This document shows, piece by piece, positions 1 through 64,000 of a stretch of 64,000 nucleotides of DNA. Numbering within the stretch: the first letter of the stretch is position 1; each line of letters opens with the position of its first letter. Source of the DNA: Williamsia deligens (GTDB taxonomy: Bacteria; Actinomycetota; Actinomycetes; Mycobacteriales; Mycobacteriaceae); the NCBI RefSeq assembly GCF_024171765.1, contig NZ_JAMTCI010000001.1, forward strand, positions 1,093,137 to 1,157,136. The letters are read 5' to 3'. The notes under the pieces are model-generated. The model was not told the origin of the DNA, did not search any database, and saw only the letters and a list, made by a program, of their open reading frames with translations. The position numbers and the translations under genes are program-made.

Positions 1-186
1 GAGGACGCGCTGGCCAGCCGCGACATCATCGCCCAGGCCAAGGGCATGGTGATGGAACGGTTCGGCATCGACGCGATGGAGGCGTTCGGACTGCTCAGCA
101 AGCTGTCCCAGGACACGAACACCCGCGTGATCGAGGTCGCCCGGAAGCTGCTCGACGCCGAGGCACGGGGCATCACCCCCTCCTGA
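1..186 (+). CDS. ANTAR-domain response regulator, C-terminal end only
   Basis: The gene begins before the window; about 61 residues are visible, ending at TGA 184-186. They match an ANTAR RNA-binding domain, with the run QAKGMVMERFGID followed by a helix containing LLSKLSQDTNT. ANTAR proteins bind paired RNA hairpins and prevent transcription termination. The segment closely resembles the C-terminus of the complete GAF-ANTAR protein at 45609-46301, so the missing N-terminus is probably a GAF sensor. The last residues (LLDAEARGITPS) are a short unstructured tail. Confidence 0.85.
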   Translation, partial: EDALASRDIIAQAKGMVMERFGIDAMEAFGLLSKLSQDTNTRVIEVARKLLDAEARGITPS

Positions 187-330
187 CCTCCCTCGGAACC
201 CGTTGCGACGCAGTGGCGAGTGTTCGACCCACGGTGATCGCAACTCCGTGCGGGTGCGGTTCTCGCGGGGTCGTCGGTGTTGGCTGATGTCATGCCGACC
301 CACGTCGGCGACATGAGCCGAGGAGGACCC

Positions 331-1254
331 ATGACGACCGCGACGGACGACGACCGTCACGTGGACGAGCTCCGCATCCTCGAGGCCGAGGCGGTGCACA
401 TCATCCGCGAGGTGGTGGCCGAGCTCGAACGACCCGTGCTGCTGTTCTCGGCGGGCAAGGACTCGATCGTCCTGCTCCGGTTGGCGGAGAAGGCGTTCCG
501 TCCGGCCCCGATGCCGTTCCCGGTGCTCCACGTCGACACCGGGCACAATTTCGACGAGGTCGTCGAGTTCCGTGACCGCCGTGTCCGCGGGGCCGGGCAC
601 GAACTGATCGTCGCGTCGGTGCAGGAGTCCATCGACTCCGGTCGCGTCACCGAGGTCGGCGGCCCGAGTGCCTCCCGCAACCGGCAGCAGACCCGCACCC
701 TGCTCGACGCCCTGGAGGCCGGACGGTTCGACGCCGCGTTCGGCGGTGCGCGTCGCGACGAGGAGCGGGCGCGCGCCAAGGAGCGGGTGCTCAGTTTCCG
801 CGACGAGTTCGGACAGTGGGATCCCCGCGCGCAACGACCGGAACCGTGGTCGCTGTACAACGGTCGGATCCGACGGGGCGAGCAGGTGCGGGTGTTCCCC
901 CTGAGCAACTGGACCGAGACCGACGTGTGGAGGTACATCGAGCTCGAGGGCCTCGAGATCCCGTCGATCTACTTCGCCCATGAGCGCGAGGTGTTCGAGC
1001 GGGACGGGATCCTGCTGGCGACGTCACAGTTCACCGCGCCCCGCGACGGCGAGACCGCCCAGGTGGAGACGGTGCGGTACCGGACCGTCGGTGACCTCAC
1101 CATCACGGGCGCCGTTCGGTCGAACGCTGCCGACGTCGCGTCGGTGATCGAGGAGATCTCTGCGGCCACGGTGTCCGAACGTGGCGCGACCCGCGCCGAC
1201 GACCGGACGTCGGTGGCGGCCATGGAAGACCGCAAACGCGAAGGGTATTTCTGA
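331..1254 (+). CDS. cysD: Sulfate adenylyltransferase subunit 2 (CysD)
   Basis: Catalytic subunit of ATP sulfurylase, forming APS from sulfate and ATP in the cytoplasm with the GTPase subunit CysN. The product is 307 aa, a normal CysD length. The PP-loop ATP-pyrophosphatase motif SAGKDS lies near residue 40, followed by the family blocks HVDTGHNF, GGARRDEE and FPLSNWTETDVW. An in-frame GTG/ATG region reaches back to 277, but ATG 331 is preceded by AGGAGG at 321-326, so that start was chosen. The stop overlaps the cysNC start by one base (TGATG), implying translational coupling. No riboswitch-like structure was recognised in the 144-base gap upstream. Confidence 0.95.
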   Translation: MTTATDDDRHVDELRILEAEAVHIIREVVAELERPVLLFSAGKDSIVLLRLAEKAFRPAPMPFPVLHVDTGHNFDEVVEFRDRRVRGAGHELIVASVQESIDSGRVTEVGGPSASRNRQQTRTLLDALEAGRFDAAFGGARRDEERARAKERVLSFRDEFGQWDPRAQRPEPWSLYNGRIRRGEQVRVFPLSNWTETDVWRYIELEGLEIPSIYFAHEREVFERDGILLATSQFTAPRDGETAQVETVRYRTVGDLTITGAVRSNAADVASVIEEISAATVSERGATRADDRTSVAAMEDRKREGYF

Positions 1255-3155
1255 TGACGACCGGCACCGGGACGAACCGCCGCGAGCTGCTCCGTCTGGC
1301 GACCGCGGGTTCCGTCGACGACGGGAAGAGCACGCTCATCGGGCGGCTCATGCACGACACCGACAGTCTTCCGCTCGACCACCTCGACGCGGTCCGCCGC
1401 GACGGTGTCCCCGACCTCGCGGCGCTGTCGGACGGACTGCGCGCCGAGCAGGAGCAGGGCATCACGATCGACGTCGCCTACCGCTTCTTCTCGACGGACG
1501 CCCGCAGCTACATCCTCGCGGACACGCCGGGTCACGAACGCTACACGCGCAACATGTTCACGGGCGCATCCACCGCCGACGTCGCCGTGCTGCTCGTCGA
1601 CGCGAGCGCCGGCGTGCTCCGCCAGACCCGTCGGCACGCCCGCATCGCGACACTGCTCGGGGTGCCGCACCTCGTCGCCGCGGTCAACAAGATCGATCTC
1701 GTCGACTTCGACGCGGCGCGGTTCACCGAGGTCGAGGCCGAGTTGCGCACGCTCGCAGAACGTCTCGGCGGTGTGGACATCACCGTCATCCCGATGGTGG
1801 CTCGAGACGGCGACAACGTCGTGCACCGGTCGACCCGGACTCCCTGGTACTACGGACCGTCACTCCTCGAGTGCCTGGAGACCATCGATCTCGAGGCGCC
1901 GGCCGCGCGCGCCGGACATCTGCGCCTCCCCGTGCAGTGGGTGTCGCGGCCCGCGGCCGGGGAACGACGCCGCTACACGGGACGGCTGTCCGCCGGGACC
2001 GTGCGGACCGGGGACGAGATCGTGGTGTTGCCGTCGGGGTCGCGCAGCACTGTGACCGCGATCGACACGCTCGACCCCGAACGGTCGGTGGCGGTGGCGC
2101 CCCTGTCGGTGTCGGTCGAGCTCGCCGACGACATCGACGTCGGCCGCGGCGACGTCCTCGTCGCGGGTTCCGACGACGCGCACCGACCCGTGTTGGCCCG
2201 CGAACTCGATGCGACCGTCTGCTGGTTCGGCGAGACCCCGCTGCGGGCGGGCGACCGACTCGCGCTGAAGCACTCCACCTCGACGGTCCGTGCGACGGTC
2301 CAGACCATCGGCAACCGCCTCGACCCCGAGACGCTCGAGGTCCAGGACCTGCCGGTGGCGTTGGCGCTCAACGACATCGGGTCGGTGACGATCCGGACGA
2401 GCTCGGTCCTCGTCGCGGACCCGTACACCACCGACCGCGAGGCCGGGGCGTTCATCCTCATCGACGAGACGACCAACGACACCGTCGGCGCCGGCGTGAT
2501 CGACGAGGCGAGGGAGGTGGTGCCGGGCAAGCAGACCCGCAACGACATCACCTGGCACCCGTCGGCCCTCGACCGCGGCCACCGGTGGTCGAGCACGGGT
2601 CAGCGCGGGGCCACCATCTGGCTGACCGGTCTGCCCGCGTCCGGGAAGTCGACGGTGGCGGTCGCCCTCGAGCGGGCACTCGTCGAATCGGGGCGGGCCG
2701 CATACCTCCTCGACGGTGACAACGTGCGTCACGGCCTGTCCGACGACCTCGGCTTCTCGGCCGGCGACCGCGCGGAGAACATCCGTCGGGTCGGGCACCT
2801 GACGCGACTTCTCGCCGACGCGGGCGTGGTGGCGATCGCGTCGCTGGTCTCGCCCCTCCGGTCGGACCGTGCGGTCGCCCGTGCGTTGAACGACGCCGCG
2901 GGGTTGCCGTTCGTCGAGGTCGCGGTGACGACGCCGCTGGCAGAGTGCGAGCGCCGTGACCCGAAGGGCCTGTACGCGCGCGCACGGGCCGGTGAGCTCA
3001 CAGGCCTGACCGGCCTCGACGCGCCCTACGAGGCACCGGAGTCACCCGAGGTGTCCGTCGACACCACCGACGTCGACACCGACGCGGCGGTCGCGCTCGT
3101 GTTGGCCGAACTGGCCCGCGTCGAGACACAGACGGGTGTCGGCGCCCTGCGCTGA
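1254..3155 (+). CDS. cysN: Bifunctional sulfate adenylyltransferase subunit 1 / APS kinase (CysNC)
   Basis: A 633-aa fusion. The N-terminal two-thirds is the CysN GTPase: G1 loop AGSVDDGKST near residues 15-25, DTPGHERY, and NKIDLVD, followed by EF-Tu-like beta-barrel domains. The C-terminal third is APS kinase (CysC), with a second P-loop GLPASGKST near residue 460 and the DGDNVRHGL block. GTP hydrolysis drives APS synthesis by CysD, and the CysC domain then phosphorylates APS to PAPS. The fusion is the usual arrangement in mycobacteria. No sulfate/PAPS reductase gene follows inside the window. Confidence 0.95.
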   Translation: MTTGTGTNRRELLRLATAGSVDDGKSTLIGRLMHDTDSLPLDHLDAVRRDGVPDLAALSDGLRAEQEQGITIDVAYRFFSTDARSYILADTPGHERYTRNMFTGASTADVAVLLVDASAGVLRQTRRHARIATLLGVPHLVAAVNKIDLVDFDAARFTEVEAELRTLAERLGGVDITVIPMVARDGDNVVHRSTRTPWYYGPSLLECLETIDLEAPAARAGHLRLPVQWVSRPAAGERRRYTGRLSAGTVRTGDEIVVLPSGSRSTVTAIDTLDPERSVAVAPLSVSVELADDIDVGRGDVLVAGSDDAHRPVLARELDATVCWFGETPLRAGDRLALKHSTSTVRATVQTIGNRLDPETLEVQDLPVALALNDIGSVTIRTSSVLVADPYTTDREAGAFILIDETTNDTVGAGVIDEAREVVPGKQTRNDITWHPSALDRGHRWSSTGQRGATIWLTGLPASGKSTVAVALERALVESGRAAYLLDGDNVRHGLSDDLGFSAGDRAENIRRVGHLTRLLADAGVVAIASLVSPLRSDRAVARALNDAAGLPFVEVAVTTPLAECERRDPKGLYARARAGELTGLTGLDAPYEAPESPEVSVDTTDVDTDAAVALVLAELARVETQTGVGALR

Positions 3156-3157
3156 GG

Positions 3158-3177
3158 AACGAGAACAGGTTCTCGTT
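3158..3177. promoter_or_regulatory. Palindromic operator candidate (AACGAGAAC-AG-GTTCTCGTT)
   Basis: A perfect 9+2+9 inverted repeat lies just after the cysNC stop and 20 bases before the ATG of the carboxymuconolactone decarboxylase-family gene. A -10-like GTTATC sits at 3183-3188, so the palindrome lies at or upstream of the -35 position. The core AGAACAGGTTCT resembles the AAC-NN-GTT core of KstR/KstR2-type TetR operators, but the flanking T/A positions of that consensus are G/C here. The 2-base loop makes it a poor terminator. Confidence 0.55.
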
Positions 3178-3196
3178 GCGGTGTTATCGTGCGGAG

Positions 3197-3679
3197 ATGG
3201 CACGGATCGGCGATTTCGCACCTGACGACCTGATCGGCTGGATGGGGCTCTCGCCGACCATCGGCGGGGCCCTCGGCGGCTATGCCGACGCCGTGTACCG
3301 GCACGGGAGGTTGGCGCCGCGGGTCCGCGAGATCGCGCGGATGGTGATCGCCCTGGACAACGAGTGCGAGGTCTGCCGCAACACCAGGACCGCAGACGGC
3401 GTGTCCCATGGGCTCGACGAGACCTTCTACGAGCAGGTCGAGCAGTGGCGGACGTCCCCCGACCACTCCGACGCCGAGCGCCTCGCAGCCGAGTTCGCCG
3501 AACGGTTCGCCCGCGACCACGTCGGCCTCCGCGAGGACGACGGCTTCTGGACGCGGCTCCACGCGGCGTTCACCGACGAGGAGATCACCGACCTCGCCCT
3601 GTCCTGCGCACTGTGGCTCGGGCAGGGACGGGCGCTCCGTGTGCTCGACGTCGGTCAGGCGTGTCACCTCACCCTGTGA
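3197..3679 (+). CDS. Carboxymuconolactone decarboxylase / AhpD-fold family protein
   Basis: A 160-aa cytoplasmic protein of the AhpD-like fold. Near residues 55-75 it carries the family redox motif E-C-E-V-C followed by a histidine (SHGLDE). Members act as alkylhydroperoxidase-like reductases or decarboxylases of aromatic ring-cleavage lactones; the CxxC favours redox activity, but the substrate cannot be read from sequence. ATG 3197 was chosen over an upstream in-frame GTG because the palindrome and a -10-like element lie in between. The 3' end overlaps the convergent HNH gene by 11 bases. Confidence 0.8.
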   Translation: MARIGDFAPDDLIGWMGLSPTIGGALGGYADAVYRHGRLAPRVREIARMVIALDNECEVCRNTRTADGVSHGLDETFYEQVEQWRTSPDHSDAERLAAEFAERFARDHVGLREDDGFWTRLHAAFTDEEITDLALSCALWLGQGRALRVLDVGQACHLTL

Positions 3680-5210
3680 CCGGTGCGCGGTAGTCGATGA
3701 CGCGGATGATCCGCGGCTCGGATTCGGGCGGCGGCGCGGTCTCTGCCGAGTTGTGTTCGGCGAGGATGAGTTCGAGGCGATGCTCGATGTCGGACCAGTG
3801 CGGGTCCGGTGGGGCGTGATCGGCGAGTATCTGACCCGGTCGGTGCAGGTGGTTGGTTCTGGGTGGGTCGGTGGTGCCGTTGGCGGTCCACCCGAACTTC
3901 CCGCGATCGGGACCCTCGGTGATCTTGCGGGTCTGCCAGCCACCGGGCCTGTCGTGCACGGCACGGTTGTGGGGTCCGCACGCCGGGGCGAGGTCAGTGA
4001 TGTCGGTCGACCCGCCCTGCGCCCAGTCCTGTTCAGCGTGATGAGCCTCGGTGTGGGAGAACGGTGCCGGGCAGTTAGGCATGGAACACCCGCCGTACTG
4101 GGCGAACGACACGAACCGTTGCGCCTCCGACGCGAGTCGGCGGCTGCGGCCGTAGAACAGGGCTTCGCCGGTGATGTCGTCGAACACCGCCAGATGCATC
4201 TGCGCGTGCGCGGCCAAGCTGATGATGTCGCTCATGGGGAGATCGGTGCCGGTGGCGGTGTGGCCGATCCCTGCGCGTTCGCGCAGTTGGGTGTCGGTGA
4301 TGGAGATGATCAGGTGCGGCGGCAGTCCACGATGCGACTTCCCCAGCAACCCACCATCGGCAGCGGCCCGCAGCAGCGCGTTCAGTGCGTCGTGGTTGCG
4401 TTGCTGCTGGGACCGCGAATCCCGCTCCGCAGCAGCCTTCACGGCGTCGGCGTCTAGGCCGTCATCGTCGACTCCACCGCGCGGTGAGGCCTCGTCGTCG
4501 GGGTTGTTCATGCCGGGCTTGGCCCACTTGGCCAGGACGACTTCGAACAGTGCTCGGGTAACTGGATCGAGATCCCCGCGCAGCTTCGACATGAGCTGCG
4601 GATCATGGTTACCCAACGACAGCGAGCGTTGACGAGCACGGTCCCGATCCGACGGTTCGGCACCGTCGGGGTCGAGGTGGGCAAGCAGCCGCGCACCCGC
4701 CCGGTGGATGTCCTTCGGCGAGTGATGCCGGGCGATGTCGGCGAGTTGTTCCTCGGCCTTCTCCCGTACCTCCGGTGAGGTCGCGGCCGGCACTTTGTCC
4801 ATCACCGACAACACTGCATCGACGTGCTCGTGGGTGAGGTCGCCATCGGCCATGGCCGCCGCGGTCTCGGGGCACTTGGCCGGCAGCTTCTCGCCGGTCA
4901 CAGAGTGCATCTCCGACAACGCCAGCACCTGCTTCAACCGGCGCTTCGGATTCGGCACCCGCAACCGCTCAGCGACAAAGTGCGTGAGCGTCGGAGACTG
5001 CACCGACGTGTGGGCATCACGATCACTCACGTCCAGGATGCGTCGCAGACCGATCGACCCCATCGTGCGAACCGCACGCTCATGGGTGATCGCGAGTTCC
5101 GCGACCTCCGCCTCGGAGCACGAGTCGGACGTCGTTGCAGCAATGCGATCCAGGAGCTGTTCCAGCGCAGCGTAATCCGCGATCAGAGAGTCCTCGACGA
5201 CGTCACCCAC
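3669..5210 (-). CDS. DUF222 / HNH endonuclease-domain protein (13E12 family)
   Basis: A 513-aa protein of the 13E12-repeat type common in mycolate actinobacteria. The N-terminal ~330 residues fit DUF222 (helical, charged). The C-terminal part holds an HNH-like nuclease core: a CPAPFSHTEAHH segment, a DITDLAP loop and CGPHNRAVHD. The true biological role of these proteins is unknown; they occur in many near-identical copies and recombine with one another, so they can act as repeat sequences. The ATG lies at 5210. The neighbour downstream is convergent. Confidence 0.85.
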   Translation of the reverse strand: MGDVVEDSLIADYAALEQLLDRIAATTSDSCSEAEVAELAITHERAVRTMGSIGLRRILDVSDRDAHTSVQSPTLTHFVAERLRVPNPKRRLKQVLALSEMHSVTGEKLPAKCPETAAAMADGDLTHEHVDAVLSVMDKVPAATSPEVREKAEEQLADIARHHSPKDIHRAGARLLAHLDPDGAEPSDRDRARQRSLSLGNHDPQLMSKLRGDLDPVTRALFEVVLAKWAKPGMNNPDDEASPRGGVDDDGLDADAVKAAAERDSRSQQQRNHDALNALLRAAADGGLLGKSHRGLPPHLIISITDTQLRERAGIGHTATGTDLPMSDIISLAAHAQMHLAVFDDITGEALFYGRSRRLASEAQRFVSFAQYGGCSMPNCPAPFSHTEAHHAEQDWAQGGSTDITDLAPACGPHNRAVHDRPGGWQTRKITEGPDRGKFGWTANGTTDPPRTNHLHRPGQILADHAPPDPHWSDIEHRLELILAEHNSAETAPPPESEPRIIRVIDYRAPVTG

Positions 5211-5320
5211 GATGCACCTCCCCCGGCTGCGGCAACGTCTCCCTCATAGAACATGTGTACGGCATTCGCCGGGGTGTTCGATACGTTTCGTCGGGCCCCC
5301 CACGTGGAATCCCCCTCCCC

Positions 5321-6343
5321 GTGACCGACGAGCCTGATGATGCGCGCAAGCCCGATTCCCCCACCGACCTGACGAAGCCGTCGATGATCTTCGTCCTGAA
5401 GAAGACGGCGCGGGAGTTCTCCCGTGACCAGTGCACCGACATCGCGGCGAGCCTGACCTACTACGCGGTGTTGTCGCTGTTCCCCGCACTGCTGGCACTG
5501 GTGTCGCTGCTGGGTGTGTTCGGGCAGGGGCAGCGGACGATGAACGCGGTCCTCGACGCGATCGGCGACATCGGTTCGGCGTCGGTGGTCGACGCGCTGC
5601 GTGACCCCGTCCAACAACTCGTCGACGCCCCGAGCGCCGGGTTCGCGCTCGTCGTCGGACTCCTGGGTGCGCTGTGGTCGGCGTCGGGGTACGTCGGGGC
5701 GTTCGGCCGGGCGCTCAACCGGATGTACGAGATCGAGGAGGGGCGGCCGATCTGGAAGCTGCGTCCGGCGATGCTGCTCGTCACCCTCGTGGCGGTCGTC
5801 ATGGCGGCGGCGGTCGCGCTGATGCTGGCGATCAGCGGTCCGATCGCGCGCACCATCGGTGACTCCATCGGACTCGGCGACACGGCCCTGCTCGTCTGGA
5901 ACATCGCGCGGTGGCCGGTCATCCTCGTCTTCGTCGTCGCCGTGGTCGCGATCCTCTACTGGGCGACACCCAATGTGCAGCAGCCGAAGTTCCGATGGAT
6001 CAGCACCGGCGCACTCCTGGCCATCGTCACCTGGATCGTGGCGTCGGCGGCGTTCGCCGTGTACGTCACCAACTTCAGCAGCTACAACAAGACCTACGGC
6101 GCGCTCGCCGGCGTCATCGTCTTCCTGCTCTGGCTGTGGATCACCAACCTGGCGCTGCTGTTCGGGGCCGAGTTCGACTCCGAACTGGAACGCGCTCGCG
6201 AGTTGCAGGCCGGGCTTCCCGCGGAGGAGAGCGTCCAGCTGCCGCCGCGGGACACCAGGGCGTCGGTCAAGAACGACGAGAAGGACGCCCAGTTCGTCGA
6301 GAAGGCCAGGGCCCTGCGGGAGTCGCGGGGCCGGCGGGAATGA
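5321..6343 (+). CDS. YihY/BrkB-family inner-membrane protein
   Basis: A 340-aa integral membrane protein. After a hydrophilic ~35-residue N-terminus comes the family signature (AASLTYYAVLSLFPALLALVSL), then about six hydrophobic segments and a charged C-terminal tail. YihY/BrkB proteins were once called ribonuclease BN; their function is unsettled. GTG 5321 (protein VTDEPDDA...) fits the usual family N-terminus better than in-frame starts further upstream, which would run into the promoter region of the divergent HNH gene. The stop is immediately adjacent to the convergent eutC stop. Confidence 0.85.
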   Translation: MTDEPDDARKPDSPTDLTKPSMIFVLKKTAREFSRDQCTDIAASLTYYAVLSLFPALLALVSLLGVFGQGQRTMNAVLDAIGDIGSASVVDALRDPVQQLVDAPSAGFALVVGLLGALWSASGYVGAFGRALNRMYEIEEGRPIWKLRPAMLLVTLVAVVMAAAVALMLAISGPIARTIGDSIGLGDTALLVWNIARWPVILVFVVAVVAILYWATPNVQQPKFRWISTGALLAIVTWIVASAAFAVYVTNFSSYNKTYGALAGVIVFLLWLWITNLALLFGAEFDSELERARELQAGLPAEESVQLPPRDTRASVKNDEKDAQFVEKARALRESRGRRE

Positions 6344-7120
6344 TCACCCCGCGTCGATGACCGGTGCTGCGGTGGAGGAGATCTCGGCCCGGGACGTGTC
6401 CTTCAGGGCGACCCCGGACCGACCGAGCCTGCGGGCACCCTCGACGAGGGACAGCGCGATTCGCGCTGCCGTCGCGTAGTCGAGTCCATCCGGCGGGTGG
6501 ATGTTCGAGATGCAGTTGCGGTCGGCGTCGCTGCGTCCCGGCTTCGGCAGATGGGTGAGATAGATGCCGAGGCTGTCGGCGACCGACAGGCCCGGTCGCT
6601 CCCCGATCACCACGATGAGGGTCCCGACGCCCAACGCTTCCCCGATGTGGTCGCCGAGCGCCACCCGCGCCTGGGTGGCGATGACCGGCGGTGCCACCGA
6701 GAACCGTTCTGCGAGGACGTCTCTCAGGGCGCTCAGCAGGCCCGTCGCGTGATCGACCAGGGCCCGCGGCGACAGGCCGTCGGCGAGCACGATGCCGATG
6801 TCGGCGTCGGCTGCCTCGAGCCCGCCGAGATCGTCGGGCTGTCGACCGAGGTCCGGACGCCGCAGGTACTCGCTGCGCGAACCCGCCCGACTCTGCACGT
6901 GGACCGGTTCACCGAGACCCACCTCGCGGACCGCAGCGGCGAAGGTCTCCACGTCGAGGGGATCGTGGACGGCGTCGCGGGCGGCGGCATGGGCGGCCCG
7001 GAACTCCAGCACGCGCTGTGACGGTAGGGAGTTGCCGGCCCGACCGAGTCCGATCCGTGCCTGCGTGGTGCGACGGAGATCGGCCCACCCGTCGACGGCG
7101 GGCTCGCGGGCGGTGCTCAC
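6344..7120 (-). CDS. eutC: Ethanolamine ammonia-lyase small subunit (EutC)
   Basis: The 258-aa light subunit of adenosylcobalamin-dependent ethanolamine ammonia-lyase, which converts ethanolamine to acetaldehyde and ammonia with EutB. Recognised by blocks such as TQARVALGDHIGE, VVIGERPGLS, YLTHLPKPG and DADRNCISNIHPPDGL. GTG 7120 overlaps the eutB stop by four bases (GTGA), deciding the start and showing translational coupling. It is the last gene of a permease-eutB-eutC operon. Confidence 0.95.
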   Translation of the reverse strand: MSTAREPAVDGWADLRRTTQARIGLGRAGNSLPSQRVLEFRAAHAAARDAVHDPLDVETFAAAVREVGLGEPVHVQSRAGSRSEYLRRPDLGRQPDDLGGLEAADADIGIVLADGLSPRALVDHATGLLSALRDVLAERFSVAPPVIATQARVALGDHIGEALGVGTLIVVIGERPGLSVADSLGIYLTHLPKPGRSDADRNCISNIHPPDGLDYATAARIALSLVEGARRLGRSGVALKDTSRAEISSTAAPVIDAG

Positions 7121-8526
7121 CGTGCCACCGTCAGTGATCGCAGCGGCGACGACCCGACGTCGACCGGCAGGATGCGACCGTCGGTGTCGGCCATGCCGAG
7201 TCCCGCCAGCCACGCCTCGAACTCCGGTGCGGGACGAAGGTTCAACGCCTGTCGGACGTAGAGGGCGTCGTGGAACGACAGGCTCTGGTAGCCGAGCATG
7301 ATGTCGTCGGCGCCCGGGACGGCGATGACGAATGCGGCGCCGGCCACGCCGAGAAGCGTGAGCAGCGTGTCCATGTCGTCCTGATCGGCCTCGGCGTGGT
7401 TCGTGTAGCAGACGTCGACGCCCATGGGCAGGCCCAGCAGCTTCCCGCAGAAGTGATCTTCGAGACCCGCTCGGATGATCTGCTTGCCGTCGTAGAGGTA
7501 CTCGGGACCGATGAAACCGACCACGGTGTTGATCAGCAGGGGATCCAGCGCCCGCGCGACCGCGTACGCGCGGGTCTCCAGCGTCTGCTGATCGACCGGC
7601 CGGCCGCCGGTGCCGATGTGCGCACCGGCCGAGAGCGCCGACCCCTGACCCGTCTCGAGGTACATGACGTTGTCCCCGACGGTTCCCCGCCCCAGGGAAC
7701 GCCCGGCCTCGTTGGCCTGCAGGAGGATCGAGAGATCGACACCGAAGCCGGTGTTGGCGCCTTCCGTCCCGGCGATCGACTGGAAGACGAGGTCGACGGG
7801 GACGCCCTTCTCGATGAGCTCGATCGTCGTCGTCACGTGCGAGAGGACGCAGGACTGCATGGGGATCGCGAACCGCTGTCGGATGTCGTCGAGCAGGTAC
7901 AGCAGATCCGCTGTCGCCTCGGGCGAGTCGGTGGCCGGGTTTATCCCGATCACCGCGTCGCCGCACCCCATCAGCAGGCCGTCGAGGGTGGCCGCCGCGA
8001 TCCCCCGGGGGTCGTCGGTGGGGTGGTTCGGTTGCAGCCGTGTCGCGATGCGTCCCGGCAGGCCGATGGTCGTCCGGAAGCCGGACACCACCGAACACGC
8101 CTTCGCGACGAGGACCAGGTCCTGGTTGCGCATGATCTTCGACGTGGCCGCGACCATCTCCGGTGTCAGACCGGGTGACACCGCGGCCAACCGGGCAGCG
8201 GCGTCGTCGCGCGTCGAGGTCTCCAGGAGCCAGTCGCGGAACCCGCCGACGGTGAGGTGGGAGATCGGGGCGAACGCGTCCGCGTCGTGCGTGTCGACGA
8301 TGAGGCGGGTCACCTCGTCCGTCTCGTAGGGGACCACCAGCTCCGACAGGAACGTCGAGAGCTCCACGTCGGCGAGTTGCCATGCCGCGGCGGCGCGTTC
8401 GGCATCGGACTCCGCGGCGCACCCCGCCAGCTCGTCACCGGAGCGCAGCGGGGTCGCCTTCGCCATCAGGTCGACGAGACCGTCGAACTCGTAGGTGGTC
8501 CCCGCGAGCGACTGGGAGAACCTCAC
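7117..8526 (-). CDS. eutB: Ethanolamine ammonia-lyase large subunit (EutB)
   Basis: The 469-aa catalytic subunit binding adenosylcobalamin and ethanolamine. Family blocks include IGLPGRIATRLQPNHPTDD, GCGDAVIGINPATDS, and FQSIAGTEGAN followed by GVDLSILLQANEAG, and the length is typical. GTG 8526 overlaps the stop of the upstream permease by four bases. No microcompartment shell proteins, EutA reactivase or acetaldehyde dehydrogenase are in the window, so this is a minimal, shell-free pathway. Activity needs a B12 supply from elsewhere in the genome. Confidence 0.95.
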   Translation of the reverse strand: MRFSQSLAGTTYEFDGLVDLMAKATPLRSGDELAGCAAESDAERAAAAWQLADVELSTFLSELVVPYETDEVTRLIVDTHDADAFAPISHLTVGGFRDWLLETSTRDDAAARLAAVSPGLTPEMVAATSKIMRNQDLVLVAKACSVVSGFRTTIGLPGRIATRLQPNHPTDDPRGIAAATLDGLLMGCGDAVIGINPATDSPEATADLLYLLDDIRQRFAIPMQSCVLSHVTTTIELIEKGVPVDLVFQSIAGTEGANTGFGVDLSILLQANEAGRSLGRGTVGDNVMYLETGQGSALSAGAHIGTGGRPVDQQTLETRAYAVARALDPLLINTVVGFIGPEYLYDGKQIIRAGLEDHFCGKLLGLPMGVDVCYTNHAEADQDDMDTLLTLLGVAGAAFVIAVPGADDIMLGYQSLSFHDALYVRQALNLRPAPEFEAWLAGLGMADTDGRILPVDVGSSPLRSLTVAR

Positions 8527-9956
8527 CGGAGGTCCTCCTCCGCGCGGGCGAGCGCCGCGAACTCCTCGTCGGGGGACGCGGCCACCAGGTGGTGGCGGCT
8601 GTGGAACGCGAAGTACGCCATGAACACCGCGAAGACACCGAGGCAGCTCAGGGCGGCGACCGTGTCGACGAGGAACGTGGCGATGACCGCGACGACCGCG
8701 ACGACGAGCGCGAAGCCGGTGGTGACGACGCCACCGGGGGTGCGGTACGGACGCGGCATGTCGGGCTCACGGCGACGCAGGACGATGTGGCTCACCATGA
8801 TCAACACATAGCTGAGCGCGGCACCGAAAACGGCCATGTTCAGCAGGAGCGCACCCTCACCGGTCAGCGACAGCAGGAACCCGATGACCCCGGGCACGAC
8901 GAGCGCCCATGTCGGTGTCTTGCGCTTGTTCGTCACCGACAGCACCGTCGGGAGATATCCCGCCCGCGAGAGGGCGAACAACTGCCGCGAGTACGCGTAG
9001 ATGATCGAGAAGAAGCTCGCGACGAGACCGGCGAGACCGATGTAGTTGACCACCGTCGCCATGGACGACCCGCCGAGCGCCTCGACGAGCGGGTTGCCCG
9101 ACGCCGACATGGCGTCGGCCCCTCCTGCACCCGTGGTGAGGACGAGCACCGCGACGCAGGTGACGACGAGGATCCCCATCGCCGCGATGATGCCGCGGGG
9201 GACGTTGCGCTCGGGATTCGCGGTCTCCTCCGCGGCCAGCGGTACCCCCTCCACGGCGAGGAAGAACCAGATGGCGAAGGGGATCGCCGACCAGATGCCG
9301 ATGTAGCCGTAGGGCAGGAAGTCCGAGGCGCCGGCGGCCGTCGTCGGGGCGATGTCGGTGAGGTTGCCGATGTCGAACTGTCCGAGGGCACTCACGGCGA
9401 AGACGATCAGCCCCACCAGGGCGATGGCCGTGATGACGAACATGACCTTGAGCGCCTCGCCCGCCCCGGAGAGGTGGATGGCGATGAAGATCGCGTAGAC
9501 GGCGAGGTAGACCCACCAGCCGTCGGTGATGCCGAACAGGTTCAACGACTCGACGTAGGCCCCGATGAAGGTGGCGATCGCGGCGGGGGCGATGGAGTAC
9601 TCGATGAGGATGGCTGTGCCGGTGGCGAATCCGCCCCACGGCCCCAACGCGCGTCGCGCGAACGTGTACCCGCCGCCCGCGGCGGGCAGCGCGGACGACA
9701 GCTCCGCCATGCCCAGCACCAGGCAGACGTACATCGCCGCGATGACGACGGCCGCGATGGCCAACCCGCCGAAGCCGCCCTCGGCCAGGCCGAAGTTCCA
9801 CCCCGAGTAGTCACCGGAGACGACGTAGCTGACACCCAGGCCGGCCAGCAGCAGCCACCCGGCGGTGCCGCCCTTCAACTGGCGTTTCTGCAGGTAGTCG
9901 TCACCGGGCGCGGCGGCGGTCGGCGGCTGGGTGCGGATCGGTTCGTCGATGGACAC
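8523..9956 (-). CDS. Ethanolamine permease (APC superfamily)
   Basis: A 477-aa cytoplasmic-membrane transporter of the amino acid-polyamine-organocation superfamily with about 12 hydrophobic segments. The first half carries LGMAELSSALPAAGGGYTFARRALGPWGG, typical of the eat/EutP permease branch (shown here in pieces: LGMAELSSALPAAGG, then YTFARRALGPWGG). Context sets the substrate: it is the first gene of an operon with eutB and eutC, joined by a 4-base overlap. The ATG at 9956 gives a ~40-residue cytoplasmic N-terminus before the first segment. Confidence 0.9.
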   Translation of the reverse strand: MSIDEPIRTQPPTAAAPGDDYLQKRQLKGGTAGWLLLAGLGVSYVVSGDYSGWNFGLAEGGFGGLAIAAVVIAAMYVCLVLGMAELSSALPAAGGGYTFARRALGPWGGFATGTAILIEYSIAPAAIATFIGAYVESLNLFGITDGWWVYLAVYAIFIAIHLSGAGEALKVMFVITAIALVGLIVFAVSALGQFDIGNLTDIAPTTAAGASDFLPYGYIGIWSAIPFAIWFFLAVEGVPLAAEETANPERNVPRGIIAAMGILVVTCVAVLVLTTGAGGADAMSASGNPLVEALGGSSMATVVNYIGLAGLVASFFSIIYAYSRQLFALSRAGYLPTVLSVTNKRKTPTWALVVPGVIGFLLSLTGEGALLLNMAVFGAALSYVLIMVSHIVLRRREPDMPRPYRTPGGVVTTGFALVVAVVAVIATFLVDTVAALSCLGVFAVFMAYFAFHSRHHLVAASPDEEFAALARAEEDLR

Positions 9957-10042
9957 CGTCGTGCTCCTGTCTCCTCCCCGGCGACGCCGGGATGTGCGGC
10001 CGGGATCGCCGGCGCAGTGTGAGGCCAGACACTAGGACCGCG

Positions 10043-10063
10043 ACGTTGCGGTGACGTTGCAAC
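10043..10063 (-). promoter_or_regulatory. Repeat/palindrome cluster upstream of the ethanolamine operon
   Basis: ACGTTGC occurs twice, at 10043-10049 and 10054-10060 (11 bp apart, one helical turn). The second copy forms the palindrome GTTGCAAC at 10056-10063. The cluster lies about 90-105 bases upstream of the permease ATG and between the divergent permease and GGDEF genes, so it could be an operator for either. No regulator gene is linked to it. Confidence 0.35.
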
Positions 10064-10196
10064 GACAAGGCGGACAAAGCACGCGAGCCCACCGCCGTAC
10101 GGTCGTCCGCCTGACGGCGGGCATCGTCGTCCCCTACGCTCCGGTCACCGGCCTCGTGAGATCCCCGCGGCCTGCAGAGAGTGGACGACACCGACG

Positions 10197-11477
10197 ATGG
10201 ATGATCGGTTCCGACAGCTCGTCGAGACCTCCCCGGATGGGATGTGCGTCCACGACGGCGAGCGGATCCTCTACACGAACCCCTCGGGGGCGGGGATTCT
10301 CGGAGTGGCCTCGCCGTCCGAGGTCATCGGTGAGCGGATCGACACGTACATCCATGTCGACTCCCGCAGCGCCCATGTCGATCGGGTCTCGGCCCTCGTC
10401 TCGGGCGGACCGGCGCGGGCGACCGTGGTGACACAGGTGGTCCGTCGCGACGGGAGGGTGCGGACGGTCGAGGCCCGATCGACATCCACGACGTGGGACG
10501 ACCGACCCGCGATCCTGACCATGGTGCGCGACCTGACCGGCCAGACGACGGCGGAGGAGGCGGCGCGCGCCGCCGAACAACGCCTCGCCGAGATCGTCGA
10601 CAGCCTCGTCGACGGCGTGATCGTCCAGGACCGTCACGGGTACGTCCGGTCGATGAACCCGGCAGCGGCCGCGATCCTCGGGGTCGACGCCGACGCGGTC
10701 GTCGGTACCGACCTGCCGGCGATGATGCTCGAACGCGGTGCGGTGCGCAGGGCGGACGGGCACCCGATCACCCTCGCCGACCTCCCCCAGCGAACCGCCC
10801 AGCGGTCGCCGTCGCCGAGCCGGTTCGGACTCGAGATCACCCGGCGCGACGGCAGCACGGTGACGATCAGTGGCACCACGACCCTGGTGGGCGCGGACGA
10901 GGCACAGCTCGTGGTCAGCACGTTCGCCGATGTCACGGCCGATGCGCGGGCCGCCGCCCACCTCGAGTACCTGGCACGGCACGACTCGCTCACCGGCCTC
11001 GCGAACCGCCAGCACGTCGTCGAGGAACTCGCTGCGGCCGTCCGCGAGCCGGACCGCGACCACGACCTCGGGGTCCTCTACATCGATCTCGACGCCCTGA
11101 AGTCCGTCAACGACTCCCTCGGCCACAGCGTCGGCGACGACATCCTGACCCACGTCGCGACGAGACTGTCGTCGGCGATCCCGGCCGACGGTGTCATCGG
11201 ACGCGTCGGCGGGGACGAGTTCGTGGCCGTGTTGCGCGGTGACACCGACACCGTCGCCGACGTCGCCGACGCCCTCCACGAGGTCCTCCAGGAGGCCATC
11301 GAGCTCGACGGGCACTCCGTCCGCATCACCGCGAGCGTCGGCGCGGTGGCCGTCCCCGTCGGCGACCACCGATCGATCGACGAGGTGCTCCGCGACGCCG
11401 ACTTCGCCATGTACGAGGCCAAGGGGTCCGGTGGCGACCGCACGGCGTGGCACCGACGGACCGGACGCACCGACTGA
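10197..11477 (+). CDS. PAS-PAS-GGDEF diguanylate cyclase
   Basis: A 426-aa soluble protein. The first PAS domain spans roughly residues 1-120 (LVETSPDGMCVHDGERILY), the second about 125-250 (IVDSLVDGVIVQDRHGYV), and a C-terminal GGDEF domain about 255-420. The active-site loop is an intact GGDEF (GRVGGDEFVAVL), so c-di-GMP synthesis from two GTP is likely. I see no RxxD inhibitory site five residues before it. The PAS domains presumably sense a small ligand or redox state. It is divergent from the ethanolamine operon. Confidence 0.9.
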   Translation: MDDRFRQLVETSPDGMCVHDGERILYTNPSGAGILGVASPSEVIGERIDTYIHVDSRSAHVDRVSALVSGGPARATVVTQVVRRDGRVRTVEARSTSTTWDDRPAILTMVRDLTGQTTAEEAARAAEQRLAEIVDSLVDGVIVQDRHGYVRSMNPAAAAILGVDADAVVGTDLPAMMLERGAVRRADGHPITLADLPQRTAQRSPSPSRFGLEITRRDGSTVTISGTTTLVGADEAQLVVSTFADVTADARAAAHLEYLARHDSLTGLANRQHVVEELAAAVREPDRDHDLGVLYIDLDALKSVNDSLGHSVGDDILTHVATRLSSAIPADGVIGRVGGDEFVAVLRGDTDTVADVADALHEVLQEAIELDGHSVRITASVGAVAVPVGDHRSIDEVLRDADFAMYEAKGSGGDRTAWHRRTGRTD

Positions 11478-11529
11478 GGCCGACCGCGGACGGCGCGGGC
11501 TTGTCGGTGGCACGCGGTAGAACGGGCGG

Positions 11530-12621
11530 ATGCCCGCCTCACCCGCGACGTCACGCCCCGTCGTCACCGATCTGCTCGACGTCCGGACGCTCTGGGCCGA
11601 ACCCGGCGCGCTCGAGAGCCCCCGCGGACAGCAGGTGCGGGCGCGCTTCCCGGACGCCGAGGTGGTCGAGGTCGCGTCGCACTGGAACATCCCCGAGCTC
11701 CACGGCAACGCCGGCAGCGCGGACCGCTGGGTCCGCACGAAGATCGAGAACCTGGTCGTCGGCGAGAAGAAGTCGCTGTCGGCCCGTCCGAACGGCCGCT
11801 CGACCGACTTCGTGGCCCCGTCGATCGCGAACGGGTGCGCGTTGGCGTGCGCCTACTGCTACGTGCCGCGTCGCAAGGGCTACGCGAACCCGATCACGGT
11901 GTTCACCAACATCGACCGCATCGTGGGCTACCTCCGGCGCCACGCCGTCCGTCAGGGCGCGAAAGCGGAACCGAACCAGTGCGATCCGTACGCGTGGGTC
12001 TACGACATCGGCGAGAACAACGACTGCTCGGTCGACGCACTCGTCAGCGACAACGTCGCCGACCTCGTCACCGCGTTCGCCGAGATGCCCACGGCGAAGG
12101 CGTCGTTCGCGACGAAGTTCGTCAACAGGTCCCTGCTCGACCTGGACCCACGGGGGCGCACGCGCATCCGGTTCTCCCTCATGCCCGAGAGCGACTCCCG
12201 ACTGCTCGACATCCGCACCACGCCGATCGCCGACCGCATCGCCGCCATCGACGACTTCGTGGCCGCCGGGTACGAGGTGCATCTGAACCTGTCACCGGTC
12301 GTCATCCGCGACGGCTGGCTGGCGGACTGGCGCGACCTGCTCGAGCAGATCGCCGACGGCACGGGCGCCGCGTTCCGCGAGCAGGCGGCCGCCGAGGTCA
12401 TCTTCCTCACCCACAACGAGCAGCTGCACGAGGTCAACCTGGGCTGGCACCCGCGCGCCGAGGACGCGCTGTGGCGTCCGGACATCCAGCAGCCCAAGCG
12501 ATCACAGAACGGCATGACCAACGTCCGCTACCGCAACGACGTGAAACGTCGTGGGGTCGAGGACCTCTGCGACCTCATCGCGACCACCACGCCGTGGTTG
12601 CGCGTGCGCTACGCGTTCTGA
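11530..12621 (+). CDS. Spore photoproduct lyase-like radical SAM protein
   Basis: A 363-aa protein with a radical SAM cluster motif C103-x3-C107-x2-C110 (CALACAYC), the spacing used by spore photoproduct lyase, and blocks typical of that family: ANGCALACAYCYVPRR, NKFV-like ATKFVNRSLL and RIRFSLMPES. In spore formers SPL repairs the UV lesion 5-thyminyl-5,6-dihydrothymine. This organism is unlikely to sporulate, so the substrate is unknown; a DNA-repair role is inference. ATG 11530 lies 50 bases after the GGDEF gene, suggesting possible co-transcription. Confidence 0.8.
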   Translation: MPASPATSRPVVTDLLDVRTLWAEPGALESPRGQQVRARFPDAEVVEVASHWNIPELHGNAGSADRWVRTKIENLVVGEKKSLSARPNGRSTDFVAPSIANGCALACAYCYVPRRKGYANPITVFTNIDRIVGYLRRHAVRQGAKAEPNQCDPYAWVYDIGENNDCSVDALVSDNVADLVTAFAEMPTAKASFATKFVNRSLLDLDPRGRTRIRFSLMPESDSRLLDIRTTPIADRIAAIDDFVAAGYEVHLNLSPVVIRDGWLADWRDLLEQIADGTGAAFREQAAAEVIFLTHNEQLHEVNLGWHPRAEDALWRPDIQQPKRSQNGMTNVRYRNDVKRRGVEDLCDLIATTTPWLRVRYAF

Positions 12622-12646
12622 CCGGACGAGCCGACCGCCGAGACCG

Positions 12647-13909
12647 TCAGCGCGGGTCCGAGCGGTGCTTGGCCAGTTCGAGGCGGGCGACCACACCCAG
12701 ATGCACCTCGTCGGGGCCGTCGGCGAGTCGGATCGCCCGTGCCGCCGTCCACGCCGAGGCCAACGGGGTGTCGCTGCTGAGCCCACCGCCGCCGTGGATC
12801 TGCATCGCGACGTCGATGACCTGCTGAGCCATCGTCGGGACCGCGACCTTGATCTGCGACACCTCCGACAGCGCGTTCGCCGGACCGCCCTCGTCGAGCT
12901 TCCACGCCGCGTTCAGCACCAGCAGGCGCGCGGAGTCGATCTGGATGCGCGCCCACGCGATCCGCTCGCGGTTGCCGCCGAGATCGATCAGGCGTTTGCC
13001 GAACGCCGTGCGTTCCATGCCGCGACGGATCGCGAGCTCGAGTGACTTCTCGGCGAGTCCGATCAGACGCATGCAGTGGTGCACGCGACCCGGACCGAGA
13101 CGCCCCTGAGCGATCTCGGACGCCTTCCCCGCGCCGGCGATCACGTTCTCGGCGGGGACGCGGACGTCGGTGAAGCTCACCTCGCCGTGGCCGTAGGGCT
13201 CGTCCTTGAAGCCCATGGTGTCGAGCAGCCGCTCGACGACCACGCCGTCGGTGTCACGCGGGACCAGGATCATCGAGTGGCGGTGGTGGCGGTCGGCGTC
13301 GGCGTCGGTGACCGCCATGACGATGAGGATGCGACAGTCCGGGTGGCCGACCCCGGTCGACCACCACTTACGACCGTTCAGGACGTAGTCGGCGCCGTCG
13401 CGCACCGCGGTCAGCTCCATGTTGGTGGCGTCCGACGACGCCACCCCGGGCTCGGTCATGCAGAACGCGCTGCGGATCTCGCCGGCGAGCAGCGGTGCGA
13501 GCCACTGTTCCTTCTGGTCCTGCGAGCCGTACTTCAACAGCACCTCGGCGTTGCCGGTGTCCGGCGCGTTGCAGTTGAACGCGTAGGGGGCCATCGCCGA
13601 CCGACCCATCACCTCCGCCACCGGCGCGTAGTCGACGTTGCTCAGCCCGGCACCGCCGCGCGTGCCGTACCGCTCCGCCCACGGACCCTCGTGCCCGGCC
13701 GGGAGGAAGAGGTTCCACAGACCCTGGGCCCTGGCCTTCTCCCGCAGCTCGGCCAACACCGGCAGCGGCACCCACGGGTCGCCGCCGGAGTCGCGCACCG
13801 CGGCGAGCTCCCGGTGGTACCCGTCCTCGATCGGCTCGATCTCGGTAGCGACGAACTCGGAGACGGCGTCGACCAGCGCGGTCGCCCGGGGGGAGTGAGA
13901 GAAGTCCAT
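12647..13909 (-). CDS. Acyl-CoA dehydrogenase family protein
   Basis: A 420-aa FAD enzyme of the acyl-CoA dehydrogenase fold, most like the ACAD10/11 branch. It has the FAD-contact segment AFCMTEPGVASSDATN, the block NGRKWWSTG, and the C-terminal helix region MQIHGGGGLSSDTPLASAWTAARAIRLADGPDEVH (given here as the recognisable stretches MQIHGGGGLSSDTPLA and AARAIRLADGPDEVH). It likely oxidises an acyl-CoA at the alpha-beta position using an electron-transfer flavoprotein. No partner thioester-forming gene lies next to it. Confidence 0.9.
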   Translation of the reverse strand: MDFSHSPRATALVDAVSEFVATEIEPIEDGYHRELAAVRDSGGDPWVPLPVLAELREKARAQGLWNLFLPAGHEGPWAERYGTRGGAGLSNVDYAPVAEVMGRSAMAPYAFNCNAPDTGNAEVLLKYGSQDQKEQWLAPLLAGEIRSAFCMTEPGVASSDATNMELTAVRDGADYVLNGRKWWSTGVGHPDCRILIVMAVTDADADRHHRHSMILVPRDTDGVVVERLLDTMGFKDEPYGHGEVSFTDVRVPAENVIAGAGKASEIAQGRLGPGRVHHCMRLIGLAEKSLELAIRRGMERTAFGKRLIDLGGNRERIAWARIQIDSARLLVLNAAWKLDEGGPANALSEVSQIKVAVPTMAQQVIDVAMQIHGGGGLSSDTPLASAWTAARAIRLADGPDEVHLGVVARLELAKHRSDPR

Positions 13910-13941
13910 GCCCTGAGGCTACGACCGGGCCGGCCCTCGGA

Positions 13942-14412
13942 TCAGTCGCGCACCGGGTAGGCCGCGGTCCGCTCGAAGACGACGTCCTCACGGGCGACCC
14001 GATGCCCGTCCCCGTCGACGAATGCGACATCGACGGGCGCGCCCGTGAGCCTGTGCCGTCGCACCACCGTCGGACCGCAGTCCACGGGAAGGTGGGCATC
14101 GCCCCATTGCTGCAGCGCCGCGACGACCACCGTCAGGTCCGCGCCCCGCTCGGTGAGGTGGTAGCTGGGCCGCTCCCGCGCTCCGGGTTCGCGGTAGTCC
14201 TCGCGGCGCAGGACGCCCGCGTCGACCAACGCCCGGAGGCGTTGGGTCAGAACGTCACTCGCGACGCCGAGGTGCGTGCGGAAGTCCGAGAAGCGGGTGA
14301 CCCCGTCGAGGGCTTCCCGCACGATGAGGAAGGTCCACGGATCGCGCAGGACATCGACCGTCCGGGCGATGGCGCATCGGCCACCACCCTTGATCGCTCG
14401 GTCCTCGGGCAT
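13942..14412 (-). CDS. HxlR-family transcriptional regulator
   Basis: A 156-aa winged-helix DNA-binding protein. HxlR features are the early cysteine (GGGRCAIARTVDVLRDPWT), the FLIVREAL helix, VASDVLTQRLRALVDAGVLRRE recognition region (read as VLTQRLRALVDAGVLRRE) and YHLTERGADL wing. It is divergent from an SDR gene with a 74-base gap holding a clear dyad, so it probably controls that gene and itself. Confidence 0.88.
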   Translation of the reverse strand: MPEDRAIKGGGRCAIARTVDVLRDPWTFLIVREALDGVTRFSDFRTHLGVASDVLTQRLRALVDAGVLRREDYREPGARERPSYHLTERGADLTVVVAALQQWGDAHLPVDCGPTVVRRHRLTGAPVDVAFVDGDGHRVAREDVVFERTAAYPVRD

Positions 14413-14432
14413 ACCTCCATCCTACCCCTGGA

Positions 14433-14468
14433 TTGGATTCTCCAACTGAGCTACGCTGAGTTGGATTC
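14433..14468. promoter_or_regulatory. Dyad/direct-repeat operator between HxlR and SDR genes
   Basis: Inverted arms TCCAACT (14441-14447) and AGTTGGA (14459-14465) frame an 11-base spacer, and TTGGATTC occurs directly twice (14433-14440, 14461-14468). The site covers the whole promoter zone between the divergent starts. On the minus strand GTTG-N15-GGGTAG (14446 down to 14422) is one mismatch from the sigma-F promoter pattern seen elsewhere here. Confidence 0.6.
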
Positions 14469-14486
14469 ACGAAGCCAGGAGGAACA

Positions 14487-15194
14487 ATGTCCGTCGATCT
14501 GACCACCAGCACCGTTCTCGTGACCGGCTCGAACCGAGGGTTCGGCCGCCATCTGGCCGAACAACTCGTGGCGCGCGGGGCGACGGTCTACGCGGCCGCA
14601 CGCGACCCCGAGTCCGTCGACATCGCGGGGGTGCGCGCAGTTGCCCTGGACATCACCGACCACGCCTCCGTCACGGCCGCCGCGGCCCTGGCCTCCGACG
14701 TCACCGTGCTGATCAACAACGCGGGGATCGCCACCGGCGCATCCTGGCTGAGCGGGGACGTCGCGGACCTGCATCGGGAGTTCGAGACGCAGGTGTTCGG
14801 GACGTCCGACGTCATCCGCGCCTTCGCGCCTCTCATCGAGGCGAACGGAGGCGGGGCCATCCTCAACGTCCTGAGCGTTCTCTCGTGGTACGCGACACCC
14901 GAGCTCGGCGGGTACAGCGCGTCGAAGGCGGCCGAATGGTCCATGACGAACTCGGTACGGGCCGAGCTGGCCCCCCGGGGCATCACGGTGACCGGACTGC
15001 ATGTCGGCTACATGGACACCGACCTCGCGGCCGGCGTGGACGGACCCAAGTCCGACCCGGCGGAGGTGGCCACGCTCGCCCTCGACCAGTTCGCGGCCGG
15101 CGTGCCGGAGATCGTCGCCGACGAGATCAGTGCGCAGGTGCGCGCGGGACTGTCCGGAGGGGTTCCGGCGCTCTATCCCGATCTCGTGTCGTGA
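14487..15194 (+). CDS. Short-chain dehydrogenase/reductase (SDR)
   Basis: A 235-aa classical SDR. The cofactor motif TGSNRGFGR is at residues 12-20, NNAG follows mid-protein, and the catalytic set is a Ser in LNVLSVLSW and YSASK. The motif pattern and length suggest an NADP-dependent oxidoreductase of unknown substrate. ATG 14487 has AGGAGG at 14478-14483. Its stop abuts the fprB stop. The divergent HxlR regulator suggests induction by a reactive carbonyl or redox-active compound (inference). Confidence 0.88.
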   Translation: MSVDLTTSTVLVTGSNRGFGRHLAEQLVARGATVYAAARDPESVDIAGVRAVALDITDHASVTAAAALASDVTVLINNAGIATGASWLSGDVADLHREFETQVFGTSDVIRAFAPLIEANGGGAILNVLSVLSWYATPELGGYSASKAAEWSMTNSVRAELAPRGITVTGLHVGYMDTDLAAGVDGPKSDPAEVATLALDQFAAGVPEIVADEISAQVRAGLSGGVPALYPDLVS

Positions 15195-16766
15195 TCAGCC
15201 CCGGCGACGACGCCGACGACGCGCGGTCTCGGTGAGTTCCGCTGCGCTCGTGAGCTTCACACGGGGACGGCCGGCGCCACGACCCCGTTCCCGCTCGACG
15301 CGGTCGATGGTGGCGATTCCGCGACGACGGATCGGGGACACGCCGCGCTTCTTGAGGAAGGCCTCGAAGTCACCGCCGTCCTTGGCCGACCTGGGCACAC
15401 GCCCCTCGGCGATGTCGTCGATGACGGCCTGCACGGTGTCCTCGGCACAGGCGCGGTTGGCTCCGATGCCGCCCGACGGCCCGCGCTTGGCCCACCCGAC
15501 GACGTACGAGCCGCGCAGGACCTCGTCGCCGTCGACGACGCGACCGTCGCGGCTCGGGATCATCCCGGCGTCGCCGTCGAACGGCAGCCCCTCGATGGGA
15601 CGCGTCCGGTAGCCGATGGAGCTGATGAGGTTGTCCGCAGCGATCGCGTACTCGCGGTCACCACTGCGCACACGGACGGCGGTCATCGTGGCGTCGTCCC
15701 CGACCACCTCGACGGGCGCTGTCCCGAAGACGAACACGACCCGACGACGACCCGGCTCGGGTGGCCCGGCGAACGTCTCGGGCTCGACGTCGGCGGCATC
15801 GAGCGTGACGATCTCGACGTCGGGCATCGCGGTCAACGCGGCGAACTCGGCCTTCGTGTACGCCGCGGTCTCGGGACCACGCCGTCCGAGCAGGACGATC
15901 TCCGAGGTCGCGTTCTCGTCGAAGAACGGCAGCGAGCGGTCGGCGATGTCCGTGCGGCGCAGCGCATCCGACGACGTGTGGAACAGCCGCGCGATGTCCA
16001 GCGCGACGTTGCCGGTGCCGACGAGGACGGTGCGCCCGACCGTCGCGGGGCGCAGCGGGTTCTCGACGTCGGGGATGCCGTTGTACCAGGCGACGACCTC
16101 GGTGGCACTGGTGCTGCCGGCGAGGTTCTCACCCTCGATCCCGAGACGTCGCGGCTCGGACGCCCCCACGGCGTAGACGACGGCGTCGAAGTGGTCGGCC
16201 AGGTCGGATGGTGCGACGTCCGTACCGATCTCGACCCCACCCAACATCGTCACCCGCGGGTCACGGAGGTGCAGGTCGAAGCCGTGCATGATGTTCTTCG
16301 TCGCGGGGTGGTCGGGTGCGACACCCGAGCGGATCAGACCGCCCGGCGTGGGCAGCTTGTCGATGACCGTGACGGCGGCCGTCGTCCGGTTCAGCACGGC
16401 CCGCAACGCGTATCCGGCGGACGGCCCGGTGCCGACGATCGCGATGTGGAGTCCCTGCGGGAGTCGCGGCAGCCGCGCGTACTGCGTGGTCGTCGGACCG
16501 GCATCGACCTCGGTGTCGCGGTAGTACGCCGCATTCACCTCGGCGAAATGCGCGTCCTTCACACCCAGCCGGTCGATCGGGAAGATCGCGTCGACGGGAC
16601 AGGCATCGGCGCAGGCGCCGCAGTCGATGCACTTCTCCGGGTCGATGTGCAGGATGTCGGCCGTGCCGAACCCGGGCTCACCCGGCGCCGGGTGGATGCA
16701 TCCGACAGGGCACACCGACACACACCCGGCGTCGCTACAACACGACTGGGTGATCGCGAAAGCCAT
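15195..16766 (-). CDS. fprB: Ferredoxin-fused NADPH:ferredoxin reductase (FprB type)
   Basis: A 523-aa fusion. The first ~70 residues form a 7Fe/8Fe ferredoxin: C9, C10, C15, C19 region (SCCSDAGCVSVCPVGC) and a second CIDCGACADACP cluster. The remainder is an adrenodoxin-reductase-like FAD/NADP domain starting at IAIVGTGPSAGYAL, with GTGNVALDIAR as the NADP loop and VGWAKRGPSGGIG near the end. It passes electrons from NADPH to a partner oxygenase. The upstream neighbour, nine bases away, is a diiron oxygenase, the obvious electron acceptor. Confidence 0.93.
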   Translation of the reverse strand: MAFAITQSCCSDAGCVSVCPVGCIHPAPGEPGFGTADILHIDPEKCIDCGACADACPVDAIFPIDRLGVKDAHFAEVNAAYYRDTEVDAGPTTTQYARLPRLPQGLHIAIVGTGPSAGYALRAVLNRTTAAVTVIDKLPTPGGLIRSGVAPDHPATKNIMHGFDLHLRDPRVTMLGGVEIGTDVAPSDLADHFDAVVYAVGASEPRRLGIEGENLAGSTSATEVVAWYNGIPDVENPLRPATVGRTVLVGTGNVALDIARLFHTSSDALRRTDIADRSLPFFDENATSEIVLLGRRGPETAAYTKAEFAALTAMPDVEIVTLDAADVEPETFAGPPEPGRRRVVFVFGTAPVEVVGDDATMTAVRVRSGDREYAIAADNLISSIGYRTRPIEGLPFDGDAGMIPSRDGRVVDGDEVLRGSYVVGWAKRGPSGGIGANRACAEDTVQAVIDDIAEGRVPRSAKDGGDFEAFLKKRGVSPIRRRGIATIDRVERERGRGAGRPRVKLTSAAELTETARRRRRRRG

Positions 16767-16775
16767 TGCGCGCGA

Positions 16776-17729
16776 TCAGAGGATGTGCGCGCGGCGGTAC
16801 CAGAACGCCGCGGGGCGGGTCAGCAGACCGACGCTGTCGAGGAACTCCATGAGGTGGGTGCAGCTGCCCCGCATCATCGAGTGGAAGTGCGCGTTGCCGC
16901 GACGGGCGGCCAGTGCCTGCTTGCGGTCGAGACCGGCGTTCACGTACGCCTCCGGCGAGTGCAGGCTGCCGACGATGACGAAGCCGGCGATCGCGATGAT
17001 GAGCGCGCTGATCTGGCGACGGAGCCAGCCCACACCCTTCAGCGAGTCCCGGACCTCCTCGCGGGCGAACTTCATGTGCCGCGATTCCTCGAGGACATGG
17101 ATCTCGTTGATGGTGCGCACGAACGGCAGGACGCGGTCGTCGTTCATGCATCCACGCTGGAGGACGTCGAGCACCTCCTCCGCGACGAGGATGCCCGCGT
17201 AGGCGACCTCCTTGCGGGCGAGCAACTTGAAGCCCTGGCCCAACCAGCCGACGACGCGCGACGGACGGTACGACGTGCCGACGAGCTTCTCCGAGCCCTT
17301 CGCGAACATCAGCGAGTGGCGGCACTCGTCGGCGATCTCGATGAGCGACCACTGGAACTCGGGGCTGTGGTACTGGCCCAGGTACTGATCGCGCAGCACC
17401 ATCTCCTGCAGGATCATCTCGAACCAGATGCCGTTGGAGGCGACCGACGCGGTCTCGTGCCGGGTCAGCTCGATCTGCTGCTCGGTCGACAGGCTGTTCC
17501 ACAGGTCGGTGCCGTACAGGGTGCACCATTCGGGGCTGCAGCCGTACTTGGTCGGGTCCATGGGCTCGTCCCAGTCGACCTCGGTCATCGCGTTGCGCGA
17601 CAGCCGCGCCGCGGAGGCGATCAGACGGTCGGAGACCTCGTGAGCCCCCTGATCGAGACGCGACTCGGTCGGGGCGGCCTGCCCTGCAGCTGCGTCCTGC
17701 TCAACCGTGTTGTCGGCGATCACCGTCAT
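16776..17729 (-). CDS. AurF-like diiron oxygenase
   Basis: A 317-aa ferritin-like protein of the p-aminobenzoate N-oxygenase AurF group. Iron ligands are visible as an ExxxxxxH-type helix (E131-E135-H138, EIADECRH) and a second pair (H211, E214-E215-H218, HVLEESRH), plus E104/E109 in an earlier helix. A hydrophobic stretch near residue 225 may touch the membrane. It probably uses O2 and electrons from FprB, encoded nine bases downstream. The pair is conserved in mycobacteria (Rv0885/Rv0886 as I recall); the substrate is unknown. Confidence 0.82.
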   Translation of the reverse strand: MTVIADNTVEQDAAAGQAAPTESRLDQGAHEVSDRLIASAARLSRNAMTEVDWDEPMDPTKYGCSPEWCTLYGTDLWNSLSTEQQIELTRHETASVASNGIWFEMILQEMVLRDQYLGQYHSPEFQWSLIEIADECRHSLMFAKGSEKLVGTSYRPSRVVGWLGQGFKLLARKEVAYAGILVAEEVLDVLQRGCMNDDRVLPFVRTINEIHVLEESRHMKFAREEVRDSLKGVGWLRRQISALIIAIAGFVIVGSLHSPEAYVNAGLDRKQALAARRGNAHFHSMMRGSCTHLMEFLDSVGLLTRPAAFWYRRAHIL

Positions 17730-17771
17730 CGTGCACCTCCGTTGTCAGACGGCATCGTCGCCGTCATCGAT

Positions 17772-17807
17772 GTGACAATTTCTGTTGTCGTCAACGCTCA
17801 TTGTCAC
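17772..17807 (-). promoter_or_regulatory. Nested inverted repeats upstream of the diiron oxygenase
   Basis: GTGACAAT (17772-17779) and ATTGTCAC (17800-17807) are perfect 8-bp arms with a 20-base spacer. Inside lies a second dyad, GACAA (17774-17778) with TTGTC (17785-17789). The region is 43-78 bases upstream of the ATG at 17729, in the only gap wide enough for a promoter. Arms of TGACA type suit a TetR- or GntR-like repressor binding as two dimers; no such gene is adjacent. Confidence 0.5.
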
Positions 17808-17872
17808 GATACGGCGCGGGTTCCGACCTGTAAACAAGTGCGTTCGATCACACCGCGACGTCGGGGAGTGAC

Positions 17873-19327
17873 CTACGTCACTGTCACGGCGCGGTAGTCC
17901 GCGGGACGCATCCGACCTGCCCGGCGACGGTACGACCACATCGACCACTGCCAGTTGTGGATGTCGTGGCCGTGGTCGTCGCGGTACCAGTTGCGGCAGC
18001 CGGCCCACACCGTCCGCCCCTCGGCGGCGCGCACCGCACGCCGGAATCCGTCGTACGCCGAGCGCCGCACCTCGAGGCCGCTTCCCGTCGCCGTGATGGC
18101 CGCGACCGCGTCGAGGATGTGCGCCGTCTGCGTCTCCAGCATGTAGACGATCGAGCCGGCGCCGAGGTTCGTGTTGGGCCCGTATACCAGGAACAGGTTG
18201 GGGAAACCCGGGACCGACATCCCCAGGTGCGCGGCCGCCCCGTCCCGCCAGGCCTCGGCCGGTGACAGGCCGTTGCGACCCCGGATGTCGACGGTCGAAC
18301 AGAACTCCGTGGTGGCGAATCCCGTGGCGAGGACGATCACGTCGGCCGGGTGTGTGGTGTCCCCGGCGACGATCCCCGACGCCGCCACGCCGCTGATCCG
18401 GTCGGTCACCAGGTCCACATCGTCCCGTTGCAGGGCGGGATACCAGTCGCTGGACACGGTGATCCGCTTGCACCCGATCTCGTGGTCCGGGGTGAGGACG
18501 GCACGCAGGGCGGGGTCGGGCACCGCTGACCGGAGCTGTCGGAGGAAGAGTCGCCGCACCACCGCCATGCTCGCAGGCCAGCGCCAGAACGAGAGGGTGA
18601 ACAGCTCGAACACCGCCCAGATCGATGCCCGCGCGACCGCCGTGTAGCCCGGCATCCTCCGACGACGCGCGCCGTACTCGGCGTCGGGCCGCGCCATCAC
18701 ATAGGGCGCGCTGCGCTGGAACACCGTGACGTGCGCGGCGTCGCCGACGATCTCGGGGACGACCTGCACGGCACTGGCCCCGGTGCCGACCACCGCGACG
18801 CGCCGCCCGGTGAGGTCGACGTCGTCGCGCCATCGAGCGGTGTGGACGACCTCTCCGGTGAACCCTGCGGCAGCCAGCGCCTCGGGCTGCGCCCACCCGG
18901 GCACCTTCGGCACCGACAACTGTCCGAGCGCGGGGACGAGCACGTCGGCGACGTCGGTGGTCCCGTCGGCGAGGGCGATCTGCCACCGACCGTCGACCCA
19001 GGCGGCCGATCGCACCGGTGTCGACAGGCGGATCCGGTCGGCGATGCCCGCGTCGTCGACGCATCGACGGAGGTAGGCGTGGATCTCGGGGCCCGGGGCG
19101 AACCGCCGCGACCACGAGACGGTACGTGCGAAGGAGTAGCTGTAGATGTGCGACGGGGCGTCACACGCCGCGCCGGGATAGGTGTTGGCGTACCAGGTGC
19201 CGCCGACGTCGTCGGCCTGCTCGAACACGACGAAGTCGTGATGACCGCGGGCTGCGAGGCGCAGGGCGACGCACAGACCGCCGAAGCCCGCGCCGATGAT
19301 CGCGACCCGGGGCTGCGTCGACACCAT
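17873..19327 (-). CDS. Flavin-containing / Baeyer-Villiger-type monooxygenase (first copy)
   Basis: A 484-aa class B flavoprotein monooxygenase. The FAD Rossmann motif IIGAGFGG lies near residue 10, GGTWYANTYPGAACD follows, and a second dinucleotide motif VVGTGASAVQVVPEI lies near residue 180. The BVMO fingerprint FxGxxxHxxxW is present (FTGEVVHTARW), but the next residue is R rather than P or D. Likely converts ketones or heteroatom substrates using NADPH and O2; substrate unknown. A tandem repeat sits 28-95 bases upstream of the ATG at 19327. A paralogue is at 46314-47762. Confidence 0.88.
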   Translation of the reverse strand: MVSTQPRVAIIGAGFGGLCVALRLAARGHHDFVVFEQADDVGGTWYANTYPGAACDAPSHIYSYSFARTVSWSRRFAPGPEIHAYLRRCVDDAGIADRIRLSTPVRSAAWVDGRWQIALADGTTDVADVLVPALGQLSVPKVPGWAQPEALAAAGFTGEVVHTARWRDDVDLTGRRVAVVGTGASAVQVVPEIVGDAAHVTVFQRSAPYVMARPDAEYGARRRRMPGYTAVARASIWAVFELFTLSFWRWPASMAVVRRLFLRQLRSAVPDPALRAVLTPDHEIGCKRITVSSDWYPALQRDDVDLVTDRISGVAASGIVAGDTTHPADVIVLATGFATTEFCSTVDIRGRNGLSPAEAWRDGAAAHLGMSVPGFPNLFLVYGPNTNLGAGSIVYMLETQTAHILDAVAAITATGSGLEVRRSAYDGFRRAVRAAEGRTVWAGCRNWYRDDHGHDIHNWQWSMWSYRRRAGRMRPADYRAVTVT

Positions 19328-19354
19328 CCGCGATGGTGGACACGCATCCGGACA

Positions 19355-19422
19355 GGTGTCAACCCCGGTGTGTCGACCCCGGTGTGTCGACCCTGGTGTG
19401 TCGACCCTGGTGTGTCGACCCT
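19355..19422. repeat. 14-bp tandem repeat (GGTGTGTCGACCCT)
   Basis: Four complete 14-bp units run head to tail at 19367-19380, 19381-19394, 19395-19408 and 19409-19422, after a 12-base degenerate unit at 19355-19366. Units differ only at the last base (C or T) apart from the degenerate copy. Each unit contains GTCGAC. The array is intergenic, between the monooxygenase start and the small sigma-F-linked gene. It could be a repeated binding site or a slippage-prone minisatellite. Confidence 0.9.
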
Positions 19423-19446
19423 GGCCGACGACCCGTCCGGGACGGC

Positions 19447-19675
19447 TCAGCCGGCGGGTGCGAGGACGAGCGATGCGATGACGCGCTCGACCCCGTGTTC
19501 CTGGTCGACGACCCGGGACTCGGTGATGCGTGACATCGCGGCGGCGATGCGGGCACCGCCCCCGATCGGCTGCAGCTCGACGAAGTCGACCGGGCTGTGC
19601 CGGACCGCGACCACCGTGCAGACGCAGCGTCGGCCGTCGGGCAACGCGACCGAGACCAGTTCTCCCTTGTGCATG
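19447..19675 (-). CDS. Small hypothetical protein with a sigma-F-type promoter
   Basis: A 75-aa soluble protein (MHKGELVSVALPDGRR...) with a beta-rich look and an RIAAAMSRITESRVVDQEHG segment near the C-terminus; no family recognised. A longer frame from GTG 19719 exists, but a sigma-F promoter (GTTT 19708-19705, GGGTAC 19689-19684) falls inside that extension and would start transcription a few bases before ATG 19675, so the short form was chosen. Probably part of the stress regulon (inference). Confidence 0.65.
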
Positions 19676-19683
19676 GAAGGTGG

Positions 19684-19708
19684 GTACCCGGCCGTGGACC
19701 CCACAAAC
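19684..19708 (-). promoter_or_regulatory. Sigma-F-type promoter for the 75-aa protein
   Basis: On the minus strand GTTT-N15-GGGTAC. It matches the actinobacterial sigma-F/sigma-B consensus GTTT-N15-17-GGGTAT except the last base. The predicted transcript start is within a few bases of ATG 19675, so the message would be nearly leaderless. Confidence 0.7.
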
Positions 19709-19726
19709 GCATTCGTCACCGGGAGA

Positions 19727-20683
19727 TCACTGATAGCTGATGTAATCCGGCGGCGGCGCCAGGGCGAGCACCTGCGCCGGTCCCATCATCCCGATGTCCT
19801 GCCGGTAGAAGACCTTGAACCCGCTGTGCATCCGCGGGTCGGCGAGCTCCGCGTATTTGCGCACCTTCGTGGGGGTCGTCCCGAAGCCGTCGGTGTGGTT
19901 GACGAGCGCGAGCTCGACGGGCGCCGCGAGGGCGGCGCGGTCGGTGATCATGTCCGGCGTGAACTGGTGCAGGACCAACGGTTTCTGCGGCAGCGCGCCC
20001 CGGCGGACGACGCCCGCGAGCCAGTCGGTGACCGCGTTGACCTCGCCGGCCGTGACGGTGCCGATCTGGGTACCGGGCACCGCGCCCGGGGGCATCCGCC
20101 ACTCGGCGTCGAGCGCGAGGCCGACATCGGGCTGGGCCAGATATCGGCTCCACCGCATGACCTGGGGCAGGAACGGGCATCGGCCGGGTTGCACGTCCAG
20201 CACGACGAGCTGCCGGTGCGCGCGGGCGGCGGCGAGGTACCGGTCGACGTCCCCGTCGGCCACGGCGTGCGCGTAGCACCCGTCGGGACCCGGGGTGGGG
20301 TCCGCGACGGTCACGATCATCTCCATCACCGGCCGCACGGGTCGGCCCGGCCGCGCGTACGCCGCCGCCTGCTGCTCCAGGCGCGTCGCAGCCGCCTCGG
20401 GTGTGCCGACACCGAGGGCGCCCAGTCCCCCACCGTCGCCGGTCCCGTAGAGCGCGACGAGCCGATGACCGTCACCGAAGACGGTCCGTCCCCCGCGCGG
20501 CAGCTCGGACGGACGCTGAACCGCGGTGGTCGTTGACACGGGACTCGATGTCCCGTGCATCGCGGCGACGTGGTCAACGGGCTCCGCGTCGCTGCAGCCC
20601 ACGACCGACGACATCAGCCCGACTGCGGCCGCCAGGATCGCGAGACACCGACCGCCCCGATGCGTTCTGTCCGTCCCACCCAC
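19727..20683 (-). CDS. Lipoprotein of unknown function
   Basis: A 318-aa exported protein. From GTG 20683 the N-terminus reads as a lipoprotein signal: positive start, hydrophobic core CLAILAAAVGL, and lipobox SVVGC with the modified cysteine near residue 30. The mature part has an alternating strand/helix pattern (LVALYGTGDGGGLGALG, VVLDVQPGRCPF, GLALDAEWRMPPG) that suggests a TIM-barrel-like hydrolase fold, but no catalytic assignment is possible. Upstream in-frame codons have no signal-peptide character. It lies 82 bases after idi on the same strand. Confidence 0.7.
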   Translation of the reverse strand: MGGTDRTHRGGRCLAILAAAVGLMSSVVGCSDAEPVDHVAAMHGTSSPVSTTTAVQRPSELPRGGRTVFGDGHRLVALYGTGDGGGLGALGVGTPEAAATRLEQQAAAYARPGRPVRPVMEMIVTVADPTPGPDGCYAHAVADGDVDRYLAAARAHRQLVVLDVQPGRCPFLPQVMRWSRYLAQPDVGLALDAEWRMPPGAVPGTQIGTVTAGEVNAVTDWLAGVVRRGALPQKPLVLHQFTPDMITDRAALAAPVELALVNHTDGFGTTPTKVRKYAELADPRMHSGFKVFYRQDIGMMGPAQVLALAPPPDYISYQ

Positions 20684-20765
20684 GGTGGGCGATGCTGCCA
20701 CGGCCGCGGTACGGGCCGACGCGCCGGGCTCGGTCGCACCGCGGCAGTCGCCGACGGCGTGCCGG

Positions 20766-21311
20766 TCAGCTGCGAGCGGCGACCGGTCGGAGGAGATCGT
20801 CGGGCGACAACTGCGCCACCTGGTCGGCGAACCACGGGCTGAAGGCCCAGGGGGTTGCGCGCACGGACGTCCACACGTCGGCGACATCCGCCCAGGCGTG
20901 CTCGGCCACCTCATCGGGCGCGGCGTCCACCGGGCCGACCGGCCGCGCCACGAACACCGGGCAGATCTCGTTCTCGACGACGCCACTGGCGTCGACGGCG
21001 CGGTAGCGGAAGTCCGGCAGGACGCACTGCAGGTCGGTCACGCGCAGACCGAGCTCGCGCGGGGCGTACCGCCGGACGGCGTCCTCGACGGCCTCGTCGG
21101 GGCGGGGATGCCCGCAGAAGGAGTTGGTCCACACACCGGGCCACGTGCGCTTGGACAAGGCGCGCCGGGTCATGAGGATGGCGCCGTCGGCGACGACGAA
21201 GCAGGAGAATGCGAGATGCAGGGGCGTGTCCAGCGTGTGGACCGCCGTCCGGTCGGCGGTGCCGGTCGGGCGCCCGGCGTCGTCGGTGAGCACCACCAGA
21301 TCAGCGTTCAT
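20766..21311 (-). CDS. idi: Isopentenyl-diphosphate delta-isomerase, type I
   Basis: A 181-aa Nudix-fold enzyme that interconverts isopentenyl and dimethylallyl diphosphate in isoprenoid synthesis. Diagnostic residues are present: the active-site cysteine in TNSFCGHPRPDE and the acidic metal site in VENEICPVF, with TRRALSKRTWPGVWT before it. ATG 21311 was chosen because GGGAGA lies just upstream and the preceding in-frame extension is unlike the family. Confidence 0.93.
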   Translation of the reverse strand: MNADLVVLTDDAGRPTGTADRTAVHTLDTPLHLAFSCFVVADGAILMTRRALSKRTWPGVWTNSFCGHPRPDEAVEDAVRRYAPRELGLRVTDLQCVLPDFRYRAVDASGVVENEICPVFVARPVGPVDAAPDEVAEHAWADVADVWTSVRATPWAFSPWFADQVAQLSPDDLLRPVAARS

Positions 21312-21501
21312 GTCTCCCGGCCGTTCCACGCGTACAGATTCCTGAACTGATCGTACAGAACCGATGCGTCCGGGAGGCGCGACCGCATCGAGACCTCCGG
21401 CCGGGAATGTCTCTGTTCGGCCGCACGTGACCGACGACACCGCTGGTGGCTCGCCACGGCTGATCGACGTCCGTAGCGTCGGGAACATGACCAGTGACCT
21501 C

Positions 21502-21527
21502 GTTTGCAGCCCCTCGCCGACGGGTAT
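21502..21527 (+). promoter_or_regulatory. Sigma-F promoter for the DUF6480 gene (exact consensus)
   Basis: GTTT (21502-21505), a 16-base spacer, then GGGTAT (21522-21527): an exact match to the sigma-F consensus. ATG 21537 is ten bases downstream, so the transcript should be leaderless or nearly so. Confidence 0.8.
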
Positions 21528-21536
21528 GTCTCGACG

Positions 21537-21773
21537 ATGACCGAACCCGAGAAGACCCCCGACCTCGAACCCGGCGGTGGCGTGTCACCGGGAGAGACGC
21601 CGCCCGCCGCCGAAGCGACCGCCTGGGTCCACGACGACACCGATCCCCCTGTCACACGGCGTTTCCCGCCGACGGGGCGCACGGCGAAGATCATCGCCGG
21701 GATCGTCGTCGTGCTGCTCTTCGCCCTGCTCGTCGCCGGCGCGATCAGCGTCGGCATCAACTACGCCACCTGA
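21537..21773 (+). CDS. DUF6480-like small membrane protein
   Basis: A 78-aa protein with a proline/glycine-rich N-terminus (PDLEPGGGVSPGETPPAAE), a conserved TRRFPPTGRTAKII linker, and a single C-terminal transmembrane segment (IAGIVVVLLFALLVAGAIS). It resembles DUF6480 proteins of other actinobacteria; function unknown. The exact sigma-F promoter places it in the stress regulon. An upstream in-frame ATG would sit inside that promoter, so ATG 21537 was used. Confidence 0.75.
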   Translation: MTEPEKTPDLEPGGGVSPGETPPAAEATAWVHDDTDPPVTRRFPPTGRTAKIIAGIVVVLLFALLVAGAISVGINYAT

Positions 21774-21790
21774 CGCGGACGCGCCACCTG

Positions 21791-21832
21791 ACGCGAGAGC
21801 GCCTAACACGGTCACGTGTCAGGCGCTTTCGC
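21791..21832. terminator. Bidirectional hairpin terminator
   Basis: AGCGCCTAACACG (21797-21809) pairs with CGTGTCAGGCGCT (21814-21826), one G-T-type mismatch, loop GTCA; outer CGCGA/TCGCG arms extend the stem. It sits between the convergent DUF6480 and anti-sigma genes and includes the last codons of the latter. No U-tract follows, as is common in GC-rich actinobacteria. Confidence 0.7.
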
Positions 21833-22229
21833 GTAGCTTTCTGAACGAGACGGTGACATCCCGTCCCTCCGAACAGATCTCGGTGGCCACGTCCACCCTG
21901 TCGACCGCCGCCTGGACCAGGTGCCACCCGATTCCCTGACCGAATCGCGGCAGCAGTGCGTCGATCACGCCGCGGACCTCGCCGTCGGCAGCGTCTGGTC
22001 CGACAACGACCGAACAGGTGACGGGCCGGTAACGCGAGGATCGGTCGACGATCTGTTCGCAGATCTCGGTGATCGCCATCATCAGGTCGGCGGTCGCCTC
22101 CACGCTGAAATCAAGTCGCAGCAAGAGTGATTCGACCACCGAGCGCATCACCGACACCCTCTGGGGAGCGACCGTGATGGTCACCATCGCCGACGACTGT
22201 GTCCAGTCGTCGGACGGGGCGGCACTCAC
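21819..22229 (-). CDS. UsfX/RsbW-like anti-sigma factor (HATPase fold)
   Basis: A 136-aa protein with the GHKL ATPase fold. The helix LMMAITEICEQIV stands where RsbW kinases have an N-box; the ATP-binding Asn is replaced (EICEQ), much as in mycobacterial UsfX (EVCTR as I recall). A C-terminal FGQGIGWHLVQAAVDRV matches the UsfX FSWHVL region. It probably sequesters SigF, encoded 1.7 kb away. GTG 22229 has GAGGAG upstream and a sigma-F promoter before that, so a longer in-frame ATG start was rejected. Confidence 0.78.
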   Translation of the reverse strand: MSAAPSDDWTQSSAMVTITVAPQRVSVMRSVVESLLLRLDFSVEATADLMMAITEICEQIVDRSSRYRPVTCSVVVGPDAADGEVRGVIDALLPRFGQGIGWHLVQAAVDRVDVATEICSEGRDVTVSFRKLRESA

Positions 22230-22280
22230 GGTCGGGCTCCTCACCGCGGCGAGGTCGATCCCGCCGCTGTCGCTGCCGAG

Positions 22281-22305
22281 GTACCCGCGTGGGGGTCGCT
22301 CAAAC
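22281..22305 (-). promoter_or_regulatory. Sigma-F promoter for the anti-sigma gene
   Basis: On the minus strand GTTT (22305-22302), 15-base spacer, GGGTAC (22286-22281). It lies about 50 bases upstream of GTG 22229 and would give negative feedback: SigF driving its own antagonist. It is back to back with the promoter at 22328-22352. Confidence 0.75.
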
Positions 22306-22327
22306 GCCGACGGGCGGCGACGACGGT

Positions 22328-22352
22328 GTTTGTGCCGCCTCACCGTGGGTAA
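22328..22352 (+). promoter_or_regulatory. Sigma-F promoter for the FAD/Rieske gene
   Basis: GTTT (22328-22331), 15-base spacer, GGGTAA (22347-22352). The start codon is at 22411, giving a leader of roughly 50 bases that carries a strong GGAGGAG ribosome binding site. Confidence 0.75.
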
Positions 22353-22410
22353 TCACGACGTCTGAGAGCGCCGACCGGCCCGGACGTGTGCCCATCACCG
22401 GAGGAGATCC

Positions 22411-23943
22411 ATGTCATCGCTGTGGCTCGAGAACCGTCCCGTGGCGCCCCACCCCGGCACGGAGGTGGCCGACCTGACTGGATCTCGCTACGACCACGTC
22501 GTGGTGGGTGCCGGCATCACCGGCCTGGTCACCGGGGTCCTGCTGGCGCGCGCGGGTGCGACGGTCGCGGTGATCGAGGCCCGCACGGCAGGAGCCGTCA
22601 CCACCGGACACACCACCGGCAAGGTCAGCCTGCTGCAGGGCACGCGGTTGTCCACGATCGCCTCCCGTCACGACAGCGCGGTGGTCGCGGCCTATGTCGA
22701 CGCGAACCGCGAGGGCATGGAGTGGCTGCTGCGGTTCTGCGCCGACGCCGGCATCCCCGTCGACCGCGAGACCGCCATCACCTACGCCTCCGACGACAAG
22801 TCGGCGGACACCGTCGTCGCCGAGCATCGCGCTGCCCTCGAGGCGGGGCTGGACGTGCAGATGGTCGCCGACACCGACCTCCCGTTCGACGTCGCGGCCG
22901 CGGTGGCCCTGCCCGACCAGGCACAGCTCGACCCGATGCCGGTCCTCGACGCCCTCGCCGAGGACCTGCGCTCCCACGGCGGCGTCCTCATCGAGGGCGT
23001 CCGGGTCCGCGGGACGGGACTGCCCGGGCTGGGAATACCGGGTCTGCCGTCGACCGGCGACCTCACCCTCCGCACCGATCACGGGCACGTGCGGGCCGGC
23101 AGCGTCACCGTCGCGACGGGCATGCCCATCCTCGACCGCGGTGCGCACTTCGCCCGCCTGACCGCCCAACGGTCCTACAGCGCGGTGTTCTCCCTGCCCG
23201 ACGACCAGATCCCACGATCGATGTCACTGGCCGCGGGATCGCCGTCGGTCTCGCTGCGGTACGCGTGGCGGCCGTCCCCGGACGGCGACGAGCGCGTCCT
23301 CATGGTCGGCGGTTTCGGGCACGAGACGGGACGGACCGGCTCCGAGCGCGCCCACGTCGAGGAGCTGATCCGGTGGACACGGGCGACCTTCCCCGGAGCG
23401 GAACTCCGGTCGCGCTGGTCGGCCCAGGACTACTCGTCGGTCGACGAACTGCCCGTCGTCGGTCCCGTGCTGCCGGGCGAGAGCCGCGTGCTGGTCGCGA
23501 CCGGGTTCTCGAAGTGGGGCATGACGAACGGGGTGGCCGCGGCGATCGCCTGCAGCGGTCGGCTCCTGGGTGGTCGCCACCCGTGGGCGGACGTGTATCG
23601 CTCGTGGCGGCCGTCGCAGGTCACCTCGGTCGTGTCGGCGGCACAGATGAACGCCCAGGTCGGCATGCACATGGCCCGTGGGTGGGTCGGTGCCCTCACC
23701 CGGTCGGTGGGTCCGGCGCCCACCGCCGACGGTGACGGCAGGGTCGGACGCGACGGAGTCCGCCCGGTCGGGCGATGCCGGGTCGACGGCGAGACCACCG
23801 ACGTGACGCCGGTGTGTCCCCACCTCGGCGGCATCCTGCACTGGAACGCCGCCGAGGAGTCATGGGACTGCCCGCTGCACGGCTCCCGGTTCGATGCCCG
23901 GGGAGCCGTGCTGGAGGGTCCCGCCACCCGCGATCTGCCCTGA
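22411..23943 (+). CDS. FAD-dependent oxidoreductase with C-terminal Rieske [2Fe-2S] domain
   Basis: A 510-aa fusion. Residues ~1-400 are a DadA/glycine-oxidase-type flavoprotein: HVVVGAGITGLVTGVLLARAG near residue 28 (FAD motif GxGxxG), VIEA acidic end of strand 2, and VATGFSKWGMTNG near the C-terminal FAD site. Residues ~450-510 form a Rieske domain with C-P-H (CPHLGG) and C-x2-H (CPLHGSRF) ligands. Such fusions are widespread but their substrate is unknown. GGAGG precedes the ATG. It separates sigF from its anti-sigma gene and has its own sigma-F promoter. Confidence 0.9.
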   Translation: MSSLWLENRPVAPHPGTEVADLTGSRYDHVVVGAGITGLVTGVLLARAGATVAVIEARTAGAVTTGHTTGKVSLLQGTRLSTIASRHDSAVVAAYVDANREGMEWLLRFCADAGIPVDRETAITYASDDKSADTVVAEHRAALEAGLDVQMVADTDLPFDVAAAVALPDQAQLDPMPVLDALAEDLRSHGGVLIEGVRVRGTGLPGLGIPGLPSTGDLTLRTDHGHVRAGSVTVATGMPILDRGAHFARLTAQRSYSAVFSLPDDQIPRSMSLAAGSPSVSLRYAWRPSPDGDERVLMVGGFGHETGRTGSERAHVEELIRWTRATFPGAELRSRWSAQDYSSVDELPVVGPVLPGESRVLVATGFSKWGMTNGVAAAIACSGRLLGGRHPWADVYRSWRPSQVTSVVSAAQMNAQVGMHMARGWVGALTRSVGPAPTADGDGRVGRDGVRPVGRCRVDGETTDVTPVCPHLGGILHWNAAEESWDCPLHGSRFDARGAVLEGPATRDLP

Positions 23944-23947
23944 GACG

Positions 23948-24772
23948 TCAGGCGGCGTCGGCGATCACGGGATCGTCGGCGACACCGGCGCGCAACCGGC
24001 CCAGGGTGGCGGCGAGGATGCGGGACACGTGCATCTGGGAGATACCCACCTCGCGGGCGATCTGCGACTGCGACATCGAGTCGAAGTACCGCAGGATCAG
24101 GATCCGGCGTTCGCGCTCGGGGAGCGCGTCCAGCACGGGCCGGACGGACACGAGCTCGTCGATCTGGCCCAGTCGGTCGTCGCGTGCACCCATCGTCTCC
24201 CGGATGCTGGACGTGGACGAGTCGGTTCCGTACTCCGCGTCGATGGACGTGGTGTGGTACGACGCGCCGGCGACCAACCCGTCGACGACGTCGTCGATGG
24301 ACAACCCCGTCTCCGCGGCGATCTCGGCCGGCCGAGGTGACCGGCCCAACTGCTGGATGAGCACGTCGGACACCCGCTTGATCTGCAGGTAGTTCTCCTT
24401 CGTACGACGCGGCACGCGCATGCACCACGCCGAGTCACGGAAGTATCGGCGGACCTCGCCCATCACGGTGGGGACGGCGAACGACAGGAAATCGCTGCCG
24501 CGCTCCGGGTCGTAACGGTCGACGGAGTTGACCAGGCCGACACGCGCCACCTGGAGCAGGTCGTCGTAGGGCTCACCGCGGCCACCGAAACGACGGGCGA
24601 CGTGGTCGGCCAATGGTAGGCAGCGAGCAATGACTCTGTCCCGCAGCAATTCTCGCTGAACTCCCGTCAGGGTAGCCATGTCGAGGATTTGGCGGGGAAC
24701 ATCGGCGTAGTCGTCGTCATGATTGCCGCGGGGCCGGCGGCTCGACGTGGATTCGTGCGGAGCGTTGGACAT
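23948..24772 (-). CDS. sigF: RNA polymerase sigma factor SigF
   Basis: A 274-aa group 3 sigma factor of the SigB/SigF/SigG type. Region 2 is GRGEPYDDLLQVARVGLVNSV with FAVPTVMGEVRRYFRDSAW (cited as two blocks of conserved core); region 3 contains LGRSPRPAEIAAETGLS, and region 4 the helix-turn-helix SMSQSQIAREVGISQMHVSRIL (core QIAREVGISQMHVSR). It directs polymerase to GTTT...GGGTAT promoters under stress or stationary phase. Its stop is four bases from the convergent FAD/Rieske gene. I found no sigma-F promoter directly in front of it. Confidence 0.93.
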   Translation of the reverse strand: MSNAPHESTSSRRPRGNHDDDYADVPRQILDMATLTGVQRELLRDRVIARCLPLADHVARRFGGRGEPYDDLLQVARVGLVNSVDRYDPERGSDFLSFAVPTVMGEVRRYFRDSAWCMRVPRRTKENYLQIKRVSDVLIQQLGRSPRPAEIAAETGLSIDDVVDGLVAGASYHTTSIDAEYGTDSSTSSIRETMGARDDRLGQIDELVSVRPVLDALPERERRILILRYFDSMSQSQIAREVGISQMHVSRILAATLGRLRAGVADDPVIADAA

Positions 24773-25105
24773 CGTGAATCACCCGGTTCCTGGGTTGATC
24801 TCGGGTCGGCGACGCCACGGGCGGATGCTAGAACGCATTGCCTGAGGTGCCATGAAAAGCACGGAGCTTCAGGGATGTGCGCACTTCTCGCGCCGACAAC
24901 CGGATTGCCGTACGGCTTCCAACTCAACCGAGCGTCCGGTCCTGTACCGATAGTGGCACGTTCTGGACGCCGTGAACACCCACATCTGAACGCGAAGCAG
25001 CGGCAACGGCCCGAAAATGCACCCTCACCAGCCAACAGACCGGGCGAAACCCGATTCGACTCGTGCGTGCGGCAATTCGCCTACGCGATGGCCGGGCGAT
25101 CCGCC
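24773..25105. other. Intergenic region upstream of sigF
   Basis: A 333-base gap between the sigF start and the end of the SDR gene on the same strand. It must contain the sigF promoter. I see no consensus sigma-F or sigma-A element, no stable hairpin and no convincing small gene; base composition is slightly less GC-rich than the neighbours. A 33-codon frame from ATG 24852 was considered and not accepted. Confidence 0.5.
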
Positions 25106-25954
25106 TCAGCCGGGCAGCGTCTCACCACCGATCGGGGCGAGCACCTCACCGAAGTAGTAGGACGACATCGTCTCGGAGGCGAAGAACACGAAGGACGGCG
25201 CGATCTCGTCGGCGTCGGCCGCACGCCCGAACGGCACCTGCTTGCCGAACTCGGCGACCTGGTCCGCGGGCATCGTGGCCGGGATCAACGGGGTCCACAC
25301 CGGGCCGGGGGCCACGCAGTTCACGCGAATCTTCCGTTCCAGCAACGACTGCGCCAGCGAATAGGTCAGCGCCGTCACCGCACCCTTGGTCGCCGAGTAG
25401 TCGATGAGGGTCTTGTTGCCCCGCAGCCCGTTGATCGACCCGGTGTTGATGATGGCGCCGCCACCCGTCAGGTGGTCCACGGCGGCGCGCGTGACGTGGA
25501 AGAAGCTGTGGATGTTGACGTCGAAGGTGCGGTACCACTGCTCGGGGGTGAGCTCGAGGAAGTCCTCGACCGGGTTCTGGAAGGCGACGTTGTTCACCAG
25601 GATGTCGAGGCCACCGAGGGCCTCCACCGTCTGGGCCACGACGTCGCGGCAGTGCTGGGGATCGGCCAGATCGCCGTCGATGGACAGGGCGGTCCGGCCC
25701 TCCGCCTCGATCAGCTCACAGGTCCTTGCGGCATCGTCGAACTCACTCAGATGCGCTATCGACACGTCCGCACCCTCCTTCGCGAAGGCGACGGCGACGG
25801 CACGGCCGATACCCGAGTCCCCACCGGTGACAAGCGCTTTGCGGCCGGACAGCAGGCCGCGACCGACGTAGTTCGTCATCTCGTCGCGGGGCTTCTCCGC
25901 CATGTCCTCGATGTGTCCAGGGCGGTCGATGGTCTGTTCGGGATGCTCGCTCAT
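25106..25954 (-). CDS. Stress-type SDR oxidoreductase
   Basis: A 282-aa SDR of the YhdF/YhxC/YghA group. A ~45-residue N-terminal extension precedes the cofactor motif TGGDSGIGRAVA; NNVAFQ replaces the usual NNAG, and the catalytic set is S in NTGSINGLRG with YSATKGA. These enzymes are general-stress proteins in several bacteria. ATG 25954 (MSEHPEQ) is the family start. A weak sigma-F-like element (GTTT 25988-25985, GGGCAC 25969-25964, spacer 15) lies just upstream on the minus strand. Confidence 0.88.
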   Translation of the reverse strand: MSEHPEQTIDRPGHIEDMAEKPRDEMTNYVGRGLLSGRKALVTGGDSGIGRAVAVAFAKEGADVSIAHLSEFDDAARTCELIEAEGRTALSIDGDLADPQHCRDVVAQTVEALGGLDILVNNVAFQNPVEDFLELTPEQWYRTFDVNIHSFFHVTRAAVDHLTGGGAIINTGSINGLRGNKTLIDYSATKGAVTALTYSLAQSLLERKIRVNCVAPGPVWTPLIPATMPADQVAEFGKQVPFGRAADADEIAPSFVFFASETMSSYYFGEVLAPIGGETLPG

Positions 25955-26025
25955 GTCCGGCGGGTGCCCCCGTCGTCGAGGGTCAAACGTGGCACCCGTG
26001 CCGTCTCCCGATCTCCGGGCAGCAG

Positions 26026-26050
26026 GTTTCCGAACACCTACATGGGGGAA
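26026..26050 (+). promoter_or_regulatory. Weak sigma-F-like promoter for DUF4383-catalase
   Basis: GTTT (26026-26029), 15-base spacer, GGGGAA (26045-26050), which misses the fourth and last consensus bases. It lies about 90 bases before the GTG of the DUF4383 gene. Context (catalase downstream, sigF nearby) supports it more than the sequence does. Confidence 0.4.
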
Positions 26051-26140
26051 GCCCCCGCCAGTCGTGGCCGAGAGGCGCCGCCGCGGCCTCAGAGGGTGTC
26101 GTCGACACCCGTCCCCACGAACTCCCATCAGGAGGCGATC

Positions 26141-26629
26141 GTGACCACTCGTCCGACAACGACCACGGCACCCCCACTGTCCCGTTCACCGCTGCGGCTC
26201 GCCGCCGCGGCAGTCGGGGCCGTGTTCCTGGTCGTCGGGATCCTCGGCTTCATCCCGGGGATCACCACCGACTACGACATGCTCGGCTGGGCCGGACATC
26301 ATTCCGGCGCGAAGTTGTTGGGCATCTTCGCCGTGTCCGCACTGCACAACGTCGTCCACCTCGCCTTCGGCGTGGCCGGACTCGCGTTGTCGCGCACCGC
26401 GAGGACGTCGCGGGCATACCTCGTCGGTGGCGGCGTCATCTACGCCGTCCTCTGGGTCTACGGCCTGGTGGTCGACGAGACGAGTTCGGCGAACTTCGTC
26501 CCTCTCAACACCGCCGACAACTGGCTCCACCTGGTTCTCGCGGCCGGGATGATCTTGCTCGGCCTCACGCTCCCGGCAACACGGACACCCGGGACGCTCA
26601 CGACCGCCCGGGCGACGCACGACCGCTGA
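26141..26629 (+). CDS. DUF4383-domain membrane protein
   Basis: A 162-aa integral membrane protein with four hydrophobic segments (AAAAVGAVFLVVGILGFIPG, ISALHNVVHLAFGVAG-like, YLVGGGVIYAVLWVYGLV, WLHLVLAAGMILLGLTL). The HN-VVH-L and NTADNWLH blocks are those of DUF4383, a family frequent in stress loci; function unknown. GTG 26141 has AGGAGG upstream. It lies 57 bases before the manganese catalase gene and probably shares its transcript. Confidence 0.85.
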   Translation: MTTRPTTTTAPPLSRSPLRLAAAAVGAVFLVVGILGFIPGITTDYDMLGWAGHHSGAKLLGIFAVSALHNVVHLAFGVAGLALSRTARTSRAYLVGGGVIYAVLWVYGLVVDETSSANFVPLNTADNWLHLVLAAGMILLGLTLPATRTPGTLTTARATHDR

Positions 26630-26686
26630 CACGCACGCACGTCTTTCGATCGACACCGCAGATCCTCTGCGACGAAGGGAAATACC

Positions 26687-27592
26687 ATGTTCACCCATAC
26701 CGACCATCTGCAGTTCGACGTCGCGCCGGAGAAACCGGACCCCGTCTACGCCCGCAAGCTGCAGGAGCTCCTCGGCGGCACCTTCGGTGAGATGACGGTC
26801 ACCATGCAGTACCTCATGCAGGGTTGGAACTGCCGCATGAAGGGCAAGTACAAGGACCTCATCATGGACGTCGCCACCGAGGAGATCGGGCACGTCGAGA
26901 TGATCGCGACCATGATCGCCCGCCTGCTCGAGGGAGCGCCCGCGACCGAGTCCACCAAGAACGCGATGGGTGACCCCGTCGTCGCCGCGGTGATGGGCGG
27001 CATGGACCCGCAACAGGCGATCGTCAACGGTGGGGCCGCCATGCTGGCCAACAGCAACGGCGTGCCCTGGCAGGGCAGCTTCATCGTCGCGAGCGGGAAC
27101 CTGTTGGCGGACTTCCGATCCAACGTCTCCGCGGAGTCGCAGGGCCGGCTGCAGACGGCACGGCTCTACCACATGACCGACGACCCCGGTGTCAAGGACA
27201 TGTTGAAGTTCAACCTGGCGCGCGACACGTACCACCAGAACATGTGGCTCGCCGCGATCGAGGAGCTGCGCGCCGACGGCTACGAGGACGTCATCGCGCC
27301 CAACGCCCTTCTCGACGAGGAGCACTCCGAGCACGCGACGTCCCTGTGGCACCTCTCGGACGGCACCGAGTCCGACAAGGGTCGCTGGGCCCACGGGACG
27401 GCTCCCGACGGTCGTCGCGAACTGGGCTTCCTCGCCGATCCGCGACCGCTGGGCAGCCCGCAGGCCGGCCCCCCGCCGAACCCGAAGCTGTACGCGACCT
27501 ATGACGGCGCGATGGGCGATCCGCAGTCGGCGTCGTTGGGGACCGAGAAGGGTGTGATGGGCAAGCTCAAGGACGCTGTCGACCCCACCTGA
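26687..27592 (+). CDS. Manganese (non-haem) catalase
   Basis: A 301-aa dimanganese catalase that breaks down hydrogen peroxide in the cytoplasm. The ferritin-like four-helix core is visible with metal-ligand helices around GEMTVTMQYLMQGW, ATEEIGHVEMIATMIARLL and NLARDTYHQNMW, and the C-terminal tail is the family's extended type. A GAAGGGA ribosome binding site precedes ATG 26687. A strong terminator follows. Location beside sigF fits a stress role. Confidence 0.93.
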   Translation: MFTHTDHLQFDVAPEKPDPVYARKLQELLGGTFGEMTVTMQYLMQGWNCRMKGKYKDLIMDVATEEIGHVEMIATMIARLLEGAPATESTKNAMGDPVVAAVMGGMDPQQAIVNGGAAMLANSNGVPWQGSFIVASGNLLADFRSNVSAESQGRLQTARLYHMTDDPGVKDMLKFNLARDTYHQNMWLAAIEELRADGYEDVIAPNALLDEEHSEHATSLWHLSDGTESDKGRWAHGTAPDGRRELGFLADPRPLGSPQAGPPPNPKLYATYDGAMGDPQSASLGTEKGVMGKLKDAVDPT

Positions 27593-27609
27593 CACCGTCT
27601 TCCCATGCG

Positions 27610-27642
27610 TCCGTGGGGCGGGGCTCTGCCCCGCCCCACGGA
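27610..27642 (+). terminator. Strong hairpin terminator after manganese catalase
   Basis: A perfect 15-bp stem (27610-27624 with 27628-27642; arm TCCGTGGGGCGGGGC) closes a 3-base TCT loop 18 bases after the catalase stop. No U-tract follows. It overlaps the region where a long in-frame extension of the next gene would begin, arguing for a later start there. Confidence 0.8.
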
Positions 27643-27716
27643 TGTCTCGTGTCGAGGGCGCTGTCTGTTCACGTCACCCCCTCGCCATCCACCGTCTGAG
27701 ACCATCGGGGTTCACA

Positions 27717-28304
27717 TTGCCTGCGCGACCTCCTGCTGTCGGCCGAGTCCGGAAACTGCGTTTCGCGGTCATCACCGGGGTCGATCTGCTGCTCGCGACG
27801 ATTCTGGGGGGTGGGATCGCGGCCGGCGAGCTGCCGATGAACGTCGCGATCTCCGGTCAGCCGTTCACCGCGACGATCGCCAGGGCCGACGCGCGGAGCA
27901 TCACGCTCTTCCCTCGCAGCATCGGCACCGCCGCGGGATCGAGGTCCAGCATCGCGATCCTGATGCAGTCGGTCACGCTGACCGATCTGTGCATGTCCAC
28001 GGTCGCGCATGTGCCTGTGGTCGGCGACGTGACGATGTTCCTCCGGGTCCCCGGCACAGGGACCACCGCGGATCGGATCGTCGCCGACGTCAGCGACCTC
28101 GGGGGGTCGATCGGCGTTCGCGACACCCACCTGGGCGTCGACGTGTCCACCGTGGGCGAGGTGAAGGGTGTCGCCACCGCCGGGATCGTCGCGGGCGGTT
28201 CGGTGATGACCACAGCGCGGCTCACCGGCCTGTCGTTCACCGCGGAACAACTCTCGATGCGCCGCTTCGACCTCGACGTACGGCGCGGAAGTCACACGTG
28301 TTGA
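27717..28304 (+). CDS. DUF6230 family protein
   Basis: About 195 aa from TTG 27717, which follows a GGGG stretch; an in-frame GTG at 27642 would begin inside the terminator stem, so the start is uncertain. There is one N-terminal hydrophobic segment (FAVITGVDLLLATILGGGIA), then an export-like mature domain beginning NVAISGQPFTATIARADA, typical of DUF6230. These were sometimes mislabelled cholesterol esterase. The family usually pairs with DUF6114, encoded here with a 7-base overlap; function unknown. Confidence 0.7.
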   Translation: MPARPPAVGRVRKLRFAVITGVDLLLATILGGGIAAGELPMNVAISGQPFTATIARADARSITLFPRSIGTAAGSRSSIAILMQSVTLTDLCMSTVAHVPVVGDVTMFLRVPGTGTTADRIVADVSDLGGSIGVRDTHLGVDVSTVGEVKGVATAGIVAGGSVMTTARLTGLSFTAEQLSMRRFDLDVRRGSHTC

Positions 28305-28816
28305 CCCGCAGCGCACGTCGGTCACGCCGTCGGCGGTTCGCCGCGTGGCGGCGTACCCGACCCTTCGTCGGGTCCATGTTCTGTGTCGCATCGGGTCTGC
28401 TGCTGTTGCTCCCGGCCTACACGACCATCCATCTCGGTGACGTGATGGTGTCGATCAGCTCGATCAGCGGCGTCTCCACCCTCCTGCTGGGGGCACTCAT
28501 GCTCAGCTGCGCTGGATGCGTCCTGGTCCGGCCGGGTGCACAGGTACCGGCGGGGGTGAGCGCGATGGTCATCGCGCTGGTGGCCCTGCCGGCGGCGAAC
28601 TTCGGTGGCTTCGTCCTCGGAACGGTGAGCGGAGTGTGCGGTGCTGCCGCCACACTGGCCTGGACCCGACGCACCGCCGGTGCGCCTGTACCGGGCGACC
28701 CTGGCCCAGCCTCTCAGCCGGCTCTCTCGGGACCGGTCGACGGCACGCCGTTGATCGAGTCGACGACGTCGAGGAGGTCGGCCGCCGGGCGCGGCGGGCT
28801 CCACAGATATCCCTGA
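28298..28816 (+). CDS. DUF6114 family membrane protein
   Basis: A 172-aa protein with an arginine-rich start (ARRSRRRRFAAWRRTRPF) and about four hydrophobic segments (FCVASGLLLLLPAY, ISGVSTLLLGALMLSC, VSAMVIALVALPAANFGGFV). This matches DUF6114, the constant partner of DUF6230 in actinobacteria. GTG 28298 overlaps the upstream stop. The C-terminal 35 residues are hydrophilic and overlap the end of the convergent EAL gene by 103 bases, an unusually large tail-to-tail overlap. Confidence 0.7.
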   Translation: MLTRSARRSRRRRFAAWRRTRPFVGSMFCVASGLLLLLPAYTTIHLGDVMVSISSISGVSTLLLGALMLSCAGCVLVRPGAQVPAGVSAMVIALVALPAANFGGFVLGTVSGVCGAAATLAWTRRTAGAPVPGDPGPASQPALSGPVDGTPLIESTTSRRSAAGRGGLHRYP

Positions 28817-30000
28817 CCGTAGGCGGCGCCGAGGTGTGCGGCCTGCTGTGCCTGGGCAGGCGTCTCGATGCCCTCGATCACCAGTACCGCACCCAGGTCC
28901 GCGGTCAGGGTGGTCAATGCGCGGGCGACCGCTGTGCCGGCGGGTGTGTGCAGGGATGAGCCGATCGTGCGATCGGCCTTGAACCCGTCGAACGTGAACG
29001 CGAGCAGATGCGGTGTGGGTAACCACATCCCACCGATGTCGTCGAGCATCACCCGGTACCCGCGAGAGCGCAGAGCGTCGATGACGTTTGCGTCGATGAG
29101 TTCTCGGGTCGGGACCGCGGCGGTCTCGGTGATCTCGATGCCGATCGAGGTGGGATCGACGTCGAAGTCGCGCACGACACCGTCGATGCGCGCGACACAG
29201 TCCGGTCGGTAGAAGTGGTGAGCGGAGAAGTTGACGGTGATGTTCAGAGCCTGTGCAGCGGATGACTGTCGACGCCAGGCGGTGAGGTCGGACAACGCAT
29301 GTCGCAGCATCGTCAGGTCGAAATCGATGATGTGGTCGGTGTTCTCGATGATGGGGATGAACTGGTCCGGAGCCGGCGCCGTCCGCTCGGGGCCGGCCCA
29401 CCGTGCCAGCGCCTCGACGGCCCGCACCCTGTGCGTCGTCAGGTCGACGATGGGCATGTACCACGGGCGGATGTCGCCGACGGTGAACGCGTCGACGATG
29501 TCGCCGATGGTGGAGGTGTGCGCGTCGGTGTCGTCGCTACGCGCAGAGTCCAGACAGTGCTGGGCGAGGAGCCCACACTGCGTCAGGGCAGGGATGTCCA
29601 GATCGATGAGAGGTGACGTGTGAGCGATGACGAGGCTCCCGACGGGCAGGCCCTCCCGCCCGGTGAGCGGGATCGCGACATAGGAGGCGAATCCTGCGTC
29701 GAGCATCGCCTGCGTCATGGCGGTGATCGGGGTGTGGTTGGCGGCGTCGGCAACGACGACGGGTCCGGGAACATCGATGGCGCCGAGGCAGGCGGCATCG
29801 GCGCCGGCGACCCGGGTCTCACCCGGCTCGGCGCCGACAGCGACGAGAGTGCGGTGCCCCGTCCCGCCGACGATGGTGATCGCCGCGACGTCAGCACCGG
29901 CGTGGCGCCGGGCCAGGTCGACCACGGCACGCAGCGCGTCGGTGGCGGGCAGGTCGAGGTAGTGCGCTGCGGACCGGGCCCGGCGCTCGTCGTCTGCCAT
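28714..30000 (-). CDS. GAF-like/EAL cyclic-di-GMP phosphodiesterase
   Basis: A 428-aa soluble protein: an N-terminal GAF-like sensor (~1-165) and an EAL domain (~175-420). The key EAL residues appear intact: E of VEALARW, N of NITVNFS, E of EITETA, the DD of LDDIGG, K of FKADR, E of VIEGIET and Q of YGQGYLW, so c-di-GMP hydrolysis is plausible. ATG 30000 is eight bases after AGGA; an in-frame ATG at 30009 is an alternative. Divergent from a membrane GGDEF protein. Confidence 0.88.
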   Translation of the reverse strand: MADDERRARSAAHYLDLPATDALRAVVDLARRHAGADVAAITIVGGTGHRTLVAVGAEPGETRVAGADAACLGAIDVPGPVVVADAANHTPITAMTQAMLDAGFASYVAIPLTGREGLPVGSLVIAHTSPLIDLDIPALTQCGLLAQHCLDSARSDDTDAHTSTIGDIVDAFTVGDIRPWYMPIVDLTTHRVRAVEALARWAGPERTAPAPDQFIPIIENTDHIIDFDLTMLRHALSDLTAWRRQSSAAQALNITVNFSAHHFYRPDCVARIDGVVRDFDVDPTSIGIEITETAAVPTRELIDANVIDALRSRGYRVMLDDIGGMWLPTPHLLAFTFDGFKADRTIGSSLHTPAGTAVARALTTLTADLGAVLVIEGIETPAQAQQAAHLGAAYGQGYLWSPPRPAADLLDVVDSINGVPSTGPERAG

Positions 30001-30182
30001 GGGGACCATCCTGTCCCATGCACGGCGGGACCGGACCGGTTCGATTGCGCTGTCCACGGCGACGGCATCGCTCTAGACTCTCCTCGCGTCATCGAGAAGC
30101 CGGTGGGGGGCGGCGCGCATGCCCGCGCGTCCGTGTCGATGTTCAATGCTCGGGGACTGTCGGGAGACGAGGGGTTCGATCG

Positions 30183-31319
30183 ATGACTTCCGGACCCTTC
30201 CCCCGGGGCCCGGGTGCGGCACCTCTCCGCGACAAGACACTGCGTGAACTGCTGCGGTGGTGGTGGGGACAGCCCTTCGAATACGAGTGGGTCTACGCCT
30301 ACGCCGAGTCGCGCGCCTGGCTCCGCCTCGACCGCATGGTGATCGCCATCTGCTGTGTTCTGTGCACCGTCGTCGGCGCCACGTTGCTGGTGACGACACG
30401 CAACCCGTGGCCGTTCACCGTGGCGGCAATTGTCGCGACCCTCGGTTACGCCTGGGGATCCTGGTGGTGGTGGGCGAACAGGTCCTGGCCGACGGAACGC
30501 ACATCGCTGCTGTTCATCGCCGCGGGCGACATCGGGACGGTGCCCCTGATCATCGTCGCGCCCAACGCGTTGCTCGCGATGGCGCTGCTCAGCCTCTACA
30601 TCCTGCCGGGTTCCTACATCATGTTCCTGCACGGGCCCCGAGTCCTGTCCGTGCATCTCGGGTGGGTCACCCTCGTCATCCTGTCCACCGCGGCCTACTT
30701 CGTGTTCCTCACCGAACGTCCTGTGATCCCGACCGTCCTCCTGGCCGCCGTCCTGGTGTTCGCGTGCACCGGAGGGTTCGTCGTCGGGCAGATCGCGTTG
30801 ACGTTCCTCCGCAACGACGCCCGCAGATCGTTCATCGATTCGCTCACGGGACTGCTGAACCGGCGCGGATTGTGGGAAGCCGTGGTGCATGCCCTGACCC
30901 GGTATCCGGACGGGAGCCCTGTCAGTGTGTTGATGGTCGACATCGACACGTTCAAGCCGTACAACGACACCCACGGCCACACCACCGGTGACGAACTCCT
31001 GCGCGAGGTCGCGCTGACGCTGCTGCGGGTGTGCGACAGTCACGCCGACGCACTCTCGCGGATCGGGGGCGACGAATACGTCGCGGTCCTGCACCTCGAT
31101 CAGCCGGCCGCCGAAGCGATGGCACACCGGATCAGCGAGGCGGTCAGAGACCTCCCGGTCCCCGAGCCGCCGACCATCAGCGTCGGTGCGGTCACCTTCC
31201 ACCCTCCGACATGGCCCCTGGCCGACACCGTGCTGCAGGACATGCTCACCGCCGCCGATCGTGCGCTCTACCGATCCAAGGCAGCCGGAGGCGGAACGGT
31301 CACCGCACTCTCGCCCTGA
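30183..31319 (+). CDS. Membrane-anchored GGDEF diguanylate cyclase
   Basis: A 378-aa protein: a cytoplasmic N-terminus, about six transmembrane segments between residues ~55 and 215, then a GGDEF domain from FIDSLTGLLNRRG. The signature reads GGDEY (SRIGGDEYVAVL), a permitted variant of the fifth position, so the active site is probably functional. No RxxD inhibitory site is evident. Paired divergently with an EAL protein, suggesting opposed control of c-di-GMP. Confidence 0.9.
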   Translation: MTSGPFPRGPGAAPLRDKTLRELLRWWWGQPFEYEWVYAYAESRAWLRLDRMVIAICCVLCTVVGATLLVTTRNPWPFTVAAIVATLGYAWGSWWWWANRSWPTERTSLLFIAAGDIGTVPLIIVAPNALLAMALLSLYILPGSYIMFLHGPRVLSVHLGWVTLVILSTAAYFVFLTERPVIPTVLLAAVLVFACTGGFVVGQIALTFLRNDARRSFIDSLTGLLNRRGLWEAVVHALTRYPDGSPVSVLMVDIDTFKPYNDTHGHTTGDELLREVALTLLRVCDSHADALSRIGGDEYVAVLHLDQPAAEAMAHRISEAVRDLPVPEPPTISVGAVTFHPPTWPLADTVLQDMLTAADRALYRSKAAGGGTVTALSP

Positions 31320-31339
31320 GGCGCACCCGGCCCGTAGTT

Positions 31340-31356
31340 ATAGACGACCGGTCTAT
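31340..31356. promoter_or_regulatory. TetR operator, copy 1 (TAGAC-N5-GTCTA)
   Basis: ATAGAC (31340-31345) and GTCTAT (31351-31356) around GACCG. It lies 20 bases before the TetR ATG, so binding would block the TetR gene's promoter. Its core 15-mer differs by one base from the reverse complement of the site at 32530-32544. It also resembles the E. coli NemR box (TAGACC-N4-GGTCTA). Confidence 0.75.
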
Positions 31357-31375
31357 TCGCGAGTATCCTGGGCAG

Positions 31376-31963
31376 ATGCCCACCCCGGAGATCGACACAC
31401 GTCAGACGATCCTCGACACCGCCGAGCAGATCATGTCCCACAAGGGCTACGCGGCCGTCGGCCTGAACGAGGTCCTCACCGAGGCGGGCGTACCCAAAGG
31501 GTCCTTCTACCACTGGTTCGGCTCCAAGGACGCCTTCGGCAAGGCCCTCATCGAGAGCTACTTCGAGCACTATCTCGCGGGTATGGACGAGATCGTCGCG
31601 CGACCCGGCAGCGGTGCGGACAGGTTGAGCGCCTACTGGCAGGACTTCTACGACATGCAGGCCGTCAACGACTGCCAGGGCAGGTGTCTGGTGGTGAAGC
31701 TCGGCGCCGAGGTCGCCGACCTGTCGGAGACGATGCGACAGGCACTCATCATCGGCACGTCCGACATCGCCGAGCGCATCGAGCGCATGATCCAGGACGG
31801 CGTGAGCGACGGATCCGTGACGATCGACGTGGACCCGAGCGAGCTCGCTCGTGATCTGTACACGGGGTGGATCGGGGCGAGCGTCCTGGCGAAGATCAAT
31901 CGGGCGCGCGAACCTCTCGACCGGGTGTTCGCGATGACCCGCCACCGCCTGCACCTCTCCTGA
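31376..31963 (+). CDS. TetR/AcrR-family repressor (NemR/AcuR-like)
   Basis: A 195-aa regulator. The N-terminal helix-turn-helix is standard (ILDTAEQIMSHKGYAAVGLNE, then VPKGSFYHWFGSKDAF as the recognition region). The C-terminal ligand domain has a cysteine in NDCQGRCLVVKLGAE, the position of the redox/electrophile-sensing cysteine in NemR-like proteins. It likely represses itself and the convergent tautomerase gene through the two matching operators, and responds to a reactive electrophile (inference). Confidence 0.88.
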   Translation: MPTPEIDTRQTILDTAEQIMSHKGYAAVGLNEVLTEAGVPKGSFYHWFGSKDAFGKALIESYFEHYLAGMDEIVARPGSGADRLSAYWQDFYDMQAVNDCQGRCLVVKLGAEVADLSETMRQALIIGTSDIAERIERMIQDGVSDGSVTIDVDPSELARDLYTGWIGASVLAKINRAREPLDRVFAMTRHRLHLS

Positions 31964-31984
31964 CGACAGAGGACAACGCGACGA

Positions 31985-32011
31985 GCCCCACCGCACTGAT
32001 CGCGGTGGGGC
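31985..32011. terminator. Bidirectional hairpin terminator
   Basis: GCCCCACCGC (31985-31994) and GCGGTGGGGC (32002-32011) form a perfect 10-bp stem with a 7-base loop. It separates the convergent TetR and tautomerase genes. Confidence 0.75.
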
Positions 32012-32039
32012 GTGTCGTGGGTGCGACAGGGTCAGCAGC

Positions 32040-32474
32040 TCACCAATGGAAGTCGGCCGGAACACTGTTCGGGTCGAGGCGGTCGGCCGGAACGCCGTTG
32101 ACGTAGGTGGCGATGCCGTTGCCCATCGACCAGTCGGCCGGCTGGACGGTCTGCAGGTTGAAGAAGACGTCCTCGGTGCGCAGGAGGAGCTTCTCGTGCA
32201 GTTCGTCGACGACAGCCTTGTAGAAGGCGGCCTTCTGCTCAGGAGTGGCGACGTCCAGGAAGATCAGCTGGATGAAGACGGCGTCCTCGGAGCGGCGGAT
32301 GCCCAGGTAGTCGGGATCGGCGATGACCTCGCCCGGCGGGTGCTGGGTGATGACCTGGAACCGGTCCTCGGGCACACCGAGGTGAACGATCATCTGGTCG
32401 TAGACGACGTCGGCGATCGTGCGGCGGTACTCGGCGGACTTGCCTTCGGTGAGGTCGATACGAGCGAGGGGCAT
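32040..32474 (-). CDS. Tautomerase-superfamily protein
   Basis: A 144-aa protein with the catalytic N-terminal proline (Met-Pro-Leu; Pro1 after Met removal) and two beta-alpha-beta tautomerase motifs, like cis-CaaD/malonate semialdehyde decarboxylase relatives. Segments: PLARIDLTEGKSAEYRRTIAD and FIQLIFLDVATPEQKAAFY. Such enzymes act on keto-enol or halogenated acrylate substrates; the exact reaction is not predictable. A TAGAC-N5-GTCTA operator upstream ties it to the neighbouring TetR. Confidence 0.85.
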   Translation of the reverse strand: MPLARIDLTEGKSAEYRRTIADVVYDQMIVHLGVPEDRFQVITQHPPGEVIADPDYLGIRRSEDAVFIQLIFLDVATPEQKAAFYKAVVDELHEKLLLRTEDVFFNLQTVQPADWSMGNGIATYVNGVPADRLDPNSVPADFHW

Positions 32475-32529
32475 GATGTCGTTCCTTGTCGTCGGTGGCG
32501 GTGCCTGCAGCCATGACGCTACACACTAG

Positions 32530-32544
32530 TAGACCAGTCGTCTA
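32530..32544. promoter_or_regulatory. TetR operator, copy 2 (TAGAC-N5-GTCTA)
   Basis: TAGAC (32530-32534), CAGTC, GTCTA (32540-32544), 56 bases upstream of the tautomerase ATG. Its reverse complement, TAGACGACTGGTCTA, differs from the TetR-gene site TAGACGACCGGTCTA at one spacer base. Outer bases (CACTA/GTG) partly extend the dyad. Confidence 0.75.
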
Positions 32545-32899
32545 GTGCGCCAGTTGTCGTCGAACGTTCGTGGCGGAAGCCTCGTGACCACCCGTGTGCG
32601 CGCAAAGGCGGTCGACCCCCACGAGGGTCAGGGAGTCAGGGGTATCGTCGACGACATCGGACCTCATATCTGACAGAACCCTGTTGGCGTCGCCGGTACG
32701 CATCGACCACGTGGTGGTCAGTCAGGTGAGCTGTCATGCACGCCAACTGTTTTGCTGTCGCGACCGCCCGTCGCACACATCGTCCCGGAAGTCCCCGAGG
32801 CAGGGGGCTCGACTGCGCCCGTCTGCCTGGACCACGCGTGGTCGGCCTCGAATCGGCGCCGGCCGTCCCCGAACGCTTCGTGCGATCGTCGGGCCAGTG
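32545..32899. other. Intergenic region before the DUF5994 gene
   Basis: A 355-base stretch. An open frame continues through it, but its composition and predicted residues do not look coding. It contains the palindrome ACCACGTGGT (32706-32715) and the 14-bp palindrome at 32830-32843. GGGTAT at 32640-32645 lacks a GTTT partner, so no sigma-F promoter is called. Confidence 0.5.
32830..32843. promoter_or_regulatory. Palindrome GACCACGCGTGGTC
   Basis: A perfect 14-bp palindrome 57 bases upstream of the DUF5994 ATG. It shares the form GAYCACGCGTGRTC with the palindrome at 33620-33635, so both may bind one regulator. Confidence 0.5.
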
Positions 32900-33397
32900 A
32901 TGACACCCCTGCTGGGTCCGACACGCGTACACCTTCACGCTGATCTGACTCAACCCGTCGGGGGTGCCTGGTTCCCGTACACGACGACGTTGAGCGACGA
33001 GCTCGCCACGTTCTCCACCGCGATCGTCCCCACGCTGGGCTCGATCGTGGCGCTGCAGATGGACTGGCGTGCATTCCGATCACGCCCGGGGCTCGACTCA
33101 GAGGGCTCACCCCTGGTCCCCCCGCTGCTCCGGGTGACCACGAACCGCATGACCGTCGAACTGATAGTGATCCCACCGCGCACTCCGTCCACGCTCGCCG
33201 TGGCACTGATACGGCTCGCCAGCGGCAAACCGATACCCACACAGCATCGACACTCACTGCTGGTCCGGTATGCCGAACAGATCCTCGAACGGGCATCCAC
33301 CGACGTGGGACACCGCAGCACTCTCAGCGTCCCTCCATCTCGGCCGGGAGACCTGGAGGACCTCACACCGCCTGAAGTCCAGCCGCTGAGTCTGTAG
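32900..33397 (+). CDS. DUF5994 family protein
   Basis: A 165-aa soluble protein. It has the DUF5994 layout: TRVHLHADLTQPVGGAWFPYT, ELATFSTAIVPTLGSIVALQMDW and VELIVIPPRT. Members are small mycobacterial proteins of unknown function, often near ANTAR or stress genes, as here. The open frame reaches back to 32594, but that part looks non-coding. ATG 32900 (or GTG 32897) matches the domain start; the ribosome binding site is weak. Confidence 0.65.
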   Translation: MTPLLGPTRVHLHADLTQPVGGAWFPYTTTLSDELATFSTAIVPTLGSIVALQMDWRAFRSRPGLDSEGSPLVPPLLRVTTNRMTVELIVIPPRTPSTLAVALIRLASGKPIPTQHRHSLLVRYAEQILERASTDVGHRSTLSVPPSRPGDLEDLTPPEVQPLSL

Positions 33398-33713
33398 ACG
33401 CGGACCTGTGCCACCGCACCGAACAAGCACAGAGGTCGGCGCGTACTGAGTGATGCACGACAACCAGGTTTTGACGTCACCCGGGCAGGTAATAACCAGT
33501 GTTACGGCGACCTTCGGGCCGTCGAGGTGTCGCGGTGAAGAAGTCCGCCCGGCGCCGTCCGCGCACGCGGTCCGGAACGGGTCTCCACAAGTCGACTTAC
33601 GTTGCCTGTCAGACGATTCGGATCACGCGTGATCCTCTCACGCTCGGCCGTGAGTACACGTCGTGTGCGTTATGTTCACTTCGTGCACGCCACCCCTCAC
33701 CCGATCACGATCC
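33398..33713. other. Intergenic region before the PAS-ANTAR gene
   Basis: A 316-base stretch without a convincing gene. It contains a perfect 16-bp palindrome (33620-33635). A frame from GTG 33534 with a lysine/arginine-rich start runs for over 60 codons but overlaps the PAS-ANTAR gene and has no known relatives I can recognise. Confidence 0.5.
33620..33635. promoter_or_regulatory. Palindrome GGATCACGCGTGATCC
   Basis: A perfect 16-bp palindrome about 80 bases upstream of the PAS-ANTAR start. Its inner 14 bases fit GAYCACGCGTGRTC, the same form as the palindrome before the DUF5994 gene. Confidence 0.5.
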
Positions 33714-34385
33714 ATGGCCGGAATGACTGACCCCAGCGACGCCGCTCGTCAGTTCATGTACGCGGGTCCGACCGAACGGGTCGGCGAGTTCCGGTTCGTC
33801 TACGCCGACAATTCGTGGGAGTGGTCCGCCACGGTCGCAGCGATCCACGGCTACGACCCGTCCCCCAAGCGCGTGACCACCGATGTCGTCCTCGGCCACA
33901 AGCACCCCGAGGACCGTGCCGAGTTCGACCGTGCTGTGCAGCGGACCCTGGCCGATCACGGCCCCTTCAACAGTCGCCACCGCATCGTCGACACCCACGG
34001 GAAGACCCACCATGTCCTGGTGATCGGCGATTCGATCCACGACGACGTGGGGGACGTCGTGGGCACCACCGGTGTCTACGTCGACCTCTCGGCCGTTCGG
34101 ACCGATGCGGTGAACACCGAACTCGACAGCCGGGTCTCCGAATTCGCAGCGTCGCGCGCGGTGATCGAGCAGGCGAAAGGCATGCTGATGTTCGCCTACC
34201 ACCTCACCGCCGACCAGGCGTTCGACCTGTTGTCGTGGCGTTCACAGGAGTCCAACGTCAAAGTCCGCGACCTCGCCACCGCGATCGTCGACCGCGTCCC
34301 CCGCGACATCGACCTCATCGACAGCAACAGGACGCGGTTCGACCAACTCCTCATGCACCCCGATCGGCCGCTCCCACCGAAGTGA
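33714..34385 (+). CDS. PAS-ANTAR RNA-binding regulator
   Basis: A 223-aa protein. A PAS fold (~residues 15-125) with FRFVYADNSWEWSATVAAIHGY and LGHKHPEDRAEFDRAV is followed by a linker and an ANTAR domain (ASRAVIEQAKGMLMFAYHLTADQAFDLL). It probably links a PAS-sensed signal to antitermination. ATG 33714 was used; ATG 33723 is also possible and neither has a strong ribosome binding site. It is the second of three ANTAR proteins in the window. Confidence 0.87.
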   Translation: MAGMTDPSDAARQFMYAGPTERVGEFRFVYADNSWEWSATVAAIHGYDPSPKRVTTDVVLGHKHPEDRAEFDRAVQRTLADHGPFNSRHRIVDTHGKTHHVLVIGDSIHDDVGDVVGTTGVYVDLSAVRTDAVNTELDSRVSEFAASRAVIEQAKGMLMFAYHLTADQAFDLLSWRSQESNVKVRDLATAIVDRVPRDIDLIDSNRTRFDQLLMHPDRPLPPK

Positions 34386-34561
34386 CCGGATCGGTCTCGA
34401 GCTCGGCGGCGACAGCGGCGACGGCGACGACGGCCCGCGATGTCGGCGACGGCTGCTGCGCACCCGCAGCGGCGTAGTGTCGGTGATGCCGGGCACACAG
34501 TCTCACCATCTGATCCGACGGCGCCCACCGCGCGAGCTTCCCCACCGGCCGTGAGGCCGTG

Positions 34562-34900
34562 ATGATCGAACGTGGCGTGCGAGAACAGGATCCGACCACG
34601 GAGATCGGGGACCTGCTCAGCGAATGGGACATCCTCTTCTACCCGTTCGACCCGGGTGACACGGCCTGGTCGTCCGGCAACGTCCTGGCCCGCCGGGTAC
34701 GCCGCCGTGACCGCTTCTCACGAACCACGATCCACGCCGATGATTCACACCCGGTCATCGTCGTCGCCGCTGTGCCGGATCTGACGGCGGGACGGGCCCT
34801 GTGGCAGCGCGCGATCGACCATTCGACCATCAGCGCGTCGCTGCTCGATCTGCTCGCCGAATCCACGCGTGGGCCTGCGGGGTCGCCGGACACAGGCTGA
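34562..34900 (+). CDS. Hypothetical protein
   Basis: A 112-aa soluble protein with no recognised family. Codon use has the strong third-position G/C of real genes here, and residues such as LLSEWDILFYPFDPGDTAW and HPVIVVAAVPDLTAGRALWQRA look like a folded alpha/beta protein. ATG 34562 lies five bases after GAGG. It lies between the PAS-ANTAR and phosphodiesterase genes on the same strand; the preceding 176 bases show no gene I accept. Confidence 0.55.
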   Translation: MIERGVREQDPTTEIGDLLSEWDILFYPFDPGDTAWSSGNVLARRVRRRDRFSRTTIHADDSHPVIVVAAVPDLTAGRALWQRAIDHSTISASLLDLLAESTRGPAGSPDTG

Positions 34901-35045
34901 GCGCCCAGGGCCGCACCGCTCGATCTGCGCCGACGCGGCCCGCGTCTGCCGGTTGACTAGGGTGAACACGACGGACGCCCGGACCCGGGTTTCGCGCACG
35001 CCCCACGCATGGCCCTCGACGAACGGTCGGCGAAAGCGAGAGCAG

Positions 35046-35951
35046 ATGAAGGCCCGAATGGCCGAGTATGCGCGGCCGGATTTCTGCATCCTCCACCTCA
35101 GCGACACCCACTTCGTCGCCGAGGGCACCCTCTATGGCGACGTGGACAGCGCAGAACGGTTGCGGCAGATCCTCGGCGACGTCCGGGCGTCCAAGGCCCG
35201 CCCGGACGTACTGGTCTTCAGCGGCGACCTGACCGACCGGGGTGAGGCCGCGGCGTACGACGACCTGCGGGCACTGGTCGATCCGCTCGCGGCCGAACTC
35301 GACGCGACGGTGATCTGGGCGATGGGCAACCACGACGACCGCGCGCAGTTCCGTGCCCATCTCCTCGACCAGGAGCCGTCGAGCGATGCCGTCGACGAGG
35401 TCCACGACATCGACGGGCTGCGCGTCATCAGTCTCGACACGACTGTCCCCGGTTACCACCACGGTGAGGTCACCGATGCGCAGTTGGCGTGGTTGGCCGA
35501 CGTGCTCGCGACGCCGTCGCCCCACGGCAGCATCCTCGTGATGCACCACCCGCCGGTCCCCGCGGTCCTGGACCTGTCCACGCTGGTCGAGCTCATCGAT
35601 CAACACAAACTGGCGGACGTCCTGCGCGGCAGCGACATCCGACAGATCCTGTCGGGCCACCTGCACTACTCGACGACGGCGACGTTCGCGGGTATCCCGG
35701 TGTCGGTGGTGTCGGCGACGAGCTACACGCAGGACCTGGCGGTGTCGGCGGGCGCGGTCCGAGGGCGAGACGGAGCCCAGGCGCACAACCTCGTCTACGT
35801 CTACGACGAGACCGTGGTCTGCTCGGTCGTCCCCCTGCGCGGCCACCCCACCGTGGGTGAAGGTGTCGACGCCGACGAGGCCGCGCGTCGGATCGAGGCG
35901 CATGGCGTCACGATCCGCGACAGCTCGCGGGCCGCGAGCCGGTCGGTCTAG
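35046..35951 (+). CDS. cpdA: Metallophosphoesterase, cyclic-nucleotide phosphodiesterase (CpdA/Rv0805-like)
   Basis: A 301-aa calcineurin-type phosphoesterase. All dimetal motifs are present: ILHLSDTHF (D-x-H), FSGDLTDRG (GD), MGNHDD (GNH[DE]), MHHPP, and SGHLHYS (GHxH). It probably hydrolyses 2',3'- or 3',5'-cyclic nucleotides in the cytoplasm or at the membrane. ATG 35046 is preceded by a GAGAG-type site. It is convergent with the Stealth gene (4-base overlap), the same arrangement I recall for Rv0805/Rv0806c. Confidence 0.9.
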   Translation: MKARMAEYARPDFCILHLSDTHFVAEGTLYGDVDSAERLRQILGDVRASKARPDVLVFSGDLTDRGEAAAYDDLRALVDPLAAELDATVIWAMGNHDDRAQFRAHLLDQEPSSDAVDEVHDIDGLRVISLDTTVPGYHHGEVTDAQLAWLADVLATPSPHGSILVMHHPPVPAVLDLSTLVELIDQHKLADVLRGSDIRQILSGHLHYSTTATFAGIPVSVVSATSYTQDLAVSAGAVRGRDGAQAHNLVYVYDETVVCSVVPLRGHPTVGEGVDADEAARRIEAHGVTIRDSSRAASRSV

Positions 35952-37423
35952 TGCTTCGTGGGGGAGGCCGCTGCCGGCGTCTCCCACTCGGCGGCGATGG
36001 GGAAGTACCGGTCGAGGAAGCGCGTGACCCGGTCGGTGCGGACCTCGAGGTCGACCTCGGGAAAGCTGCCGTCGTTGAGGCAGAAGAAGTCCACGGCCCG
36101 CTTGGGCAGCAGCTTGTCCATCGACCGCAGACCGGCGGTGGAGGTGGTGTCGATGTACCGCACCTTGGCACCGCGCTGGACCACGGCCTGACCCGTGTGC
36201 AGGGCGTAGTAGTGGTAGAGCGAGTTGGTGACCGAGATGTTGTCGCTGGCCCGGAACGCACTGGCCGCGGTGGCGGTGAACTCCTCGGCGAACTCGGCCT
36301 CCATCTCCGACATCACGCTCTTGCGCAGCGGCGTCACGACGTGTTCCAGATGTCGCGTCGTCACCGACCCGAAGCGCTGCTCGAGGACTCTGCGGTTGAC
36401 CCGGGCGGCGTTCTCGAAACCACTGCGCTCGTCGTCGTTCACGCCGAGCCCGATGCGCACGGGACTCTCGACGAACATGCTGATGCCGCCCGGTGAGAAG
36501 AACATGTCCGGTTGGACCGGTCGCGCGAAGAACATGTCGTCGTTGGAGTACAGGAAGTGTTCGGACAGGCCCGGGATCCGGTGCAGTTGCGACTCGACGG
36601 CCTGCGAGTTGTGGGTGGGGAGCACCGAGGTGTCGGCGAAGAACTCCTCGCTCGGGACGAACGTGACCCGGGGGTCGTCGGCCAGCCACGCCGGGCGCGG
36701 AGAGTCGGTCGCGACGAAGATGCGCCGGACCCACGGCGCGTACATGTGCACCGATCGCAGCGCGTATTTGAGTTCGTCGATCTGACGGAACCGTGCGGCG
36801 GACTCATCACCGGATCCGATGACGTAGTTCTTCATACGCTTCGCGCGCTGGGCCTGGAACTCCGCGGACGAACCGTCCACCCAGGAGAAGACGATGTCGA
36901 TGTCGAACGAGAGGTCGGACGCGTGGGCGGCGAACATGTTCTCGATCGTCGGCCAGCTCGCGCCGAACCGCTCGACCGTGCCGAGCACCACCTCGTCGCT
37001 GCGGATGGTGGTGCGCGTCAACGAGTTCTCCGCCGGCAGCACCATCACCTCCGACGACATCGACCACAGCTCGACCAGCACCGCTGTCGATGCGCCGTAG
37101 TGCAGACCGCTCGTGGGTTCGTAGCGCGGCCGGTAGAGCCTCAGGACCCGTGCGTCGTCGTCCTCGGAGAGCGTGCCGTCGGCGACGAGTGATGGGCGAC
37201 TGTTCGCGACGTCCATCGCCTTCACATAGAACGGCTCTCGCTCGCACGCGGAGACGAGCGCGGCCCGCAGTTGCGCGCGAAGGTGCCAGTCCACCGCCAG
37301 GACGGGCCGCGGATCATTCCCTCGGACCAGCAGGTATGCGATGCCTGCGGTGTCGAGCGCATCCCGGATGAAGAACAGATCGGCGACCATAGCCTGGTGG
37401 GGTGTGGTGGTCGTGTTGCACAA
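35948..37423 (-). CDS. Stealth-family (CpsY-like) capsule/glycan phosphotransferase
   Basis: At least 491 aa. Stealth conserved regions are clear: CR1 FDIDIVFSWVDG at residues 173-184, CR2 RQIDELKYALRSVHMYAPWVRR with HFLYSNDDMFF, CR3 TRHLEHVVTPLRKS and CR4 DFFCLNDGSFPE. These proteins are hexose-1-phosphoryltransferases of capsular or cell-wall glycans. The listed start is TTG 37423; ATG 37390 is an internal alternative. The frame stays open and coding-like for 83 codons further upstream (to the stop at 37675-37673) with no ATG, GTG or TTG, so the N-terminus may be longer. Confidence 0.85.
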   Translation of the reverse strand: MCNTTTTPHQAMVADLFFIRDALDTAGIAYLLVRGNDPRPVLAVDWHLRAQLRAALVSACEREPFYVKAMDVANSRPSLVADGTLSEDDDARVLRLYRPRYEPTSGLHYGASTAVLVELWSMSSEVMVLPAENSLTRTTIRSDEVVLGTVERFGASWPTIENMFAAHASDLSFDIDIVFSWVDGSSAEFQAQRAKRMKNYVIGSGDESAARFRQIDELKYALRSVHMYAPWVRRIFVATDSPRPAWLADDPRVTFVPSEEFFADTSVLPTHNSQAVESQLHRIPGLSEHFLYSNDDMFFARPVQPDMFFSPGGISMFVESPVRIGLGVNDDERSGFENAARVNRRVLEQRFGSVTTRHLEHVVTPLRKSVMSEMEAEFAEEFTATAASAFRASDNISVTNSLYHYYALHTGQAVVQRGAKVRYIDTTSTAGLRSMDKLLPKRAVDFFCLNDGSFPEVDLEVRTDRVTRFLDRYFPIAAEWETPAAASPTKH

Positions 37424-37690
37424 CGCATGACGGCCGTGGAACTCGACGATGTCGGTGCGATCCCGCAGGCGCGGTGTGGTCGAGCGCTCGGTGGCGCGAT
37501 CGCGCTGCGCCGCTGTCGAATTCGACGGGACGAGATAGAGCTCACGAGACTGCGGTGTCGATGTGATGGCGATCCTTCCCAGGCGACGCAGAACCCGGGG
37601 TTTCAGCCAATGCGTGCGAATCGAGTGTACGGCACATGGCGCCCACCTGACGATGAGAAGAACACCCCGGCGTCAGGCGAGCGCGGTGGA

Positions 37691-38596
37691 TCAGCTCACC
37701 GACCGGGCCGCCGCGGCCAATTCGGTGACCGTGGCGCCGAGGCGGCGGATCGACGTCGGCGACAGCCGCGTGAACGGCTGTATCGCAACAGATCTGGGCG
37801 GACCGCTGCCCGATATCGCGGCCGCGACGGTCGCGACGGCGACCGTGTCACCCTCCCCCAGCTCGCCGTCGAGGACGTCGACGACCTCGAGTTCGGCGAA
37901 CGCACCCGCCATGGCGGTGGCGATGCGGTCCGGACCGACGGTCTCACCGAGAGCATCCAGCGCCGCGTGCACCCGCACCAGCGGACCACTCAACCGGTCG
38001 ATCGCGAAACCGCGGGCGGCGACGACGGACAGCACCGCGTCGAGCCGGTGGCGCAGATCCCCTGCACCCGGGGGGACCGACGACCACCAGCGTTCCCGCT
38101 CTTCGGGCGACACCGTCGCGACGTGCTCCCGCCCGAAGGGCGCCACGAACGGGATCGACACCCCCTCCGGGACAACGGATCCCCGATCGGTGCCGGTGAC
38201 CGGCGGCCGGACGGTGTGCGTCACGACCATCGTCGCGCCCCGGAGCTCGGTGGCTGACACGGCCATCCCGACGTCTCGGGCACAGTCGGCCAGAAGGCGG
38301 TGGAGCGGGTCCGCCGAACTACCTGCGGTGGAGCCGGCAAAGCCCGGGCCGAGGGAGTAGGTGCCGTCGTCGCGGCGTCGAACCCAGTCGTGAGCGCACA
38401 GCGACCGGAGGACGGCGTGTCCGGTCGCCCGGCTGATCCCCGACGCGCGGCAGATCTGGGCGAGGGTGTGCGACCGATCGGGCGCCGCCGACAACATCTG
38501 CATCACCGCGACCACACGGGTCGTCGGGGGGGACGGGTCCCGCCCCGACGGGTCCGCGGGGGCGGGGGCGTCCGCGTCGACGTCATCCGGGGTCAC
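37691..38596 (-). CDS. IclR-family transcriptional regulator
   Basis: A 301-aa regulator. An N-terminal winged helix (RVVAVMQMLSAAPDRSHTLAQ, ASGISRATGHAVLRSL) precedes a C-terminal effector domain of IclR type (VPEGVSIPFVAPFGREHV). GTG 38596 gives a ~28-residue acidic leader before the DNA-binding domain. No obviously linked catabolic operon is adjacent; its target cannot be assigned. Confidence 0.8.
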   Translation of the reverse strand: MTPDDVDADAPAPADPSGRDPSPPTTRVVAVMQMLSAAPDRSHTLAQICRASGISRATGHAVLRSLCAHDWVRRRDDGTYSLGPGFAGSTAGSSADPLHRLLADCARDVGMAVSATELRGATMVVTHTVRPPVTGTDRGSVVPEGVSIPFVAPFGREHVATVSPEERERWWSSVPPGAGDLRHRLDAVLSVVAARGFAIDRLSGPLVRVHAALDALGETVGPDRIATAMAGAFAELEVVDVLDGELGEGDTVAVATVAAAISGSGPPRSVAIQPFTRLSPTSIRRLGATVTELAAAARSVS

Positions 38597-38667
38597 CCCG
38601 GCAGGTTATGCGAAAGGCGTCGACATCTCGACAGTGTTGCTTTCTCGACGCCGCAGGCGTCGGCGGC

Positions 38668-38865
38668 TCAGCGCGGGAGCGCCCCGAACGCGACGGTCAG
38701 CAGGATGAGCGCGAGGACCAACAGCCCGACGATGACCATCACGCCGCCGTGGTCACCCAGCAGCAGACGTTCCGGGTCGAAGGCGGTGGTGAGGTCGACG
38801 TCCTCGATCGGGAGGGCGTCCCCCTCGCGAGGATCAGGTGAGGAGTGGTCGGTGAGTGGGTGCAT
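38668..38865 (-). CDS. Small single-pass membrane protein
   Basis: 65 aa: an acidic N-terminal half (DPREGDALPIEDVDLTTAFDPE) and a C-terminal transmembrane segment (VMVIVGLLVLALILLTVAFG). No family recognised. GGAGG lies 14 bases before ATG 38865. It may share a transcript with the IclR gene downstream (71-base gap). Confidence 0.6.
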   Translation of the reverse strand: MHPLTDHSSPDPREGDALPIEDVDLTTAFDPERLLLGDHGGVMVIVGLLVLALILLTVAFGALPR

Positions 38866-39195
38866 CGGCGGTGTCCCTCCAACAGGGGCGAGCCGGACTC
38901 CAGGGTCTGCATCCGACGGACAAGGTGAACTCTAGGTACCCCGTCGTCCTGCGGACGAATCCTTCCGGCCTCTGGCGCCGTATCGATGCGGGCCCGAACA
39001 CAGATCACAAGCCGGTAACGCAAGCTGCCGACATTCTCGCCATTTGGGACTTTCACCAAAGCTGCGTCCGATAGACCGGCTGTTGACAAGTCTCCGTGCC
39101 GATCCCTCGAGATCGTGAGACCTGCTTCCTACTGTGACCCCATCGTGTGAGGTCCCTCACACGGACCACGGAACCCACAGACACCCGGGAGTCCC
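38866..39195. other. Intergenic promoter region between small membrane protein and lipase
   Basis: A 330-base gap between divergent genes. On the plus strand TTGACA at 39084-39089 is a perfect -35 hexamer, but no good -10 lies 17 bases on; the nearest candidate is TACTGT at 39130-39135, too far away. A perfect dyad lies at 39145-39162. No coding sequence seen. Confidence 0.5.
39145..39162. promoter_or_regulatory. Inverted repeat upstream of the secreted lipase
   Basis: GTGTGAG (39145-39151), GTCC, CTCACAC (39156-39162): perfect 7-bp arms, 34 bases before the lipase ATG. Position fits a repressor site or a 5'-UTR hairpin. Confidence 0.5.
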
Positions 39196-40329
39196 ATGAC
39201 CATCACCTCGATTCGCGTGCGACGGGCGGCAGTCGCCTGTCTGTCGATGGCAGCGGCCGTCGGCATCACCATCGGCGCCACCGGGCCGGCCTCCGCCGCG
39301 CCGTCGGTGCAACAGTTGGCCGACACCATCAAGGCCGGCCTGAAGGCCCCGAACACCTCGACCAACCTCAAGGCCCGCCAGCAGAACATCACCACCGCCG
39401 CCGCACCCCTCGCGCTCCCGACGGGCACCGACAGCGTCGCCAGCGAGACATCCGGGTTCGGTCCGCGTCAGACCCGCTTCATCCCCGCCTTCGCCTACTC
39501 GGCGTTCAACCCGAACGTCGCCCCTCCCGGCGCCAACAACTACTCCTGCAAGCCGAAGGCGGGCCAACGCCCCGTCGTGCTGGTGCACGGCACGTGGGAG
39601 AGCGCCTACGACAACTTCGCGATGATGTCCCCGGACCTCACGAAGGCCGGCTTCTGCGTCTACACGTTCAACTACGGGAAGCTGAACATCACCAACGGCG
39701 GCGGCGTGATCTCGCTGATCCCCGGTGTCTACGGGACCGGTGACCTCGCGACGTCGGCCGGCCAGTTGTCGACGTTCATCGACAATGTCCTGGCCCGCAC
39801 CGGTGCGTCCAAGGTGGACATCGTCGGTCACTCGCAGGGCGGCGTGATGCCTCGCTGGTACCTCAAGTTCCTCGGTGGCGCGGCGAAGGTCCAGAAGATG
39901 GTCAGCTACGGCGCGACCAACCACGGAACCACTCTCGACGGGATCGGCTCGCTCGGGCGGACCATCAACAACCTGGGCATCGACGTGCTCGGCGTTGCCC
40001 AGTTGCCCGTCGGCGTCAGCGGTATCCAGCAGGTGGTCGGGTCGGATTTCCTGACCAAGCTGAACGCGGGTGGCGACACGGCGCCCGGCGTCGACTACAC
40101 CGCGATCCGAACGTTCTACGACGAGGTGACCACACCGTCGGCGTCGACGTTCCTGGTGGCCGGACCCGGCGCGACCGTCAAGAACATCACGCTGCAGGAC
40201 GGGTGCCCGATCGACCTGTCCGACCACGTGTCGATGTCGTACTCGCCGCGCCTGATCACGCTGGTGCAGCAGGCCCTCGACCCGACGACGAAGCTCGTCT
40301 GCACCATCAACGGCTTCATCACCGGCTGA
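39196..40329 (+). CDS. Secreted lipase/esterase (Lipase_2 family)
   Basis: A 377-aa exported alpha/beta hydrolase. A Sec signal peptide ends in GPASAAPS (cleavage near residue 36). The oxyanion motif VVLVHGTWE, nucleophile GHSQGG, and a C-terminal histidine (CPIDLSDHVSM) are in place, and paired cysteines suggest disulfides outside the cell. Probably cleaves acylglycerols or esters. A related lipase is at 48983-49930. A strong hairpin follows the stop. Confidence 0.9.
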   Translation: MTITSIRVRRAAVACLSMAAAVGITIGATGPASAAPSVQQLADTIKAGLKAPNTSTNLKARQQNITTAAAPLALPTGTDSVASETSGFGPRQTRFIPAFAYSAFNPNVAPPGANNYSCKPKAGQRPVVLVHGTWESAYDNFAMMSPDLTKAGFCVYTFNYGKLNITNGGGVISLIPGVYGTGDLATSAGQLSTFIDNVLARTGASKVDIVGHSQGGVMPRWYLKFLGGAAKVQKMVSYGATNHGTTLDGIGSLGRTINNLGIDVLGVAQLPVGVSGIQQVVGSDFLTKLNAGGDTAPGVDYTAIRTFYDEVTTPSASTFLVAGPGATVKNITLQDGCPIDLSDHVSMSYSPRLITLVQQALDPTTKLVCTINGFITG

Positions 40330-40354
40330 TCCACGCACCACCGCCCGGCACGTC

Positions 40355-40382
40355 GCGCCCGACCGCAGCAGCGGTCGGGCGC
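40355..40382 (+). terminator. Hairpin terminator after lipase
   Basis: GCGCCCGACCGC (40355-40366) pairs perfectly with GCGGTCGGGCGC (40371-40382), loop AGCA. It lies between the convergent lipase and thioesterase genes and can serve both. Confidence 0.8.
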
Positions 40383-40390
40383 GCTGTGTC

Positions 40391-41170
40391 TCAGGCGAAG
40401 ACCGCGACGGTCTGGGTCGCGGCCATCACGGGCCGCAGGTCCTCGTCGAAGATGTGCATGGTCTGGTGTGCGTACCCGTCGCGCGCGTGGTCGCCGCGGG
40501 ACGAGATGAGGAACCACCCCGACGCGTCGGGGACCTCGTCGACGCACAGGTGCACGTCCCAGGTGACGGAGCTGACCGGCGCCCAGGCCGAGAACGCGGC
40601 GGTGGCGGCCGGGGGGAGGGCGTCTCCCAGGGCCACGAGCGCGATCAGTGGGTCGGTGTCCTGCGCATCGCGATGGCGGACCCACACGAGGTAGTGGGGT
40701 TCGGTCGCCGACGAGACCGGCGCGGATCCGCCGGCCACCCGCATGTCGAAGTGCTGGGCGAACGCGGGACGCTCGTCGGGCGACCCGGTCATCTCCGGGC
40801 AGTCGTCGGGGGCCGGCACGGACGGCGGGGTGATCAGGTCGTGCGCGACAGCGCTGAGACGGCCCTGGGCGAACACAAGCGTGGACTGCGCGGCCACCTG
40901 GTCGCCGCTGGTGCCGCGGACCGCGACGGAGGTGACCGATCGGCCGCGGCGCAGGACCTCGACCGTGAGACCGATCGTCTCGACGACGGGGGCGGTGAAC
41001 GCGAAGTGCGCCGAGACGAGCGGCGGGAGGTCGTCGACAGCGCGTCGGGCGGCCGCCACCGACAACGCCGCGGTGAGGCCCCCATACGCGGTACGACCCT
41101 GGGTCCAGTCGGAGGGGACCGGGATGGGCGACGACGTGTCGGTCACGATGCCTGCGAGGGGGGTCACCAC
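40391..41170 (-). CDS. Acyl-CoA thioesterase-like double hot-dog protein
   Basis: A 259-aa protein of the TesB/4HBT_3 type, with two hot-dog domains: first AYGGLTAALSVAAARRAV and FAFTAPVVETIGLTVEVLRRGRS, second VTWDVHLCVDEVPDASGWFL and MHIFDEDLRPVMAATQ. Likely hydrolyses acyl-CoA thioesters. GTG 41170 was used; GTG 41146 is possible. It follows the desaturase gene on the same strand behind a terminator-like hairpin. Confidence 0.82.
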   Translation of the reverse strand: MVTPLAGIVTDTSSPIPVPSDWTQGRTAYGGLTAALSVAAARRAVDDLPPLVSAHFAFTAPVVETIGLTVEVLRRGRSVTSVAVRGTSGDQVAAQSTLVFAQGRLSAVAHDLITPPSVPAPDDCPEMTGSPDERPAFAQHFDMRVAGGSAPVSSATEPHYLVWVRHRDAQDTDPLIALVALGDALPPAATAAFSAWAPVSSVTWDVHLCVDEVPDASGWFLISSRGDHARDGYAHQTMHIFDEDLRPVMAATQTVAVFA

Positions 41171-41182
41171 CTCACCCGATCA

Positions 41183-41219
41183 CACCGATGGGCCGACCGA
41201 GACGGCCGGCCCATCGGTG
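41183..41219 (-). terminator. Hairpin terminator after the desaturase
   Basis: A perfect 13-bp stem, CACCGATGGGCCG (41183-41195) with CGGCCCATCGGTG (41207-41219), and an 11-base loop, 19 bases beyond the desaturase stop and 13 bases before the thioesterase start. No U-tract. Confidence 0.7.
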
Positions 41220-41237
41220 GGGTGCAGATCTACGCGG

Positions 41238-42641
41238 TCAGTCGCGCGACGGCATGTCGAAGTTCACGCCGTCCTCGCCGTTGTTGCTCTCCGGGCCCGC
41301 GTCGGGGTGGCCGGCGGGCAGACGCCCACGGAAGGTCGCGGCCTCACTCGGACGACCGTCGATGCCGGAGTGCGACGGACGACGGTACGGGCCGGGCTTC
41401 GGCTTGACCTCGCCACCGGGGAACGCCAGGCGCAGGATGGTGCGCTGCACCATGCCCCACTGCTTGAGGAACGGGCCGGTGTTGTACGGCAGGTCGTAGC
41501 GCTCGCAGATGTCCTTCACCTTCGGGGCGATCTGCGAGTACCGGCTGCTGGGCATGTCCGGGTAGAGGTGGTGCTCCACCTGGTAGCTCAGGTTGCCGCT
41601 GGCGATGTGGAACAGCGGGCTGCCGTCGATGTTGGCCGCACCGACCAGCTGGCGGACGTACCACGCGCCGCGGCTCTCGTCGGACGCCTCCTCCTCGCTG
41701 AAGGTGTAGGCCTGGTCCGGGAAGTGTCCGCAGAAGATGATCCAGTTGGACCAGAAGTTGCGGATGATGTTGGCCGTGAAGTTCGCCCAGAACGTCGCGA
41801 TGAACGTGTCCTCGGCGGCCGGCAGGGCCAGGTCGGCGGCGGTCGCCAGCGAACGCGCGGGCTTGCTCTTCAGCGTGCGCAGGCGACGGCCCAGGCGCGA
41901 GGTCTTCTGCTGCGGCACACGGCCACCGGTGACGGCGTTCGTGAGCAGGACCGCACCGGCGCTGATCAGCGGCCAGCCGATGTAGTCCTTCACGACCTGG
42001 CGGCGCATCTTGTAGCCGCTGCCCTTGAGGTCCTTGAGGACCTCGCTCACCGGCTTCTCACCGCGGCGCATCGCCTCGAGGTCGAGGTCGTGCAGGGCGA
42101 CGCCCCACTCGAAGAAGGCCATCAGCAGGACGTTGTAGATGGGCTGGAAGAGGTAGACCGGGTGCCACTTCTGGTGCGGGTCGATCCGCATGATCTCGTA
42201 GCCGAGATCCTTGTCCTTGCCACGGATGTTCGTGTACGTGTGATGCACGTAGTTGTGGGAGTGCTTCCACGCCTCGGCGGTGGACGCGGTGTCCCAGTCC
42301 CACACGGACGAGTGGATGGACGGGTCGTTCATCCAGTCCCACTGACCGTGCATCACGTTGTGCCCGATCTCCATGTTCTCCAGGATCTTCGCGGCGCCGA
42401 GCGCCGCGGTCCCGGCGACCCATGCGGGCTTCGACCGCGAGTTCAGCAGCACCACGCGGCCGAGGGCGGCGAGCTGTCGCTGGGCGGCGATGACGGACTT
42501 GATGTAGGCGCGATCGTTGTCGCCGAGGTCTGCGTAGACCTCGTCGTGGATCGCGTCGAACTCCTTGCCGAGTTGCTCGATGGTGTCGGCATCGAGATGG
42601 GCAATCGGGCTGATCGGTTCCGAACGCTCTGTGGTGGTCAT
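41238..42641 (-). CDS. desA3: Membrane acyl-CoA desaturase (DesA3-like)
   Basis: A 467-aa integral-membrane desaturase. The three histidine boxes are present: HNVMH at 94-98, HSHNYVHH at 127-134, and QVEHH near residue 360. It introduces a double bond (delta-9 in the mycobacterial stearoyl-CoA enzyme) with electrons from the flavin reductase encoded immediately upstream, an 86-base gap away. The C-terminal ~50 residues are hydrophilic and may carry a degradation signal (inference). Confidence 0.92.
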   Translation of the reverse strand: MTTTERSEPISPIAHLDADTIEQLGKEFDAIHDEVYADLGDNDRAYIKSVIAAQRQLAALGRVVLLNSRSKPAWVAGTAALGAAKILENMEIGHNVMHGQWDWMNDPSIHSSVWDWDTASTAEAWKHSHNYVHHTYTNIRGKDKDLGYEIMRIDPHQKWHPVYLFQPIYNVLLMAFFEWGVALHDLDLEAMRRGEKPVSEVLKDLKGSGYKMRRQVVKDYIGWPLISAGAVLLTNAVTGGRVPQQKTSRLGRRLRTLKSKPARSLATAADLALPAAEDTFIATFWANFTANIIRNFWSNWIIFCGHFPDQAYTFSEEEASDESRGAWYVRQLVGAANIDGSPLFHIASGNLSYQVEHHLYPDMPSSRYSQIAPKVKDICERYDLPYNTGPFLKQWGMVQRTILRLAFPGGEVKPKPGPYRRPSHSGIDGRPSEAATFRGRLPAGHPDAGPESNNGEDGVNFDMPSRD

Positions 42642-42686
42642 GCTCGTCCTCCAGGTGGTGGGTGGTTCAGGTCGGTGACGCGGGCT

Positions 42687-42707
42687 CGGGTCGGGGCAGA
42701 CGACCCG
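42687..42707 (-). promoter_or_regulatory. Inverted repeat between reductase and desaturase genes
   Basis: CGGGTCG (42687-42693) and CGACCCG (42701-42707) with a 7-base spacer, 46 bases upstream of the desaturase ATG. Could be an operator for a second promoter or a partial attenuator within the operon. Confidence 0.4.
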
Positions 42708-42727
42708 TGCGGTGTACCTGCGCTGCT

Positions 42728-43825
42728 CTACAGGTCCATCTCGACGTCGCCTTCGGCGCTGTGGACACAGATCCGGACGGATTGCCCCTCGGGTGAGCTG
42801 ACATCACCCGTGCGCAGATCCCGGATCTGACCCTTCTTGAGAACTCCGGTGCAGGTGTGGCAGATGCCGATCCTGCAGCCGTACTTGAGTTGCAGGCCTG
42901 CTTCTTCACCTGCTTGGAGAATGGGAACGCCGGGCTCGCACTCGAATTCCTTGTCCGACTTCAGCATCGTGACATGACCACCCTCACCCTCGCCGGGCTC
43001 GGAACCGAAGGTGGGCTGGAACCGCTCGAGGAGGATCTTGTCCTTGATGCCGTTGGCGTCGTAGTGCTCGACGAGGGCGTCGAGCAGTTCGGCCGGCCCG
43101 GAGGCCATGGTCACACGCTCACGCCAGTCGGGGCACAGCTCGTCGAGGTCGTCGGGCTTCATGCGGCCCTCGTCGCCGGTGACACGCAGCTGAAGCTTGA
43201 AGCCCTCGTGCTCGCGGTCGAACTTCTCGAGCTCCTTGCTGAACATGGTCTGTTCTCGCGCATGGATCGAGTGGATGGCGACGACGTCGTTCATCTCGTC
43301 GCGGTGATCGAGGTCGCGCATCATGCTCATGATCGGCGTGATGCCGCTGCCTGCGCTGATGAAGAGCATCTTCTCCGGCAGGGGGTCCGGCAGGAGGAAC
43401 GTGCCCTCGACGTCGCTGAGGCGGACGATCTCGCCCGGGCGCAACTGCCCGACGAGATACGGGGACACGGTCCCCTCCTCGACGAGCTTCGGCGAGACGC
43501 TGATGAGGCCGTCGCGGGGCTCGGGATCGGACGTGAGCGAGTACGCGCGCCAGTGGAACTTGCCGTCGATGACGAGACCGAGCCGGACGTACTGACCCGG
43601 CTCGTGTCCGGGCCACTCGTAGCCCGGGCGGATCCAGACGGTCGCGGCGTCGGTGCCCTCCGGGCGGACCTCTTCGACGCGGCCACGGAGTTCCTTCGTC
43701 GTCCACAGCGGGTTGATCAGCTCGATGTAGTCGTCGGGCTCGAGCGGGCTGAAGAGCGCCCGGATGCCCTTGAGGAACAGACGACGCGCCGGCGACACCT
43801 GTGGTGTCGCACCCCGTTCAGCCAC
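42728..43825 (-). CDS. Ferredoxin reductase-type oxidoreductase, desaturase electron donor (Rv3230c-like)
   Basis: A 365-aa protein: FAD-binding barrel with RAYSLTS, NAD(P) domain with FISAGSGITPIMSM, and a C-terminal plant-type [2Fe-2S] ferredoxin domain whose cysteines read C-x4-C-x2-C (CRIGICHTC) plus a later C (RICVHS). It moves electrons from NADPH to the desaturase encoded downstream. GTG 43825 is seven bases after AAGGGG and was preferred to a longer frame from 43855. Confidence 0.9.
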   Translation of the reverse strand: MAERGATPQVSPARRLFLKGIRALFSPLEPDDYIELINPLWTTKELRGRVEEVRPEGTDAATVWIRPGYEWPGHEPGQYVRLGLVIDGKFHWRAYSLTSDPEPRDGLISVSPKLVEEGTVSPYLVGQLRPGEIVRLSDVEGTFLLPDPLPEKMLFISAGSGITPIMSMMRDLDHRDEMNDVVAIHSIHAREQTMFSKELEKFDREHEGFKLQLRVTGDEGRMKPDDLDELCPDWRERVTMASGPAELLDALVEHYDANGIKDKILLERFQPTFGSEPGEGEGGHVTMLKSDKEFECEPGVPILQAGEEAGLQLKYGCRIGICHTCTGVLKKGQIRDLRTGDVSSPEGQSVRICVHSAEGDVEMDL

Positions 43826-44064
43826 GGTGCATCCCCTTCTCGACCTGATCGGCATGCTCCACGCGCTGCGAGCGCGATGATTGGCTGAGCACGTTCACCC
43901 CCTTCGCGCATCGATGTGACCCTCGTCTCTCCCCGAGAGTACAAGTGTTCACGGGTACACGCCGCAGCTTGGGGGGCTTCGAGGGCAGAATCGGACACCG
44001 ATGGTTCGCGCCCGCGGTCGGGGGTCGCCGTCACCCCCAGGACACCGCCGACGAAGGGCCACGC

Positions 44065-45558
44065 GTGCGCATCAACGGTCGATCACTCCGGCACCGCCGA
44101 CAGGCGCTCCGGACGGCGGTGGACACCGCCGATCGTGCGGCCTATCTGGCCGTGGCCCGTGCCGAGTCGCCGCTGCTGGACGCGCCGATGCGCCGACTCA
44201 CCGTCGCCGCCAACTACTCGCGCCTGTGGTTCGCCATCGCCGCCCTGCTCGCGGCGACGCGCAAGTCGTCGGCACTGCGCGCCGCGGCGCGCGGCGTCAC
44301 GAGCGTGGCGGTGAGCAGCCTCGTCACCAACCAGATCGCGAAGCGGGTCTTCGGACGCCGTCGCCCCGTGACCGACGCGGTCCCCATCGCCCGACTGATC
44401 AGGACACCGACGTCCGGGTCGATGCCCTCCGGACACTCGGCGAGCGCCGCGGCGTTCACCGTCGCCGTCGCGATCGAGAAGCCCGCGCTGGGAGTCGCCG
44501 TCGCACCTCTGGCCGCGGCCGTCGGGCTCTCGCGGGTCGCGACCGGCGCCCACTACCCGGGCGACGTCGTCGTGGGCCTGGCGACGGGCGCGGGGATCGC
44601 CTGGGCGATGGGCGAGCTGTTCCCGCCCATGTCCTCTCACCTCGACGACGCCCCCGAGCCCACGTGGGTCGACGTCCCGGCGAGGCCCGACGGCGAGGGC
44701 GTCGTGATGGTCGTGAACCCGGCGTCGGGGGGCGGCACCGGGTCGCGGGTCGTCGACGTCGTCGAGTCACGACTCCCCCGGGCGCGGATCGTCACGCTGG
44801 CGCCCGACGAGGACCTGACCGCGACCCTGGTCGACGCCGCGCGGGACGCGGAGATCCTGGGCATCGCCGGCGGCGACGGGACCGTGGGGGCGGCCGCGGC
44901 GACCGCGCGCGACCGCGGCATCCCCCTGGCGGTGTTCCCCGCCGGGACGTTCAACCACTTCGCGAAGGACATCGGGTGCGCGACCGTGGACGACACCGTC
45001 CGGGCGATCCACGAGGGCCGCGCCGCCGCTGTCGACCTGGCCCTGCTCAACGACCACGCCGCCTTCGTCAACACGGCGAACATCGGCACCTACCCCCAGT
45101 TCGTCCGGTTCCGTGAGCGGTACGAGAAGCGGGTCGGCAAGCCGATCGCGGCGATCATCGCGTTGCTGCACGTCCTGCGGCGCGAACGTCCCGTCCGGCT
45201 GCGGGTGGACGGCAGGGAGATCAGCACGTCGATGTTCTTCATCGGCGCCTCCACCTACGAGACGCCCGGGTTCGCGCCGGCACACCGACCCCACATGGAC
45301 GACGGCGTCCTGGACGTACGCCTGCTCGACGTCGGCCGCCGGTGGGCGATCCCCCGGATCATGGTCGCCGCGCTCACCGGTCGACTCGACCGCTCCCGTC
45401 TGTTCCGGGAGACCCGGGTGTCCGAGCTCGAGGTGGTCTCACTGGACGGACCGACCTCCGTGGCTCTCGACGGCGAGGTGCGCACCCGCACCGACCGGGC
45501 CCACTTCCGGGTCGCGCACCGCGCCCTCACCGTCTACGGGACCTGGGAACGCGACTGA
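44065..45558 (+). CDS. PAP2 phosphatase / diacylglycerol kinase-like fusion
   Basis: A 497-aa fusion. The N-terminal half is a PAP2 lipid phosphatase with the three motifs KRVFGRRRP (KxxxxxxRP), SMPSGHS and SRVATGAHYPGD. The C-terminal half is a DAGK catalytic domain with NPASGGGTG and GGDGTVGAAA. Probably acts on membrane lipids or isoprenoid phosphates at the inner membrane face. GTG 44065 follows GAAGGG and matches the domain start; an upstream in-frame stretch was rejected. Confidence 0.87.
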   Translation: MRINGRSLRHRRQALRTAVDTADRAAYLAVARAESPLLDAPMRRLTVAANYSRLWFAIAALLAATRKSSALRAAARGVTSVAVSSLVTNQIAKRVFGRRRPVTDAVPIARLIRTPTSGSMPSGHSASAAAFTVAVAIEKPALGVAVAPLAAAVGLSRVATGAHYPGDVVVGLATGAGIAWAMGELFPPMSSHLDDAPEPTWVDVPARPDGEGVVMVVNPASGGGTGSRVVDVVESRLPRARIVTLAPDEDLTATLVDAARDAEILGIAGGDGTVGAAAATARDRGIPLAVFPAGTFNHFAKDIGCATVDDTVRAIHEGRAAAVDLALLNDHAAFVNTANIGTYPQFVRFRERYEKRVGKPIAAIIALLHVLRRERPVRLRVDGREISTSMFFIGASTYETPGFAPAHRPHMDDGVLDVRLLDVGRRWAIPRIMVAALTGRLDRSRLFRETRVSELEVVSLDGPTSVALDGEVRTRTDRAHFRVAHRALTVYGTWERD

Positions 45559-45569
45559 CATCTCGCGGG

Positions 45570-45595
45570 GTTTGAGCCCACGGAGACGGGGGTAG
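45570..45595 (+). promoter_or_regulatory. Sigma-F promoter for the GAF-ANTAR gene
   Basis: GTTT (45570-45573), 16-base spacer, GGGTAG (45590-45595). The ATG is at 45609, so the transcript would have only a few untranslated bases. Confidence 0.75.
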
Positions 45596-45608
45596 TCCAG
45601 GACGCATC

Positions 45609-46301
45609 ATGGACATCCACACCCGCATGGCAGAAATGGCGCGCAGCCTGCACGCCGTCCCCGAGGCCGACCCCGACGCGTTCGACCAGGTGTTGGCGGC
45701 GGTGACCGCGGGGGCGGTCGAGCACGTCGCCGGCGCCGACCACGCGGGGATCCTGCTGGTCGAGTCGAGGGCACGGACCATGACGACGGTGGCACCGACC
45801 GACGACGTCATGGTCACGCTGGACACGCTGCAGCAGGAGACGGATCAGGGACCGTGCCTGGAAGCCGCGTGGGAGCACACCGAGGTGTGGGTCGACGACA
45901 TCGCCACCGACGGACGCTGGCCCGAGCTGTCGCGTCGGGTCGTGGCCGAGACCCCGGCCCGCTCGAGTCTGTCGTTCCAGCTCTTCACCCATCAGGGCAC
46001 CATGGGGGCCCTGAACCTGTTCTCCGACAGGACCGATGCGTTCTCCCACGAGAGCAGGGAGATAGGCCGGGTGTTCGCCACCCACGCCGCACTCGCGATG
46101 TTCCGCACCCGTCAGCAGGGTGAGTTCCGCAGCGCGTTGGCCAGCCGGGACACCATCGGTCAGGCCAAGGGCATGATCATGGAACGCTTCGGCGTCGACC
46201 CCGTCGAGGCGTTCGCGTTGTTGCGCAAGCTGTCTCAGGACAGCAACACCCCGGTCACCGACGTCGCCCAGCGACTGGTGGAGTCCCCGCGGTCCACGTG
46301 A
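45609..46301 (+). CDS. GAF-ANTAR RNA-binding regulator
   Basis: A 230-aa protein: GAF domain (~20-160, with QQETDQGPCLEAAWEH and DIATDGRWPEL) and C-terminal ANTAR (SRDTIGQAKGMIMERFGVD, LLRKLSQDSNT). The architecture is that of mycobacterial two-domain antiterminators. The sigma-F promoter suggests stress induction. Very similar in its C-terminus to the truncated protein at 1-186. Confidence 0.9.
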   Translation: MDIHTRMAEMARSLHAVPEADPDAFDQVLAAVTAGAVEHVAGADHAGILLVESRARTMTTVAPTDDVMVTLDTLQQETDQGPCLEAAWEHTEVWVDDIATDGRWPELSRRVVAETPARSSLSFQLFTHQGTMGALNLFSDRTDAFSHESREIGRVFATHAALAMFRTRQQGEFRSALASRDTIGQAKGMIMERFGVDPVEAFALLRKLSQDSNTPVTDVAQRLVESPRST

Positions 46302-46313
46302 GACGCGTGCGGA

Positions 46314-47762
46314 TCACGCGATGCGGTGATCCTCCGGCCGGAAATGCCGTGCGAGTCGCCGGAACGTGAAGCTGAAACCGGGGTAGGTCACCACCACGTG
46401 GCCGTCCGCGGACTTGTACCAGGAGTTGCAGCCGCCGGCCTCCCACACGGTGCCCTCCATCTCCCGATGGATCATCTCGGTGTAACGCGCCTCGGCGTCC
46501 TCGGTCACGTCGATGGTGCGCGCACCACGGGAGCGCACCTCGTCGATGGCGGTCAGGATGTAGTCCATCTGCGCCTCGATGAGGAAGATCGCCGACGTGT
46601 GCCCGATCCCGGTGTTCGGGCCGGTGACGACGAACAGGTTCGGGAACGACGGGATGGTCGTCCCGAGGTAGGCCCGGGGGAACGGTGACCAGACATCGGC
46701 GAGCATCCGTCCGTCCACCCCCTTGACCGGGTACGAGACGAGTCCGTCGGCGAAGTCGTACCCGGTGGACCAGACGATCACGTCGACGTCGACCCGGTGG
46801 CCCTGCGTGGTGACGATGCCCGTCGGGGTGACCTCGGCGATGCCGTCGGTCTTGTCGTGCAGGGTCACGGTGTCGCGCGCGAGTGCCGGGTACAGCGCGC
46901 TCGACAGGATCACGCGCTTGCAGCCCAGGGTGTAGTCGGGGGTGAGCTTGCGTCGGAGCTCGGGATCGCGGATCGTCCTGCGCAGCAACCGCTTCGCCGC
47001 CGTCTCGTAGACGAGGTGGATGGCCTGGCGGGAGTACTTGAACCCGATGATCCGGGTCTCGAGGTTCCAGTAGATCGCCGCCCGGAGCAGTCGGTTGACC
47101 CGCGGCCGGGCGAGGAACCGCGACAGGCGCGGGCCGAACGAGACGTCGTGGCGGCGCAGCACCCAGTGCGGTGTGCGTTGGAAGACATGGAGTTCCGCTA
47201 CGTCGTCGACGATCGCGGGGATCACCTGCGCCGCACTGGCCCCGCTGCCGACGATCGCGACCCGCTTGCCGGTGAGGTCCACGTCGTGGTCCCAGTCGTT
47301 GGTGTGGAACGCGGGGCCGGTGAACGTGTCGCGGCCGGGGAAGTCCGGGACGACCGGGGTGCTCAGCGGACCGGAGGCGTTGACGACGAACCGTCCCCGG
47401 AAGTCACCGGCGGAGGTCCGGACGGTCCACGCGTCGTCCTCCCACTCGACGCCCGTGACGTCGGCGCCGAGCACGATGTGCTCGTCGAGGCGATGGCGTT
47501 CGATGACGTGACGCGTGTAGTCGGCGAGCTGCTCCTGCCTGGCGAACAGTCGACGCCACGGGTAGGGCTCGTCGGCGATGGAGTACAGCGGGGACGGCAC
47601 GTCGACCGCCGCCCCCGGATAGGTGTTCTGCGTCCACGTGCCGCCGACGAAGTCGCGGCGTTCCAGCATGACGAAGTCGTCGATGCCCCGCTCCAGCAGG
47701 CGGATGGCGGCGCACTGCCCGCCGAAACCGCTCCCGACGATCACGACCGTGTGTTCGCGCAT
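46314..47762 (-). CDS. Baeyer-Villiger-type flavin monooxygenase (second copy)
   Basis: A 482-aa class B monooxygenase. FAD motif IVGSGFGG near residue 8, GGTWTQNTYPGAAVD, and NADP motif IVGSGASAAQVIPAI near residue 172. The BVMO fingerprint FxGxxxHxxxW-D is complete (FTGPAFHTNDWD). It resembles the enzyme at 17873-19327 along its length. A TetR gene is divergent, 86 bases away, and may control it. Confidence 0.9.
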   Translation of the reverse strand: MREHTVVIVGSGFGGQCAAIRLLERGIDDFVMLERRDFVGGTWTQNTYPGAAVDVPSPLYSIADEPYPWRRLFARQEQLADYTRHVIERHRLDEHIVLGADVTGVEWEDDAWTVRTSAGDFRGRFVVNASGPLSTPVVPDFPGRDTFTGPAFHTNDWDHDVDLTGKRVAIVGSGASAAQVIPAIVDDVAELHVFQRTPHWVLRRHDVSFGPRLSRFLARPRVNRLLRAAIYWNLETRIIGFKYSRQAIHLVYETAAKRLLRRTIRDPELRRKLTPDYTLGCKRVILSSALYPALARDTVTLHDKTDGIAEVTPTGIVTTQGHRVDVDVIVWSTGYDFADGLVSYPVKGVDGRMLADVWSPFPRAYLGTTIPSFPNLFVVTGPNTGIGHTSAIFLIEAQMDYILTAIDEVRSRGARTIDVTEDAEARYTEMIHREMEGTVWEAGGCNSWYKSADGHVVVTYPGFSFTFRRLARHFRPEDHRIA

Positions 47763-47848
47763 GCCTGCCTTCCCGCAGCCCTGGTCCCCGCCGGGATCCT
47801 ATCTGACACGACATCGTTCCCGACGCTGGTCGCCGACGGTGCGGGTCG

Positions 47849-48535
47849 GTGACCGCAGCGCCGGTAGCATCGGCGCCCGTGGAGGACACGAGCGCGGCGG
47901 TGGACCGCCGGGGCACCGGTCGCCGGTACGGCGGCCGGTCGACGGCCGCCCGTGTCGCCGAGCGCCGCGCCGCGCTGCTCGAGGCCGGGCTCGACCTGTT
48001 CGGGACCGACGGCTATCAGCGGGTCTCGGTCAAGCAGGTCTGCGACCGCGCGGGCCTGACCCAGCGGTACTTCTACGAGTCGTTCGACGAGCGCGAGGCC
48101 CTGCTGCTCGCGGTGTACGACGAGATCGTGGCGGACGTGGGACGCCGGACGGTCGCGGCGATCGACGAGACGCTGCCCACCATCGCCGAGCTCGCCCAAG
48201 TCGCCCTCGCCGAGTTCATCGGCTACCTCACCGCGGACCGTCGCCGGGCCCGCATCATGCTCCTCGAGGTCGTCGGTGTCAGTCCCGCTCTCGACGCCCG
48301 CCGACGACGCGTGATCGGCGACTTCGCCGACATCATCGTCACCGCGGGGATGGCCCACGCCGGACTCGACGAGACCACCGACGAGTTCCGGCTCAGCGCG
48401 ATCGGTCTCGTGGGGGCGGTGAACCAGCTGCTCGTGGACTGGGTGCTCGGTGAGGGTGTCGCCGACCCCGACGCGATCCGCGTCGTCTGTACGCGCCTGT
48501 TCTCGGCCGCTTTCGCCGAGCTCCTCCCCCGCTGA
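47849..48535 (+). CDS. TetR-family regulator
   Basis: A 228-aa regulator. A ~35-residue extension precedes the DNA-binding domain (LLEAGLDLFGTDGYQRVSVKQ, CDRAGLTQRYFYESFDERE). The C-terminal domain is of the common actinobacterial type. Divergent from the monooxygenase gene, so control of it is likely; no obvious palindrome was found in the short gap. GTG 47849 was used. Confidence 0.85.
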   Translation: MTAAPVASAPVEDTSAAVDRRGTGRRYGGRSTAARVAERRAALLEAGLDLFGTDGYQRVSVKQVCDRAGLTQRYFYESFDEREALLLAVYDEIVADVGRRTVAAIDETLPTIAELAQVALAEFIGYLTADRRRARIMLLEVVGVSPALDARRRRVIGDFADIIVTAGMAHAGLDETTDEFRLSAIGLVGAVNQLLVDWVLGEGVADPDAIRVVCTRLFSAAFAELLPR

Positions 48536-48542
48536 CGCCGGA

Positions 48543-48782
48543 CTAGAGCTCGTCGAGCTCGATCAGACCGTCCTGCAGAGCCCGGGCCAGCAGCTGCGCC
48601 TTGGTGCGCGCAGGCCGACCGACCTCGGAGTACTTGCCGCGGATACGCGCGATGTGGGTCATCACCGTCGCCGGCGCGATGACGAGGGTCGACCCCACCT
48701 CGTCCTTGCTCTCGGACTGGATCCAGAGTCGCAGGACCTCTTTCTCTCTCGGACTCAAAGCCGGCCGCACGAGTTCGGTCAT
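48543..48782 (-). CDS. Stand-alone LuxR-type HTH protein
   Basis: A 79-aa protein that is almost entirely a LuxR/GerE helix-turn-helix (LSPREKEVLRLWIQSESKDEV, then VIAPATVMTHIARIRGKY). It has no receiver or sensor domain. ATG 48782 starts just before the HTH; an upstream extension from 48911 looks non-coding. Target unknown. Confidence 0.78.
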   Translation of the reverse strand: MTELVRPALSPREKEVLRLWIQSESKDEVGSTLVIAPATVMTHIARIRGKYSEVGRPARTKAQLLARALQDGLIELDEL

Positions 48783-48982
48783 GCCACACCCCCGTCGAGA
48801 GTCCTGACGCCGACGCGAGTCCTTGCACGCCGACACACACGAAAATACACAATCGGGAAGCGCGTTTCCGCTGGCAGTGGCGATTTCTGCGTCCGGCCGA
48901 TCGATGTACAAAATCTTTGCACTCGCGGCCTACGATCATCGAGCGGGTGCGTCCGCCCGTCATCCCGGGCGGTCGGACGAGC

Positions 48983-49930
48983 TCAGAACCGGCTGCCCGT
49001 GAAGGGAGCCGCGCGCTCGCAGACGGTCGGTCGTGGGTGTCGCGGGTCGAGGGCGTTCAGCACGAACGTCGACGCCCGGTGCGACCCCGCCAACCCGGCG
49101 TGCTCGGTCAGGTCCTGCGGGCAGCCGTCCTGCACGACGATGTTGCGGACGTTCGCCCCGCCGGCCGCCAGACCCGAGGTGTACGGCACCACCGCCTCGT
49201 CGTGGACGGTGGCGATGTTGGTGTACTCGGTGTCGGGCGCGTACAACCCGCCGGCGTGGAGTTCACGGATGAAGGCCGACCCGGGATCGAACTCGCCGCA
49301 GGCGGCGCAGACGGGGAACTGCGCCGGCAGGAGCCCCCGCTGCCGCGCGAGCGCGATCATCGCGCCGCTCCCCGCGGGTGAGGTGCCCTCCCAGAGTGCC
49401 GCCAGCGACACGTATCTCGCGATCTTCCCGGCGCCGCCGCCGTACTTCGCCCACCACGCGGGGATGAGTGTCCCCTGCGAATGGCCGACGACGTCGAGTC
49501 GGGATGCCCCGGTGGCTGCGAGCACGCGATCGGCGAACGCGCCGAACTGCCGGGCGCTCTGGCGCATCGGCCCCATCCCGCCGACGGCGGTGACGGGCCA
49601 CGGACCGGCGAGCGCACCGTAGGTGAGCGCGAACACGCAGTAGCCGGCGTTCTTCAGCAGCGGCACATAGGTGCCCCAGTTCGTCTGCTGCGATCCGCCG
49701 GTCCCGTGCACCAGGATCACCGGCTCGGGGTGCGCGGCGCTCGGGCGGCACGAGAAGTCGTTGGACCCGGGCAGCGAACCCCCGTGGTTCGCGAGCTCGG
49801 GGCCGATCCCGGCGAAGAAGTCGTACGTGACGGGCAGCGGCGCAGCCGACGCCGAGCCCGGCACGGCCACGACCGCGGCGGCGAGACAGGCGAGGACGAG
49901 CACGGCGAGGCGACGGGGAGCGGAGAGCAC
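48983..49930 (-). CDS. Secreted lipase/esterase (Lipase_2 family, second copy)
   Basis: A 315-aa exported hydrolase. The signal peptide core LAVLVLACLAAAVVAVPG is followed by SASAAPLP (cleavage near residue 30). Catalytic signs are VILVHGTGGS and GHSQGT with the C-terminal DLTEHAG histidine, and several cysteines are shared with the lipase at 39196-40329. Likely a paralogue of it. Confidence 0.88.
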   Translation of the reverse strand: MLSAPRRLAVLVLACLAAAVVAVPGSASAAPLPVTYDFFAGIGPELANHGGSLPGSNDFSCRPSAAHPEPVILVHGTGGSQQTNWGTYVPLLKNAGYCVFALTYGALAGPWPVTAVGGMGPMRQSARQFGAFADRVLAATGASRLDVVGHSQGTLIPAWWAKYGGGAGKIARYVSLAALWEGTSPAGSGAMIALARQRGLLPAQFPVCAACGEFDPGSAFIRELHAGGLYAPDTEYTNIATVHDEAVVPYTSGLAAGGANVRNIVVQDGCPQDLTEHAGLAGSHRASTFVLNALDPRHPRPTVCERAAPFTGSRF

Positions 49931-49994
49931 GCAGGCAACCTAGCAACTGCTTGGTCGGGGCGAGGTCGCTTCCGCAGGGCGGTGTCGAGCCGCG

Positions 49995-50213
49995 TCAGCC
50001 GCGGTCGATGATCTCCTGCACGGCGGTCTCGTCGGCGCCGCCGGGGACCTCGATCAGGCGCTCGCCGGCGAGCGAACCGTTGGCCCAGTCGTCGTCGCCC
50101 CCCTCACGCCAGTCCATCAGCTTCCCGTCGGCGTCGAAGGCGAGCGCGTCGCGCTGTGGGTACTGCTCGCTGATCTGGGCGATGCGTCGCGTTAACGTGC
50201 TCTCGTCATCCAT
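49995..50213 (-). CDS. Small acidic hypothetical protein with a sigma-F promoter
   Basis: A 72-aa soluble, acidic protein (MDDESTLTRRIAQISEQYPQ...). No family recognised. ATG 50213 lies a few bases after the predicted start of a sigma-F transcript, supporting both gene and start. Probably a stress-regulon member (inference). Confidence 0.68.
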   Translation of the reverse strand: MDDESTLTRRIAQISEQYPQRDALAFDADGKLMDWREGGDDDWANGSLAGERLIEVPGGADETAVQEIIDRG

Positions 50214-50222
50214 CCCGTGGGG

Positions 50223-50247
50223 GTACCCGGGTGATCGGTGGTCAAAC
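50223..50247 (-). promoter_or_regulatory. Sigma-F promoter for the 72-aa protein
   Basis: Minus strand: GTTT (50247-50244), 15-base spacer, GGGTAC (50228-50223). The distance to ATG 50213 implies a nearly leaderless message. Confidence 0.75.
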
Positions 50248-50271
50248 AGCGCAGATCTGAGGAACGGCAGG

Positions 50272-50733
50272 TCAGGCGCCCGGCTCCTCCGCAGCGGGAG
50301 GGTCGTCGACGGTGACGCGCGGCAATGTGGTCGCGGCGTGGAGCGCACGGCCGGCGAACACGACCGCCGACACCCCGAACATCGCCGTGGCGACCCCGCA
50401 CACGATGACCAGGACGAGGGAACCCAGGCCGTCGGCCTGGGCCGCGACCACGGTCCCCGCCGCGGCGAGCACGGTCCCGACGACCGCCCACGTCGTGGCG
50501 ATCACGCGCGGGCCGACCGTGCCCACCGAGAACAGTCGCTGGTAGATGCGGACCTCGAACTCGTCGACCGCAGCGCGGTGTACCGCGTCCGGACCGGCGA
50601 GGGACCGCAGCCGTTCGACCAGCGCGGCGTCGTCCTCGAGTCGACGGGAGTCGGCACGACGATGCGCGACGAACGCGACCGCGGCCACCACCGTCACCAC
50701 GACGAGGACCAGGGCGGCTGTTGTTGGGCTCAC
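50272..50733 (-). CDS. Hypothetical membrane protein
   Basis: A 153-aa protein with an N-terminal hydrophobic segment (ALVLVVVTVVAAVAFVAHRR), a helical cytoplasmic stretch, and two further hydrophobic segments (IATTWAVVGTVLAAAGTVV, LVLVIVCGVATAMFGVSAVV). Not recognised. GTG 50733 begins the protein directly before the first segment; the in-frame extension further upstream runs under the divergent gene. Confidence 0.6.
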   Translation of the reverse strand: MSPTTAALVLVVVTVVAAVAFVAHRRADSRRLEDDAALVERLRSLAGPDAVHRAAVDEFEVRIYQRLFSVGTVGPRVIATTWAVVGTVLAAAGTVVAAQADGLGSLVLVIVCGVATAMFGVSAVVFAGRALHAATTLPRVTVDDPPAAEEPGA

Positions 50734-50835
50734 GCGGGTCACCGTACAAGCCGTGGACCGAGCGCTCGGACGGTGCGCTGCCCATGTCGCCGATACGATC
50801 CGGCGAGGACACGACACGGAGAACGGAGGGGCGCC

Positions 50836-52275
50836 GTGGACCGACCGGGGCCGACGCGACGGGCGGTGCTCCGGGGGCTGGCCGCAGTCGGGCTCCTGGG
50901 TGTCGTCCGGGCCGTCCCCGCGACGGCCGACACCGGCTCGGCGTCCGGACCGGGATCGTTCGCCGCGATCACCGGAGGCGGACTGACGACTCCGCTCGAT
51001 GCGGGATACGCGGCGGCCAAGCAGGTCTTCAACAGCCGCTTCGACGCGACGACACCGGTCGCCGTCGTCGCACCCACGACGACGGAGCAGGTGTCGGCCG
51101 CGATCGGGGTCGCGCGCGAGCTCGGGTTGCGCGTCGCCGTGCGCAGCGGGGGTCACTCCTACGTCGGTGCGTCGACGGCGGATGGCGCGGTCGTCCTCGA
51201 TCTCCGACGGCTGGCCGGCGGAGTCGTCGTCGACGGCGAGACCGTCACCGTCACACCGGGTTCTCCGCTCGGGCCGCTGCAACGGGCCCTCGCGCAGTCG
51301 GGGCGATCGCTGCCTGTGGGGACGTGCCCGACGGTCGGCATCGGCGGGTCGACGCTCGGCGGTGGGATCGGGATCGACTCCCGGACACACGGTCTCACGT
51401 GCGATCGTCTCCGATCGGCCGACGTGGTCCTGCCGCCCGGCGAGGTGCTCACTGTCTCGGAGGGGGAGAACCCCGATCTGTTCTGGGCCTGCCGCGGCGG
51501 CGCAGGGTCGGTGGGTGTCGTCGTCTCGATGACGTTCCAGACCGCGTCCGCGCGCGACCGGGACGTCGTCGCGATGACCTTCCCCGACGAGGTCGCGCCC
51601 GCCGCGATCGTGTCGACCACCGCCTGGACGGCGGGGCGGTCGCGGGAGTCATGGGGAACGGTGACGGTCGCCACGGACGGGGCCGACGACGTCAGCGCGA
51701 CCGTGCTGCTGGTCGTCCCGCGCGGCGAGGGAGCGGCTGCCACCACCGATCTGACGCAGCGCATCGGGGCGAGACCTCGCGCGTCGCAGACGGTCGGCCT
51801 CGACCAGACGGGAGTCCTCGACCTGTTCGCGCAGTACTCGCCGCAGACACCGCACCCGTTCGTCGGCGGATCCGACGTCCTGCGGACGGTCGACGATGCG
51901 GTGGCCGTCGCCGTCGTCGAGGCCATCCGCGCCCGACGCACGCAGGGCCGCGCGGCGGCGGCGATCGTCGATCCCCTCGACGGGGCGGTGAACGACGTCG
52001 CCGCGTCCGCGACGGTGTTCCCGTGGCGTGCGCACGCGGCCGTCGTGCAGTGGATCGTCGACCCCCTGGCGCCCGACGACACCGCGGCCGGCGCCACCGC
52101 ATGGTTGTCCGAGTGCCACGACCGGGTACGCGAGGAGTCCGACGGCGGGTACGTGAACTACGTCGAGGTGGGGTCGTTACCCGAGCGCTGGTTCGCGGGC
52201 AACACCGCCCGTCTCACCGACATACGACGGCGACACGACCCGGATGGCCGGATCGTGTCGCCGTGGTTCGGGTGA
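50836..52275 (+). CDS. Exported FAD-linked (BBE-like) oxidoreductase
   Basis: A 479-aa berberine-bridge-enzyme-like flavoprotein. A twin-arginine signal (TRRAVLRGLAAVGLLG) directs folded export. The FAD domain has VRSGGHSYVG (site of the histidine that carries FAD covalently) and GTCPTVGIGGSTLGGGIG; the second cysteine for bicovalent FAD may be the C in that block. The C-terminus (YVNYVE, W/F-rich) is the BBE tail. It oxidises an unknown sugar or secondary metabolite. GGAGGG precedes GTG 50836. Confidence 0.88.
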   Translation: MDRPGPTRRAVLRGLAAVGLLGVVRAVPATADTGSASGPGSFAAITGGGLTTPLDAGYAAAKQVFNSRFDATTPVAVVAPTTTEQVSAAIGVARELGLRVAVRSGGHSYVGASTADGAVVLDLRRLAGGVVVDGETVTVTPGSPLGPLQRALAQSGRSLPVGTCPTVGIGGSTLGGGIGIDSRTHGLTCDRLRSADVVLPPGEVLTVSEGENPDLFWACRGGAGSVGVVVSMTFQTASARDRDVVAMTFPDEVAPAAIVSTTAWTAGRSRESWGTVTVATDGADDVSATVLLVVPRGEGAAATTDLTQRIGARPRASQTVGLDQTGVLDLFAQYSPQTPHPFVGGSDVLRTVDDAVAVAVVEAIRARRTQGRAAAAIVDPLDGAVNDVAASATVFPWRAHAAVVQWIVDPLAPDDTAAGATAWLSECHDRVREESDGGYVNYVEVGSLPERWFAGNTARLTDIRRRHDPDGRIVSPWFG

Positions 52276-52304
52276 GCGCCGGTCGAGACGACGCGTGGAG
52301 CAGA

Positions 52305-52736
52305 TCAGACGTGCGCGTGCACCGTCTGCTCGATGTTGCCCTTGGTGGCCTTGGAGTACGGGCAGAACTGGTGGGCGCCCTGCGCGAGCTTGTCGGCGGT
52401 CTCCTGATCGAGACCGGGCAGCGTGACGTCGATGGTGGCGGTCAGTCCGAAGCCGCCGTCGGCGGGGTCCTTGCCGATGCCGATGGTGACGTTGACGGTG
52501 CTGTCGTCGGGTGCGGGGGTGCCGGCCTGCTTCGAGGTGGCGTGCAGTGCGCCCAGGAAGCACGCTGCGTACCCGGCCGAGAACAGCTCCTCGGGGTTGC
52601 TGCCCTCACCGCTGCCACCGAGCTCCTTCGGCGGGCGCAGGTCGAGGTCGATGTTGCCCGTCGCGGAGTACACCTGGCCGTCGCGCCCACCACCGGTGGC
52701 CTTGGAGGAGATGGTGTAGGCCGTCTCGATGCTCAT
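52305..52736 (-). CDS. ohr: Organic hydroperoxide resistance protein (Ohr)
   Basis: A 143-aa thiol peroxidase of the Ohr/OsmC fold. The catalytic cysteines are C59 (GYAACFLGAL) and C125 (HQFCPYSKA). It reduces organic hydroperoxides using lipoylated-protein thiols. No OhrR-type MarR regulator is adjacent, so control is from elsewhere. Confidence 0.93.
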   Translation of the reverse strand: MSIETAYTISSKATGGGRDGQVYSATGNIDLDLRPPKELGGSGEGSNPEELFSAGYAACFLGALHATSKQAGTPAPDDSTVNVTIGIGKDPADGGFGLTATIDVTLPGLDQETADKLAQGAHQFCPYSKATKGNIEQTVHAHV

Positions 52737-52834
52737 CTGCAGTCCTTTCGATCGGTGCCGCGCAGGACACGCGGCTCGCCGACCCCCTACAACGCTGTGT
52801 CACGCATGGTGCATTCCCCTGGGTGAGGGTGACC

Positions 52835-53482
52835 TCAGTACCCGGTCGTCCGCCCGGGGCGCAGCCGCATCGGTTCTGGCAGCCAGAGGTTGACCTCGCG
52901 CCGGAATGTGAAGAGGGCCGACAGGACGACGAGTCCGAGCTGCACCCAGGCGACCACCGACATGACGGTCGGGATCTCGGGATAGCCGAACAGCAGGTCG
53001 ATCCCGACGGGGATCGCGAGCGCCGTGATCACGACGACGGTGACGTAGAAGTTGCGGCAGCTCCGGCTGTGGCGCCGTGCGATCGCCACGAGCAGCGGGT
53101 ACTGGATCGCCAGGGCGACCAGGATCCCGACCAGGAGGATCGGCGGCACCGTCGAGGACAGCGAGTCGATCTTGCCCGCCGGGGCGGCGTTGTCCGGGTC
53201 ACGGACCACCCCGTCGGTCAGACTCGCGCGGAGCGCGTCCTGGATGGTGCCGAGAGACGAGAAACCGTAGACGACGGACACCAGCGCGAAGGCTGCCTGC
53301 AGGTACCAGATGGTCAGCGCGTGCCGCAGCGACGCGGGTGGCGGACCCGGATCGTCCGCGTCGCGCAGGTGCTTGTCGGCCGATGTGCGGCGGGCCGCGA
53401 TCTCCGCCATGTCCATCGCGTCGAGCTCGGCCATGCTCGGTGTCCGTTCGGGGCTGCCGTCCGGCCCGGTGGGCGTCGTCAT
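52835..53482 (-). CDS. Hypothetical multi-pass membrane protein
   Basis: A 215-aa protein: a hydrophilic ~50-residue N-terminus, then four hydrophobic segments (LQAAFALVSVVYGF, ILLVGILVALAIQYPLLVAI, FYVTVVVITALAIPVGIDLLF, VVAWVQLGLVVLSALF). A tetraspan arrangement common in mycolate actinobacteria; function unknown. It lies just downstream of asd on the same strand with a 37-base gap. Confidence 0.75.
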   Translation of the reverse strand: MTTPTGPDGSPERTPSMAELDAMDMAEIAARRTSADKHLRDADDPGPPPASLRHALTIWYLQAAFALVSVVYGFSSLGTIQDALRASLTDGVVRDPDNAAPAGKIDSLSSTVPPILLVGILVALAIQYPLLVAIARRHSRSCRNFYVTVVVITALAIPVGIDLLFGYPEIPTVMSVVAWVQLGLVVLSALFTFRREVNLWLPEPMRLRPGRTTGY

Positions 53483-53519
53483 CGGTCCAGTGTGGCAGCC
53501 GACGACGTCACACCGATCG

Positions 53520-55820
<2,301 letters not shown>

Positions 55821-55975
55821 GCCGGCGTACCTCCACCTGAAGTCCATGCGGTCCGCCGGCGCGCGCATGGTGACGCGTCGACTCGGCGATGACGCGCCAC
55901 ACCTTACCGACAGGGGTGATCGGTGCAGATCGGGCGCCGCGTCGTGGCCGGTCAGGCCATCGCCGTGCGCGGGCT

Positions 55976-55981
55976 TACGAT
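55976..55981 (+). promoter_or_regulatory. -10 element of a leaderless promoter (TACGAT)
   Basis: TACGAT ends seven bases before GTG 55989, the classical arrangement for leaderless actinobacterial transcripts. No ribosome binding site precedes that GTG, which fits. Confidence 0.5.
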
Positions 55982-55988
55982 CTCTGGC

Positions 55989-57287
55989 GTGGCGAGCACA
56001 CCCACCGCGACCGTCGACGACGCGGCGCAGGAGACGGCGGGTCCCGTCTCCCTCCCGCACTGGGTCACCGGCCGGGACTGGGTGCTGCCGGTGATCCTCT
56101 TCCTCGCGGTCCGCGCGATCGGCGTCGCGACGCTCGCGCGGTTCACCGAGCTGCGCGGCGGGTCGCTGCAGTCGACGCTCTCGGCCTGGGACGGCAAGTG
56201 GATGCTGGCGATCGCCGAGTACGGATACGGCGGCGTCCCCTACACGCAGGCCGACGCCCACGGGTACCGCGACGCGAACACCCCGTACGCCTTCTTCCCC
56301 GGCTACCCGTACCTGGTGGGCCTCGTCGCCGACGTCCCCGGCGTCTCGGCGCTCGGCGCGGCCATCGCGGTCAACGTGGTGCTCGGCGCCGTCGCGGCCG
56401 TCGGCGTCGCCCGCCTGGGCGCGTTGTGCGCGCAGCTGATGTCCCTGCGCCCGCGCGGTGGTCGCGGGTGGTTCACCGACAACCTGCGCGCCCGGACGCG
56501 GGTGTCGATGCTCTGGAACGAGAACCCCTCCCCCACCGGCGATCCCGATCCGACGCGCGTCGGCCTCATCCTCGTCGTGCTGTTCGCGGCCGCGCCGATG
56601 GGCATCGTCCTGTCGATGGCGTATACCGAGGCACTGTTCTGCGCGCTCGCCGTGTGGGCACTCGTCGGGGTCCTCGAGCATCGGTGGATCCTGGCCGGCC
56701 TGATGACGTTCGGCGCGGGACTGACCCGTCCGACCGCCGTCGTCCTCATCGGTGTCGTGATGCTGGCTGCGCTGCTCGCACGCCGCGACGGGCCGTCGAC
56801 GTGGATCGCTGTCGCGCTGTCCCCGCTGGGCTACATCGGCTACCTCTGCGTCGTCTGGCACCAGACCGGCAGCCCGACGGGCTGGTTCACCATCCAGACG
56901 CAGGGGTGGGGCACCGAGATCGACTGGGGTCGCAGCACCTGGGAGTTCGTGAACTACTCGCTGGTCAACTCCTCCGAGGTGGCGTTGGTGGCGACGTCGT
57001 GGATCACGGTCGCCACCGTGGCCCTGGTGGCTGTGGCGATCTGGGAGCGGATGCCGTGGCCCGTCGTGGTCTACGGGACCCTCGTGGTGGTGTCGATCGG
57101 CGCGTCGAGCGGGTTGATGATGAGCCGGCCACGACTGCTGTTGCCCGCCTTCGTGTTGCTGGTCCCGGCCGCGATCGCGTTGGCCCGCAGCCGACCCTTC
57201 ACCCAGGCGTGGGTCCTGGTCGCGGTCATCGCGCTGAGTTCGTGGTTCGGCGCCCACATGCTGACGGTGTACCCGCACGCCATCTGA
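55989..57287 (+). CDS. PIG-V-like membrane mannosyltransferase
   Basis: A 432-aa polytopic glycosyltransferase of the GT-C fold with ten or more hydrophobic segments. Early blocks [19 protein letters not shown] and [17 protein letters not shown] are the PIG-V-type catalytic loop; W-D is the key acid. It probably uses polyprenyl-phosphomannose to build cell-envelope glycans. GTG 55989 is favoured by the leaderless -10; GTG 55923, with AGGGG upstream, is the alternative and would add 22 residues. Confidence 0.8.
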
Positions 57288-57307
57288 CGTCGTGCCGGCA
57301 CGCGCCG

Positions 57308-57544
57308 TCACCGCACACCGATCCACCCCGGTCCGGGGAACCCCGTGGCGGGCTCGGTCGACGGACGTTCATGCGCCTGGATGGACAGGACCTCGGCGCG
57401 GATCCGGTCGGCGTCGGGGCCGAGGTCGGTGATGTACCCGGGATGCGAGTCGAGCGTGGGGAGCCCCTGGGCGCGACGGCTGCGCCGGTCCATGAGCGCG
57501 ACGGTCAGGATGAGGAGGGGGATGAGGATGAGTGCGATGGTCAT
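57308..57544 (-). CDS. Small single-pass membrane protein
   Basis: A 78-aa protein with an N-terminal transmembrane segment ([20 protein letters not shown]) and a cytoplasmic tail ([20 protein letters not shown]). Not recognised. The frame continues upstream without a better start. It is convergent with the glycosyltransferase, 20 bases away. Confidence 0.6.
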
Positions 57545-57626
57545 GGCAGAGACGATGCGCTCGCCAAGATCCCGCCACCAGTGGCAGTCACGACACCGTC
57601 GGTAAACTTTCTGCCATGATGGTCGG

Positions 57627-58595
57627 GTGTTGCGCACCATCGCCGTGATCGTCCAGGAACCCGTCGCACTGTTCGAGTACGGCGTGATCCACGAGGTGTT
57701 CGGCCTCGACCGCACCGACGACGGTGTGCCCGCGTTCGACCTGCGGATCTGTTCTCCCACCCCGGGTGTCCCTCTGAGCAGCGGCAACGGCGCGTCGGTG
57801 ATCGCCCCACACCCGTTGTCGGCCGCGCTCGACGCCGACCTCGTCGCGATCCCCGGGGGCAGGACCGACATCGATCCGCCCGCCGAGGTGCTGGACACGC
57901 TCCGGACGGTGGTCGCCCGTGGCGGACGGTTGCTGTCGGTCTGTTCCGGCGCGTTCGCACTCGCTGCCACCGGACTGCTCGACGGGAAGCGCTGCACGAC
58001 GCACTGGCGGCACGGCGACCTCCTCGCCGAGCGGTTCCCCGCCGTCGAGGTCGGCACCGATGTCCTCTTCGTCGACGAGTACCCCGTCATCACCAGCGCG
58101 GGCACCGCGGCGGGCATCGATGCGTGCCTGTACGTCGTGCGCGAGGAGCACGGTCCCGTCGTGGCCAACGCCATCGCCCGGCGCATGGTGGTGCCACCTC
58201 ACCGCGATGGCGGCCAGCGACAGTTCGTCACCGCGCCCGTGCCCAAGTGCTCCGACGACGGCTTCGGCGCGATCCTCGTGTGGATGGTCGAGAACCTCGA
58301 CACCGACATCTCCGTCGACGACCTCGCCCGCCGCGCGCACATGTCGTCGCGGACGTTCGCCCGACGCTTCGTCGACGAGGTCGGCACCACTCCCCACAAG
58401 TGGCTCACCGAGCAGCGGGTGGCGCATGCGCGGACGCTTCTCGAGTCGACCGAGCTCGGCATCGAGCAGGTCGCGGCGCAGGTCGGTCTCGGCAGTGCGA
58501 CCCTGCTCCGCCATCACTTCACCGCCGCCGTCGGCCTGTCGCCCACGGCCTATCGCCGCCGCTTCGGCTGCGGGGTCACCGCCGACGCGAGCTGA
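57627..58595 (+). CDS. GlxA-family transcriptional regulator (DJ-1/PfpI + AraC HTH)
   Basis: A 322-aa protein: N-terminal DJ-1/PfpI-like domain (~1-190) with LVAIPGG and the conserved-cysteine elbow SVCSGAFALAATGLL, then an AraC-type double helix-turn-helix (DDLARRAHMSSRTFARRF, QVAAQVGLGSATLLRHHF). These sense small metabolites and activate catabolic genes. GTG 57627 was used. The two heptamer arrays lie immediately downstream. Confidence 0.9.
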   Translation: MLRTIAVIVQEPVALFEYGVIHEVFGLDRTDDGVPAFDLRICSPTPGVPLSSGNGASVIAPHPLSAALDADLVAIPGGRTDIDPPAEVLDTLRTVVARGGRLLSVCSGAFALAATGLLDGKRCTTHWRHGDLLAERFPAVEVGTDVLFVDEYPVITSAGTAAGIDACLYVVREEHGPVVANAIARRMVVPPHRDGGQRQFVTAPVPKCSDDGFGAILVWMVENLDTDISVDDLARRAHMSSRTFARRFVDEVGTTPHKWLTEQRVAHARTLLESTELGIEQVAAQVGLGSATLLRHHFTAAVGLSPTAYRRRFGCGVTADAS

Positions 58596-58642
58596 CTGAT
58601 CGCGCCGGGCGAGAACCCCGGCTGGGACAGGCCCGGGGGCAC

Positions 58643-58745
58643 TTCGCACGGTCTCGTGCCGTTCGCACGCCGAGGCGACGTTCGCACGTCGCCGACACCA
58701 TGCGAACGACGCGAGCAGATGCGAACGCACGCTGATCGTGCGAAT
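58643..58745. repeat. Symmetric heptamer array 1 (TTCGCAC x3 / TGCGAAY x3)
   Basis: Forward TTCGCAC at 58643-58649, 58662-58668 and 58681-58687, then inverted TGCGAAC at 58701-58707 and 58720-58726 and TGCGAAT at 58739-58745. Spacing is exactly 19 bases on each side and all three pairs share one dyad centre at 58694. Sequences between heptamers are not complementary, so it is not a simple stem. Confidence 0.9.
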
Positions 58746-58783
58746 GTGCCCGAGACCGCCCCTGTCATTGCTGGTTTCGGGTT

Positions 58784-58887
58784 TTCGCCCACCTCGTGCG
58801 CACCTCGCCACCGAGACCAGGGTTCGCCCGTCGAATGTCCCGGGCGAACCCGACGCACGGTGGCGAAACCTGGAAATCGCGGGCGAA
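58784..58887. repeat. Symmetric heptamer array 2 (TTCGCCC type)
   Basis: Forward TTCGCCC (58784-58790), CTCGCCA (58804-58810), TTCGCCC (58823-58829); inverted GGGCGAA (58842-58848), TGGCGAA (58861-58867), GGGCGAA (58881-58887). Spacings are 20,19 then 19,20 and all pairs centre on 58835.5. Same layout as array 1 with a variant heptamer. Array ends two bases before the TetR gene stop. Confidence 0.88.
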
Positions 58888-58888
58888 C

Positions 58889-59620
58889 CTAGCTGCGGGA
58901 CTCCCGGGCGGCGGCCTCGAAGCCGATGCAGAGGAGTTCGACGCCGCGGTCGAGGCGGCGACGCATGTCGGTGAGTCCCGTGCCGTAGCCCGCGCCGACG
59001 AGTTCGGCGATGCGCGAGGGCGGGTCGTGCGACGGGGTGCCGTCGAGCACCTCGTCGAGACCGCCACGCGCGGGGTCGTGACCGTCGCCGGTGGTGCGCA
59101 GAAGGTCGGCGGAGACCGCGGTCAGGGCGACGCCCTGGATGAAGCTCCACAACGTGAGGGTCATCTCGGCGGCACCCACGCGGTCGACGCCGAGTTGTGC
59201 GAAGCCGGCCATCATCCAGTCGAGGCAGTTCAGGCTGGCGGGTCCCATGCTGTGGCGCGGCGAGGAGTAGGCGAGCACCACCCACGGGTGCAGCGTGTAG
59301 AGGTTCCAGTCGGTGTCGGTCGCGACCTGGACGCACTCCCGCCAACTACGACCGCCGACCACCGCACGATCGTCTGTCGGGTCGTCGTCGGCGTGGTCGC
59401 CGTAGGGGTACGGGAACCGGGACCCGATCTCCTCGGTCATCGCCATGAGCAGCGCATCCTTGTCGGCGACGTGCCGGTACAGCGACATCGCGCCCACGCC
59501 GAGCCGCTCGGCGATCTTGCGCATGCTCAGCGCGTCGAAGCCCTCGGCGTCGGCGATGTCGATCGCGGCCGAGACGATCCCGGCACGGGTCAACCGTCCG
59601 CTCGGATCGCTGTCGGTCAC
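58889..59620 (-). CDS. TetR-family repressor next to an MFS exporter
   Basis: A 243-aa regulator with the TetR DNA-binding domain (IVSAAIDIADAEGFDALSM, RLGVGAMSLYRHVADKDAL) and a C-terminal TetR_C-type domain seen in drug-efflux repressors. GTG 59620 was used. It is divergent from the MFS gene; two copies of a GCGTAC-type palindrome fill the gap and probably bind it. Confidence 0.88.
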   Translation of the reverse strand: MTDSDPSGRLTRAGIVSAAIDIADAEGFDALSMRKIAERLGVGAMSLYRHVADKDALLMAMTEEIGSRFPYPYGDHADDDPTDDRAVVGGRSWRECVQVATDTDWNLYTLHPWVVLAYSSPRHSMGPASLNCLDWMMAGFAQLGVDRVGAAEMTLTLWSFIQGVALTAVSADLLRTTGDGHDPARGGLDEVLDGTPSHDPPSRIAELVGAGYGTGLTDMRRRLDRGVELLCIGFEAAARESRS

Positions 59621-59661
59621 CGTTTCTCCTTCCTGCCGCCCAGCGTGCGTGAATCACGTTT

Positions 59662-59675
59662 GCGTACACCGTACC
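59662..59675. promoter_or_regulatory. Operator copy 1 in the TetR/MFS gap
   Basis: GCGTACACCGTACC, an imperfect palindrome centred at 59669. It lies between a GTTT (59658-59661) and a GGGTAT (59680-59685), which resemble sigma-F elements but with an 18-base spacer, slightly too long. Confidence 0.6.
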
Positions 59676-59706
59676 CAGTGGGTATCTTCGCCAGGGCAAC
59701 GTTTCC

Positions 59707-59721
59707 GCGTACGCCGTACGC
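59707..59721. promoter_or_regulatory. Operator copy 2 in the TetR/MFS gap
   Basis: GCGTACGCCGTACGC, a perfect 7+1+7 palindrome centred at 59714, 45 bases from copy 1 and 35 bases before the MFS ATG. Confidence 0.7.
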
Positions 59722-59755
59722 GTCACCCGAGACCAGACGAAGGGGGTCGAGCGCG

Positions 59756-61270
59756 ATGAGCACCATCCACCACACCACGGACGGCGACATCCGTCGTGAC
59801 GAGACACCCCCGCCGACGCTGCGCACCTGGCTCGGGCTGGCCATCATGTGCATGCCGGTCCTGCTGGTCGCCATGGACTTCTCCGTCCTCTACCTCGCCA
59901 TCCCCACGATCACCGACCAGCTCGCGCCGACCGCGGCGCAGCAGCTGTGGATCGTGGACATCTACGGCTTCCTCATCGCCGGCCTGCTCATCACCATGGG
60001 CAACATCGGCGACCGCTTCGGTCGTCGTCGCGTCCTGCTCAGCGGCGCGGTGCTGTTCGGTGCCGCATCGCTCGTCGCGGCGTTCGCGCCGACGGCGGCC
60101 GTCCTCATCGGCGCCCGCGCCGTGATGGGCATCGGTGGGGCGACGCTGCTCCCGTCGAGCCTGTCGCTGATCTCGACGATGTTCCCCGACCTGCGTCGGC
60201 GGTCGCTCGCCATCGGCATCTGGACCGCGTGCTTCGCGGGTGGGTCGGCCGTCGGACCGGTCATCGGCGGCGTCATCCTGCACCACTTCTGGTGGGGCTC
60301 CATCTTCCTACTGAACGTGCCGGTCCTGCTCGGACTGCTCGTCCTGGCTCCGCGGCTTGTCCCCGAATACCGTTCGGGCACAACGGAACCCTTCGACATC
60401 CTCGGCGTGGTGCTGTCCCTGGCCGGCATCCTGCCGCTCGTCTACGCCGTCAAGCACATCGCCGCCGACGGCGTCGACACGACGGGTGTCGTCGCCGGCG
60501 TGATCGGCGTCGCGGCCCTGGTCTCGTTCCTCCGCCAGCAGCGCCGCGCCCGGCACCCGTTGCTGCAGCTCGAGCTGTTCGGACTCCCCCGGTTCTCCGC
60601 GGCGGTCGTCTCGGCGCTGGTCTGCATGATGTCGCTGGGCGCCCTGTCGTACCTGACCGGCATCTACCTGCAGTCCGTGCTCGGCCGCGACGTCCTCGCC
60701 GCGGCCCTGGCGGGGCTCCCCATGGCCATCGCGGTCGCGATGTTCTCCCTCGGCGCGTCGAAGGTCGACAGACTGCTCGGCACGCGCAGGGCGTTCGTGA
60801 TCGCTCTCCTGGCCGCGGCGGTCGGCAACGGCGGCCTGCTCCTCGTCGGCACCGACAGCCCCCTGTGGGTCTATCTCGCGACGACGACGATCGCGGGCAT
60901 CGGGTACGGCATCGTCTTCAGCCTCGTGTCCGAGGTCGCCGTCGGGTCGGCCCCCGCCGAACGCGCGGGCGCCGCGTCGGGTATCTCCGAGACGAGCTTC
61001 GAGTTGGGCAGCGCCCTGGGCCTCGCATTGCTCGGGTCGCTGGCCACCGCGGTGTTCCGCGCCGACGGGCAGGGGCGGGGCTTCTCCGAGACCCTCGGCC
61101 AGACGTTGGACCGCGCGCGAGACCTGGGCGACAGCGCGCTCGCCGGTGATGCCCGGTCCGCCTTCGTTGACGGACTTCACATTGCCGTCGGCACCAGCGC
61201 GGTGCTACTCGTGGTCTTGGCCGCGGTGATCGCGGTGGTGCTCCGTCGCCGCGATCCCCGCGTCGACTGA
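59756..61270 (+). CDS. MFS multidrug exporter, DHA2 (14-TM) type
   Basis: A 504-aa drug:proton antiporter. Early motif LDFSVLY-like (AMDFSVLYLAIPTI), motif A GDRFGRRRVLL, and GARAVMGIGGATLLPSSLSLI with motif C (GPVIGG) fit the EmrB/QacA/LfrA group with 14 transmembrane segments. Probably exports cationic dyes or drugs and is repressed by the divergent TetR. ATG 59756 was used. Confidence 0.92.
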   Translation: MSTIHHTTDGDIRRDETPPPTLRTWLGLAIMCMPVLLVAMDFSVLYLAIPTITDQLAPTAAQQLWIVDIYGFLIAGLLITMGNIGDRFGRRRVLLSGAVLFGAASLVAAFAPTAAVLIGARAVMGIGGATLLPSSLSLISTMFPDLRRRSLAIGIWTACFAGGSAVGPVIGGVILHHFWWGSIFLLNVPVLLGLLVLAPRLVPEYRSGTTEPFDILGVVLSLAGILPLVYAVKHIAADGVDTTGVVAGVIGVAALVSFLRQQRRARHPLLQLELFGLPRFSAAVVSALVCMMSLGALSYLTGIYLQSVLGRDVLAAALAGLPMAIAVAMFSLGASKVDRLLGTRRAFVIALLAAAVGNGGLLLVGTDSPLWVYLATTTIAGIGYGIVFSLVSEVAVGSAPAERAGAASGISETSFELGSALGLALLGSLATAVFRADGQGRGFSETLGQTLDRARDLGDSALAGDARSAFVDGLHIAVGTSAVLLVVLAAVIAVVLRRRDPRVD

Positions 61271-61320
61271 GCACCGGTCGCCGGGCCTGGCCCGACGGCG
61301 CGCAGACGACGGGAGGGCAC

Positions 61321-61881
61321 ATGCACGAGTTGTTCGAGAAGCGCTGGAGCGCACGGGGTCTGGACGATTCGACACCCATCTCACCCGACGATCTCCACGA
61401 CATCCTCGAGGCCGGTCGGTGGGCTCCCACGTGGGGCGCGACACAACCGGTCCGCTTCATCGTCGGTGTGCGCGGCGACGACACCTTCACCGCTCTCACC
61501 GAGATCCTCAGCCGTGGCAACACCTGGGCGCGGTCGGCATCGGCCTTGATCCTCGTCACCACACGGGACGACGAGCAGGACGACAACGCGACCACCTACG
61601 GCGCGGTGGACCTCGGTCTCGCGGTCGGACAGATGATCCTGCAGGCCGTCGCCGGCGGTCACAACGCTCACCCGATGGCCGGGTTCGAGGTCTCCGCGGC
61701 CATCGAACGGTTCTCCATCCCCGCGGCGGAACGTCCGCTCGTGATGCTCGCCGTCGGTCGGCTCGCCGATCCGTCGACCGTGGATGAGAAGATCGCCGAG
61801 CGTGATGCGCGGGAGCGCACCCGCAGGCCCCTGGAGGAGATCGCGTTTTCCGGACAGTGGGGACTGCCGTTCCGTGGCTGA
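61321..61881 (+). CDS. Nitroreductase-family flavoprotein
   Basis: A 186-aa FMN enzyme of the nitroreductase fold: RWSARGLDD FMN-phosphate segment near residue 8, AGRWAPTWGATQPVRFIV, and GAVDLGLAVGQMILQA. It likely reduces nitroaromatics or quinones, or is an oxidoreductase of unknown substrate. A GGGAGGG site precedes the ATG. It is six bases upstream of the FUSC gene and probably co-transcribed. Confidence 0.88.
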   Translation: MHELFEKRWSARGLDDSTPISPDDLHDILEAGRWAPTWGATQPVRFIVGVRGDDTFTALTEILSRGNTWARSASALILVTTRDDEQDDNATTYGAVDLGLAVGQMILQAVAGGHNAHPMAGFEVSAAIERFSIPAAERPLVMLAVGRLADPSTVDEKIAERDARERTRRPLEEIAFSGQWGLPFRG

Positions 61882-61887
61882 CCCGAC

Positions 61888-63555
61888 GTGACGACGCCCG
61901 CAGCGCCCGACCACCCCGAGGCCCCACCCGGACGGCCGACGATCCTGCGCACCTTTGTCACGGTCGCCGGTGTCGGCACCCGCTGGCCGTCGGCGACGCG
62001 GGCGGCCGCGGCGTTCCTGCTCCCGGCGTCGCTCCTGCTCGCCGCGGGTCTCGGTCGCTCGGCCCTGCTCGCCGCGCTGGGCGGGTTCGCGGTCCTCTAC
62101 GGCGAGAACCGTCCGTTCCGGATCCGCTGGCGCGTCATCCTCACGGCCGGTCTCGCACTCGTCGCCTCGGCGGCGGTGATGGGCGGTCTGTCCGACCTCG
62201 CGGGCGCGACACCCTCGACGGGCGCGTCACTCGGCCTCGTCGCCGCGGCCGTCGTGATGGCGGCGGTCGTCGTCTACGTCGGCAACGCCCTGCGGATCGG
62301 CCCGCCGGGTCCCTTCTTCCTCGTCCTCACCGGCGGGGTCGCGCTGAGCGTCGTCCGCCACGGCGTCCACCCGGGGGTGGTCGTCGGGTGCACCGCCGCC
62401 GGTGTCGTCGGGTCGCTGATCGCCGGGATGTCCCCCGCGCTCGTCCGACGACGGTCGCCGGAGACCGTCGCGGTCGCCGCCGCCACCTCGGCGGTCGAGG
62501 CATACCTCGACGCGGGTGCATCCCGGTCATCGCACCTCCGTCAGGGCGCGGCGGGCGCGCTCCTGCACGCGTGGAGCGTCCTGCACGACGCCGCGCAGGT
62601 CGACGGCCCGTTGGCACGGCGCCTGTGGGAGGCCCACCACCGCGTCCACACCGGGGAGCACCCCGACGACCCTGATCCCACGGCGATGGCACCGCTGCCG
62701 CGGCCGTCGATCGGGCAACGGCTCCGGTCCGCAGCGCATCCCGACAGCCCCGCAGCGGTCGCGACCCTGCGCGTGACCGTGGCCGCGACGGTCGCCGGTG
62801 TCCTGTCGGTGGTCGTCGGCCTCGACCGCCCCGACTGGGCCATCGTCGCCGTCGTCCTGGTCCTGCAGCTCGGCCCCGACCGTGTCCGGGGCGGTCTGCG
62901 CGGCGCGCACCGGCTCGTCGGCACGGTCGCCGGTGTCGGACTGTTCGCGCTGATCCACCACCTCGAACCGTCCACCGCGGCTCTCGTCGTGCTGCTGACG
63001 GTCCTGACGTTCGTCATCGAGCTGACCGTGGTCAGCAACTACGGCCTCGCCGTCCTCGCCATCACCCCGCTGGCGTTGTCGATGTCCGCCGTGGGTCCGG
63101 CGATCGCCGCGCCGGCGGTGTCCCGCATCGCCGAGACCGTGATCGGGGTGGTCGTCGGTGTCGGGGCCCTGTGGGTGGTCGCGCCGCACGCACACCGGCG
63201 GACGACCCGGTTCACCCGCGCCGCCACGATCACCGCGCTGCACCGCCTGCTCGCCGACGTCGTCGTCGACCCGCCCGATTCGCGACGGGCGATGACCCGG
63301 CGCCGCGACGTGCAGTGGGCGCTGATGGAGGCCGAGCTCGCGGCCGGGTCGGCTGCGGTCGACGAACCCGCCTTCGCCCACCACGACTGGCCACTCCACC
63401 TGAGACTGCGGGCGGTCGCCCACGAGGTGCTGAGCCTGTGTTGGCGGCACGGGGCGACGCCGCTCGGCGACGGCGACGAGACACGCGCGCTGGACCGCGC
63501 GGTGCGATCCCTGGCCGACGACGCGGTGTTGTCCCCGCCTGCGAGGCGGGGGTAG
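61888..63555 (+). CDS. FUSC-family membrane protein
   Basis: A 555-aa protein with two groups of hydrophobic segments (~30-190 and ~285-430) separated by soluble domains, the layout of fusaric-acid-resistance/aromatic-acid efflux proteins. The second group includes VAATVAGVLSVVVGLDRPDW followed by VRGGLRGAHRLVGTVAGVGL, the FUSC signature. GTG 61888 was used. The substrate is unknown; efflux is family inference. Confidence 0.82.
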   Translation: MTTPAAPDHPEAPPGRPTILRTFVTVAGVGTRWPSATRAAAAFLLPASLLLAAGLGRSALLAALGGFAVLYGENRPFRIRWRVILTAGLALVASAAVMGGLSDLAGATPSTGASLGLVAAAVVMAAVVVYVGNALRIGPPGPFFLVLTGGVALSVVRHGVHPGVVVGCTAAGVVGSLIAGMSPALVRRRSPETVAVAAATSAVEAYLDAGASRSSHLRQGAAGALLHAWSVLHDAAQVDGPLARRLWEAHHRVHTGEHPDDPDPTAMAPLPRPSIGQRLRSAAHPDSPAAVATLRVTVAATVAGVLSVVVGLDRPDWAIVAVVLVLQLGPDRVRGGLRGAHRLVGTVAGVGLFALIHHLEPSTAALVVLLTVLTFVIELTVVSNYGLAVLAITPLALSMSAVGPAIAAPAVSRIAETVIGVVVGVGALWVVAPHAHRRTTRFTRAATITALHRLLADVVVDPPDSRRAMTRRRDVQWALMEAELAAGSAAVDEPAFAHHDWPLHLRLRAVAHEVLSLCWRHGATPLGDGDETRALDRAVRSLADDAVLSPPARRG

Positions 63556-63558
63556 GGT
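63553..63558 (+). promoter_or_regulatory. -10 element (TAGGGT) of a leaderless leuA leader transcript
   Basis: TAGGGT ends eight bases before GTG 63567, the spacing of leaderless actinobacterial messages. It overlaps the FUSC stop codon. Confidence 0.45.
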
Positions 63559-63566
63559 CTCCGATC

Positions 63567-63608
63567 GTGCGGCGCAACCTCCTTCTCGGCTGCCGCGGCG
63601 GGGTCTGA
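63567..63608 (+). CDS. leuA leader peptide (Leu attenuation)
   Basis: A 13-codon frame encoding MRRNLLLGCRGGV, with three consecutive Leu codons (CTC CTT CTC at 63579-63587). Just after them CTGCCGCGG occurs at 63590-63598 and again at 63622-63630, each holding self-complementary CCGCGG, around a GGTCT-GACC-AGACC hairpin (63602-63615). Ribosome stalling at Leu codons would switch which copies pair. This is the expected plan of a Leu-responsive attenuator before leuA. Confidence 0.7.
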   Translation: MRRNLLLGCRGGV

Positions 63609-63640
63609 CCAGACCGGCTCCCTGCCGCGGGATCCCGTGA

Positions 63641-64000
<360 letters not shown>

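Follow-up and report, generated by a model that had tools for sequence, protein, structure and literature searches.

Two dyad-symmetric arrays of short repeats fill the space between a pair of convergent genes in the genome of Williamsia deligens, raising the question of what these arrays are and which protein, if any, goes with them. The gap (58596-58888 of the window, by which we mean the whole stretch of 64,000 nucleotides analysed) is bounded by a gene for a GlxA-type regulator with DJ-1/PfpI and AraC-type HTH parts (57627..58595, + strand) and by a gene for a TetR-type regulator (58889..59620, - strand), which face each other as the original prediction had it. Array 1 (type 1; 58643..58745, no strand assigned) consists of three TTCGCAC heptamers starting at 58643, 58662 and 58681 and three inverted TGCGAAY heptamers (TGCGAAC at 58701 and 58720, TGCGAAT at 58739) in 19-bp steps, with an unstranded core at 58680..58707 that reads GTTCGCAC-N12-ATGCGAAC. 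Array 2 (type 2; 58784..58887, likewise unstranded) has three units (TTCGCCC at 58784, CTCGCCA at 58804, TTCGCCC at 58823) and three inverted units (GGGCGAA at 58842, TGGCGAA at 58861, GGGCGAA at 58881), and its core (58822..58849, unstranded) reads GTTCGCCC-N12-GGGCGAAC. All twelve heptamers lie where they had been predicted; the description of array 2 as TTCGCCC-type holds for its outer and inner pairs but not for its middle pair, TCGCCA/TGGCGA, which is a different heptamer.

One explanation for this symmetry would be coincidence. The pattern TTCGCNC-N11..13-TTCGCNC has two matches in the window, both inside array 1, versus 0.08 expected, and 40 first-order resamplings of the window produced no heptamer dyad and no unit array. 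A survey of relatives for copies and their contexts, as suggested in the original prediction, found the TTCGCAC-N13-TGCGAA core in all eight Williamsia genomes among the 41 genomes searched, with zero matches for reversed-pattern controls throughout; two of the 33 non-Williamsia genomes held look-alikes, at two places and one place, respectively. Expected counts, resamplings and the controls across genomes together rule out chance symmetry. Perfect, longer hairpins with TTCGCAC...GTGCGAA in another genus of the family (genome G021; loci L036 and L049) appear unrelated.

The type-1 family was then described with a sequence-only model (R1), built from those 35 of 37 collected arrays that had at least four units. 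Array 1 is the top-scoring match of this model in its own genome (G000; E 5.3e-21). Counting adjacent arrays separately and merging the strands, we obtained 6 strong sites in G000, 4 each in G001 and G002, about 17 in G003, and 6 each in G004, G005, G006 and G007. A search of G000 for the core with three mismatches was noisy (88/84 matches on the two strands vs 29/33 for the control), and only exact or model hits were used. Arrays of the family have from one to six units per arm. Among 20 array regions, 10 lay between convergent and 7 between tandem genes, 3 were unclear and none was divergent, as judged with a codon-usage gene caller made for this analysis; several of these regions are orthologous and hence not independent, and the place of the array in two of them came from the R1 search. 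In G003 (e.g., L056, L058, L059 and L062) type-1 sites are about three times more numerous, with longer arms and near-identical cores, which together suggest that its arrays were recently amplified.

A candidate partner for these arrays is encoded on the same contig, ∼1.29 Mb from the arrays in the window, by a gene that is itself flanked by two arrays and whose product (P0001) has 319 amino acids. The gene lies just upstream of tRNA-Tyr in all eight Williamsia species. At the G000 locus its surroundings include tRNA-Tyr/Thr/Met and genes for ribosomal protein L33 and a MaoC-type protein, with DUF520 (YajQ) on the other side; no defence gene was found among the neighbours tested there, nor was an AbiEii/DUF1814 nucleotidyltransferase toxin gene present beside it. 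Arrays occur on both sides of the gene in seven of the eight species and on one side in G004. With an automatic detector, arrays were recorded next to the top homologue in every one of six Williamsia genomes (on both sides in four), and the array-1 unit was found at none of 24 loci of weaker homologues.

The partner is predicted to be an AbiEi-antitoxin-like domain fused to a Vsr/homing-endonuclease-type (EDxHD, PD-(D/E)XK-like) domain. Membership in the AbiEi type is indicated by the PADLOC AbiEi models, which match 52 of 52 homologues, and by Pfam AbiEi_4, which matches 27 of 52 at E 0.01, and the fold predicted for the G006 orthologue of P0001 agrees. P0001 itself has no Pfam match at E 0.001 and no NCBIfam match; at a loose cut-off it weakly matches DUF559 (E 0.11) and MTES_1575 (E 0.19). 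The predicted structure also contains the catalytic-domain fold of EDxHD homing endonucleases and Vsr, and the residues that are invariant in the 52-sequence alignment (E200, R204, D233, E243, D245 and K249) would fit a nuclease site.

The second array type occurs at the nuclease locus as well. In six Williamsia species the units at this locus are of type 1, and in two (G002 and G006) they are of type 2 (TTCGCCC/TGGCGA, on both sides of the gene) and accompany a diverged protein, which shares 44-46% identity with P0001 and the remaining type-1 proteins and is 91% identical between the two species. An alignment can be made of array 2 with the arrays that precede the type-2 nuclease gene in G002 (L077) and G006 (L102), and it includes the middle TCGCCA/TGGCGA unit. 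The window thus holds one copy each of both unit types found at the Williamsia nuclease locus. In a quick tree the type-2 pair (support 100) sits on a long branch beside the type-1 protein of G003 (support 87), so the type-1 proteins are not one clade. Type 2 appears to be derived, which would explain the type-1 arrays left over in G002 and G006: despite their type-2 gene, these genomes keep 4 and 6 strong type-1 arrays, indicating that arrays survive the loss of their nuclease or have no strict need of it. Arrays also persist beside an interrupted gene in two of the eight species. In G004 (L073, G004:C50) the gene carries an in-frame TAG, and in G007 (L068, G007:C3), where type-1 arrays lie on both sides, an open frame was found for the C-terminal 135 amino acids only. 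Both observations count against a strict dependence of the arrays on the nuclease.

To ask how general the pairing is, we analysed 110 actinobacterial homologue loci, comprising 30 loci and a further 80 (the best 80 of 498 confirmed), without duplicates. Phased repeats were present on both sides of the gene at 59 of the 110 loci, and 38 of these 59 had a unit common to both sides, compared with 97 of 3422 cross-locus pairs (2.8%); the other 21 had no common unit. Sharing of units between loci tracks protein identity (1 of 33 loci, which lacked phased 7-mers, was left out), so that the array unit and the nuclease protein change together. Heptamer dyads occurred in 11 of the 30 loci and in 6 of the 80 loci, which span many genera, in each case only at a spacing of 19 (17-23 and 12-30 tested, respectively). 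By comparison, 25 other loci of G000 gave two dyads, both TTCGCA arrays; these loci are partial matches to the same motif and hence not truly random. Shuffles and far regions served as further controls.

Direct 7-mer repeats gave the same phase. At distance 19 they were found in 27 of the 79 upstream flanks and in as many of the 79 downstream ones, vs 2 of 158 far regions, and at distance 20 in 13 and 14 of 79 vs 3 of 158, whereas distance 21 gave no clear excess (11 and 14 of 79 vs 18 of 158). These counts exclude TCCACAG repeats and one locus of the 80 (L176, dropped for runs of N). Some flank carried a 19- or 20-bp phased 7-mer at 45 of the 79 loci, and neither flank did at 34. In this class (class I) the spacing of 19-20 bp is conserved while the heptamers vary. 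Class II comprises six loci with tandem units of 21-22 bp, inverted between the two sides of the gene in the five shown; because near flanks barely exceed far regions at this distance, the case for the 21-bp class comes from individual loci and from the dispersal of the class II unit in G000. In 250-bp stretches, TCCACAG, which we take to be DnaA-box-like, occurs 20-350 bp upstream of 67 of the 110 nuclease homologues (e.g., L103, L120 and L162) vs 2 of 110 downstream flanks, and it may tie expression of the nuclease to replication.

Units from nuclease flanks are dispersed in several genomes. In Nakamurella silvestris the unit gave 147/144 matches on the two strands (control 0/0) and in N. 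brasiliensis 36/26 (control 0/6), and two further genomes searched alongside gave no unit matches. At 19 of 20 N. silvestris sites the matches make up a defined element, about 70 bp long, in which two units followed by two inverted ones are framed by TTCC at the start and GGAA at the end, or by near variants of these. The N. lactea unit, allowing one mismatch, had 10/9 matches in the genome it came from, whereas five others had none. The GAACCCGCG unit, searched in G000 with two mismatches, had 6/5 matches (control 0/0), four at its nuclease gene and two exact copies elsewhere. With three mismatches, the class II unit gave 40/49 matches in G000 (control 0/0), amounting to about 23 sites besides the nuclease. 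The Arthrobacter gandavensis unit is an exception: its three matches are confined to its nuclease locus, and it was absent from five other genomes.

No direct repeat longer than 10 bp was found between the flanks of 20 class II sites, and none longer than 8 bp between those of 20 N. silvestris sites; plain target-site duplication is thus not evident at these places. The region behind ilvC differs between Williamsia genomes. In G001 and G005 it contains a single terminator-like hairpin and lacks arrays; in G003 a single hairpin is present and TTCGC-type arrays are absent. The 21-bp phased array of G007 is enclosed by two 35-bp hairpins of the same sequence, which the G005 hairpin matches exactly. 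In G000, G002 and G006, two hairpins that resemble each other but have diverged enclose arrays from more than one family, and G004 has another 21-bp array. The pattern is compatible with an insertion that duplicated the terminator, or with a deletion that later removed the sequence between the copies in G001 and G005; the exact duplication in G007 is a single case. In G000 (L221, G000:C1 near 3044400), four 21-bp GCCGAGCGTGCCGAAAC units adjoin a type-1 array between the two hairpins, showing that several array families collect in one intergenic gap.

Genes other than the nuclease gene are also found between arrays. The GlxA-TetR gap of G002 (L065 1493-3685, G002:C6) contains arrays of type 2 and type 1, then two genes, one of which weakly resembles beta-lactamases, followed in turn by type-1 and type-2 arrays. 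The same gap in the window (58596-58888) contains arrays 1 and 2 without the two genes. In G006 (L234, G006:C1) a SUKH-type gene is bracketed by arrays where G000 has other genes, and in G000 (L309, G000:C1:2493330-2494440) a FAD-oxidoreductase gene is bracketed as the nuclease gene is.

We favour, with a probability of roughly 0.6, the interpretation that the arrays in the window are dispersed non-coding copies of a REP-like family partnered by the AbiEi-like and Vsr/EDxHD-type nuclease, which would bind the phased half-sites on double-stranded DNA and spread or maintain them. Along each dyad arm, neighbouring protomers would occupy successive heptamers, one every 19 bp, and the nuclease would nick or cut either at arrays or at targets between genes. 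New intergenic sites could then receive copies of arrays through repair or recombination, and by the same route genes between two arrays might be gained or lost. Two of the options raised in the original prediction agree with the results, namely a multimeric protein binding site and a mobile or replicated extragenic element, and they may be different aspects of a single system. For the third, a nucleoprotein organiser, the results speak neither in favour nor against.

We also considered the possibility that the arrays are operators only, with the AbiEi-like domain repressing its own gene, the dispersed copies being regulon sites or relics, and the nuclease serving a separate role. AbiEi-type proteins do bind multiple inverted repeats before their own gene; in PMC7319586, AbiEi of Streptococcus agalactiae and Rv2827c of Mycobacterium tuberculosis are described as repressing their own genes through tandem 23-bp inverted repeats in the promoter, and arrays do lie upstream of the nuclease gene. 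However, they lie downstream of it as well, dispersed copies occupy the 3′ ends of genes with none of the 20 regions divergent, and more than 100 matches per strand in N. silvestris are many for a regulon. We regard this explanation as unlikely. It is improbable, in our judgement, that these are REP/MITE-type repeats moved by an unrelated transposase encoded elsewhere, with the nuclease gene as a frequent passenger or target: the REP-like copy numbers, the defined ∼70-bp element of N. silvestris and the bracketing of other genes would all be expected, but the units on the two sides of the nuclease agree with one another and vary in step with its sequence, which would not be expected of a passenger. 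Slightly less probable still is a role in defence or self-marking, in which the nuclease patrols DNA and the arrays are loading, decoy or exclusion sites. Although the AbiEi models that match the nuclease family come from a phage-defence library, the tested neighbours at the G000 locus include no defence gene, and such a model does not require coevolution of specific units with dispersed copies.

The arrays might instead act at the RNA level, terminating transcription in both directions between convergent genes or stabilising mRNA 3′ ends there, given that they lie behind stop codons and fold stably. Single strands of both arrays fold better than shuffled sequences, as RNA (z -4.36 for array 1, -3.06 for array 2) and as DNA (z -4.18 and -4.13), and they do so because of the heptamers, which are invariant and uninformative, either way, on selection for single-strand pairing. 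The spacers, predicted from the outset not to be complementary, are informative: their mirrored complementarity across 35 type-1 arrays is 0.426, compared with 0.419 on average after right halves had been exchanged between arrays (686 of 2000 exchanges reached the observed value), and in the 19 N. silvestris elements they pair no better than swapped halves. Moreover, terminator-like hairpins are already present beside the arrays in the ilvC region. A single long hairpin or terminator was rejected on these grounds, the heptamers folding and the spacers lacking covariation, and an RNA-level role in general seems very improbable.

The closest known counterpart of the favoured nuclease-array partnership is the REP/RAYT system, described in PMC2817692 and PMC8266576 as dispersed, extragenic, genome-specific repeats with an immobile cognate gene that they flank and with coevolution of repeat and protein. 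The Williamsia nuclease gene is likewise immobile and flanked by its repeat on both sides in all but one species, cognate repeats are dispersed in the same genome except in A. gandavensis, and unit and protein change together. In contrast to RAYTs, which are related to IS200/IS605 (HuH Y1) transposases and act on single-stranded REPs, the partner here is a predicted AbiEi and Vsr/EDxHD-type protein, and the repeats are phased half-site arrays whose spacers show no selected pairing. Because organisation, coevolution and dispersal resemble RAYT/REP while the enzyme is unrelated and the spacers lack selected pairing, we propose a convergent, double-strand-based counterpart. Likeness to AbiE lies in a DNA-binding protein related by fold and in multiple inverted repeats beside its own gene; AbiE has its 23-bp repeats in one promoter and a separate toxin gene, whereas in the system described here the nuclease is fused to the AbiEi-like part and the arrays flank the gene on both sides and are also dispersed. 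With the EDxHD homing endonuclease I-Bth0305I and the Vsr/DUF559 nucleases the protein would share the catalytic-domain fold, as judged from the predicted structure, but it is tied to phased arrays and an AbiEi-like domain, and no gene mobility was seen at the Williamsia locus.

More tentatively, and at somewhat less than even odds, we suggest that a widespread actinobacterial, AbiEi-guided, restriction-like nuclease breeds and moves its own phased arrays. Such a system would be REP/RAYT-like, selfish or domesticated, but of independent origin and acting on double-stranded DNA; it would target gene 3′ ends and terminators, with genes between arrays gained or lost. No description of the nuclease-array pairing was found in the open-access PMC literature. 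Within that scope, the pairing looks like a means of spreading or maintaining bacterial repeats that has not been described before. To our knowledge, few bacterial dispersed repeats apart from REP/RAYT have an identified partner enzyme. Here the partner can be named from sequence alone in many genera, and dozens of natural protein/unit pairs are available, which makes recognition and mobilisation directly testable. The pairing would account for intergenic repeats in several high-GC genomes and would provide a function for a set of AbiEi- and DUF559-like proteins.
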